Translations under genes and position numbers: made by a program
The notes under the pieces: generated by a model
Seen by the model: the letters and a program-made list of their open reading frames with translations, nothing else
What the model was told of the DNA's origin: nothing
Databases searched by the model: none
Shown here: positions 1-39,329 of the stretch, one piece after another
Layout: each line of letters starts with the position of its first letter
How positions within the stretch are numbered: the first letter of the stretch is position 1
Assembly (NCBI GenBank): GCA_944392795.1
Contig: CALXXX010000015.1
Span: forward strand, 1 to 39,329
DNA from: an uncultured Alphaproteobacteria bacterium
GTDB taxonomy: Bacteria > Pseudomonadota > Alphaproteobacteria > CAAHEQ01 > UBA3637
Length of the DNA: 39,329 bases
Direction of reading: 5' to 3'

Positions 1-1
1 A

Positions 2-1765
2 CCTCGTCGCGTGTGTAAAATGATTTTGCGTTTAGAGCCGACGGACATAGATGAGATCCGGATAGGAAGGGATAAAGCGGTGTATAAACGAGGGTTATGG
101 GATTTATGTGAGACACATGTTGATGAAGTGACAGATACAGTATTGATGAGTTTTTATTTTGAGAAGGCCTGTGAGACGAATGGGGACTGTAGTGCTTGCC
201 AAGAATGTTATCAGGGTCGTTGTAAAGCGAACTATGGATTGCCGGGATGCGGAGAACCTGTAGAATGTAATGGAGATGGTGATTGTCCGGATGGTTTATG
301 TTGTCGTGATGGTTCTTGTACGACGAATTGCGGTATAGAAACATGTGATCCACCTTGTGATGAGTGTCACAGATGTGATGAGAGTTTACGTCAATGTATC
401 AAGAATACTTGTTCTATAGAGAGTTGTCCTGAGGGGCAAGAAGCGAGTGGCTATGATAAGTGTGGATGTATAGAAGGCTGTATAGAGAAGTGTCCAGATT
501 TGAAGTGTAATGAGGAGTGTGAGGTCCCGAACTATGAGACCTGTAGTTGTGATGCAAAAAAATGTGAGATAGAATGTATCGAAGGTGAAGTTCCTACAGG
601 AGTTGATGAATGTGGGTGTCCGATTGAATGTACTAAAGCGTGTGAACCACCATGTGGATTATGTCAAGATTGTGTTGGAGGGATTTGCCAAAATGTAGCA
701 GATTATGAATGTTGTATAAACCCTAACAGTTGCGCATGTAACCCCTTGAACCCGTGTTGTGATTTAACTGGTGCAGAGTTAAAGTGTTGTGAAGATCCAA
801 CGAACAGCTGTTGTATTAGTCCAGAAGATCCTTGCTGTGAAGATTCAGAAGATATCTGTTGTGGTTTAACAGGTAAAGCTAAAGAGTGTTGTGAGAATTT
901 TGATCCAGAGACATGTATTGAATGTTCTGCTGAACAACCATGTCCAGATGGTGTTTGTTCCGGTGGATATTGTGTACGTTGTCCAGATGGTATACAATCT
1001 AGTTTTGTTTGTTGTGCTTTAAGCGGAAAGTGGACAGGTTCCATTACAGGAGAAGGGTATTGTTGCACGAAGGGAGCGGATGAAAATGAGGAATGTTGCA
1101 CGGCAGAAAAAGGTGTTTGGTGTGGCTCTCGGTGTTGTTTAAACGGAGAGTCGTGTCAAAATGGGGTTTGTTGTTCAACGCCGGTGATTACCAGTTGTTC
1201 TAATTTATGTACTTATTTAGGAGTTAATGCAAGTGGATGTTCTACCTGCCTTCCTAAAGTTTGTCCTGCAGGGGAAACATGTGATCCTCAAGACGGCTTA
1301 TGTAAAAGAATATGTGGAACAGGACAAATAAGCTGTAACTCTGGAAATACAAGTTGGTGCTGCCCTGAAGGTAATACTTGTGGTTCTACAACAGGTCAGT
1401 GTTGCTTGAATGGGGTTTGTTGTGAAAGTTGGCAAAAGGCTTATATTTCTGAAGGTAAAACTGTGTGCTGTACAGATGATCCTAATAAAGATCCTTATCA
1501 TCTTTGTTGTAAAGAAGAAGGAGAAACTCTTCAGAATCAGGCTCTTAATCAGGCATCAGATTTTGATTACATTTGTTGTAATGGAACGATGTTCATGGAT
1601 GCTTCTTATGTTGGTGGTTATACATGTTGCCCAAAAGGACATACACTTAAAACTTTTGTTTTTGAACCATTAGGTCCCCAAACTGTTGGCGTTTGTTGTG
1701 CTCCTGGGCAAAAACCAATTGCTGTAGATACTGGCGGTTATGGAATAACTTATTACTGTGGTTAA
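2..1765 (+). CDS. Very cysteine-rich repeat protein, 5' end outside the window
   Basis: The reading frame is open to the left edge, so the gene is probably cut; the first possible start inside is a GTG at 11. I count about 100 cysteines in 584 residues. After about 50 non-repetitive residues the protein becomes a chain of short Cys modules: CxxC pairs, then from about residue 230 repeated CC doublets (such as CCLNGESCQNGVCC), ending GYGITYYCG. The spacing recalls granulin-like or other disulfide-stacked repeats, but I cannot assign a family. No transmembrane segment is visible in the part present. So much cysteine suggests an exported, disulfide-linked surface protein; that is inference, as the N-terminus carrying any signal is missing. 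An A24 prepilin peptidase lies at 15593, but nothing here shows a link. No strong terminator follows; a 7-bp inverted repeat is at 1802-1822. Confidence 0.7.
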   Translation, partial: PRRVCKMILRLEPTDIDEIRIGRDKAVYKRGLWDLCETHVDEVTDTVLMSFYFEKACETNGDCSACQECYQGRCKANYGLPGCGEPVECNGDGDCPDGLCCRDGSCTTNCGIETCDPPCDECHRCDESLRQCIKNTCSIESCPEGQEASGYDKCGCIEGCIEKCPDLKCNEECEVPNYETCSCDAKKCEIECIEGEVPTGVDECGCPIECTKACEPPCGLCQDCVGGICQNVADYECCINPNSCACNPLNPCCDLTGAELKCCEDPTNSCCISPEDPCCEDSEDICCGLTGKAKECCENFDPETCIECSAEQPCPDGVCSGGYCVRCPDGIQSSFVCCALSGKWTGSITGEGYCCTKGADENEECCTAEKGVWCGSRCCLNGESCQNGVCCSTPVITSCSNLCTYLGVNASGCSTCLPKVCPAGETCDPQDGLCKRICGTGQISCNSGNTSWCCPEGNTCGSTTGQCCLNGVCCESWQKAYISEGKTVCCTDDPNKDPYHLCCKEEGETLQNQALNQASDFDYICCNGTMFMDASYVGGYTCCPKGHTLKTFVFEPLGPQTVGVCCAPGQKPIAVDTGGYGITYYCG

Positions 1766-1926
1766 TGTGCATTTAGTTTACATAAGGCTTTGTATTTTAT
1801 CTACTTAATTTATTTTTAAGTAAAATGATAAATTACTTTTTAAGTTTCTCTTTTAAATCTGGGCTTTTATAACAAATCTTTTTTGACTTCTTTCAGAGCT
1901 TAATTGACATGTCCCGGAGATGTCCC

Positions 1927-2043
1927 TTAACCACAGGAGCACCCTCCGGAGCAAACCATCACTTCAACAAGATTCCCATTACAACCATTTTTCGCATAAG
2001 CCTTTAATAAACGAATATTCGCCGGCGTCAAACCCTTAATCAT
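1927..2043 (-). CDS. 38-residue ORF resembling the C-terminal tail of [FeFe]-hydrogenase
   Basis: This ORF runs from an ATG to TAA and encodes a peptide whose second half reads GNLVEVMVCSGGCSCG. In [FeFe]-hydrogenases the last H-cluster motif has the form VEVMxCxGGCxxG, preceded by a short helix like the NIRLLKAYAKNG seen here. The rest of a hydrogenase (the other cysteine motifs) is absent on either side. A stop codon lies five codons upstream in frame, so this is not the visible end of a longer ORF. The start is preceded only by a weak ACGAG. It lies 50 bp downstream of a two-gene unit on the same strand and could be carried on its transcript. It may be a real small Cys protein or a gene remnant; the similarity was judged by eye. 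Confidence 0.4.
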   Translation of the reverse strand: MIKGLTPANIRLLKAYAKNGCNGNLVEVMVCSGGCSCG

Positions 2044-2093
2044 ACATAACTCGTTTTAGTTAATAAATAAAAGAAGCTTAGATAATATTAAAA

Positions 2094-2399
2094 TTAAGCA
2101 ACGTAAATCTCAGGTACCTTGCGCAGTGGAACTTGATAGTTGCGAACAACCTCTTCTTTTTCTGGTCGAACTTCAAGCATTTCAACAAAGGCAGATTTTA
2201 ATAAATCCTCATGAACTGTGGGATTGATATAATCTAGCAAAATACATTCTTTCGGGGTGCGCAAAAAAAGTGCATTATCTCGCCCGTCATATTGCAAATA
2301 AGAATCATAAGCATCTTCATTTCTGGCTTGAATGAGAATTAAAAAGATTCCTTCTTTAGTCGGCTGAATATAGTATTTTCGTTCTTGAAGCATATTCAT
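2094..2399 (-). CDS. Small conserved protein, paralogue of the gene at 28414
   Basis: I do not recognise this 101-residue protein. It has no signal peptide or membrane segment. It aligns over most of its length with the 103-residue protein at 28414-28725: shared pattern YDG...ALF.RT....I.LDY.N, then a variable stretch, then VV.NY.VP. The two therefore form a small family. The start is ATG at 2399 with AGGAGG five bases upstream; this Shine-Dalgarno overlaps the TAG stop of the preceding gene (2409), so the two are probably translationally coupled. Its paralogue is likewise the second gene of a coupled pair, but with an unrelated-looking first gene. Confidence 0.8.
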   Translation of the reverse strand: MNMLQERKYYIQPTKEGIFLILIQARNEDAYDSYLQYDGRDNALFLRTPKECILLDYINPTVHEDLLKSAFVEMLEVRPEKEEVVRNYQVPLRKVPEIYVA

Positions 2400-2408
2400 G
2401 TGAGCCTC

Positions 2409-2669
2409 CTATTTTTCTGTTGCTCTTTTGGAAATAAGGATGGATAACGAGGCTGTTTCTTGTTGATTCTTTCCTCCACAACTCAACATAGGACCAGCAG
2501 CGTGATATTGAGGATGAGTTTGAAGCCACTTATCAAGAGCATTAAAAGCTGTTTTTTGAGTAAAATTGGAAGTTATTTCTGATGCTTTTATATGAGCAGC
2601 TTTTTGAAAAAAAGCCTGTTCAGTTATTTTTTCTGATGTTTTTTGGTGTAATACTTCTTTTAAAGGCAT
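2409..2669 (-). CDS. Small protein of unknown function, coupled to the 2094 gene
   Basis: An 86-residue protein I cannot assign. I chose the ATG at 2669 rather than one nine codons upstream because a strong AAGGAGG lies just before it and because the -10 hexamer of a good promoter (2687-2714) falls inside the longer version. The N-terminal half is polar and helical; the C-terminal part holds a short AAGPMLSCGGKNQQ stretch with a single cysteine. There is no signal peptide. The strong Shine-Dalgarno, own promoter and tight coupling to the next gene argue that it is expressed. A terminator separates it from tyrS upstream. Confidence 0.7.
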   Translation of the reverse strand: MPLKEVLHQKTSEKITEQAFFQKAAHIKASEITSNFTQKTAFNALDKWLQTHPQYHAAGPMLSCGGKNQQETASLSILISKRATEK

Positions 2670-2686
2670 TTTTTCCTCCTTCTTAC

Positions 2687-2714
2687 AGTATATCATAAAT
2701 AAGGATTAATTCAA
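2687..2714 (-). promoter_or_regulatory. Sigma-70-type promoter for the 2409-2094 gene pair
   Basis: On the minus strand TTGAAT (2714-2709) and TATACT (2692-2687) are separated by 16 bp. The predicted start point lies about ten bases before the ATG at 2669, giving a very short leader that is almost only the Shine-Dalgarno. It lies just past the tyrS terminator, so the pair has its own start. Confidence 0.55.
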
Positions 2715-2720
2715 TATAAT

Positions 2721-2746
2721 AAAAGGAGCCTTGTGGCTCCTTTTTT
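2721..2746 (-). terminator. Rho-independent terminator of tyrS
   Basis: Stem GGAGCC / GGCTCC with a four-base loop, followed on the minus strand by TTTTATTATATT. It begins at the tyrS stop codon. The plus strand also ends in a T run, so it could work both ways. Confidence 0.85.
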
Positions 2747-3974
2747 AGTCGATAAGCTCGTAAAAATGCCGTTTACCAATTTTAATCTTTATTCCTTTTT
2801 TTAAGTTTTCTATTTTAAAGTAAGGATCGGTTATTTTATCTCCATTAAGACTGACGGCACCGCTTTCAATCAAACGTCTAAGTGCAGATTTACTCTCATT
2901 TGGCTGTAAGGCAGAAACAACATTCAACAATCCGATATTTTGGGTCGATAAGGATAGTTTAGATAAGCTGATGGGTTCAAAAGCTTTTATATCAAATCCT
3001 TTTTGTTGAACTTGTTGATAAAAGAAAGCTTCTGCTGCTTGGGCAGCTTCTTCGCTATGGTATTGGCGAACAATATCAAAGGCAACTTTCTTTTTTAATT
3101 CCATAGGATTGACTGTCCCATTTTTATAGTCTGCAATCATATTCGCTTTTTCTTCTGGCGTAAAATCTGTTGTCAATTCTATCCATTCAGGCAGTAAATC
3201 ATCAGGAATAGACATTGTTTTACCATACATATCATTAGCTGTATCCGTTAATCCTATGTAGTTTCCTTTTGATTTGCTCATTTTCATAACACCATCTAAT
3301 CCTCGTAGAAGTGGCATGGAAATGACAGTTTGACCGACTTCTTTTTGTCCAAAAGCTTCTTGGAGCGTTTTTCCGACTAAACAGTTAAATAATTGATCTC
3401 GACCTCCAAACTCAATATCACAATTCATCGCGACTGAATCATAGCCTTGAACCATAGGATAGACTAATTCATGTAAAGAGATAGGGATGTTATTTTCAAA
3501 TCGATTTGCAAAATCTTCGCGTTGCATCATTTGAGCCAAAGTTGCTTTTCCTAAGAGCTTGATAACATCCGCGAATGTCATTTTGTTGAGCCAAGCACCA
3601 TTGAATAGAATTTTGACATTTTTTTTTGTATCAATAACTTTATCCATTTGTTCAATGTATGTTTGAGCGTTTTTTTGAACTTCCTCAGCCGTTAAAGGAG
3701 GACGTGTTGTATTTCTTCCGGTCGGATCACCGATGCAGGCAGTGAAATCACCGACCAATAAATGGATTTCATGTCCTGCTTCTTGAAAGTCTCTTAATTT
3801 TTTGAAAGCGACAGCATGTCCTAAGTGTAAATCAGGGGCTGTCGGATCCATACCGAATTTGATAATCAGAGGGCGTTTTTCCTTTTCGGCTAGTTTTAAC
3901 TTTTCTTCTAATCCATTTGCAGGTACAATTGTTTCAATACCATGTTTTAATTTTTTTAATGTTTTTGCGTCCAT
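2745..3974 (-). CDS. tyrS: Tyrosyl-tRNA synthetase
   Basis: Class I aminoacyl-tRNA synthetase that charges tRNA-Tyr with tyrosine in the cytoplasm. At 409 residues it has the usual bacterial length. The HIGH-type signature is HLGH at residues 50-53 within DPTAPDLHLGH, and the second signature is an intact KMSKS at 231-235. The tyrosine-site region GYDSVAMNCDIEFGGRDQ lies at about 177-193. The last 70 residues form an S4-like RNA-binding domain (ALRRLIESGAVSLNG). The start is ATG at 3974 with AAAGGAT upstream. It lies 57 bp after the cckA homologue with no terminator between, so the two are probably co-transcribed; a terminator follows directly. Confidence 0.97.
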   Translation of the reverse strand: MDAKTLKKLKHGIETIVPANGLEEKLKLAEKEKRPLIIKFGMDPTAPDLHLGHAVAFKKLRDFQEAGHEIHLLVGDFTACIGDPTGRNTTRPPLTAEEVQKNAQTYIEQMDKVIDTKKNVKILFNGAWLNKMTFADVIKLLGKATLAQMMQREDFANRFENNIPISLHELVYPMVQGYDSVAMNCDIEFGGRDQLFNCLVGKTLQEAFGQKEVGQTVISMPLLRGLDGVMKMSKSKGNYIGLTDTANDMYGKTMSIPDDLLPEWIELTTDFTPEEKANMIADYKNGTVNPMELKKKVAFDIVRQYHSEEAAQAAEAFFYQQVQQKGFDIKAFEPISLSKLSLSTQNIGLLNVVSALQPNESKSALRRLIESGAVSLNGDKITDPYFKIENLKKGIKIKIGKRHFYELID

Positions 3975-4031
3975 TATTTTTATCCTTTTGGTTAATCTTT
4001 TCTTTTTTTTATCAGATTTTATTTTAAAAAG

Positions 4032-6224
4032 CTAGTTTTTTTGGAAGAGAACTTCACGAACTTTTTGAACAAGTTGAGTTAAGCTAAAAGGTTTTGCCAA
4101 GAAGGAGAACATTTTTGAATCATCTTTTCCATGGCGAGCGAAGTCTTCCGAATATCCACTCATCAGTATTACCCGTAAAGACGGGTATCGTTCTTTGGCA
4201 AGTTGAGCCAGTGTTTCACCATCCATTCCTGGCATCATCATATCTGTTAATAATAAGTCAGGTTCTGAGCCTTTTTCAATTTCTTTTAAAGCTTCATCAG
4301 CATTAGAGAATTCCAAAACAGTGAAACCTTTATTTTTTAAAACACGTGCACTAAACGCTCTGACAGCATCTTCATCTTCAACTAACATAATCGTTCCTGT
4401 TTGAGGAGATGTAATAGGAGTAGACTGTTCTTTTTTTTCTGTCTGAGGAGGTGCATCAAAACGGGGTAAATAAAGAGTGAATGTTGTTCCGATACCTACT
4501 TCACTTTCTACTTGAATATAGCCGTCTGTTTGAGTAATGATACCGTAAACAGTTGATAAACCAAGTCCTGTTCCTGAACCGGCAATGCCCTCTTTTGTTG
4601 AAAAGAAAGGTTCAAAGATTCTGGGTAAATTTTCTTTTTGAATGCCGCAGCCGGTGTCTGTTACGGAGATCACGACATATTGACCGGGGATCATCATATC
4701 ATTCCCGATACTACGTGCTTTCTTTATATTTTCCGTGTGTCCTTTGATAGTTAAGCGACCACCGGAAGGCATCGCATCTCGAGCGTTGACGGCAAGATTT
4801 AAAAAAACTTGCGTTAACTGATTGGGGTCAACTTTGACAAATCCCAAATCGTTGGTATGTTCAAAGATAAGTTCAATTTGAGGACCAATACTACGACGTA
4901 AAAGGGCAGATAATTCTGAAAAAGCGTCAGAAATATCGATCAATTGGGGCTTTAACGGTTGTTTTCTTGAAAAAGCCAATAACTGACCAACTAAACCAGA
5001 AGCTCGGTTTGCATTATGTTTGATTTGCATAATATCTGCAAAAGAGGGATCTCCCATTCCATGCTTTTGAAGTAGTAAATCTGAAAAACCGATAATAGCT
5101 GTTAACAGATTGTTGAAATCATGGGCCACTCCGCCTGCTAACTGTCCCATGGCTTGCATTTTTTGAGCATGAGCCATTTGCATTTCCATATTTTTGTGTT
5201 CATTTAGATCTGTTAAATAAAAAAGAAAAGAAGTCATTTCTTTGCTTTTTCGGGATACTTGTGTTTCCACTGGTGAGATATAAGCCATAACAGTTTTCTT
5301 TTCTCCATCGGGCAGAAGGAATGATAACTCACATTTTTCAAATTTCTGCGCATGCATCATTAGTTTTGATAATTTAAGAGGAAGCGTTTCTTTCGTTTCA
5401 TTATCTAATAGGTGTAAAAGTGAAGTTTCTTTCAAAGTTGTAATGTTGAGATTCAATAAATGTAAAAAAGCGGGATTAGCTTCTAAAAATGTAAAATCCA
5501 TGGCATCCATTCGAAAAATTCCAAGTGGAGCTTTTTCAAAGAATAAACCACTTTCATTTTTTTTCCGAACTTTAGGAAAATAATCGCTTGCAATGACGAT
5601 TCCTTCAAATAAAGTTTCTCCGTTTTGTTCAAAGCTTGTCTGAGAAATAAAAGTTAATAAAGGCTTTCCTTTGGAACGTTTTAAGTAAGCTTCTATTATC
5701 CAACTTTCTTCTGTCGGCAATTCTGTTTTTAAAAATTGTTTGAACGGTTGATTTAAAATTTCTTCTTTGCTCTGAGAAATCCAATTACATAAACATTCGT
5801 TAATGTAACGGAGACAGCCGTTCGTATCGGTTATATAAAAGCCAATAGGTAAACTATCTAAAGAATCTTGCAATGCTCGTTGCTCAGTTTGCAGCCATGT
5901 TTGAAACTGAAAAGTATCAGAAATATTACGTGCCGTTAAAAGAGTTGCTTTGGGAAGACTTTTAAGTGCCACTTCCCAAGTCGCTTGAGGTGTTTCGAGT
6001 TGAACAGAGACAGGATAATGATTTAAATAAGCATGTTTTAACTTTTCCAATCTTTCCGGTTGAGGTGTTTCTTTTAAAAAGAGAAAAGGATCTGAAGCAA
6101 CAGTAAATAAGGCAGCTCCTTTTTTATTTTGAGCTGTGACTTTGTTTTTGTAAGTACGAATCTGTCTTGCGTCAGATTCAGCTTCCAGAAGGGTATTTAG
6201 TGCTTTATTTTTTTTGTTTAACAT
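4032..6224 (-). CDS. cckA: CckA-like hybrid histidine kinase without membrane anchors
   Basis: Hybrid sensor kinase of 730 residues. Two PAS-like regions are at about 118-230 and 230-345. The HisKA phospho-acceptor is His368 in GGVAHDFNNLLTAI, followed by a complete HATPase domain: N box around 467-489, VTDTGCGI at 521-528, FEPFFSTKE, and GSGTGLGLS from 549. The C-terminal receiver starts at about 611 (IMLVEDEDAVRAF), with Asp661 in LLTDMMMPGMDG and Lys711. The HDFNNLLTAI and TDMMMPGMDG signatures match CckA, which in alphaproteobacteria passes phosphate through ChpT to CtrA and CpdR. Known CckA proteins usually carry two N-terminal transmembrane helices; here the first 110 residues are polar and I see none, which would make this a soluble form. 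No chpT or ctrA is in the window. Confidence 0.85.
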   Translation of the reverse strand: MLNKKNKALNTLLEAESDARQIRTYKNKVTAQNKKGAALFTVASDPFLFLKETPQPERLEKLKHAYLNHYPVSVQLETPQATWEVALKSLPKATLLTARNISDTFQFQTWLQTEQRALQDSLDSLPIGFYITDTNGCLRYINECLCNWISQSKEEILNQPFKQFLKTELPTEESWIIEAYLKRSKGKPLLTFISQTSFEQNGETLFEGIVIASDYFPKVRKKNESGLFFEKAPLGIFRMDAMDFTFLEANPAFLHLLNLNITTLKETSLLHLLDNETKETLPLKLSKLMMHAQKFEKCELSFLLPDGEKKTVMAYISPVETQVSRKSKEMTSFLFYLTDLNEHKNMEMQMAHAQKMQAMGQLAGGVAHDFNNLLTAIIGFSDLLLQKHGMGDPSFADIMQIKHNANRASGLVGQLLAFSRKQPLKPQLIDISDAFSELSALLRRSIGPQIELIFEHTNDLGFVKVDPNQLTQVFLNLAVNARDAMPSGGRLTIKGHTENIKKARSIGNDMMIPGQYVVISVTDTGCGIQKENLPRIFEPFFSTKEGIAGSGTGLGLSTVYGIITQTDGYIQVESEVGIGTTFTLYLPRFDAPPQTEKKEQSTPITSPQTGTIMLVEDEDAVRAFSARVLKNKGFTVLEFSNADEALKEIEKGSEPDLLLTDMMMPGMDGETLAQLAKERYPSLRVILMSGYSEDFARHGKDDSKMFSFLAKPFSLTQLVQKVREVLFQKN

Positions 6225-6571
6225 CAGCTTTTCTCTTTTTCCAGCTCTTTATGTTAGCAAAGAAGATTAAAAGAATCGAGTTTTTTTTCCTGAAGAATAC
6301 AAGCGTAAAGAGAAAATCAGTTTTTTTCCCTTTTAAAACAAATACTTTTAAAAAGTAAATTTTTTATTTGAATATAAAAAGCAGAAAACCGTCATTTTTA
6401 AAAATTGTTTATTTATTTTTTAATAAATAACAATGATTTATTTGAAATTAACTTTTTTTTTGAAAACTTTTCCAAGAAAAGAAAAGTTTAAAAAAGATTA
6501 ACAAAAAAATCTTATTTTTTTAATGAGTTATATAAAATTTAAATTTTTTTTATTTTTTCTAAAAAAAACTA
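6225..6571. other. AT-rich intergenic region between cckA and nrdD, with a dyad
   Basis: About 350 bp of very AT-rich DNA between divergent genes. No ORF with a believable start was seen. The one clear structure is a dyad at 6404-6434: ATTGTT-T-ATTTATT, a TTTT loop, then AATAAATAACAAT, i.e. 13 paired bases with one bulge. It could be a regulator site or a transcription stop. The cckA promoter should lie near 6230-6300, but no convincing -35/-10 pair was found. Confidence 0.4.
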
Positions 6572-6601
6572 TTGACCATATTAAAGAACAGGGGCTATGT
6601 T
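6572..6601 (+). promoter_or_regulatory. Candidate promoter of the nrdD operon
   Basis: TTGACC (6572-6577) and TATGTT (6596-6601) are separated by 18 bp, giving a leader of about 55 bases before the nrdD ATG at 6663. The -10 lies inside the upstream one of two NrdR-box-like sites. Confidence 0.55.
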
Positions 6602-6638
6602 GACTCTTACAACAAAAGTAAAAAACTATATCTTGTAT
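6592..6638 (+). promoter_or_regulatory. Candidate pair of NrdR boxes upstream of nrdD
   Basis: The site AAACTATATCTTGTAT (6623-6638) agrees by my count in 13 of 16 positions with the NrdR-box consensus ACACTATATATTGTGT. A weaker copy around CTATGT starts 31 bp upstream (6592-6607), overlapping the -10. NrdR boxes are known to occur in pairs about three helical turns apart in front of ribonucleotide reductase operons. The upstream copy is degenerate, so the pair is tentative. Confidence 0.45.
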
Positions 6639-6662
6639 TTTAAAAGGGTGTGAGGATACTAA

Positions 6663-8732
6663 ATGTTGGAAGTTGTAGAGCAAAAAGAAAAAAAAGAACC
6701 GGAATTTACACAAATCGACTTGGGGCCATTAAAAAACGTGATTACGCGTGAAGGACAATCCGTCTCTTTTGATGCTTCTAAGATTGAAAAAGCAATTGAA
6801 AAAGCAGGTTTTGCAACCGGTGAGTTTGGTATAGAAGAAGCTTGGTTGTTGGCAGGACAAGTTGTGAAAGTTCTGAAGCATCGTTTTGCACATGGTGTTG
6901 CTCCGACAATTGAACAAATTCAAGATATTGTTGAACAAGCTTTAATTTCCGCCAATTATTTTAAAACCGCTCGCGCTTATATCGTCTATAGAGAGCAACG
7001 CGAACGTAGTCGTCAAGATAAAAAGGCGATTGTAGATGCTATTTCATCAATCAATGAATATGTCGACCGCTCTGATTGGCGTGTCAATGCGAATGCGAAT
7101 CAAGGATATTCATTAGGTGGTTTAATTCTAAATATTTCTGGAAAAATGATTGCTAATTATTGGTTGAATCATATTTATCCTAAAGAAGTTGGTGAAGCGC
7201 ATAGAGTCGGCGATTATCATATCCATGATTTAGATATGTTGTCCGGATATTGCGCCGGATGGTCTTTAAGAATGCTTTTACAGGAAGGCTTTAACGGTGT
7301 TCCCAATAAGGTTGAATCAAAACCACCAAAACATTTAGATACAGCTTTCGGTCAAATGGTTAACTTTTTAGGAACACTTCAAAATGAATGGGCAGGCGCT
7401 CAGGCGTTTAGTTCAGCAGATACTTATTTAGCGCCTTTTATCAGAAAAGATAAGTTAGGCTATGATGAAGTAAAGCAAGAAATGCAGTCTTTCATCTATA
7501 ATTTGAATGTTCCGTCTCGCTGGGGAACTCAAACTCCTTTTACAAACTTGACATTTGATTGGGTCTGTCCTGAAGACTTGAGAGATAAGCATCCTATTAT
7601 TGGTGGAGAGGATATGCCTTTTACTTACGGTGACTTACAGGCAGAGATGGATATGATTAACCGTGCTTATATTGAAGTTATGACAGCCGGAGATGCTCAT
7701 GGTCGTCCGTTTACCTTCCCAATTCCAACTTATAATATTACAAAGGACTTCCCTTGGGACGCGGAAAACACAGATCGCTTGTTCGAAATGACGGCTAAGT
7801 ATGGGTTGCCATATTTCCAAAACTTCTTAAATTCGAGTTTGTCGCCTAAACAAGTTCGTTCTATGTGCTGCCGCTTGCAGTTGGATTTAACACAGCTTTT
7901 AGCAAAAGGAAATGGTTTGTTCGGCTCTGCAGAGCAAACAGGATCTATCGGCGTGGTTACGCTTAATTGCGCACGATTAGGCTACCTTTATAAAGGAAAT
8001 GAAAAAGCTTTATTTGATCGAATTGATGAGTTGTTGGAGTTAGCTCGGACCAGTTTAGAGATTAAACGGAAAACAATTCAAGATCACATGGATAATGGTT
8101 TATTTCCTTTTACAAAGCGTTATTTAGGAACTTTACGAAATCATTTTTCAACGATAGGCGTTAACGGTATAAATGAAATGATTCGTAATTTTACGAATGA
8201 TGAGCATAATATTGCTGATGAATGGGGAATGCATTTTGCGGTTAAAGTTCTAGATTATATTCGTTCCAAGATGTTGAAGTTCCAAGAAGAAACAGGTCAT
8301 ATGTATAATTTAGAGGCTACTCCCGCGGAAGGAACAACTTATCGATTTGCTAAGGAAGATCAGAAACGCTATCCGGATATTATCCAGGCCGGTGTTCCTG
8401 AAGCTCCGTATTATACAAATTCTTCTCAGTTGCCATCCAGCTTTACGGATGATCCATATGAGGCTCTGAATTTACAGGATGAGTTGCAAACCAAATATAC
8501 GGGAGGAACGGTTTTGCATCTTTACATGAGTGAACGTATTTCTAATTCGACAGCATGTAAAACTTTTGTTAAACGCGTGCTTGAGAATTATCATTTGCCG
8601 TATCTGACAATTACACCTGTGTTTTCAATTTGTCCGAAACATGGTTATTTGGCAGGCGAGCATAAGTTCTGTCCTATTTGTGACGAGGAAAAAATAGCTG
8701 AGAAGCAAAGGAAACTTTCTTCTGCTTCTTAA
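6663..8732 (+). CDS. nrdD: Anaerobic ribonucleoside-triphosphate reductase, catalytic part lacking the glycyl-radical domain
   Basis: Class III ribonucleotide reductase, which reduces ribonucleoside triphosphates to deoxy forms without oxygen. An ATP-cone regulatory domain lies at about 24-115. The barrel follows, with SGYCAGWSL (Cys197), the active-site region SMCCRLQLD (Cys402/403) and GNGLFGSAEQTGSIG. The C-terminus carries the expected zinc site, CPKHG and CPIC (Cys657, Cys670, Cys673, with His660 or His667 as a possible fourth ligand), and then stops about 15 residues later with a double TAA TAA. The RVxGY glycyl-radical segment that normally follows the zinc site is absent; it is encoded by the next gene in another frame. 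The N-terminal ATG at 6663 is preceded by a GTGAGGA. First gene of nrdD / radical subunit / nrdG. Confidence 0.95.
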   Translation: MLEVVEQKEKKEPEFTQIDLGPLKNVITREGQSVSFDASKIEKAIEKAGFATGEFGIEEAWLLAGQVVKVLKHRFAHGVAPTIEQIQDIVEQALISANYFKTARAYIVYREQRERSRQDKKAIVDAISSINEYVDRSDWRVNANANQGYSLGGLILNISGKMIANYWLNHIYPKEVGEAHRVGDYHIHDLDMLSGYCAGWSLRMLLQEGFNGVPNKVESKPPKHLDTAFGQMVNFLGTLQNEWAGAQAFSSADTYLAPFIRKDKLGYDEVKQEMQSFIYNLNVPSRWGTQTPFTNLTFDWVCPEDLRDKHPIIGGEDMPFTYGDLQAEMDMINRAYIEVMTAGDAHGRPFTFPIPTYNITKDFPWDAENTDRLFEMTAKYGLPYFQNFLNSSLSPKQVRSMCCRLQLDLTQLLAKGNGLFGSAEQTGSIGVVTLNCARLGYLYKGNEKALFDRIDELLELARTSLEIKRKTIQDHMDNGLFPFTKRYLGTLRNHFSTIGVNGINEMIRNFTNDEHNIADEWGMHFAVKVLDYIRSKMLKFQEETGHMYNLEATPAEGTTYRFAKEDQKRYPDIIQAGVPEAPYYTNSSQLPSSFTDDPYEALNLQDELQTKYTGGTVLHLYMSERISNSTACKTFVKRVLENYHLPYLTITPVFSICPKHGYLAGEHKFCPICDEEKIAEKQRKLSSAS

Positions 8733-8760
8733 TAAACAACCCAAAAAAAGGAGATCAAAA

Positions 8761-8958
8761 ATGAATGCAAATGTTGAAATTTTGTTATCTGATGAAGAAC
8801 GTCAACCAGTTGAATGCTGGACGCGTGTAATGGGGTATTTTCGTCCTGTAAGCCACTTTAACAAGGGTAAAAAAAGCGAGTATGCGGAACGTGTATGGTT
8901 TAAGGAAAGTAAAGCTTTTGCTGAACAATCTGTTTGCCATTGTGTCGCTTCTAAATAA
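8761..8958 (+). CDS. Separate glycyl-radical domain of class III ribonucleotide reductase
   Basis: A 65-residue protein carrying exactly what the upstream nrdD lacks: CWTRVMGYFRP, where Gly25 is the expected radical glycine, followed by the usual NKGKKSEYAERVWF tail. In family members this segment is the C-terminus of NrdD. Here it starts at its own ATG with AAGGAGA six bases upstream, 28 bp after nrdD and in a different frame, so readthrough cannot join them. NrdG, encoded next, should place the radical on Gly25. The C-terminal end has an extra CHC. GrcA/YfiD, the stand-alone radical domain for pyruvate formate-lyase, is longer (about 127 residues) and the sequence around the glycine here is of NrdD type. 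Confidence 0.9.
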   Translation: MNANVEILLSDEERQPVECWTRVMGYFRPVSHFNKGKKSEYAERVWFKESKAFAEQSVCHCVASK

Positions 8959-8970
8959 GATTGTTTTAAA

Positions 8971-9675
8971 ATGAATATCGGCGGACTACTTCCTTTTACG
9001 ATGATTGATTTTCCGGGGAAGTTGTCTGCCGTTGTTTTTTGTCAAGGATGTGTTTTAAGATGTCCGTATTGTCATAATCCTGAATTACAGACTGTCGGAG
9101 CTCAAACAGATGTTCGTTGGGATGATGTTATTCAGTTATTGAAAAGTCGTCAGAAATTATTGGATGGAGTTGTTTTTAGCGGAGGAGAACCTTTAGTCCA
9201 GGATGACTTAAAGAAAGCTTTAGAACAAGTAAAGGAACTTGGTTTTCAAACAGCTCTTCATACCTCCGGAGCTTTAGTCGATCGTTTGAAAGAGGTCTTG
9301 CCTTTAGTCGATTGGATAGGATTGGATGTCAAAGCTCCTTTTGCTCATTATGCAAAAGCAAGTGGGACAAAATCTGAGGCGGCTATCGGTTCTAAAACTG
9401 AGCAGGCGTTAGATTTAATTTTGAATGCGGGGATTCCTTTTGAAGCTCGAACAACAACAGATCCTCGTGTTTTAACAAAAGCTGATGTAAAAGCATTAGC
9501 TTTAACTTTATCTCAAAAGGGAGTTAAGCATTATGCTCTTCAGGAATACCGCCCTTTAGAAAATGGGAAGCTCCCAGAGCCATCTCCGGCTGAAATTACC
9601 TCTTTTTATACCGATAAAGTTTTTTTAGATGAGTTAAAAGAATTATTTGATGATTTTATCGTTCGTCGCGCTTAA
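8971..9675 (+). CDS. nrdG: Anaerobic ribonucleotide reductase activating protein (radical SAM)
   Basis: Radical SAM activase of 234 residues. The cluster motif is CVLRCPYC (Cys27, Cys31, Cys34), preceded by another cysteine at 24, and the start MNIGGLLPFTMIDFPG is typical of the NrdG-like branch often placed beside nrdD. VFSGGEPLVQ at about 69-78 is the SAM-binding GGE motif. It should generate the glycyl radical, here on the separate subunit encoded 12 bp upstream. There is no clear Shine-Dalgarno before the ATG, so translation may depend on the upstream gene. The 3' end overlaps the convergent rppH gene by 20 bp. Confidence 0.9.
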   Translation: MNIGGLLPFTMIDFPGKLSAVVFCQGCVLRCPYCHNPELQTVGAQTDVRWDDVIQLLKSRQKLLDGVVFSGGEPLVQDDLKKALEQVKELGFQTALHTSGALVDRLKEVLPLVDWIGLDVKAPFAHYAKASGTKSEAAIGSKTEQALDLILNAGIPFEARTTTDPRVLTKADVKALALTLSQKGVKHYALQEYRPLENGKLPEPSPAEITSFYTDKVFLDELKELFDDFIVRRA

Positions 9676-10375
9676 ATCGGTCGGGCAAGCTGCTTAATAA
9701 TTTTTGAAAAGCGTCAAGATCTTTTTGATAATCTTCTTCGGAATAAGTTTCTTTTTGACGTTTGATTTTCTTTTCTTTTTCTAAAAGTAGTTTTTCTTTT
9801 TGAAGTTGTTGTCGTATGGGTTTAAGATCTTTTTCAACGCCTTGGCGCAATAGTTCATTATATTCGGTTAGGGCTTTTTTTTCTGTTTGAATAACTTTCA
9901 GTTCTTGTTTGATTTTCGGTTTGAATTCTATGGCTACCTTTTGATAAACTTCACGTTTAAAGGGGATAACCAATTCAACAGCTTGGCTAAGCGGAATCCA
10001 TTTAAAATCTCTCAGCTCTATATCTGAGCGATGAGCGATATCTTCTTTTATGTTATTTCCCAAGTATCTAAAAAGAAACCATTTTTGCCGTTGTCCCTTC
10101 CATTTTTGACGCTTTTCAAGAGGAACATATTCCGGAAAATCATAGCTTAGCCAATCTTTTGCTTCTGCAATCAGATAGACATCTTTAACGCCTGTTTCTT
10201 CAAAAAGTTCCCGTTTAGCTGCTTCTAATGGTGTTTCTCCAGGATCAATTCCTCCTTGAGGCATTTGATAAATGAAAAGATCATTTTCGTTCTTTCGACG
10301 TCCGACCAGGACATTTCCTTCTTCATTCATTAGAACAATTCCGGCATTGAGACGATATTCTTTACTCAGAGACAT
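9656..10375 (-). CDS. rppH: RNA pyrophosphohydrolase, Nudix family, with long C-terminal extension
   Basis: Nudix hydrolase of the RppH type, which removes pyrophosphate from the 5' end of mRNA and so starts decay. The Nudix box at residues 41-63 (GGIDPGETPLEAAKRELFEE then TGV) has all catalytic positions. The flanking YRLNAGIVLMN, QMPQGG and WLSYDFP are typical of RppH. The usual protein is about 160 residues; this one has 239, with a charged Lys/Glu-rich helical extension from about 165 that looks like a coiled coil. The start overlaps the end of yibQ by 14 bp, so it is the last gene of the gpmI-envC-ctpA-yibQ-rppH run. Confidence 0.9.
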   Translation of the reverse strand: MSLSKEYRLNAGIVLMNEEGNVLVGRRKNENDLFIYQMPQGGIDPGETPLEAAKRELFEETGVKDVYLIAEAKDWLSYDFPEYVPLEKRQKWKGQRQKWFLFRYLGNNIKEDIAHRSDIELRDFKWIPLSQAVELVIPFKREVYQKVAIEFKPKIKQELKVIQTEKKALTEYNELLRQGVEKDLKPIRQQLQKEKLLLEKEKKIKRQKETYSEEDYQKDLDAFQKLLSSLPDRFKRDER

Positions 10376-11363
10376 TTATTTGTTCCTCCTCTAAAAGAGA
10401 ACCCATAGGGACAAATTGAATCGCTTCGTCTTGATTTTGAGCAATCCAGTTTGCTATTTCGTCAAAAACAATAGGTAAAGGAGAAAATACTAAAATTGCT
10501 TTTCCTTTATCTTTGGCAATTGCTATCGCTTCATTAAAGAAAACATGTAATGCTTCTGGATATAAATTATTTACGATACTGAGATCTATTGTAAAAGCTT
10601 GTTTTGAAGAGAAATTAAAAGATGTTGTTCCTACATATATTAAACCTTTGGAGAGAATTTCATTTTGAATCAACTGTTGAAAAAAAGGAGTCGCTTCTAG
10701 TTGAGAAAGTCTGGGGGATAGAAAACCGATAAACGGGATATCCTTATCAAAAATATTTTTGAGAACATCTATATTTTCTTTATCTGAGGCAAACGTATAA
10801 AAGGCATTATTACCGGGATCGTGTTTTGGAAAATTTTTTGTTTCAATGGGAATGTTTAACATGGTTTCAAACCCTTCTTGTCTTGCGGCTTTGATTTTTT
10901 CTTTTAAATCAGGAGCATAAGTAGAAAAAGACAAAGTGACGTTTTCAGGCAGGGTTGCCATAGCTTTATTAAGAACTTCTTCATCAATTCCTAAATTAGA
11001 AATGATCAGTGCAATCTTAGATTTTCCAGGTTGAATAGAAAAAGGTTTTCTATAAAGAAACGTTGCTTTTGTCTCTTGAGACAGAGGTCGAGCTAAGGTC
11101 TGTTGTTTAATAGGTGTTTTTGAAAATAAAACAAGAGATTTTTGACTAGGTAATAAATGTGGTAACGGTAAAGAATCGCTTTCAGAAAGAGTTTCTTTTT
11201 GAGACGAAGAGTTTAAATGATGAGTATACATAAATGTCGGTAGATTAAAAGATACTTTCGGTATCCACTGTTTTTCATATTGATGTGTGTAAATAAAGAG
11301 AAGGCCCAATATATAACAAATCAATAGAAAAACAATGAAAAAGAAAGATTTTTGAATGGTCAT
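10362..11363 (-). CDS. Divergent polysaccharide deacetylase family protein (YibQ-like)
   Basis: A 333-residue protein with one N-terminal membrane helix (about 7-24), a low-complexity linker to about 110, and a C-terminal domain typical of the divergent polysaccharide deacetylase family: KIALIISNLGIDEE, LPENVTLSFSTYAP, ETMLNIPIE and IPFIGFLSPR. The family lies next to envC and ctpA in many proteobacteria and is thought to act in the periplasm on the envelope; its reaction is not settled. The start ATG overlaps the ctpA stop as ATGA and its Shine-Dalgarno AAGGAG lies within ctpA, which indicates translational coupling. Confidence 0.85.
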   Translation of the reverse strand: MTIQKSFFFIVFLLICYILGLLFIYTHQYEKQWIPKVSFNLPTFMYTHHLNSSSQKETLSESDSLPLPHLLPSQKSLVLFSKTPIKQQTLARPLSQETKATFLYRKPFSIQPGKSKIALIISNLGIDEEVLNKAMATLPENVTLSFSTYAPDLKEKIKAARQEGFETMLNIPIETKNFPKHDPGNNAFYTFASDKENIDVLKNIFDKDIPFIGFLSPRLSQLEATPFFQQLIQNEILSKGLIYVGTTSFNFSSKQAFTIDLSIVNNLYPEALHVFFNEAIAIAKDKGKAILVFSPLPIVFDEIANWIAQNQDEAIQFVPMGSLLEEEQINVSE

Positions 11364-12679
11364 TTTTTCTCCTTAGGTTCTTGCTGACGATATATAGAGA
11401 TAGATTTTAAGATATCTAAAGCTCGATCTAATTGATAATCTGTTTTCTCTTCCGTTTTTTCATCATTTTCTTTTTCATCTGTGTTTTTTTCTGAATGAGT
11501 GGTCTCTTTTTGATTTTTTTCACCATTTTTTGAGCCTAAAGCCTTCGGCAAATTAGATTCGCTATAGCCAACGATAATAGGTTCTTCTTTAATCTCAGCT
11601 CGAGGAATTAAAACATCGGGCTCAATCCCTTTTGCTTGGATAGAGCGTCCTGAAGGAGTGTAATATCGAGCAGTTGTAATTTTTAAGGCGCCATATCCTG
11701 GTATAGGCTTGACACTCTGCACAGAGCCTTTTCCAAAGGAGGGCGTTCCGACTAATACAGCTCTTCTGTGATCTTGCAAGGCTCCTGCGACAATTTCGGA
11801 AGCGGAAGCAGAACCTTCATTTATGAGGACAACTAAAGGTAAACCATTCGTTAGATCACCTGGTGTAGCTACTTCTCGTGTTGTTTCTTCCGGATTTTTT
11901 GCTCGAGTAGAGACGATTTCTCCTTCTTCTAAGAAAGTATCTGCAACACCAATCGCTTGATCTAATAGTCCACCCGGATTATTGCGTAAGTCAATAATAA
12001 AACCGCGGATTTTATCTTTTCCAATTGATGCCGTCATTTCTTTAATGGCTTTTTGAACATTTTGCGTCGTTGTATCACTAAAGGTGATAACACGAATATA
12101 ACCAATATCTTCGTTTTTAACTTCATACTTAACGGTTTCGATTTTAATAATATCTCGTGTTAATGTCACATCAAAAGGTTCTTGATTTTTCCTTCGAATG
12201 GTTAGCTTTACTTTTGTTTTTGGCTTTCCGCGCATTTTCTCGACCGCTTCATTTAAGGTTAATCCGACAATAGCATCGTCGTCAATATGAGTAATAATAT
12301 CGCCGGGTTGTAATTTAGCCTTAAATGCGGGTGTGTCATCTAATGGAGAAATAATACGTAGCATTCCATTTTCCATGGTTACTTCCATTCCAAGACCACC
12401 AAATTCTCCTTTGGTTTGAATCTGCATATCTCGATAAGTGTCATCATCTAAAAAGCTGGAGTGTGGATCTAAAGAGGAAAGCATTCCGTTAATTGCAGCT
12501 TCAATTAGTTTTCTATCAGATGTTTCATCTACATATTCTGAACGTGCGGTTTGAAAAGCAGCGCCGAACAATTCTAAAAGAAGATAGGGATCATCTTTGG
12601 CCGTTTTCTCGAGAGCCGCTGAAGTTGGTTTTGTTAAGCTCAACATACATAATATTATTAAAGTTAATTTTTTTAACAT
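11360..12679 (-). CDS. ctpA: C-terminal processing protease, S41 family
   Basis: Periplasmic serine protease of 439 residues. A signal peptide covers about 1-21 (MLKKLTLIILCMLSL, then a small-residue cleavage region). A PDZ domain with GGLGMEV and LQPGDIITHIDDD lies at about 90-165. The protease domain follows: FIIDLRNNPGGLL, then GSASASEIVAGA with Ser292, and PSFGKGSV with Lys317. The 25-residue spacing of Ser and Lys matches the S41 catalytic dyad. The last 65 residues are a Glu/Lys/Thr-rich, probably disordered tail ending in a short helix. It lies 9 bp after envC; together these genes probably control periplasmic peptidoglycan hydrolysis. Confidence 0.95.
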   Translation of the reverse strand: MLKKLTLIILCMLSLTKPTSAALEKTAKDDPYLLLELFGAAFQTARSEYVDETSDRKLIEAAINGMLSSLDPHSSFLDDDTYRDMQIQTKGEFGGLGMEVTMENGMLRIISPLDDTPAFKAKLQPGDIITHIDDDAIVGLTLNEAVEKMRGKPKTKVKLTIRRKNQEPFDVTLTRDIIKIETVKYEVKNEDIGYIRVITFSDTTTQNVQKAIKEMTASIGKDKIRGFIIDLRNNPGGLLDQAIGVADTFLEEGEIVSTRAKNPEETTREVATPGDLTNGLPLVVLINEGSASASEIVAGALQDHRRAVLVGTPSFGKGSVQSVKPIPGYGALKITTARYYTPSGRSIQAKGIEPDVLIPRAEIKEEPIIVGYSESNLPKALGSKNGEKNQKETTHSEKNTDEKENDEKTEEKTDYQLDRALDILKSISIYRQQEPKEKK

Positions 12680-12688
12680 CTTTCCCTC

Positions 12689-13870
12689 TTATTTTCTTTT
12701 TAAGGCAAACCAATTTTCCGGATTGACTGGTTGTCCATTTTTTCTAAACTCAATATACAACTTTTGAGGTCCCTCTGTCGACATAATTCCGACAGGTTCT
12801 CCTGTTAAAACATTTTGACCGACACTGGCATCCAGTCTATTTAAACCTGAAAGAAGACTGTGATAATCATCGCCATGTTCAATAATTAAAAGATTTCCAT
12901 ATCCTTTAAAGGGGCCCGCAAATAAAACAATCCCATCAAACGGAGCAATCACTTGAGCTCCTGCACGAGTTTCCATTGTAATTCCTTTTGTCTTCATGCC
13001 GGAAGGTAGAGGTTGATCATAATTTTCGACAATGCGCCCTCGAGCCGGTAAAGGTAAACTTCCACGTGACTTTTCAAAGGCGCCTTTAACATGAGCAATC
13101 GTTGGAATATTGAGAATGGGTTTCTGCTTATGAGCTGCTTGTGCTATTTTTTGGATTTTCTCTTGTCTTTTACGTTCTTGATCTAATTTTTGTAGTAAGT
13201 CTTGAAGATCTTTAGCCTGTTGTCCTAATTGTTCAGCTTTTTTCTTAGCTTCTAGACTTTCACCCTCAAAATGAGCTTGTAAGATAAATTTTTGTTTAAC
13301 AAGCATTTCCATTTTATCTTTTTCTTCCTCTAACTGAGACGAAGCAACTTTGACTTGTATAGCTTGTGCTCGAATAGCGGCTTGTAATGTTCCCAGCATG
13401 TTTAAATCTTGTTTTAGACGTTCGGCTGTCGCTTGAAGTGGCTTTCTTGCTTCTTTCAGCAATAAAGAGCTGCGAAGATTATCGATAGGATCTCTGGGCT
13501 GAAGGAGAGCTGTTTCAGGCGGATTAAGAGCTAATTTTTGTAACCCTGACATAAGCTGAACTAATTGACCTTGTCTAAGATTGAGGCGTTCTTGAACAAG
13601 CTTTTGTTGTTCTTGCAGTTCTTGTAAATTTTTTTCCAATCGAGATAATGTATCTTCAAAATCTTGGACATCATTCGCAGCTTTCACCATTTGTCGCTGA
13701 ACCGAGGAAACTTCCCGAGCAACATCTTTAGCTTTCTTTTGAAGTAAAGCATGATTTTGTTGTTCTTCTTTTATTTTAGCTTGGATTTTTTTCAAATCGC
13801 TTTGTGTGGGAGAGGCTAGACAGAGCTCTCCCGATATCAACAGCATTAAAAGAAAGAACACAAAACGCAT
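12689..13870 (-). CDS. envC: EnvC-like murein hydrolase activator
   Basis: Exported 393-residue protein. A signal peptide is at 1-19. A long coiled coil (about 22-255) follows, rich in Gln, Lys and Leu. The C-terminal LytM/M23-like domain is at about 275-390, with RGRIVENYDQPLP, GAQVIAPFDGIVLFAGPF and GYGNLLIIEHG. The second metal-binding motif of active M23 peptidases (HxH) is replaced here by LYIEFR, as in EnvC proteins, which do not cut peptidoglycan but activate amidases at the division site. The start ATG directly follows the gpmI stop (TAAATG), so translation is probably coupled. Confidence 0.9.
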   Translation of the reverse strand: MRFVFFLLMLLISGELCLASPTQSDLKKIQAKIKEEQQNHALLQKKAKDVAREVSSVQRQMVKAANDVQDFEDTLSRLEKNLQELQEQQKLVQERLNLRQGQLVQLMSGLQKLALNPPETALLQPRDPIDNLRSSLLLKEARKPLQATAERLKQDLNMLGTLQAAIRAQAIQVKVASSQLEEEKDKMEMLVKQKFILQAHFEGESLEAKKKAEQLGQQAKDLQDLLQKLDQERKRQEKIQKIAQAAHKQKPILNIPTIAHVKGAFEKSRGSLPLPARGRIVENYDQPLPSGMKTKGITMETRAGAQVIAPFDGIVLFAGPFKGYGNLLIIEHGDDYHSLLSGLNRLDASVGQNVLTGEPVGIMSTEGPQKLYIEFRKNGQPVNPENWFALKRK

Positions 13871-15412
13871 TTATTTTTTTACCAACAAAGAATGTCCTGT
13901 CATTTCTGCGGGTTGTGGTAAGTGCATTAATTGTAATAAAGTAGGTGCAACATCAGCCAAACGTCCCGGGGACAGAGCTTTTACATCATCAGGAGGACAA
14001 ACTAAAACGGCTTGGACAGGTGTAGCTGTGTGCGCCGTATAAGGTGTATGTGTTTTAGGATCTTCCATTTGTTCAGCGTTTCCATGATCTGCTGTGACAA
14101 ACATACATCCCCCTACATCATAAATTGCTTTTTCCAAACGAGCTAAGCATTGATCGACTGCTTCAACAGCTTTGACAGCAGCTTCCATGATGCCTGTATG
14201 ACCGACCATGTCTCCATTAGCATAATTGACAATGATGGTATCAAATTTTTCAGATTTAATTGCTTCTATCAATTTATCAGTCACTTCATAAGCAGACATT
14301 TCTGGCTGTAAATCATAGGTAGCTACTTTCGGACTTGGAATTAAAATCCGTTCTTCACCGGGGAACATTTTTTCTTCTCCGCCATTAAAGAAAAAGGTGA
14401 CATGTGCATATTTTTCTGTTTCTGCTATTCGAAGTTGAGTTTTCCCGGCTTTAGAAACAACTTCACCAAAAATATTTGTTAGTTCCTGAGGAGGGAAAAG
14501 AATTTTCATCCATTTTTTATGCTCTTCTGAATATTCTGCCATACCGGCTGCTGCTGCAAAATGTATCACTTTGCTACGTGGAGCTTTCGTGAAGTCAGGA
14601 TTTAAAAGCATTTCAGTAATTTCACGTGCTCGATCTGAGCGATAATTGACCATTAAAATACCATCGCCATCTTTCATTCCTTGGTAATCTCCGATGACGA
14701 CAGGAAGCATAAATTCGTCTAATTTTCCGTTTGTATAAGAGGCTTGTATTGCCTCATCGGCAGTCGGATAACGAACGGCATCTGCATTAACAAGCGCATC
14801 ATAAGCTAATGTTACTCTTTCCCATCTGTTATCACGATCCATTGCGTAATAGCGACCGGAAATCATAGCTATGTTAACATTTTTTAGATCTGCGGTTTGT
14901 TTTTCAAAGTCAGCGACGAAACCTCTTCCGGAATTCGGTGGCGTATCTCTTCCATCTAAAAAGGCATCAACAGAAACAGGAACTCCTGCGATGGAAAGGA
15001 TTTTTGCCAGTGCAATAAAGTGGTTCATATGAGAATGAACACCACCCGGGCTCATTAATCCCATCAGATGGCAGGTTCCTTTTGTTTCTTTAAGTTTTTG
15101 AATAAGGTCAAGTAAAACAGGATTTTGATTGATTTCACCGGAAGCTATGGCTTGATCAATACGGGGAAGATCTTGCATAACAACTCGTCCTGCGCCCAAA
15201 TTAGTGTGGCCGACTTCAGAATTACCCATTTGACCAGCCGGCAGACCGACATCTAAACCTGAAGTTTGTATCATTGTTGTCGGATATTCTTTAATCCAGC
15301 GATGCCAAGTCGGCGTGTGACCTGTTTCGATCGCATTAAATTCTTTTTCTTTACGATATCCCCAGCCATCTAAAACACATAGAACTACGGGACGTTTTAC
15401 TTGTTCAGTCAT
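13871..15412 (-). CDS. gpmI: 2,3-bisphosphoglycerate-independent phosphoglycerate mutase
   Basis: Glycolytic enzyme that interconverts 3- and 2-phosphoglycerate through a phosphoserine and two metal ions. I start it at the ATG at 15412 (TEQVKRPVVLCVLDGWG), which has AAAGGAAA upstream; the frame is open for 43 further codons, but they encode a Lys/Phe-rich stretch unlike the family. The resulting 513 residues are the normal length. Asp15 (LDGWG) and the catalytic Ser65 (GNSEVGHTNLGAG) are in place, as is the late metal-binding block FVTADHGNAEQM. First gene of the gpmI-envC-ctpA-yibQ-rppH run. Confidence 0.96.
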   Translation of the reverse strand: MTEQVKRPVVLCVLDGWGYRKEKEFNAIETGHTPTWHRWIKEYPTTMIQTSGLDVGLPAGQMGNSEVGHTNLGAGRVVMQDLPRIDQAIASGEINQNPVLLDLIQKLKETKGTCHLMGLMSPGGVHSHMNHFIALAKILSIAGVPVSVDAFLDGRDTPPNSGRGFVADFEKQTADLKNVNIAMISGRYYAMDRDNRWERVTLAYDALVNADAVRYPTADEAIQASYTNGKLDEFMLPVVIGDYQGMKDGDGILMVNYRSDRAREITEMLLNPDFTKAPRSKVIHFAAAAGMAEYSEEHKKWMKILFPPQELTNIFGEVVSKAGKTQLRIAETEKYAHVTFFFNGGEEKMFPGEERILIPSPKVATYDLQPEMSAYEVTDKLIEAIKSEKFDTIIVNYANGDMVGHTGIMEAAVKAVEAVDQCLARLEKAIYDVGGCMFVTADHGNAEQMEDPKTHTPYTAHTATPVQAVLVCPPDDVKALSPGRLADVAPTLLQLMHLPQPAEMTGHSLLVKK

Positions 15413-15592
15413 CTTATTTTTTCCTTTCTTTATTTTGTCTTTTTGAGATGATAGCCTAAATCTATTGAAAAGTGCAATCTTTTTTAAAAAAAAGAAAGAG
15501 AAATGGCCTTGCTTTTTACTTAAAAAGCAGATAAATTGCAAAAAGTCGATTATAAAGAGAGTGAAAAGGATTGATTTAAAAGAGAAAATAAG

Positions 15593-16294
15593 ATGTTTAT
15601 TATGATTTTAATCTGTTTTATGTTCGGATTATGTGTTCCTTTTGTTGCCAGTCGTTTTGGAAAATATTTACCTTCAGATCTTGGAACAGCTTTGGCTCAA
15701 ATGTGGCATTGCCCTCATTTTCCGCATGGACTGTCCTCAGAGCACTTTTTTTGTTTTCGTAAAATGTGGTTAAAGCTTATCATGGTCAGTTTGCTTTGGG
15801 GCTGCTTTTTGGCGAGTGTTTTTGCTTTGATTTATTTTTGTTTCCCGCCGTCATCTTATATTTGGTTGATGTGTTTTTTAATCATTCTGGCGCTTTTAAC
15901 TGCAATTGATGAGAGATATTTTTTGTTACCTGATGTATTAACAATTCCTTTGTTGTTGCTGGGACTGGCATATAGCTTATGGGGAAATGGCATCCCGATT
16001 GATGCCAGTTTGAGTGGAGCGATTTATGGTTATTTATTGCCATCTGTTTCTGTTTTAATCGTATCTCCATTTTTAAAAGATAGCTTTGGTGGTGGAGATG
16101 TTAAAATGTTGGCAGCTTTGGGCGCTTGGTTTGGGATGATTCCCTTAAGCATATTGCTGTTGATTTCAGTTATTTCTTTTATTTGTTGGGCTTTTTGGAC
16201 AAAACAACGGGCAGGAGCTTATGGTCCTCATTTAGCGTTGGCTGCTGTGATTACTTTATTTTTAACACAGATGAGAATATTGACTTTTTTATAA
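15593..16294 (+). CDS. A24 prepilin peptidase
   Basis: Membrane aspartic peptidase of 233 residues. The two catalytic aspartates of the family are visible: LTAIDERYFLLPD at about 102-114 and FGGGDVKMLAALGAWFG at about 164-180, which includes the GxGD motif. About six to seven hydrophobic segments span the rest. It would cut leader peptides from type IV pilin-like proteins. The N-terminal cytoplasmic methyltransferase domain of PilD with its two CxxC pairs is missing; only a short HCPHFPHG stretch lies there, so it is closer to the short peptidases (CpaA type). No pilus genes are beside it; rodZ follows 57 bp downstream. Confidence 0.85.
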   Translation: MFIMILICFMFGLCVPFVASRFGKYLPSDLGTALAQMWHCPHFPHGLSSEHFFCFRKMWLKLIMVSLLWGCFLASVFALIYFCFPPSSYIWLMCFLIILALLTAIDERYFLLPDVLTIPLLLLGLAYSLWGNGIPIDASLSGAIYGYLLPSVSVLIVSPFLKDSFGGGDVKMLAALGAWFGMIPLSILLLISVISFICWAFWTKQRAGAYGPHLALAAVITLFLTQMRILTFL

Positions 16295-16351
16295 AAAAAA
16301 GATTGAAACAGTGTGTTTTTTTCTGTAGCATAAGAAAAAAAGGATAAGACA

Positions 16352-17203
16352 ATGGCTAGAACAAAAAAAACGAATATGGAAACAGCGGATATAAAACAAC
16401 CGGCAGAAGAAGAGCAATCTGTTGGTCTTATCTTGAAAAATGCCAGGAGTAAGAGAAAAAGGGATCTTCAACGAATTGCTGATAAACTTCGAATTAGGGT
16501 TCAGTATCTTGAAGCTCTGGAAAATGGTGATTACAAAGCTTTTCCCGGACAAGTTTACGCCATCGGTTTTTTGAAGTCTTATGCGGACTTTTTGGGCTTG
16601 GACGTTGATGCTCTTGTCGAACGTTATAAAAAAGAAACGGCTTTTTTGGAACCGGCTCCTTTGACAATGCCTATTCCGGAAAGACAAATACTTTTGCCAC
16701 ATCCACGCTTAATTCTGGGTGGGTTATTTTTAGTTTTTTTAATCTGGTTGGTATGGTATTTTGCAACTTATCCGGCTCATGAGGATCCTGTTCTGCCACC
16801 GATCGTTGAAGAGGAAACTCTTGCTTTAACAGCAGGTGCTCCGAAAAATGAGCTTTCAAAGAAAGAAGCTTTGTCTAGCACTCAAGAGGTGCCGTCAGTT
16901 TCTGAAACAATAGAGGAAAAAACAACGGAGCCTGTAAAACCTGCCACGCCTCGAGTTGAAATAGTGGCAACACAAGAGGCTTGGCTTGAAGTCAGTGAAG
17001 ATGATACAATTATTTTTAGTAAAGTTTTAAAGGCCGGTGAAAAGTATGAAGTTCCATCTGCTTCAACTCAAATGGTTCTGAAAACGGGGAACGCAGGTGG
17101 AACAGAAATTTGGGTAGATGGTCAAAAAGTAAAATCTTTAGGACCGGTTGGTGCTGTTCGGTCTAATATTTCATTAGATCCTGAAAAATTAAAGAACCGT
17201 TAG
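16352..17203 (+). CDS. rodZ: RodZ-like cytoskeletal membrane protein
   Basis: A 283-residue bitopic protein. A helix-turn-helix domain of the RodZ type is at about 22-96 (LKNARSKRKRDLQRIADKL and QYLEALENGDYKAFPGQVYA). A basic/proline-rich linker follows, then one membrane helix at about 118-140. A periplasmic Thr/Glu-rich linker leads to a C-terminal beta domain at about 205-280 (AWLEVSEDD, EIWVDGQKV). RodZ links MreB filaments to the cell-wall elongation machinery. The ATG at 16352 has AAGGATAAG upstream. A terminator follows. Confidence 0.9.
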   Translation: MARTKKTNMETADIKQPAEEEQSVGLILKNARSKRKRDLQRIADKLRIRVQYLEALENGDYKAFPGQVYAIGFLKSYADFLGLDVDALVERYKKETAFLEPAPLTMPIPERQILLPHPRLILGGLFLVFLIWLVWYFATYPAHEDPVLPPIVEEETLALTAGAPKNELSKKEALSSTQEVPSVSETIEEKTTEPVKPATPRVEIVATQEAWLEVSEDDTIIFSKVLKAGEKYEVPSASTQMVLKTGNAGGTEIWVDGQKVKSLGPVGAVRSNISLDPEKLKNR

Positions 17204-17222
17204 CGGTGCGTGATGAATTTAT

Positions 17223-17253
17223 TATTCGGGTAGTTTTCTGCCCGAATATTTTT
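17223..17253 (+). terminator. Rho-independent terminator after rodZ
   Basis: Perfect 8-bp stem TATTCGGG / CCCGAATA with a ten-base loop, followed by TTTTT. It separates rodZ from prfA, which starts only 20 bp later. Confidence 0.75.
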
Positions 17254-17272
17254 AGCTATAGAGTGAGGAAAC

Positions 17273-18352
17273 ATGAGTTTTGAAATGCGATTAGAAACAA
17301 TCTTGGAACGCTATGATGAATTGTCGGCTCTGCTATCATCAGAAATGGATGGTGCAGAGATTGTAAAGCTATCCAAAGAGCAAAGTCAGTTAGAGGACAT
17401 TGTAGAGGTTGGTCGTTTGTGGAAGAAAGCGCAGAAAGATATGCAAGAAGCTGAAGCTTTAATGCACGATTCATCTGCCGATGCAGATATGAAAGCGTTA
17501 GCAAGCGAAGAGTATTATGCTTTGAAGGAAAAATTACCTCAATTAGAACAACAAGTAAAAGTGTTGTTGTTGCCAAAAGATGAAGCGGATGCCAAAAATG
17601 TAATTTTAGAAGTCAGAGCGGGAACAGGTGGAGAGGAGGCGGCTTTGTTCGCAGCAGATTTATATCGTATGTATGAACGCTATGCTGCTTTTCGAGGATG
17701 GAAGTTTGAACCCATGGAGCTGAATGAAACAGGGCTTGGAGGGTATAAAGAAGCAATAGCTCGTATAGCAGGGAATGCTGTTTTTGCAAGTTTGAAATTT
17801 GAATCCGGCGTTCATCGTGTTCAACGCGTTCCTGAAACAGAATCATCCGGTCGAGTTCATACATCAGCGGCAACGGTAGCGGTTTTACCAGAGGCGGACG
17901 AGGTTGATGTCCACATAGACGAAGAAAAAGATATTAAAATGGATGCGTTTCGTTCTTCAGGCGCTGGTGGACAGCATGTTAACAAAACATCGAGTGCTGT
18001 TCGTCTGACACATATTCCGACAGGTATCGTGGTTGAATGTCAAGAAGAACGGTCTCAGTTTAAAAATCGAGATAAAGCGATGGCTCGTCTTCGTGCAAAA
18101 CTCTACGAAATTCAACGTGAAAAAATTGCTTCGGAAGAATCAGCCAATCGTAAAACACAAGTTGGGTCTGGTGACAGGTCAGAACGTATTCGTACTTATA
18201 ATTATCCTCAAGGTCGTGTGACAGACCATCGTATTAATTTAACAGTCTATGAGTTGGATCAGGTTATGAACGGTGAGGGCTTGGATAAATTTATTAAAGC
18301 TTTAATAGAAGAAGATCAGCTTGAAAAATTGGCTCAGTTCGAAAATGGATAA
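17273..18352 (+). CDS. prfA: Peptide chain release factor 1
   Basis: Class I release factor for UAG and UAA, 359 residues, the normal length. The catalytic GGQ is at 232-234 ([17 protein letters not shown]), and the stop-codon-reading PxT tripeptide is PET at 187-189 in [20 protein letters not shown], which marks RF1 rather than RF2. The ATG at 17273 has GAGGAA upstream. The last eight bases overlap the start of prmC, whose product methylates the Gln of the GGQ motif, so the enzyme and its target form one unit. Confidence 0.98.
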
Positions 18353-19136
18353 TCGAGAAGAAGAATATAAAGCAGCTCAATTATTAAAAGGGTTCTCTGA
18401 TACACCACGGTTGGACGCGCGTTTTTTAACAGAAGATGCAAAAGATGAGGCAGAATTAGCTTCTTTTATTCAACGACGTCAACAAGGCGAGCCTGTTTTT
18501 AAAATTTTAGGACATAGAGGTTTTTGGTCTTTAGATTTAAAAGTTTCCCATGATACGTTAGATCCTCGCCCGGATTCAGAAACTTTAATCGAAACGATCC
18601 TTCGGCTTTTGCCAGATAAAACACAGCCTCTTCACATTTTGGACTTGGGAACGGGAACAGGATGTTTGTTGCTGGCTTTATTAAGTGAATATTCCAACGC
18701 AACAGGTGTTGGCATAGATGTTTCTGAAGATGCTTTAAAAATTGCCCAGGAAAATGGGGAAATATGTTCTCGAGCCTCTTTTTTGCAAAAAGATTGGAAT
18801 AAAGTAGGTTGGACAGATCATTTAGGAACTTTTGATGTTGTTATTTCAAACCCGCCGTATATTCCGACGGAAGAAATTAGCAAACTAGATAAAGAAGTTC
18901 GAGAATATGATCCGAGAATTGCGTTAGATGGCGGAATAGATGGGTTAGATGCTTATCGTCGGTTGGTAAAAGACACTCCTGTCTTATTAGAAAAGGGAGG
19001 GTTGCTTGTGTTCGAAATTGGAATAGGACAAGAAAAAGTTGTTTTAGAATTAGCAAAAAAGCAGGGCTTTGAATTTGTAATGAGTGTGCCTGATTTAAAC
19101 AAAATTATACGGTGCTTGGTATTTAAAAAATCTTAA
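18345..19136 (+). CDS. prmC: Release factor glutamine methyltransferase
   Basis: SAM-dependent methyltransferase that modifies the GGQ glutamine of release factors. The SAM loop is [10 protein letters not shown] (about 98-107) and the catalytic NPPY is at 169-172 ([13 protein letters not shown]). I chose the ATG at 18345, overlapping the prfA stop by eight bases, over a TTG at 18321. The resulting 263 residues are slightly short because the N-terminal helical domain is compact. The 3' end overlaps the convergent RHH gene by a few bases. Confidence 0.95.
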
Positions 19137-19345
19137 TTGGATGAAGTATTTTTTTGAAGCTCTTTTAAAATAAAGACCCTAAGAGCGCTAGATAAATTTG
19201 TTGTTCTTTGAGCGTCAATATCTGTAATCAACGCAATTAAAGATATATTTCGATTATATGCTATTTCTTTTAAAGCATTCCAAAATTCTTCTTCTAATGA
19301 AACGCTTGTCGCATGTCCTTGAATGACAAGAGAGTGTTTTTTCAT
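19133..19345 (-). CDS. Ribbon-helix-helix domain protein (alphaproteobacterial type)
   Basis: A 70-residue protein with the layout of the alphaproteobacterial RHH_4-like family: beta strand HSLVIQGHATSVSLEEEFW, then the helices ALKEIAYNRNISLIALITDID and NLSSALRVFILKEL. Proteins of this fold bind DNA as dimers; its target is unknown. The start overlaps the sspB stop as ATGA, so it is translated with sspB. It ends inside the last bases of convergent prmC. Confidence 0.85.
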   Translation of the reverse strand: MKKHSLVIQGHATSVSLEEEFWNALKEIAYNRNISLIALITDIDAQRTTNLSSALRVFILKELQKNTSSN

Positions 19346-19770
19346 TTCCCGTTCCTAAGTGCGTTTAAATCGATGACTTCCGCAGTTTGTTGAGTTTTCG
19401 GGACGGTCATTGGAACAGGATCATTTTGTGGCTGGAATTGTAGCGCAAATTGTGCAGAAGGGTCTGCAAAAGCAATTAAAGAAGAAAATGGAATAGTTAA
19501 ATTCCAAAATTTACCATTGAAACTTAAATCAACAGAAAAACACTTTTCATCAACCCTTAGGTTCTGAAATTGATGTTGTAAAACAATCGTCATTTCATCA
19601 GGATAACGTTGTTTAAGAAAATCTGGGATATTGACATTTCGAGCATTGGTTTGAAATGTAATATAAAAATGATTAGGTTGTTCTAATCCATTTTCAGCTG
19701 TTTCCGTTAAAATTTGACGCACAACGTTTAGAAAAGTTGTATTGATGATTTTTTGATAATCGATAGCCAT
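19342..19770 (-). CDS. sspB: SspB-type ClpXP adaptor
   Basis: A 142-residue protein matching the alphaproteobacterial SspB family: IDYQKIINTTFLNVVRQIL at the start, HFYITFQTNARNVNIPDFLKQ, MTIVLQHQF and LTIPFSSLIAFADPSAQFAL. SspB binds ssrA-tagged proteins and hands them to ClpXP. The C-terminus (TAEVIDLNALRNGK) resembles the ClpX-binding tail. The ATG at 19770 has GAGGAAAA upstream; a longer frame running up to 19845 overlaps the ssrA RNA and is not used. It lies directly downstream of ssrA on the same strand, which fits its role. Confidence 0.88.
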   Translation of the reverse strand: MAIDYQKIINTTFLNVVRQILTETAENGLEQPNHFYITFQTNARNVNIPDFLKQRYPDEMTIVLQHQFQNLRVDEKCFSVDLSFNGKFWNLTIPFSSLIAFADPSAQFALQFQPQNDPVPMTVPKTQQTAEVIDLNALRNGK

Positions 19771-19789
19771 TTTTCCTCGCAAATAAAGC

Positions 19790-19817
19790 GGAGCTTTTCT
19801 GTTGCTAGGGAAGCTCC
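19790..19817 (-). terminator. Hairpin between ssrA and sspB
   Basis: On the minus strand GGAGCTT and AAGCTCC form a 7-bp stem with a 14-base loop, followed by the weak T tract GCTTTATTT. It may end the ssrA transcript, or mark a processing boundary if sspB is read from the same RNA. The tract is too poor to call a strong terminator. Confidence 0.45.
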
Positions 19818-19824
19818 AACCCCA

Positions 19825-20066
19825 CCTTAAGTTCTCATCACCCAAGGGATTTAAGCGTTGCTATGCAGCTTACGCAGCAACAGCAACTGGAGCGAAATTA
19901 TCATTCGCATTTAACAATTTAGCCCGATAACGGTGGAACAATACCGGATACAAGAAAAAGCCTTTACTACGCGTGTCGAACCTATTTCACCCCCATAAAA
20001 TGGTGGAGGTGTCGGGTACCGCCCCCGAGTCCACTACGCCTATTTCGCTTTCCGTTTAGCATCATA
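19825..20066 (-). ncRNA. ssrA: tmRNA, circularly permuted two-piece form
   Basis: On the minus strand the acceptor part comes first: a T-arm-like TCGGG GGCGGTA CCCGA, then CACCTCC-A-CCA ending at 20001. After a six-base spacer the coding part starts with GGGGGTG (19994-19988) followed by AGGTTCGAC. CACCTCC and GGGGGTG pair over seven positions (one G-T) to form the acceptor stem. The tag reading frame is 19908-19870: ANDNFAPVAVAA then TAA. This order, 3' half before 5' half, is the permuted ssrA of alphaproteobacteria, cut into two RNAs after transcription. tmRNA rescues stalled ribosomes and tags their products for ClpXP. The outer ends given are approximate. Confidence 0.93.
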
Positions 20067-20086
20067 GCCAATTACTTGGCAAGAAG

Positions 20087-20115
20087 AGTATAGAAGGAAA
20101 TAAGCTGAAAATCAA
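20087..20115 (-). promoter_or_regulatory. Promoter of ssrA
   Basis: On the minus strand TTGATT (20115-20110) and TATACT (20092-20087) are separated by exactly 17 bp. The predicted start is near 20080, where a short hairpin GCCAA-GTAA-TTGGC (20067-20080) opens the transcript just before the acceptor piece. Confidence 0.75.
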
Positions 20116-20128
20116 GATAAATTAAGCA

Positions 20129-20512
20129 TCATTCTTTTTGTTTGCAAGAAGAACTATGACATTTGCTAAGGTCTATCGGGAGTTTATATTTTAAGCAATA
20201 ACGAGAACCTTTTGGTGGCATTTGGTCATTTCGTTTACCTAATTCCTGCTGAAGAGTACTTCGAACACCATCACAACATAACGGGACATAGACGGGCTGA
20301 CTTAATAAAGGTAGTTGATCCGTTTTTGCTGTATATTTTGGAGGAGTGCTTGAACGTCGAGTAGTCGGTCTTCCTTTTTTACCACATCTGTTTACTTTTA
20401 CCGGAGATTTTTGTGGAGAAATAGCATTGGGCGCTGCGGACAAAAGAGTTGTCCCACATAAAATGGCTGATAATGCTAACAGGATTTTATTTTTTTTAAA
20501 AGAGAAAAGCAT
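20129..20512 (-). CDS. Small secreted protein of unknown function
   Basis: A 127-residue protein with a clear N-terminal signal sequence (FSFKKNKILLALSAILCG, then LLSAAPNA as a likely cleavage region). The mature part is basic and rich in Pro, Ser and Lys and holds six cysteines, including a CC pair (PLCCDGVRS) and a C-terminal CHSSSC. I recognise no domain. The cysteines suggest disulfides in the periplasm or outside. It is divergent from proS and lies just upstream of the ssrA promoter. Confidence 0.7.
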   Translation of the reverse strand: MLFSFKKNKILLALSAILCGTTLLSAAPNAISPQKSPVKVNRCGKKGRPTTRRSSTPPKYTAKTDQLPLLSQPVYVPLCCDGVRSTLQQELGKRNDQMPPKGSRYCLKYKLPIDLSKCHSSSCKQKE

Positions 20513-20592
20513 TTCTACCTCCCTATTTTACTGAAAACAAAGGAATAATATCATAACCAAAGAAAAAAATCAAGGTTATTTTAAAAGAAATG

Positions 20593-20607
20593 AGCTTTAG
20601 TAAAGCT
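20593..20607. promoter_or_regulatory. Palindrome overlapping the proS -35
   Basis: AGCTTTA-G-TAAAGCT is a perfect 7-1-7 inverted repeat whose last base is the first base of the proS -35 hexamer. Its position suits an operator for proS or for the divergent gene at 20512. No regulator is known to me for this sequence. Confidence 0.35.
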
Positions 20608-20635
20608 TGACACTTTTGGGGAAAATTCATACAAT
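20607..20635 (+). promoter_or_regulatory. Strong sigma-70-type promoter of proS
   Basis: Consensus TTGACA (20607-20612) and TACAAT (20630-20635) with 17 bp between. The predicted start is about 25 bases before the proS ATG at 20668. Confidence 0.8.
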
Positions 20636-20667
20636 AACGCGCCTAAGGAAAGAAAGGAAAATAAAAA

Positions 20668-22185
20668 ATGACTTTACAAAATACACGTTCAACTAATTAT
20701 CCGGAATGGTATCAAAATGTAATTACTGCCGCGGAAATGGCAGAGCTTTCAGTTTCACCTGGATGTATGGTCATTAAACCATGGGGATATGGGATTTGGG
20801 AGCGTATACAACGGTTGTTGGATGATAAAATTAAAGAAACAGGTCATGATAACTGTTATTTTCCTTTATTTATTCCATTGAGCTTTTTTAAGAAAGAAGC
20901 AGAACATGTAGAAGGCTTTGCTAAAGAGATGGCTGTCGTCACACACTCTCGTTTGGAAAAGAAAGATGGAGAGCTGGTTCCGAGTGGAGAGTTGGAAGAA
21001 CCTTTAATTGTTCGTCCGACATCTGAGACAATTATTGCAGATTCTTTTGCAAAATGGGTTAAATCTTACCGTGATTTGCCTGTTATGATTAATCAGTGGG
21101 CGAATGTTGTGCGTTGGGAGATGCGTCCGCGTATTTTCTTGAGAACGCGTGAGTTTCTATGGCAAGAGGGACATACGGCTCATGAAACGGTAGAGCAGGC
21201 AGAAGAAGAGGCTAAAACGATGTTGAATGTTTATATGGATTTAGCAGAAAATTGTTTAGCGATACCTGTCATTCCTGGTGTTAAACCGCCGCATGAAAAA
21301 TTTGCCGGGGCTGTTAATACTTATACTTTTGAGCCGATGATGCAAGATGGAAGAGCTTTACAAGCCGGGACTTCACATAACTTAGGAAAAAATTTTGCTA
21401 AAGCAGCTAATATTCAATTTCAAAACAAGGAGGGAAAATTAGAATATGCAGCGACAGCGTCTTGGGGTGTATCCACACGTTTAATCGGTGGACTGATTAT
21501 GTCTCATGCAGATGATGAAGGAATGGTTGTTCCACCAGTTGTTGCACCTCAACAAATTATTATTATTCCTCTTTATAAAGATAAAACGAAAATTGAAGCG
21601 GTGAATGAATATGCTGAAAAATTACATGTTGCTTTGAAACAACAAACGGCTTTCGGAGAAAAGATTCGCGTACGTGTCGATAATAGAGCTAAAGAAGCTG
21701 TTGATAAGATGTGGGAATGGACACGTAAAGGCGCTCCGATTATTATTGAAGTTGGTCCTCGAGACATGGAAAAACATTCTGTTTTGATGAGAACACGGGT
21801 ATATATTACAGCCGACAATTGGAAAGAGTTTGTAGATTTTGATGCTTTTGTAGCTTCTGCGGGTGCTCGATTAGAAACTATTCAGAAGGAAATGTTTATG
21901 CGTGCTAAAAAAAGATTAGAGGCAAATGTTCATACTGATATTGCGACTCCGGAAGCTTTTGAGGCTTATTTTGCGAATCAAAATGTTTTCTTGGAGAGAA
22001 CAGATGTTCCGACTGTCGGGTTTGTTCGCGGAAAATGGTGTGGTGACGAAGATACTCTTGAAAAATTAAAAGAAATGAAAATCACAATCAGATGCTGTCC
22101 TTTCGATCAGACGGGGACGACAGGAAAATGTCTGTTAACAGGGAGAGATGCTACTTTAGATGTGATTTATGCAAGAGCATATTAG
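20668..22185 (+). CDS. proS: Prolyl-tRNA synthetase, archaeal/eukaryotic type
   Basis: Class II synthetase that charges tRNA-Pro. The 505 residues follow the archaeal/eukaryotic-type layout: YPEWYQNVITAAEMAE, CMVIKPWGYGIWERIQ, then motif 2 region ANVVRWEMRPRIFLRTREFL WQEGHTAH and motif 3 region SWGVSTRLIGGLIMSH. The editing insertion (INS) between motifs 2 and 3 found in the long bacterial ProRS is absent. The anticodon-binding domain spans about 290-390, and a zinc-binding-like C-terminal domain ends in CCPFDQTGTTGKCLLTGRDA and a final Tyr. Most alphaproteobacteria use a short bacterial-type ProRS, so this gene was probably acquired by transfer or kept from a different lineage; its base use looks like its neighbours. 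Confidence 0.95.
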   Translation: MTLQNTRSTNYPEWYQNVITAAEMAELSVSPGCMVIKPWGYGIWERIQRLLDDKIKETGHDNCYFPLFIPLSFFKKEAEHVEGFAKEMAVVTHSRLEKKDGELVPSGELEEPLIVRPTSETIIADSFAKWVKSYRDLPVMINQWANVVRWEMRPRIFLRTREFLWQEGHTAHETVEQAEEEAKTMLNVYMDLAENCLAIPVIPGVKPPHEKFAGAVNTYTFEPMMQDGRALQAGTSHNLGKNFAKAANIQFQNKEGKLEYAATASWGVSTRLIGGLIMSHADDEGMVVPPVVAPQQIIIIPLYKDKTKIEAVNEYAEKLHVALKQQTAFGEKIRVRVDNRAKEAVDKMWEWTRKGAPIIIEVGPRDMEKHSVLMRTRVYITADNWKEFVDFDAFVASAGARLETIQKEMFMRAKKRLEANVHTDIATPEAFEAYFANQNVFLERTDVPTVGFVRGKWCGDEDTLEKLKEMKITIRCCPFDQTGTTGKCLLTGRDATLDVIYARAY

Positions 22186-22229
22186 AGTAAGCTTGTTTAT
22201 GTCATTTTGATGAAAAGAATAGAAGTCCC

Positions 22230-22258
22230 TTGAAAAGATCAAGAATATACTCTAGATT
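22230..22258 (+). promoter_or_regulatory. Possible promoter of the OB-fold gene
   Basis: TTGAAA (22230-22235) and TAGATT (22253-22258) with 17 bp between; TATACT and TATAAT also occur in the stretch, so the exact -10 is uncertain. The -35 lies in a small inverted repeat CTTGA-AAAGA-TCAAG (22229-22243). Confidence 0.35.
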
Positions 22259-22289
22259 ATATAATGGTATAATTAAGAAAGGGAAAAAA

Positions 22290-22640
22290 ATGAAAAAAAT
22301 ATTGACTGCTGCGATTTTAACTTCATTAACAATGAGTACAGCTGCTTTTGCTCAAGGCGGCTTTAAGGGGCCTTCGGCTTTATCTGCCACAACGGTTCAA
22401 GATGCTAAAGAAATGCGTGATGATACAAATGTTATTTTAGTCGGTCATATTACAAAGTATTTGGGTGGAGAAAACTATCAATTTGAAGATACAACAGGAA
22501 CAATTACTGTTGAAATTGATGAAGACCTATGGCGTAATTTGACTGTAACGCCTCAAGATAAGGTAGAACTTCGCGGAGAAGTTGATAAAGGGTGGACAAA
22601 ACTTGAAATTGATGTCGATAGCATTCAAATCGTTCAATAA
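22290..22640 (+). CDS. Periplasmic OB-fold protein (YgiW/BOF family)
   Basis: A 116-residue protein with a signal peptide ending AAFA-QGG. The mature part shows the pattern of the bacterial OB-fold family: GPSALSATTVQDAKEMRDD, VILVGHITKYLGGENYQFED, TGTITVEIDEDLW and VELRGEVDKGW. Such proteins (YgiW, VisP) sit in the periplasm and have been tied to stress and small-ligand binding. I chose the ATG at 22290 because it gives a proper signal sequence and has AAAGGG upstream. It is followed by its own terminator. Confidence 0.88.
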   Translation: MKKILTAAILTSLTMSTAAFAQGGFKGPSALSATTVQDAKEMRDDTNVILVGHITKYLGGENYQFEDTTGTITVEIDEDLWRNLTVTPQDKVELRGEVDKGWTKLEIDVDSIQIVQ

Positions 22641-22655
22641 GAAAATACTTATAAA

Positions 22656-22683
22656 AAGCCCTCTTGAAAGAGGGCTTTTTTTT
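22656..22683 (+). terminator. Rho-independent terminator after the OB-fold gene
   Basis: Stem AAGCCCTCT / AGAGGGCTT with a four-base loop, followed by eight or more T residues. Confidence 0.9.
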
Positions 22684-22722
22684 GTGCTATGATACCTTCG
22701 TTATTTTTCAATGGAGGAAAAA

Positions 22723-23589
22723 ATGGCTAAGAAAGCAGTTGTAGGAGAAGAGTATAAGGTTTTAAAACAAAAATCGACACCAAAAAGAATAGCAAAATTT
22801 TTGATTTTTATTTGGTTTGTCTTTATTATCGCGCCGGCACTTTATTTGACGGCAACTCAATCTGAAAAATTAAAAGAATATGTAGTTGTAAAGGCTGTTT
22901 ATTCTGTGAATGATGTATTAAAGACGCAATATGAAGCTTTGACAAATGATATTTTGGATGCTGTTAATATCAATCAATACACCTCTAAAATAGAGGTTCC
23001 AGAGATTAATCTCACACAGTTTAATGAAGCGGCTGATAAAACGCGGAAAGCTGCTGCCACACTAGCAAAACTTGGTATTAAAGAAGCTGCTAAAATAGAA
23101 GATACAACAGCAGATTTGCAAAAGAAATTTAATAATGTGAACGCACAGTTGCAAAGCTCTGCAAATAAAGTGAGGGAAACACTTCAATCAGATATTACTG
23201 CTGCTTTGAAGAAAGAGTTGTCCGGTTTTGCCGATGAGCAAGTTCAGAAACAACTTGGTATTAATGCAACGTTTTATCAAAATCTAGTCAGTGAAAAATT
23301 CGGTTTATTCTCTATGGAAAAACAAAAGGTGACGCATGACATTTATACTGCGTTGACAGAATCACCTAAGAGTTTTTTAAGTGGAACCCTTGGTCTGTTG
23401 AATACATATTTCCAATATTTCGTTTGGGGTATGATGGGCTTAATTATTTTATTTGCTTTTGTTCCGGCAGTCATTGTTTGGTGGATTGCTAAAAAATTAT
23501 CAGATAATTTTACGGAATGTCCTTATTGCCATAAAATTTTCTTATCTAAGAAAGCAAAATTTAATTTATTAAAACTTTTTAAATCTTAA
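22723..23589 (+). CDS. Membrane protein with long helical middle and CxxC tail
   Basis: A 288-residue protein I cannot name. The ATG at 22723 has a strong GGAGG upstream, so the ATG at 22711 (inside that motif) is unlikely. One hydrophobic helix lies at about 25-45 (FLIFIWFVFIIAPALYL) and another at about 233-257 (GMMGLIILFAFVPAVIVWW). The 190 residues between them are mostly polar helices with Ala/Gln/Lys repeats that resemble a coiled coil. After the second helix a cytoplasmic tail carries CPYCHKIF. The layout suggests an envelope-spanning helical hairpin or a scaffold, but there is no family evidence. It stands alone between two terminators. Confidence 0.75.
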   Translation: MAKKAVVGEEYKVLKQKSTPKRIAKFLIFIWFVFIIAPALYLTATQSEKLKEYVVVKAVYSVNDVLKTQYEALTNDILDAVNINQYTSKIEVPEINLTQFNEAADKTRKAAATLAKLGIKEAAKIEDTTADLQKKFNNVNAQLQSSANKVRETLQSDITAALKKELSGFADEQVQKQLGINATFYQNLVSEKFGLFSMEKQKVTHDIYTALTESPKSFLSGTLGLLNTYFQYFVWGMMGLIILFAFVPAVIVWWIAKKLSDNFTECPYCHKIFLSKKAKFNLLKLFKS

Positions 23590-23592
23590 AGT

Positions 23593-23618
23593 AACGCGCC
23601 TTCGGGCGCGTTTCTTTT
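23593..23618 (+). terminator. Rho-independent terminator with TTCG loop
   Basis: Stem AACGCGCC / GGCGCGTT closed by a TTCG tetraloop, then TCTTTT. Confidence 0.9.
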
Positions 23619-23688
23619 ATCTAGCCGAAAGCAGAGGTTGTTTTTTTGCGTTCTCTTATTCATCTATTACAAAGAAGGGAGAACTTAA

Positions 23689-24174
23689 ATGACAAAACAA
23701 ATCGTACATTCAACTTTAAATAATACAAAAGATGATCAAAAACAGGAAAGTATCCGATTACTGAATCAATTTCTTTCTGATTTTTTAGCTTTGGCTTTGA
23801 TGACAAAACAAGCTCATTGGAATATGAGGGGGAGTAATTTTATAGCGGTTCATGAGATGTTAGATCCATTTAATGAAAAATTGTTGGAATGGTCAGATAC
23901 ATTTGCAGAAAGAGCTGTTCAATTAGGCGGAGCAGCATATGGAACGCCTACCGTTGTTGTAGATAAAATGAGCTTTTCTCCATATCCTTTAGATATCTCT
24001 TCAACAACAGATCATTTAAGGGCTTTACGAGAGCGCTATGCGATTTTAGCTAATGCTGTTCGTGAAGCTATTGACGCAGGAAAAGCTGATCCTGATACAA
24101 TAGATTTTTTAACAGCCGCTAGTGAAGATCTAGATAAATATCTATGGTTTATTGAAGCCCATTTAGAAGCTTAG
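23689..24174 (+). CDS. dps: Dps-family ferritin-like DNA-protection protein
   Basis: A 161-residue member of the Dps family, which forms dodecamers that oxidise and store iron with peroxide and protect DNA. The ferroxidase-site signature is present: KQAHWNMRGSNFIAVHEMLD, with WSDTFAERAVQLGG after it. The N-terminal tail has few lysines. The ATG has AAGAAGGGAG upstream. A peroxide-responsive promoter would be expected in 23619-23670, but I found no clear operator. The gene ends one base before the stop of the convergent coiled-coil gene. Confidence 0.93.
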   Translation: MTKQIVHSTLNNTKDDQKQESIRLLNQFLSDFLALALMTKQAHWNMRGSNFIAVHEMLDPFNEKLLEWSDTFAERAVQLGGAAYGTPTVVVDKMSFSPYPLDISSTTDHLRALRERYAILANAVREAIDAGKADPDTIDFLTAASEDLDKYLWFIEAHLEA

Positions 24175-24175
24175 C

Positions 24176-24562
24176 TCATTCTTCTTTTTCTCGAGTGAGT
24201 ATAAATGATCGAGAAGAAGTGATGGGCTCAATAGATAAACGAAAGTGATTGACTCTTTTGGGCATGGAAAATACAATCAGATCGTTTAATAATTGAGCTT
24301 GACGATAACGGGCAGCTAAAATTTGAGAACGCAGTTGTAAAATAGAATGTTTTTTCCCTGATTTTTCAGAGGCTAAACATTGAGCCGTTTTTATATTTGG
24401 CTTTACTGACGTTTGATCTTGATGTTTTTTTAATTCAATTTCTAACTTTCTATTTTTCTTATATAAATTGAGTAAGATTTTTTTTAGCTGCCTTATTTTT
24501 TTTGCTTCATTAAAAGAAGAAAGAATTTTCTCCTCTGATGAGTTCTGCATTATAAATTTCAT
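24176..24562 (-). CDS. Basic coiled-coil protein of unknown function
   Basis: About 128 residues from the ATG at 24562, which has AAAGGAAAT upstream; 19 more codons are open but start with a poor site. The middle is a Lys/Leu/Glu-rich helix likely to form a coiled coil (KIRQLKKILLNLYKKNRKLE), followed by a second helix (LQLRSQILAARYRQAQLL) and a short C-terminal beta-like stretch ending EKEE. It has no signal peptide and is not recognised. It is convergent with dps and precedes nothing on its strand. Confidence 0.6.
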   Translation of the reverse strand: MKFIMQNSSEEKILSSFNEAKKIRQLKKILLNLYKKNRKLEIELKKHQDQTSVKPNIKTAQCLASEKSGKKHSILQLRSQILAARYRQAQLLNDLIVFSMPKRVNHFRLSIEPITSSRSFILTREKEE

Positions 24563-24662
24563 TTTATTTCCTTTCATGACAATAAAAAGAATAATATTAC
24601 AAAATCTACTAAATTTCAATCAAAAGTAGATTTTAGAGTAAGTTTGACCTAAAAATGTTTTA

Positions 24663-27164
24663 TTAAATTATTAATCCCTCTTTATTCGCAGAAATAGTTA
24701 CCGTCGAATTATCTTTAATTTCTCCATCCAAAAGTTTGATTGCCAATGGATTTTCTACCTCTTGTTGGATTAACCGTTTTAAAGGCCTTGCACCAAACTC
24801 TGCGTCATAACCATTGTCCGCCAACCAGTTCTTGGCTTTTTCATCTAATTGAAGTGTAATATGCCTGTCCGCAAGACGATCTTGTAAATGAGCCAATTGA
24901 ATATCAACAATAGAACGAATATGTTCTTTTTGAAGAGGATGGAAAACAATAATTTCATCCAATCGATTGATGAACTCAGGACGGAAAAAAGCTTTTAAAT
25001 TTTCTCGAATTTCTTTTTCTGTTTTTCCAGTGGCGATATTTGAAGTCATAATCAGAAAAGTATTTTTGAAATCAACAGTTCTGCCTTGTCCATCTGTTAA
25101 ACGACCATCGTCGAGGACCTGTAAAAGAACATTGAAGACATCTGGATGTGCTTTTTCAACTTCATCGAATAAAATGACTTGATAAGGCCGGCGTCTGACG
25201 GCTTCGGTTAAAACGCCGCCTTCATCATAACCGACATATCCCGGAGGTGCGCCGATGAGACGTGCGACTGCATGTTTTTCCATGTATTCCGACATATCAA
25301 TACGTAAATAAGCAGATTCTTCATCAAATAAAAATTCTGCCAGAGCTTTGGCCAACTCTGTTTTTCCGACACCGGTCGGTCCTAAGAAGAGAAAAGAGCC
25401 AATCGGACGATTTGGATCTTTTAATCCGGAACGAGATCTCCTGACTGCATTAGAGACAGCTACAATGGCTTCATCTTGTCCCACTACTCGACGTGCTAAG
25501 TTCTTTTCCATATTGAGGAGCTTTTCTTTTTCACTTCCCATTAGTTTGTCTACAGGAATGCCTGTCCATTTTGAGACTACTCCAGCAATAATGTCTGGCG
25601 TTACTGTTTCAACAGTCGTATGTGTCTGATTATGCAGATTAATTTCATTGAGCTTTTTTTCAAGTTCTGGGATTTCTTTATATCGTAACTCACCGGCACG
25701 TTCATACTGACCGTCTCGTAAAGCTTTTTCAACTTCAATTCGAGCCTTATCCAAGGCTTCTCGTAAATGTCCAGCTTCTTGAATGCTGTTTTTGTTCGCA
25801 CTCCATAATTTTGTTTCTTCAGCAGATTCTTTTTCCAGTTCTTCAATTTGCTTTTCTAGTTTCCCAAGCCGTTCTTTAGACGCTTGATCAGGTTCTTTTT
25901 TTAAAGCTTCTCGCTCAATCTTCATTTGTATCAGATGTCGATCTATTTCATCCAAATGTTCAGGTTTTGAGTCAATCGCCATTCGTAATTTACTTGCTGC
26001 TTCATCTATCAAATCAATTGCTTTATCAGGCAAAAAACGGTCAGTAATATAACGATTTGACATCACTGCAGCAGCGACTAAGGCAGCATCAGAAATACGT
26101 ACACCATGATGAAGCTCATATTTTTCTTTGATGCCCCGTAGAATAGAGACAGTTTCTTCTACTTGAGGCTCTCCAACATATACAGGCTGAAAACGGCGCG
26201 CAAAAGCTTGATCTTTTTCGATGTATTTTTGATATTCCTTTAAAGTTGTGGCGCCTATGCAGTGTAATTCTCCTCGAGCTAAGGCTGGTTTTAAAAGATT
26301 AGAAGCATCCATAGAACCGGAAGTAGCTCCAGCACCAACTACCGTATGCATTTCATCAATAAATAAAATAATTTGGCCATTAGAAGCGGAGACTTCTTGT
26401 AAAACGGCTTTTAGACGTTCTTCAAACTCACCGCGATATTTTGCTCCTGCAATTAAGGCTCCCATGTCTAAAGCCATTAAACGTTTGTGAGCTAAGCTTT
26501 CAGGAACATCGCCATTAACAATTCGTAATGCTAAGCCTTCTACAATAGCCGTTTTCCCAACGCCTGGTTCACCAATTAAAATTGGATTGTTCTTTGTGCG
26601 TCGGGATAAAACTTGAATAGTGTGTCGGATTTCTTCATCTCGTCCGATAACGGGATCAAGCTTACCTTGTAAAGCTCGCTCGGTATAATCTGTCGCATAT
26701 TTTTTAAGCGCATCAAAAGTATCTTCTGCTGTGGGAGATTGAGCCGTTCTGCCTTGACGCATATTATTGATAACTTGATTCAGTTTATGGATATCTACAC
26801 CATAAGATTTTTGTGCTAAAAGCGCTTGTAATAAACGTTCAACAGTGACATAAGAATCTTTTGCTTTTTCAGCTATTTGTTCTGCTAAGTCCAAAACTTT
26901 TAAAAAATTTTGAGAGGCAGATACTTGAATAGAACTTCCTTGAACGGTTGGAAGTTTTTCTACATCTTCATCGACTAATTGTCGGATATGTGAAACATCA
27001 GCTCCAGTTTGGGCTAAAAGTGAAGAAGCCATACCTTCTTTATCTTCTAACATGACTTTCAGAAGATGTTCTGGCATTAAAAATTGATTAGATTTACGTG
27101 CAGCTAAAGATTGCGCGTTTTGAATAAAGCCTTGGCAGCGATCAGTTAATTTTTCTTGATTCAT
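24663..27164 (-). CDS. clpB: ATP-dependent disaggregase ClpB
   Basis: Hexameric AAA+ chaperone that pulls proteins out of aggregates together with DnaK. It has 833 residues, close to the usual 850-860. The N-domain repeat (about 1-145) is followed by the first AAA+ module with Walker A GEPGVGKT at 198-205 and [14 protein letters not shown]. The coiled-coil middle domain spans about 395-515 and separates ClpB from ClpA/ClpC. The second AAA+ module has GPTGVGKT at 595-602 and [10 protein letters not shown]. The arginine-rich [10 protein letters not shown] lies near the C-terminus. The ATG at 27164 has AAAGGAAT upstream, and a heat-shock-type promoter lies 25 bp further up. Confidence 0.98.
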
Positions 27165-27188
27165 AATAAAATTCCTTTCTTTTTATAA

Positions 27189-27218
27189 AACATAGGAACT
27201 TATGCTCTGTTTTTCAAG
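27189..27218 (-). promoter_or_regulatory. Heat-shock (RpoH, sigma-32-type) promoter of clpB
   Basis: On the minus strand CTTGAAA (27218-27212) and CTATGTT (27195-27189) are separated by 16 bp. This resembles the RpoH promoter pattern of proteobacteria (CTTGAAA, then a CCATnT or CTATnT-like element), and clpB is a standard RpoH target. Confidence 0.6.
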
Positions 27219-27331
27219 AGCAAAATAGAGCGTCGCTTATCCAGTCGATCATTTCCTTAAATTATTTGGTTTTCTGATATAATTTGTCATTTAAACTTAT
27301 TTTTGCTAAAATAAAATAAAGGAGCCATAAA

Positions 27332-28417
27332 ATGGTCAAAACTTTTGAAGAAAAACAGGCAATGGAATTAGCGATAAAATTTATAAAAACTGGTTTACGC
27401 GGATCAAAAGAGGATAAAATTCGCAATAAGCTGGGGAATAAAGCATGGCCATTAGCTCAAAAAATTACACGATATGGGGGGTGGGGAGGCGTTGGTATCT
27501 TAGCGGCATCCGCCATAATGGGAGCACCGGTGACATTACCATCTATTCTTGTGATAGGCAGCAGTTTTTTAGTAGATAAATGGGCACAAGGTCATGTTCA
27601 GTTTTTGCAAAATGTGACATTGCGTCAGGCTGCTTTTTTTGGTCGTTCAATGAAAAATGCAAATGTGCCTGAAACTGTTCGTCAAAAAGCAATTGAGTAT
27701 TTTTTGCAAAAAGAAAGTCCTCTTTTTACAGCAAAGAAATATCTAAAAAAGAATCCAGATATGGTCACGCGTTTAAAGGATGGCCAAATGGCCAAGTTGA
27801 ATAAAAACTTTGTTTCTTTTTTCGATGAAAATACACATGCTCTTTCTGTTTCGGCGGCTAAAGAAAAAAGAGCTGTTACTTTTTCTGAGCGCTTAGATGT
27901 CTATAGAAAAACTTGGCGACAGTTTAAAGCAGCAAAAGCTGAAGAAGAGACTCAAAATAAAGTTGCTCCAGAAAAAGGTGAAGCTGTCGTCCATTCAAAG
28001 AAAACATCGTTTTCTCGCCTGGAGGAGTCATTGAATAGAGCTCAAGTTTTAAATACATACGCTTCTGTATTTCAAAAGAGTATGTCCGAGTCTATAAAAA
28101 CTGAGGAAAATGGAGCTAAAAGATTGCTGATTTCTGCTAATCTGATGAAACAAATTAATTCGGAAACCATGAAGAAAACAGGCTCTAAAATAGCTGATAT
28201 TGAAGCTATTAAGGTTGGTGCAAAAGAAAACCTAATTTTAGAAGCTGTTTTCCGAACTATTTTAGTCGCTGAAAATACATTAAAGGGCATCCAGGCAAGG
28301 GGTGAAACGGAATTTTGCTCCGGTGCTTCAAGTCTTGGTTCTACATTTGATGCCTCTCGTTCTTCGAACGTTGATAAGGCTTTAATAGCCCGTGATTTGG
28401 CAGGAAGCCGATCATGA
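27332..28417 (+). CDS. Unknown helical protein, coupled to the 28414 gene
   Basis: A 361-residue protein I do not recognise. After about 45 polar residues a glycine-rich hydrophobic stretch (YGGWGGVGILAASAIMG, then LPSILVIGSSFLV) spans about 48-83 and could be one or two membrane helices. The rest is polar and mainly helical, with Ser/Lys-rich linkers and a C-terminal Ser-rich tail. The ATG has AAAGGAGCC upstream, and TATAAT at 27278-27283 is a possible -10. The stop overlaps the start of the next gene as ATGA, so the two are translated together. That next gene is a paralogue of the one at 2094, so this protein may be a partner of that small family. Confidence 0.75.
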   Translation: MVKTFEEKQAMELAIKFIKTGLRGSKEDKIRNKLGNKAWPLAQKITRYGGWGGVGILAASAIMGAPVTLPSILVIGSSFLVDKWAQGHVQFLQNVTLRQAAFFGRSMKNANVPETVRQKAIEYFLQKESPLFTAKKYLKKNPDMVTRLKDGQMAKLNKNFVSFFDENTHALSVSAAKEKRAVTFSERLDVYRKTWRQFKAAKAEEETQNKVAPEKGEAVVHSKKTSFSRLEESLNRAQVLNTYASVFQKSMSESIKTEENGAKRLLISANLMKQINSETMKKTGSKIADIEAIKVGAKENLILEAVFRTILVAENTLKGIQARGETEFCSGASSLGSTFDASRSSNVDKALIARDLAGSRS

Positions 28418-28725
28418 AACAAATGAAATTATATACGATGTTTCTAACGGAAAAAGGTGAGCTTGTTTGTGTTATTCCAACTATGGATACATCTTTTCCA
28501 ACCCAGTCTAAAATACTTTATGATGGGGGTAAACATGCATTATTTTATCGTACATCTAATCAAATTTTTATTCTGGATTATGTTAATAAAGCCATTCAAA
28601 CAGTTTTAAAACAAACAACACGTTTGTTGATGTTTGAAATAGACTTACAGCAGCAGAATGTTGTAACAAATTATTTTGTTCCGATTATATCAACAGAACA
28701 CTTACCTTCTTTTGAATTAGAATAA
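28414..28725 (+). CDS. Small conserved protein, paralogue of the gene at 2094
   Basis: A 103-residue soluble-looking protein. It shares with the 2094 protein the pattern YDG..HALF.RT...I..LDYVN near its middle and VVTNYFVPI near its end. The function is unknown. Its ATG overlaps the TGA of the 361-residue gene upstream, so it is the second gene of a coupled pair, the same position as its paralogue. No signal peptide or cysteine motif is present. Confidence 0.8.
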   Translation: MKQMKLYTMFLTEKGELVCVIPTMDTSFPTQSKILYDGGKHALFYRTSNQIFILDYVNKAIQTVLKQTTRLLMFEIDLQQQNVVTNYFVPIISTEHLPSFELE

Positions 28726-28869
28726 AATTTCGATCATTAAGAATATTTTTCAGAAAAAGCTTTAATCCTTTTAAGAAAATCTTAGTATTTTATGTATTAC
28801 ACATAAGAAGGTATGAATAATTCGTAATATAAAAGTACATAGGTATAAGTTTTGATTAAATTTGTTTTT

Positions 28870-28889
28870 AATTATGTTAGAACATAATT
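28870..28889. promoter_or_regulatory. Perfect 20-bp palindrome upstream of an outer-membrane protein gene
   Basis: AATTATGTT-AG-AACATAATT is a perfect 9-2-9 inverted repeat starting 42 bases before the ATG at 28912, where a -10 or operator would be expected. TTGATT at 28853-28858 could serve as a -35. It looks like a dimeric regulator site. Confidence 0.45.
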
Positions 28890-28911
28890 TGTTATAAATG
28901 AAAGGGTAAAG

Positions 28912-29679
28912 ATGAAAAAATTTTTATTAATTTTCTTATTAACGACATCAACTTCTGTTTTTGCTGCTGATTGGGGATATGTGAATCAGAACAGCTATCA
29001 AAAATATCGCCGACCAGCTTATCAACAACCGAGGTGTCAATCTCAATCCCAACAGCCAAGGTACCAACGCCAATATCAACAACCTGGTTATCAGCGTCAA
29101 TATCAACAGTCAACTCAGCCTACGCAGCGGTATAGTATAGAAAATCAAAGTAATTATTCTAATTATGAAACTACTCCGGCGCAAAAGAGTCATTCTTCAA
29201 AAAGATTTTATATTACACCAAGAGTAGGCGGAAGTTATGTGAATTTCTTAAATGAAAAAGGACTTGATGGTGGCTTTGGCTTTATGACAAATATAGCTGC
29301 AGGTATGTATTTTAACCAATTTCGAACAGATGTCGAAGTCGGATATCATTTCGAACGAGAGATGGGAAATTCTTCTATTGATTTTAATCAAATAGATTTC
29401 TTAGCGAATGGCTATTATGATTTTAAAAATAGTACTTCTTTTACTCCTTTTATCGGAGCTGGTATCGGATTTGCGCATACCAAATTATCTGTAGATTTAG
29501 CCAAATTGGGTGAAGTAAGTGCTTCAGAGACAAACTTAAGTGTGGCCTTATCAGGCGGTATTAATTACGCTTTAAATGATGTCATTTCTTTTGAAGGAAT
29601 GGGAAGAGGTAAATATATTTTCTGTAATGGAGATTTGCTTGATTTGGAATTGCTTGCGGGTGTTAGATTTAGTTTCTGA
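28912..29679 (+). CDS. Outer-membrane beta-barrel protein with Gln/Tyr repeats
   Basis: A 255-residue exported protein. A signal peptide ends SVFA-AD. Residues about 25-75 are low-complexity Tyr/Gln/Arg/Pro repeats (YQQPGYQRQYQQ). From about 98 the sequence alternates in the manner of an eight-stranded OMP barrel: YITPRVGGSYVNF, GFMTNIAAGMYF, TDVEVGYHFE, ANGYYDF, FTPFIGAGIGFAHTKL and a C-terminal ELLAGVRFSF with the final Phe required for barrel assembly. This matches Opa/OmpA-like porin-fold proteins of alphaproteobacteria. The repeats would lie at the N-terminal, periplasmic or wall-facing side. A terminator follows. Confidence 0.88.
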   Translation: MKKFLLIFLLTTSTSVFAADWGYVNQNSYQKYRRPAYQQPRCQSQSQQPRYQRQYQQPGYQRQYQQSTQPTQRYSIENQSNYSNYETTPAQKSHSSKRFYITPRVGGSYVNFLNEKGLDGGFGFMTNIAAGMYFNQFRTDVEVGYHFEREMGNSSIDFNQIDFLANGYYDFKNSTSFTPFIGAGIGFAHTKLSVDLAKLGEVSASETNLSVALSGGINYALNDVISFEGMGRGKYIFCNGDLLDLELLAGVRFSF

Positions 29680-29712
29680 CTTTTGAAACAATTCTTTGAG
29701 ATTAAATCCAAT

Positions 29713-29741
29713 CAAAAAAGGTCCGTTAAGGGCCTTTTTTT
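29713..29741 (+). terminator. Rho-independent terminator after the barrel gene
   Basis: Stem AAAAAGGTCC / GGGCCTTTTT (one T-G pair) with a GTTAA loop and a T tail. Confidence 0.85.
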
Positions 29742-29841
29742 ATAAGCTGTATTGCTTTACAGCAGTATTACAGGTACACTATCAGACATATAAGAAAAAA
29801 AGCCCTGATCAAGATGTTTCGTATGAAAAAATGAGCTAAAA

Positions 29842-29866
29842 AATAAAAAAAGTGCAATAGCACTCT
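29842..29866 (-). terminator. Terminator of the tRNA-Ala gene
   Basis: On the minus strand AGTGC-TATT-GCACT is followed by TTTTTTTATTTTTT, 12 bases after the tRNA 3' end. Confidence 0.8.
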
Positions 29867-29876
29867 TTAACCTTAT

Positions 29877-29952
29877 TGGTGGAGGTAAGGAGGATCGAAC
29901 TCCTGACCTCTGCAATGCCATTGCAGCGCTCTCCCAGCTGAGCTATACCCCC
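29877..29952 (-). tRNA. tRNA-Ala, anticodon GGC
   Basis: A 76-base cloverleaf on the minus strand: acceptor GGGGGTA, D-arm AGCTCAGCTGGGAGAGC, anticodon stem-loop CTGCA-ATGGCAT-TGCAG with anticodon GGC, and T-arm AGGAGTTCGATCCTCCT. The 3' end ACCA is encoded. It reads GCC and, by wobble, GCU codons. Confidence 0.97.
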
Positions 29953-30036
29953 AACGGATAAAAGTCAATATACATAAAAAAAATAAAAATGCAAGTAAAA
30001 AAAATAATAGAGAAATTACTTTTAAGTAAATAAAAT

Positions 30037-30750
30037 CTATAAACAGCCCATAGCTTTAAAAGTATTTATTCCTTTTTTAGATACAATAACGTGGTCGTGT
30101 AATGTAATATTCATATGTTTGGCTGTTTCTGCAATTTCTTTTGTGAGTTGGATATCTGCTTGAGAGGCTCGTGTATCACCGGATGGATGGTTGTGGACCA
30201 GTAAAAAAGAAACTGCACCACGATGCATGATTGTTTCAATTACTTCTCGTAAATAAACAGAAGCCTGATTGACCGTTCCTCTTTGCAGTTGGTCAACTCC
30301 CAGAACAGCACCTCTCGCATCAAGACTGATGACATAGAGATATTCTTTCGTTTCTCGTCCTAAAAGAGCAAAACAATAATTTTGGATCTTTTCCCAACTA
30401 TCTAAAACATTTTTATCTAATATCTCATGTTTGAGAATTCTTAAATTTGCATTTTGTATAACTTTAAATAAAGCAATGGTATTTTCTTTAACGCCTTTTA
30501 TTTTCTTGAGCTCTTCAGTTTGCGCACAGAGGACATTACCTAAGGAACCAAAACGCGCTATTAGATTTTTTGCTAAAGGTTTTACATCTTTTCGTGGAAT
30601 AGCATAAGTTAACATCAGTTCCAACAATTCATAATCTTCAAAACCGATACCACCGTTTTGGATTAACTTATCCTTTAATCTTTTGCGATGTCCTTCCGCA
30701 GAAGGAACCAATTGTTGACTTTCTTTTTCTGTCAGTTTTTTCTTCTCCAT
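30037..30750 (-). CDS. radC: RadC family JAB/MPN-domain protein
   Basis: A 237-residue protein of the RadC family. The N-terminal helix-hairpin-helix-like part is at about 20-100 (DYELLELMLTYAIPRKDVKPLA, LKKIKGVKENTIAL). The JAMM metal site follows as HNHPSGD (His186, His188) with Asp199 at the expected distance in DTRASQAD. The family was once linked to DNA repair; its real job is unclear. It ends the map-radC pair: its start lies 12 bp past the map stop, with AAAAAGG upstream. Confidence 0.93.
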   Translation of the reverse strand: MEKKKLTEKESQQLVPSAEGHRKRLKDKLIQNGGIGFEDYELLELMLTYAIPRKDVKPLAKNLIARFGSLGNVLCAQTEELKKIKGVKENTIALFKVIQNANLRILKHEILDKNVLDSWEKIQNYCFALLGRETKEYLYVISLDARGAVLGVDQLQRGTVNQASVYLREVIETIMHRGAVSFLLVHNHPSGDTRASQADIQLTKEIAETAKHMNITLHDHVIVSKKGINTFKAMGCL

Positions 30751-30762
30751 TATAAAGCCTTT

Positions 30763-31557
30763 TTACTTTATCTGATAAGGTGGAAAGTCTAATCCTTTCG
30801 GTGAAAGAGTAAAAATCTCAGGTCCATTTTTTGTAATGCCAATGGTATGTTCAAATTGAGCAGAAAGCGTTCTATCTTTTGTAATGGCAGTCCAACCATC
30901 AGAAAGAACCAAGGCATCCGGTTTCCCAATATTAACCATAGGTTCAACAGTGAAAATCATTCCTTCAACAATTTCCATGCCTTCTCCTTTTCGACCATAG
31001 TTTAAAACATTCGGCAATAGGTGAAAAGCTCTTCCGACACCATGTCCACAGAAATCTTCAACAACAGAAAAACGCTCTTTTTCTGCGCAATGTTGAATAG
31101 CATAGCCGACATCTCCCATGGTATTGCCTATTTTAGCAGCGTTAATGCCAGCCATCATAGAATCATAAGCATTTTGGACAAGTCGTTTTGCTTTAACGGA
31201 GGGTGCTCCGACATAATACATGCGGCTGGAATCACCAAACCAACCATCTAAAATAGGTGTAATGTCAATATTAATGATATCTCCGTCGTAAAGTTTTTTG
31301 TCTCCGGGAATTCCATGGCAAATGATATGATTCGCCGAGATACAACTTGCTTTTGGATAACCACGATAACCTAATGTTGCCGGAACAGCTCCATGATCTC
31401 GCATGAATTCTTCCAATAGTTCATCCAATCTTCCTGTTGTAACCCCCGGAACAACAAATGGCGTAATATAATCTAATGTTTCTGCTGCTAAACGACCAGC
31501 TTTACGCATGCCGTCAAATTCGTCAACAGAGTAAAGTGCAATTTCTTTATTGTTCAT
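30763..31557 (-). CDS. map: Methionine aminopeptidase, type I
   Basis: Removes the initiator methionine from new proteins. I start it at the ATG at 31557 with AAGGAAG nine bases upstream; 14 extra codons are open but lie outside the family's usual start. In this numbering the five metal ligands are all present: Asp98, Asp109 (IDITPILDGWFGD), His172 (CGHGVGR), Glu205 (VEPM) and Glu236 (QFEHT), with His81 in HIICHGIPG. Each is one position from the E. coli enzyme. 264 residues is the normal length. It is upstream of radC on the same strand. Confidence 0.97.
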   Translation of the reverse strand: MNNKEIALYSVDEFDGMRKAGRLAAETLDYITPFVVPGVTTGRLDELLEEFMRDHGAVPATLGYRGYPKASCISANHIICHGIPGDKKLYDGDIINIDITPILDGWFGDSSRMYYVGAPSVKAKRLVQNAYDSMMAGINAAKIGNTMGDVGYAIQHCAEKERFSVVEDFCGHGVGRAFHLLPNVLNYGRKGEGMEIVEGMIFTVEPMVNIGKPDALVLSDGWTAITKDRTLSAQFEHTIGITKNGPEIFTLSPKGLDFPPYQIK

Positions 31558-31644
31558 TTTGACATACTTCCTTTTTGGGGCTAGAATATACTCATTCATG
31601 TAAAAAGGCTAGTCTTTTTTTGATAAAAAGGAAAATGTTTTCTG

Positions 31645-31785
31645 ATGACAAAACGACAAAAGTGGATTTTGATGATGATTATCTTAGGAACAATAGGATG
31701 GTTATTTATGCAAAACTCGCCATTGTTTCATAAGAAGCCTCTAGATAATAGAGCTGTCTTTATTCTTCAAAATGAAAATAATTGA
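31645..31785 (+). CDS. 46-residue single-pass membrane peptide
   Basis: A short ORF in the gap between map and rpmF. It starts with a basic TKRQKW stretch, then one hydrophobic helix (ILMMIILGTIGWLFM), then a polar tail ending FILQNENN. An AAAAGGAAAA lies about ten bases before the ATG, rather far. Charge and hydrophobicity fit a small inner-membrane protein with the N-terminus inside. It could also be chance in AT-rich DNA. It lies on the same strand as rpmF, 170 bp upstream. Confidence 0.45.
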   Translation: MTKRQKWILMMIILGTIGWLFMQNSPLFHKKPLDNRAVFILQNENN

Positions 31786-31858
31786 TTGAAAAATAAAAAG
31801 TTTTGTGTTATAAACAACACATCTTTAAAGAAGACATAAAAGATTCATAAAATAAAAC

Positions 31859-31887
31859 TTGCAAAAAGTTCGAAAATTATGTATGAA
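31859..31887 (+). promoter_or_regulatory. Possible rpmF operon promoter
   Basis: TTGCAA (31859-31864) and TATGAA (31882-31887) are separated by 17 bp. The -10 is imperfect. The leader that would follow carries the hairpin at 31909. Confidence 0.35.
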
Positions 31888-31908
31888 AGTGTCTTTGAAA
31901 AGTTAAAT

Positions 31909-31929
31909 GGTCCGATGGGCGGGCCTTTT
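31909..31929 (+). promoter_or_regulatory. Leader hairpin before rpmF, attenuator-like
   Basis: GGTCC-GATGGGC-GGGCC followed by TTTT, 27 bases before the rpmF start. The short GC-rich stem with a T tract could act as a weak terminator or as a binding site in the mRNA. No ribosomal-protein ligand is known to me for it. Confidence 0.3.
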
Positions 31930-31955
31930 GTATTGAATAAGAAAGAGTTAAAAAA

Positions 31956-32141
31956 ATGGCTGTACCAAAGAAAAAAACATCTAAATCTCGCAGAGATATG
32001 CGTCGCTCTCATGAAGCTCTTGGCAAAAACCCCATGGTCGAATGCCCAAATTGTGGCGAAATGATGCGCCCTCATCATGTTTGCGAAGCTTGTGGTTTTT
32101 ATAATAAACGTGAAGTTGTTTCTCAAGCAAAAACAGAGTAA
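31956..32141 (+). CDS. rpmF: Ribosomal protein bL32
   Basis: A 61-residue large-subunit protein starting [20 protein letters not shown], which is the standard bL32 opening. The zinc-finger CxxC...CxxC is complete: [18 protein letters not shown]. The ATG has AAAGAG some ten bases upstream. The rpmF-plsX-fabH order is conserved in many bacteria. Confidence 0.98.
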
Positions 32142-32146
32142 AACAA

Positions 32147-33190
32147 GTGAAAGAACGGGTCGTCATTTCAATTGATGCTATGGGCGGAGATACAGCTCCT
32201 CGCACGGTCATCGAAGGTGTTAAACTAGCCTCAGATAAACATAGCAATGTTTTCTTTTTGCTTTTCGGAGATGAAAGACAAATTACTCCTATCGCAAAAG
32301 AAGTCGGTTTAAGTGATGATTGTTATAAAATTTATCATACCGATCAAGTGATTAAAGCGGATGAAAAGCCTTCTCAGGCAGTCCGCTATGGTCGGGAAAG
32401 TAGTATGTGGAAAGCTATTTATGCTGTTCGCACAGGGGAGGCCTCTGCGGTTGTCTCTGGCGGGAATACCGGCGCTTTAATGGCAATGAGTAAAATTTGC
32501 CTTGGAACAATTGCCGGCCTCGATAGACCAGCTATTGCTGCAATTATGCCAACTTCTATTCCCAATCAAGATGTTGTCATGTTAGATATGGGAGCTAATG
32601 CAGAATGCAATGCAACAAATTTAATTGAATTTGCTATTATGGGCTCAGTTTATTACCGAATCTTATATGGCATTAAACAACCTTCCGTCGGTTTGTTAAA
32701 TATCGGTTCCGAAGAAACAAAAGGAAGAGAAGAAATTCGAGAGGCTGCTCATATTTTAAAAGAAAACAAAAGAAAAGTAAATTATATCGGTTTTGTCGAA
32801 GGAAACGATATCGGAGCTGGAACTTCTCATGTCGTCGTGTCGGATGGTTTCTCCGGAAATGTCGCTTTAAAATCTATTGAAGGAACGGCTCGCCTCATTA
32901 AAACAGCGACAAAGGATATTGTCAAACATTCTGTTTTGGCAAAAATAGGCTTTATTTTTATGATCCCTGCTTTACTTAAAATTAAAAAAAGAATGGATCC
33001 TCGCCGCTATAATGGAGCTATGTTCTTGGGTTTAAATGGCGTGTCTGTTAAAAGTCATGGTGGAGCTGATGCAACAGGCTATTGTTATGCTGTTGAAAAT
33101 GCAATCAGTTTGGCCCAACATGATTTATGCGAAAAAATTAAACAAGAATTAGAAGACATTATTTTATCTCCGGAAACAGATTCCGAATAA
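32147..33190 (+). CDS. plsX: Phosphate acyltransferase PlsX
   Basis: Makes acyl-phosphate from acyl-ACP for phospholipid synthesis by PlsY. The 347 residues open with the family signature VISIDAMGGDTAPRTVIEG, and have SGGNTGALMAMS and MLDMGANAECNATNL. The start is a GTG at 32147, five bases after the rpmF stop, with no clear Shine-Dalgarno, so translation probably depends on rpmF. FabH follows 17 bp downstream. Confidence 0.97.
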   Translation: MKERVVISIDAMGGDTAPRTVIEGVKLASDKHSNVFFLLFGDERQITPIAKEVGLSDDCYKIYHTDQVIKADEKPSQAVRYGRESSMWKAIYAVRTGEASAVVSGGNTGALMAMSKICLGTIAGLDRPAIAAIMPTSIPNQDVVMLDMGANAECNATNLIEFAIMGSVYYRILYGIKQPSVGLLNIGSEETKGREEIREAAHILKENKRKVNYIGFVEGNDIGAGTSHVVVSDGFSGNVALKSIEGTARLIKTATKDIVKHSVLAKIGFIFMIPALLKIKKRMDPRRYNGAMFLGLNGVSVKSHGGADATGYCYAVENAISLAQHDLCEKIKQELEDIILSPETDSE

Positions 33191-33207
33191 GCTTTTGGGG
33201 AGGGGAA

Positions 33208-34179
33208 ATGACTTTTATTCGTTCTAAAGTCGTTGGACTAGGTTCATATCTGCCTTCTAAAGTTATTTCCAATAACGAGTTGTCTCGAACTGTTGATACT
33301 TCTGATGAATGGATACGAGAACGGACTGGAATTGTTCAGCGACATATTTCCGAGACGGAGACAACAGCTGAAATGGGAATAAAAGCGGCTCAAAATGCTT
33401 TGATCGACGCTCATTTACTGTCTTCTGATATTGATGCTTTAATCGTAGCGACTTCAACACCTGATTTAACGCTTCCATCAACAGCAACTTTAATTGCATC
33501 TGCATTAAAAATAAAAGGATTTGCTTTTGACATTTCTGCGGCGTGCTCTGGATTTGTCTATGGGTTAACGATTGCAGATGCTCTTTTAAAAACGGGAAGT
33601 GCTCGGCGTATCTTATTAATCGGGAGTGAAAGATTATCTAAAATTATTGATTGGACCGATAGAAATACTTGCGTTTTATTCGGAGATGGTGCGGGTGCTT
33701 TTATATTGGAAGCTTCTGAGGCAATTGGCTCTTTAGCGGATGAAGGTATTTTAGATACTCTTTTGTGCGCAGATGCGCAGGAATATCATTTGCTTCATAC
33801 ATCCGGTGGAATTGCTTCAACAGGAACCTCAGGTGTTATTCAGATGAATGGTCGAGAAGTTTTTCGTCATGCTGTTATGAAATTAGAAGACGTTGCGCTT
33901 GAAATTTTAAAACGGCACTCGTTAACGGGTGATGATATAGATTGGTTCATTCCTCATCAAGCGAATGCTCGAATTATTGATTCCACAGCAAAACGCCTTG
34001 GTTTGAGCTCAGGAAAAGTAATTATGACGGTTCATCAACATGCTAATACATCAGCAGCTTCAATTCCTTTAGCTTTTGAACAGGCCGTTAAAGAAAAAAA
34101 AGTAAAAAAAGGTGACTTAATTTTACTGGATGCAATGGGCGCAGGGCTAACTTGGGGAGCTGTTTTGCTTCGTTATTGA
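33208..34179 (+). CDS. fabH: Beta-ketoacyl-ACP synthase III
   Basis: Starts fatty-acid synthesis by condensing an acyl-CoA with malonyl-ACP. The Cys-His-Asn triad is complete: Cys113 (ISAACSGFVYG), His250 (FIPHQANARI) and Asn280 (HQHANTSAASIPLA). 323 residues is the usual length. The ATG has GGGGAGGGG upstream. It is the last gene of rpmF-plsX-fabH and is followed by a terminator. Confidence 0.97.
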   Translation: MTFIRSKVVGLGSYLPSKVISNNELSRTVDTSDEWIRERTGIVQRHISETETTAEMGIKAAQNALIDAHLLSSDIDALIVATSTPDLTLPSTATLIASALKIKGFAFDISAACSGFVYGLTIADALLKTGSARRILLIGSERLSKIIDWTDRNTCVLFGDGAGAFILEASEAIGSLADEGILDTLLCADAQEYHLLHTSGGIASTGTSGVIQMNGREVFRHAVMKLEDVALEILKRHSLTGDDIDWFIPHQANARIIDSTAKRLGLSSGKVIMTVHQHANTSAASIPLAFEQAVKEKKVKKGDLILLDAMGAGLTWGAVLLRY

Positions 34180-34203
34180 TTTTCTATTAGCGAATTCAAA
34201 AGA

Positions 34204-34230
34204 AAAACTTGTCTTTTCGGGTTTTTTTTT
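34204..34230 (+). terminator. Rho-independent terminator after fabH
   Basis: Stem AAAACTTG / CGGGTTTT with two T-G pairs and a TCTTTT loop, ending in a run of T. It separates the fatty-acid genes from ihfA. Confidence 0.65.
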
Positions 34231-34266
34231 ATAAACTGGAAAATAACAAACAAAAAAGAGGAAAAA

Positions 34267-34572
34267 ATGTCAAAAAATATTACTCGAGCTGATTTAGCTG
34301 AAGCTGTTTACCGTGATTTAGGATTGTCTTATACAGAATCTGAGAAACTTGTTGATCAAGTGTTCGAAGAGATTATTAAGGCTTTTGAAGCAGGAGAAAA
34401 TGTAAAACTTTCATCATTTGCCAGCTTTTATTTGAAAAAGAAAAAAGCACGTATCGGACGCAATCCTAAAACAGGAGAAGAACATGAAATTACGCCACGG
34501 ACGATCCTTTCTTTTAGTCCTTCTCAGATTTTGAAGGAGCAAGTTGACGAAGGGATTGGAAAAAACAAATAA
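34267..34572 (+). CDS. ihfA: Integration host factor, alpha subunit
   Basis: HU/IHF-fold DNA-bending protein of 101 residues. ITRADLAEAVYRDLGLSYTESEKLVDQV is the helical dimer part, and IGRNPKTGEEHEITPRTILSF carries the DNA-binding arms with the conserved GRNPKTGE and the proline that inserts between base pairs. The position between fabH and a merR gene is the usual alphaproteobacterial ihfA site. The ATG has AGAGGA upstream. Confidence 0.94.
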   Translation: MSKNITRADLAEAVYRDLGLSYTESEKLVDQVFEEIIKAFEAGENVKLSSFASFYLKKKKARIGRNPKTGEEHEITPRTILSFSPSQILKEQVDEGIGKNK

Positions 34573-34587
34573 TATGAAGTCTTAACC

Positions 34588-34923
34588 ATGAAATCTGAAA
34601 GTGCTTTTCGTTCTATTTCTGAAGTTTCGGAGTTATTAAAAGTTCCGGCACATGTGCTTCGTTTCTGGGAAACGCAATTTTCAGAGGTTAAACCGGTCAA
34701 ACGTGTCGGGGGACGACGTTATTATCGTCCTGAAGATGTGTGCTTGCTACAACAAATTAAAGATTATCTTTATAAAGAAGGTTATACCATTAAAGGGGTT
34801 CAAAAATTATTGCGCTCACCTAATAAAAATAAAACATCTTCTCTGAAAACAGAGGAAGAAAAGATGGAAGTATTTATCCAAGAAATGGAAGACGTAAAAA
34901 AGTTTCTAAGCGATTTTATTTGA
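34588..34923 (+). CDS. MerR-family regulator
   Basis: A 111-residue DNA-binding protein. The MerR winged helix is clear: [20 protein letters not shown] (helix-turn-helix), [21 protein letters not shown] (wing and next helix) and [10 protein letters not shown]. The usual long dimer helix and effector domain are reduced to about 30 residues with no cysteines, so no metal sensing is evident. It is the small MerR protein regularly found after ihfA in alphaproteobacteria; its target is unknown. No clear Shine-Dalgarno is seen, so it is probably coupled to ihfA, 15 bp upstream. Confidence 0.88.
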
Positions 34924-34944
34924 GTTTAAGAGCGTAACTTATAT

Positions 34945-34975
34945 AAAAAGGTGTCATTTTTATGACACCTTTTTT
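34945..34975. terminator. Bidirectional terminator between merR and the LRR gene
   Basis: Stem AAAAAGGTGTCAT / ATGACACCTTTTT with a TTTT loop, with A and T runs on the two sides. It serves the convergent merR and 34979 genes. Confidence 0.92.
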
Positions 34976-34978
34976 AAC

Positions 34979-35434
34979 TTATGCTCCAATTTGCAATATA
35001 CGTTGTGTTTCTTGGATTTTTTGGACAACTTGAGAAGGTAGTTGATGTTTCTCTAATAAACTGACACCCACAGCCTCGGATAGGTTCCAAATTCGAACTT
35101 TTGATGGGAGTGTATCAATAATACTTTCTCCTTTGAATTGCGTTTTTATAATCAGAAGCGGATTATTTGGTAATGTCGCATAACTATTAATATAAGGACA
35201 ACGCGTCATTTCAATATAAGTGATTTGAGGCGTTATATTTCTTAGACTATTAGCATCAATCGCTGTTCCATTTAAAAACAGGCTATGTAAAGCAGGAAGT
35301 TTATTTAAACCTTTTAAATCATAAAATTGATTGCAGTTGTTTGCAACAAGAATAGTTGTATCAAGGGGAATGTTTGATAAGACTTCCTCTAAGCGAGAGA
35401 TGTTCTGATCGATTTTATAGACCTTTTCTGTCAT
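34979..35434 (-). CDS. Short leucine-rich-repeat-like protein
   Basis: A 151-residue protein with weak LRR-like units of about 20-23 residues: LDTTILVANNCNQFYDLKGL, NKLPALHSLFLNGTAIDA, and NITPQITYIEMTRCPYIN. It resembles the larger protein encoded 95 bp upstream in style (C.....L..L, then ...TAI.). It has no signal peptide. The ATG has AAAGGAAA upstream. LRR proteins bind other proteins; in host-associated bacteria some are secreted effectors, but nothing here shows secretion. Confidence 0.7.
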   Translation of the reverse strand: MTEKVYKIDQNISRLEEVLSNIPLDTTILVANNCNQFYDLKGLNKLPALHSLFLNGTAIDANSLRNITPQITYIEMTRCPYINSYATLPNNPLLIIKTQFKGESIIDTLPSKVRIWNLSEAVGVSLLEKHQLPSQVVQKIQETQRILQIGA

Positions 35435-35528
35435 TTTTTTTGTTTCCTTTAAATAAATAATGAGTTATTTTATCATATCTTATTATTTTTGTCAATATTT
35501 ATCAGTAAAATATAAAAAACGGCTTTTT

Positions 35529-36392
35529 TCAATGCTTTTGGCGAGTTTCAAAGGCATTCAGTAAAATGCGCTTTTGAAACCAGCGTTGATATAAACTATC
35601 GACTATTTCTTGTTGATAAAATTGCAGCCCCTTAATTTTAGGAAGAAGGTGCGGAGGAACCTTTTCAAAAGCATCATTTTTTAAGGACGCACATGAGTAA
35701 ACACGCACTTCTTCAATTCCCTCTGGAAGGCCTTCTAGAGATTCAATAGCAGACCAATCCAAATTTAGCTTTTTGCAAGAAGAAGGAATGCCTTTTAGAC
35801 TTTTAAGACAAGAACAATCAGAGGCGTTGATAAAGGTTACATTTGGCCCGATTCCATCAAAATCTTTTATAGCTGTTTTTGTAACATCTAATATTTTTAA
35901 GGATTGAGGTATTCCTATCAAAGAAGATAATTGAGTACAATAGCGAAGAGATAATACTTGTAATCCTTCTGTCATCTTCTGGTAGACTAAGCTTTTTCTA
36001 AAGCCTTGAGTAATCAAAATCGGTTTTTTTAAAGCATGAATACCACTTCCGTCAAAATCGGCTATTTGACAAGAAACAGGTAATCCAACAGGATAGTGTA
36101 AATGAGGGCAAGCACCGGCATATAGTTCTTCTAAGCCCTCTTGAAAGCCTACAAGCGTTCTAAGACCTGAACAATCAGCATAAACGCGTTTCCAATTCTT
36201 GCGATGTCCGACTGGAGAAATAAGTTGTTTGCATTCTTCAACATTTAGTACTTCTGCTTTTGCAGCTTTTGAAATTTTTTCTGGGAAGATATCCTCTAGT
36301 GTTTTGAGCTCTTTTGTGAAGGATAGCTTCAAGATATTTTGTGGTTTTTCAACATCATTACAGATCATTAATTTTCTTTCTGTTAATTGCAT
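35529..36392 (-). CDS. Leucine-rich-repeat-like protein
   Basis: A 287-residue protein. After an N-terminal region of about 65 residues it has at least seven irregular LRR-like units: LRTLVGFQEGLEELYAGACP, LQVLSLRYCTQLSSLIGIP, SLKILDVTKTAIKDFDGIGP, VTFINASDCSCLKSLKGIP, CKKLNLDWSAIESLEGLP and GIEEVRVYSCASL. The alternation of 'C..L..L.GIP' and 'L.L..TAI..L.GL' units gives a two-step repeat of about 42-45 residues. A helical, basic cap ends the protein (YQRWFQKRILLNAFETRQKH). No signal peptide is visible. It probably binds a protein; self or host target is unknown. Confidence 0.8.
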   Translation of the reverse strand: MQLTERKLMICNDVEKPQNILKLSFTKELKTLEDIFPEKISKAAKAEVLNVEECKQLISPVGHRKNWKRVYADCSGLRTLVGFQEGLEELYAGACPHLHYPVGLPVSCQIADFDGSGIHALKKPILITQGFRKSLVYQKMTEGLQVLSLRYCTQLSSLIGIPQSLKILDVTKTAIKDFDGIGPNVTFINASDCSCLKSLKGIPSSCKKLNLDWSAIESLEGLPEGIEEVRVYSCASLKNDAFEKVPPHLLPKIKGLQFYQQEIVDSLYQRWFQKRILLNAFETRQKH

Positions 36393-36531
36393 TTTAATAC
36401 CTCATTTTTGTGTCACAATTTCCCCAGCTTATCTCTTCTCGAAATGTTTTGTCAATAATTTTTTCGATAAATGAGAAAAAAGATACTTATGTATGAAAAA
36501 ATAAGCTCTTCAGAAATGAAAAATTAAAAAA

Positions 36532-37074
36532 TTATAAATCAGGAGGCAATTTATCAGCCATCAATGAGCGACAGTCTTTCTTTTCTCCATCAATGATAAA
36601 AGTCCCATCGCCAATAGCATGTATCATTTTTTTATCTAAACAACTCTCATTGATTAAAACGCGAGTGGTTTTGAAAATGAAAATACCATATTTTTCTATG
36701 TAATCAGTCATTTTGCATTCCAAACAAGCCATACATTCTTGAATAAGAGGAGCTTGAACAGTTTTTGCTGGTAAAGGAGTTAAGTTAAAAAGGGAAAATT
36801 TATCTGTTTTTTCTCCGGAAATATCCCCGATTTGAATAACTTTTTCCAATATATCTGCTGGAGGAATAGCAATAACACATTCTTTTGTTTTCATCAGAGC
36901 TTGAAAAGAATAATTCCATGGTCCGGTTGTCAGAGCAATTCCTCCTTCCCAGTCTGTAGGCATAGTCCAGGAAATTGTCATGACGTTTTGTTTCTGTTCA
37001 TTAAAAGTTGTCACTAAAACCACAGGCCCAGGTTCAATAAATGTTAAAGCTTTTATAATGTTTACTTCTTTCAT
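36532..37074 (-). CDS. Flavin reductase-like FMN-binding split-barrel protein
   Basis: A 180-residue protein of the flavin-reductase-like family: VVLVTTFNEQKQNVMTISWT near the start (FMN phosphate region), IALTTGPWNYSFQALMKTKE and VIQIGDISGEKTDKFSLF, then a C-terminal block ACLECKMTDYIEKYGIFIF. The layout fits the bacterial relatives that use FMN and NAD(P)H. Its substrate is not evident. It stands alone; a possible promoter lies in 37080-37130, but I could not fix it. Confidence 0.88.
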   Translation of the reverse strand: MKEVNIIKALTFIEPGPVVLVTTFNEQKQNVMTISWTMPTDWEGGIALTTGPWNYSFQALMKTKECVIAIPPADILEKVIQIGDISGEKTDKFSLFNLTPLPAKTVQAPLIQECMACLECKMTDYIEKYGIFIFKTTRVLINESCLDKKMIHAIGDGTFIIDGEKKDCRSLMADKLPPDL

Positions 37075-37457
37075 TTTTCTCTCTTATTTATAATGTACTC
37101 ATGTTAACACATTAAACGAAAAATAAGCAAGTTTTTATAGATTTTTCATCATTAATTTAACTGTAGAAGGTATTTTGTTTTAGCCTTATTCAAAGGAAAT
37201 GATTTTATTTAAGAGACAATTTAGATATTGAAGAATAAAGGATATAAAAAAGCCATTTGTAAAGAAACTTTTTGTTTTTTAAACAATATTAAGTGAGATT
37301 GTATGAAAGTTTCGATGTTTTTTTGAGTTTCTCGAAAAAAATGGATGAATTTTCAAGGAAACTGTCTTTATAAGTTAAGAGTTTGTCAATAATCAGAAAC
37401 TAGATTGAGAGAGGCTGAAAGTTTATTTTTGGTGCATTCTTCAATGTTTGTTGATTT
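37075..37457. other. AT-rich intergenic stretch between divergent genes
   Basis: About 380 bp with no ORF longer than a few dozen codons, no tRNA and no strong hairpin. It should hold the promoter of the flavin-reductase-like gene near its left end. I see nothing else in it. Confidence 0.5.
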
Positions 37458-37486
37458 TTGAGGTGATTTATAAGGTGATTTATAAT
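37458..37486 (+). promoter_or_regulatory. Promoter of the orphan gene, with 12-bp tandem repeat in the spacer
   Basis: TTGAGG (37458-37463) and TATAAT (37481-37486) lie 17 bp apart. The unit AGGTGATTTATA occurs twice in a row (37461-37484), covering the spacer and both hexamer edges. The start point would be about 33 bases before the ATG. Confidence 0.5.
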
Positions 37487-37526
37487 ATAATAATATCATT
37501 CTTACATTATCAGAGGAAAAATAAAC

Positions 37527-38738
37527 ATGGATAAAGCTGAAGTATTAAATCATATACGAAAATCATTTCATAAAGATACAGATTTAATTTCTTGGATGAA
37601 TACTCCTATAAAAGAAAAATTTGAAGAAAGGAGTTGGACACAAGGACAATTTTTGTGCAAGGCTTTATATGATGAGTTTAAAAATTTTGGATTTTACGCA
37701 AGGCAGCATTATGATGAGTTGGAAGGATCTGATAAAAAACTGTCAGACTTATTAAGGAAAATCCAAGTCGAGTTTAATCCTCTTAAAGAATGGCAAACTC
37801 GTTTTTATCAAAAAGATTCTCATTATACTGATGTTTTTCAAAATAGAGAAAAGAATGCTTTTTATGAAAATTTGATGGTTGGTGATTGGTGTAAAGAATG
37901 TAAGGATAATTCCTGTTATTTGCCAAATGCAGGTAAGTTTGTATTGCTTTTTATAGAAACAAGACTCAAAGAGCAGTTTGGTATGACGGACAATCAAGTT
38001 AAAACATTTTTTATCGAACTTAATAATCAAAGGCGCTTAGCTGAGGCTCAAGCAAAAGAAAATATGCCCCTTCAATTATATCATAGCAGTAAAGTAAAAC
38101 CGGAAGAATTGAACACCTTCTATACAGATAAAAAAAAGATTATTCCCATGGCAAGAATGGATGATAATTTTCATACGTTGGCTAATTTTATTTTTTGTGC
38201 TCCGAAAGGTTCTTTTTATTCCTCATTGGTTTCGCAGGATATAGATAGTGCTTTTTGGAAAAGATTTAAGCCAACAGTATCTGCTGTTAATGCGTCTCCA
38301 CAAGATTTTTTTAAATCTGCAAAAGCATCTTATTTATATCATCTTGATATGTCGGATAAAAATGCTTTTTATCCATGTATTCCTTTATGGGGCGGAGAAG
38401 TTAGAGAATGGGTTGCAGTTAAACCTTTGACTTTTATAAAAGTAGAACGAGAAGATATTTGTGATATTTTACAACAAGGAATGAAAGTTTGGTGTGTTCC
38501 CAATAAAAAAGATTTTCAAAAACTTGTTTATGAGGGAAAAGTTGGAAATAAAGAATTAGAAGATTTAAGTCCTGGTGAAGTCAATAACTATTTTGAAAAA
38601 TTATCAAAAGAATATCCGGAAAAGGTAATAAAATTAGAACAAAAAAAAATATATTCAAACAATTTAATACAAGTTTTAAAAAATTATCAGACAAAAAAGT
38701 CTGTGCCTATTAATCCCACAAAAAATGAGGGGAGATAA
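37527..38738 (+). CDS. Orphan 403-residue protein, possibly with an ADP-ribosyltransferase-like fold
   Basis: I do not recognise this protein. The first 190 residues are polar and helical, with a small cluster WCKECKDNSCYLP. The second half has LYHSSKVKPEELNTFY, then FIFCAPKGSFYSSLV, then SYLYHLDMSDKNAFYP and EWVAVKPLTFIKVERED. This order (YH-S/T, a F.F..P...Y/A strand, a beta strand with Y/F, then E-W-V before a basic strand) resembles folds of ADP-ribosyltransferase or RNA 2'-phosphotransferase type; that is a weak impression by eye, not a match. The last 60 residues are Lys/Glu-rich. It has no signal peptide and no partner gene. It has its own promoter and a strong terminator. Confidence 0.65.
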   Translation: MDKAEVLNHIRKSFHKDTDLISWMNTPIKEKFEERSWTQGQFLCKALYDEFKNFGFYARQHYDELEGSDKKLSDLLRKIQVEFNPLKEWQTRFYQKDSHYTDVFQNREKNAFYENLMVGDWCKECKDNSCYLPNAGKFVLLFIETRLKEQFGMTDNQVKTFFIELNNQRRLAEAQAKENMPLQLYHSSKVKPEELNTFYTDKKKIIPMARMDDNFHTLANFIFCAPKGSFYSSLVSQDIDSAFWKRFKPTVSAVNASPQDFFKSAKASYLYHLDMSDKNAFYPCIPLWGGEVREWVAVKPLTFIKVEREDICDILQQGMKVWCVPNKKDFQKLVYEGKVGNKELEDLSPGEVNNYFEKLSKEYPEKVIKLEQKKIYSNNLIQVLKNYQTKKSVPINPTKNEGR

Positions 38739-38793
38739 TAAGAAAAAGAAAACTTTTTCTTGGCAACACAATAAATAGGCTATTCCAAAAAAT

Positions 38794-38829
38794 AAACCCT
38801 TCTGAGCGCAATTTGCTTAGAAGGGTTTT
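38794..38829 (+). terminator. Strong rho-independent terminator after the orphan gene
   Basis: A 14-bp stem (AAACCCTTCTGAGC / GCTTAGAAGGGTTT, one G-T pair) with a seven-base loop and a T-rich tail. Confidence 0.85.
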
Positions 38830-38900
38830 ATATTTTGGTACAGCGTGCTTAGCGAATACCGAGCTAATAATATCAAAGAAATTGATGAGTTGTATCGTTT

Positions 38901-38924
38901 AATTGAAAGCCTTTCCTTTCAATT
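38901..38924. repeat. Perfect 9-bp inverted repeat
   Basis: AATTGAAAG and CTTTCAATT separated by six bases. It lies just left of the GC-rich patch and could be the end of an element or a small hairpin. Confidence 0.35.
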
Positions 38925-38954
38925 ACAACTTGAACAAGCCATCTAAACCTGCCC

Positions 38955-39140
38955 TTAGGGGCCGAAAGTTGAATTAGACCATCCACACCGCCACCATCTC
39001 GGGAGCCCTACCTGCCATCTAGAGGACCTTGGGAGCCCGACCGGCACATCCCAGTCATCAAAATTAAATGCAACATCGTTAATTGGCTCATTTTTCAACA
39101 AGGCCTTTACATGCGAGAGCCAATGAGATGCTATACTTGT
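38955..39140 (-). pseudogene. Degenerate ORF in a GC-rich patch
   Basis: The minus strand has an open frame of about 61 codons without an ATG, reading NEPINDVAFNFDDWDVPVGL, then PRSSRWQVGLPRWW and a Cys/Trp-rich end before a TAA. A repeated 'VGLPR' arises from a 30-bp repeat (GGGAGCCC at 39001 and 39031). An ATG in another frame (about 39157) opens MNNYTEQV and soon stops, as though a frameshift had broken a longer gene. A second frame beyond the TAA continues PLRAGLDGLFKL. I cannot identify it. The local base composition (about 38945-39060) is far richer in G and C than the rest, so it is probably imported. Confidence 0.3.
38999..39048. repeat. Imperfect 30-bp tandem repeat, two units
   Basis: The units begin CTCGGGAGCCCTACCTGC and CTTGGGAGCCCGACCGGC, 30 bp apart, in the GC-rich patch. 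Confidence 0.5.
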
Positions 39141-39329
39141 TCAGTGTAATTGTTCATTTCAACCTCTACCTATATATATACAAAGGTTAAAACAAATACC
39201 AATCAATACAAATTTTTAATTTTTGCGTTTTAAAATGGTTTTACTTTTATAAAAAATTATACTATACTTGCTTTATTCATTGCAGAAAATATATTAAATG
39301 CGTTTCGAGAATTAGCGGATTTAATGAGA
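39061..39329. other. Right-hand end, AT-rich, possible start of another gene
   Basis: The region is AT-rich with a TATATATATA run at about 39171-39180. At the very end a plus-strand frame reads AENILNAFRELADLM and stays open to the edge, but has no ATG with a Shine-Dalgarno before it inside the window. TATACT upstream (39260-39265) could be a -10. A gene may start here, but the window is too short to say. Confidence 0.25.

Follow-up and report, generated by a model that had tools for sequence, protein, structure and literature searches.

The 38-residue ORF at positions 1927-2043 of the window (the entire 39,329-nucleotide stretch analyzed here, which is contig C15 of the 1.29-Mb, 41-contig genome G000) is the readable start of a truncated and decaying hydrogenase gene end, that is, of a partial-duplication pseudogene. 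We consider it probable that the ORF is a non-functional scar comprising the last ~70 codons of a hydrogenase gene, deposited as the downstream flank of an imported Cys-rich 3′ module. Gene tails of this kind are stacked at other Cys-rich loci as well, a real and apparently undescribed pattern. The relevant features of the window are:

1..1765, plus strand: 3′ part of a Cys-rich gene (17% Cys); the contig begins inside the gene
1791..1836, strand unspecified: A+T-rich inverted repeat located between the hydrogenase tail and the Cys-rich gene; may act as a weak terminator (-8.6 kcal/mol)
1809..2040, minus strand: duplicate of a hydrogenase 3′ end that shares 82% identity with the C38 gene terminus and is interrupted by TAA codons and one additional base
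1828..2198, minus strand: shared segment (end of the 101-residue gene, junction and hydrogenase tail) that recurs at the atp locus of G001:C7
2043..1927, minus strand: 38-codon ORF; hydrogenase codons from residue 416 in the parental frame, ending at the first TAA (1929..1927)
2041..2093, minus strand: junction between the 101-residue gene and the hydrogenase tail, which supplies the ATG of the ORF (from alignments and the upstream sequence)
2094..2399, minus strand: 101-residue gene, the convergent resident neighbor, preceded by AGGAGG; intact in G001:C70 and G002:C26

Parentage and decay of the hydrogenase fragment

The original prediction placed an ORF at 1927-2043 and likened its product to hydrogenase C-termini. 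The ORF is indeed present, on the minus strand, which had been left unstated, and profile matches together with DNA homology show that the likeness is real. The product, MIKGLTPANIRLLKAYAKNGCNGNLVEVMVCSGGCSCG, resembles the C-terminal end of [FeFe]-hydrogenases and matches Pfam PF02906 (E = 1.4e-4, profile positions 216-244 of 245), though below the curated cut-off (22.0 vs 22.1 bits). NCBIfam TIGR04105 (E = 4e-4) and TIGR02512 (E = 2e-3) are matched at the same profile end, and a search of solved structures with the peptide returns a weak hydrogenase match (E = 0.22) as its sole result. The ORF lacks the full catalytic domain and the complete set of three H-cluster motifs, containing the last motif only (VEVMVCSGGC).

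At the DNA level, window positions 2040..1809 (minus strand) agree with the hydrogenase gene on contig C38 of the same genome at 191 of 232 positions (E = 2e-57). The homology begins abruptly at residue 416 of 484, covers residues 416-483 with four TAA codons and extends about 25 bp past the parental stop, which corresponds to 1835..1833. After 38 codons, TAA replaces CCA and CAG in the parental frame, and an additional base and further stops follow. The start codon (2043..2041) lies just beyond the hydrogenase homology, in junction DNA, and no clear Shine-Dalgarno sequence is found upstream of it, in contrast to the AGGAGG before the 101-residue gene. Because the match continues past the stop, is broken by in-frame TAA codons and a frameshift, and takes its ATG from the flank without a clear ribosome-binding site, we assign the fragment as a partial-duplication pseudogene; homology to an intact parent, truncation and disabling mutations are all present (82% over 232 bp). 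The ORF is therefore not free-standing, as had been proposed, but the start of a broken 232-bp hydrogenase 3′ end. The rest of that end directly adjoins it, contrary to the statement that no other hydrogenase part is nearby. Likewise, the stop-free frame over the conserved region, which had been thought notable, was inherited from the parent gene, and the coincidence is not independent evidence.

Genome G000 encodes two complete [FeFe]-hydrogenases, the Pfam assignments of which were made on their G001 orthologues. The parent, a 484-residue protein ending ...AINGLTPANVRLLKAYAKNGCDGNLVEVMACPGGCSCGPGTCPGRVNQALKEVKKICSESPDLKEELQK, is encoded on C38 behind a Rex-like regulator, and its gene is convergent to a Cys-rich gene; the second is a 600-residue HydA-type protein encoded on contig C8. 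The search for a full hydrogenase in the same genome that accompanied the original prediction thus has a positive answer. The suggested remnant of a lost hydrogenase gene is a remnant, but a partial duplicate whose parent is intact, and we reject a lost hydrogenase.

Inverted repeats (AAAAAGCGGTTTTA..AAAACCGCTTTTT), probably bidirectional terminators, lie 3′ of the hydrogenase stop in several copies (L044, L045 and L047), and the window tail carries an inverted repeat of a different, A+T-rich type. Rfam reveals no credible RNA element in the gap, the one match (E = 0.42) falling far under its gathering score.

The ORF had also been proposed to encode a small, hydrogenase-derived cysteine protein, and its motif cysteines are retained. 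Over the 111 bp compared with the C38 gene, dN is 0.061 and dS 0.72, mostly silent changes with a ratio of about 0.085. The same stretch gives a similarly low ratio between two living hydrogenases, those of G000 and G002 (0.042/0.69), so that divergence before capture explains the value: it is expected of a piece captured from a diverged, living hydrogenase gene. The low ratio fits such a capture, and as a sequence measure taken by itself would also be compatible with selection on the ORF. The sole other known copy, at G001:C7, differs from the window tail at 3 of 216 bases. One difference is silent and within the ORF, leaving the peptide identical, and the other two change residues behind it; selection cannot be shown from three differences between two genomes. 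G002, the third genome of the genus, lacks the fragment, and the frame comes from the parent and runs immediately into decayed parental codons. With no clear translation signal and one further copy only, a living small protein is very unlikely, and we reject it for want of both a translation signal and conservation.

Gene tails beside Cys-rich genes

The Cys-rich gene at 1-1765 is convergent to both the hydrogenase tail and the 101-residue gene. The window copy lacks its 5′ end. A full-length relative begins with MKNKKQFGRSMIEMLGVLAVIGMLSIGALAGF, which to the eye resembles a type IV prepilin N-terminus with a class III signal or G-x-S-hydrophobic-E motif (KKQFGRSMIEMLGVLAVIGML), and has no Pfam match. 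Relatives of the gene are encoded at 10 or more places in G000. A conserved Cys-rich coding block is common to many loci, and contigs break in it; about a dozen G000 contig ends lie inside Cys-rich genes, as expected, since repeats break assemblies. Named relatives of the group to which G000 belongs are uncultured gut-type Alphaproteobacteria MAGs.

Beyond the hydrogenase tail, the window continues with the 101-residue gene, a 95-residue gene and tyrS. The 95-residue gene (2409-2696) looks internally shortened and is a short relative of 265- to 277-residue proteins (MPLKE.../MSLKD..., ...TLISK), which adjoin Cys-rich genes elsewhere (L077:1576-2373, L070:3808-4641). At the right end of the window, the gene at 37527-38738 matches a G001:C4 gene (L151:467-1651) whose neighbors are an SDR gene and a Cys-rich gene. 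The window contig is therefore probably bordered by Cys-rich loci at either end.

The junction found in the window recurs in a sister genome, G001. At G001:C7, the order is an atp-operon 68-residue gene, a 101-residue gene tail, the hydrogenase tail and a Cys-rich gene, with the same junction as in the window. The two segments are 93.6% identical over 389 bp and 96% over 1828-2193, and their hydrogenase tails are identical at 213 of 216 positions. The last ~100 bp of the window 101-residue gene are closer to the G001:C7 tail than to the 101-residue gene of G001 itself. At G001:C10, an intact hydrogenase gene is followed by a second hydrogenase tail (78%) and then a Cys-rich gene. G001:C7 and G001:C10 share continuous homology of ~980 bp (62%) from the tail into the Cys-rich gene, and the Cys-rich C-termini are 45% identical. 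At two loci, a hydrogenase tail thus lies next to the same type of Cys-rich C-terminus, and given the continuous similarity the two appear to have traveled together. The Cys-rich C-terminus beside the window tail is of another type than that in G001:C7. No trace of hydrogenase is found at the tyrS/101-residue locus of G001 or the 101-residue locus of G002.

The tail identity between G000 and G001 was considered as a sign of recent transfer and dropped, as another intergenic stretch (window 19137-19341) is identical at 205 of 205 positions between these genomes, which differ by 8% in their hydrogenase genes. Tests of the tail identity against hydB (p = 1e-4) and tyrS (p = 0.04) agree with recent transfer, but are not relied on. 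Identity along these two genomes is very uneven.

For G000, G001 and G002, we compared the gaps that separate Cys-rich genes from their convergent neighbors, starting at the resident gene and ending at the Cys-rich gene; three gaps were searched singly and the remainder were compared only with retrieved loci. In the two closest genomes, G000 and G001, fragments of gene 3′ ends recur in each of the seven convergent gaps that exceed 300 bp, while none of 17 shorter convergent gaps gave a match. Besides G001:C7 and G001:C10, the arrangements are:

Window (G000:C15): 101-residue gene, hydrogenase tail, Cys-rich gene
G001:C28: tsaC, ctrA tail, 101-residue gene tail, Cys-rich gene
G000:C4: rlmH, uvrB piece, ctrA tail, Cys-rich gene
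G001:C4: SDR gene, weak ctrA tail, Cys-rich gene
G000:C28: recR, 233-bp kdsB end (reversed), Cys-rich gene

The ctrA-like response regulator, uvrB, the cytidylyltransferase (kdsB) and the hydrogenase were identified by searches, and the other genes are what we take them to be by sequence recognition. The source genes of the tails are the hydrogenase gene (hydB), the 101-residue gene, ctrA, uvrB and kdsB. In their normal places, all but kdsB directly face a convergent Cys-rich gene, with such contacts at G000:C38, G001:C70, G000:C21, G000:C32 and others. Four of five sources adjoining Cys-rich genes is unlikely to be chance, because only a few dozen of the ~1,200 expected genes can adjoin one. 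As controls, we took two convergent gaps of the window that do not adjoin Cys-rich genes; neither holds a gene tail, and one contains a tRNA-Ala. Gene ends thus occur in seven of seven long convergent gaps beside Cys-rich genes and in neither of the two control gaps, although this control is small.

The reversed kdsB 3′ end occupies L074 (G000:C28) 3198-3430, behind the Cys-rich gene, and the normal G000 kdsB is cut by a contig end. Right behind kdsB in G001, a gene start that contains 12 consecutive C residues (ATGTTCATTTCTAACAAAATTACCCCCCCCCCCC) is found at a contig end (L147, G001:C25, 3007-3142). Similar starts (M..T-PPPP) occur in Cys-containing ORFs of G002 (L143:3-287 and L082:4327-5178), and these poly-C/PPPP-start genes are possibly phase-variable.

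Proposed exchange of Cys-rich 3′ modules and competing explanations

We infer the direction, order and recombination mechanism of the exchanges as follows. The donor would be a piece of DNA, from another locus or strain, in which a Cys-rich gene lies tail to tail with a hydrogenase gene. One join would form by homology within the conserved Cys-rich coding block, and the other immediately past the convergent resident, where homology would be slight or absent. This resident gene would be kept, the Cys-rich gene would gain a new C-terminus, and the truncated end of the donor's neighbor would be left between them. A known process of this kind, homology-facilitated illegitimate recombination, has been proposed for the displacement of Vibrio T6SS effectors (PMC5361080). 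Repeated swaps would stack the tails, the one nearest the resident gene being the youngest. For the window, a module would have left the hydrogenase locus together with the end of that gene and landed behind the 101-residue gene, and in the G001 lineage a copy carrying both tails would then have reached the atp locus. As the Cys-rich C-termini of the window and G001:C7 differ, at least one later exchange, nearer the Cys-rich gene, must be assumed, which counts against module exchange. So do the reversed orientation of the kdsB piece and the failure to find kdsB next to any Cys-rich gene of this family.

A second complete hydrogenase gene may instead have stood at the window locus and been deleted in place, leaving its end. 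The fragment does keep the direction and downstream place of a normal gene, and 82% identity to the living copy would allow for an old paralogue. This account is nevertheless unlikely, as the same junction is found at a different locus, the atp locus of G001:C7, where only the tail is present; the corresponding 101-residue loci of G001 and G002 are free of hydrogenase traces, and the tails of unrelated genes hold the same position at other Cys-rich loci. Assembly error is barely credible. The genomes are MAGs with contigs that break inside Cys-rich genes, yet the window junction is internal to its contig, and a second MAG, separate from the first, carries it too, there next to a different flank.

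The tails might also be retained as working parts, either homology arms or terminators, that home Cys-rich modules beside the same genes. Recurring tails do come from genes that themselves adjoin Cys-rich genes, the final ~100 bp of the window 101-residue gene look as if a crossover had used the G001:C7 tail, and a terminator-like inverted repeat follows several hydrogenase copies. However, the tails decay and do not agree in length or breakpoint, which is what passive scars would show, and many Cys-rich loci have none, which makes a working role improbable. Module exchange may extend to the whole genus, a proposal we advance tentatively: Cys-rich pilin-like genes would diversify by swapping 3′ modules among scattered loci, each exchange depositing the end of the housekeeping gene next to the donor, and the stacked tails would record the order in which loci were visited and may act as homology arms for later moves.

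Related systems and significance

The closest parallel is the displacement of T6SS effector and Rhs C-terminal modules in Vibrio cholerae, which leaves orphan arrays (PMC5361080). There, as here, a constant 5′ part is combined with exchanged 3′ parts, the leftovers stack as a record of exchange, and homology at one end with illegitimate joining at the other has been proposed. In Vibrio, however, the leftovers belong to the system itself, being its immunity genes or old tips retained at the locus, whereas those at the Cys-rich loci are ends of unrelated housekeeping genes, apparently from other loci. We regard the tail scars as probably a variant of known module-exchange scarring. Integrating elements can also duplicate gene 3′ ends and leave a truncated end downstream of other genes, but the breakpoints described here vary by copy, and neither an integrase nor a shared attachment site was noticed near the tails, although no systematic search was made. 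Relative to [FeFe]-hydrogenases of the TIGR04105-like type (group B), the fragment derives from the 3′ end of such a gene but has only the last H-cluster motif, with the remaining protein absent. Neisseria pilin variation uses silent cassettes. The MafB toxins of Neisseria exchange C-terminal cassettes (PMC4287609). Both systems resemble the Cys-rich family in having a constant N-terminus, many alternative C-termini and recombination between copies; they differ in that no promoterless cassette array was found here, the copies being spread around the chromosome and each standing next to a convergent gene.

As such, the ORF is nothing unusual, being part of a duplicated gene and a passive scar; the pattern around it warns against taking short ORFs with conserved motifs in such gaps for genes. 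An incomplete literature search found nothing on this Cys-rich gene family in gut Alphaproteobacteria. The tail pattern would provide a natural record of past gene moves without the need for population data, and it suggests that these poorly studied gut Alphaproteobacteria have an undescribed family of Cys-rich, surface-type proteins that recombines strongly.
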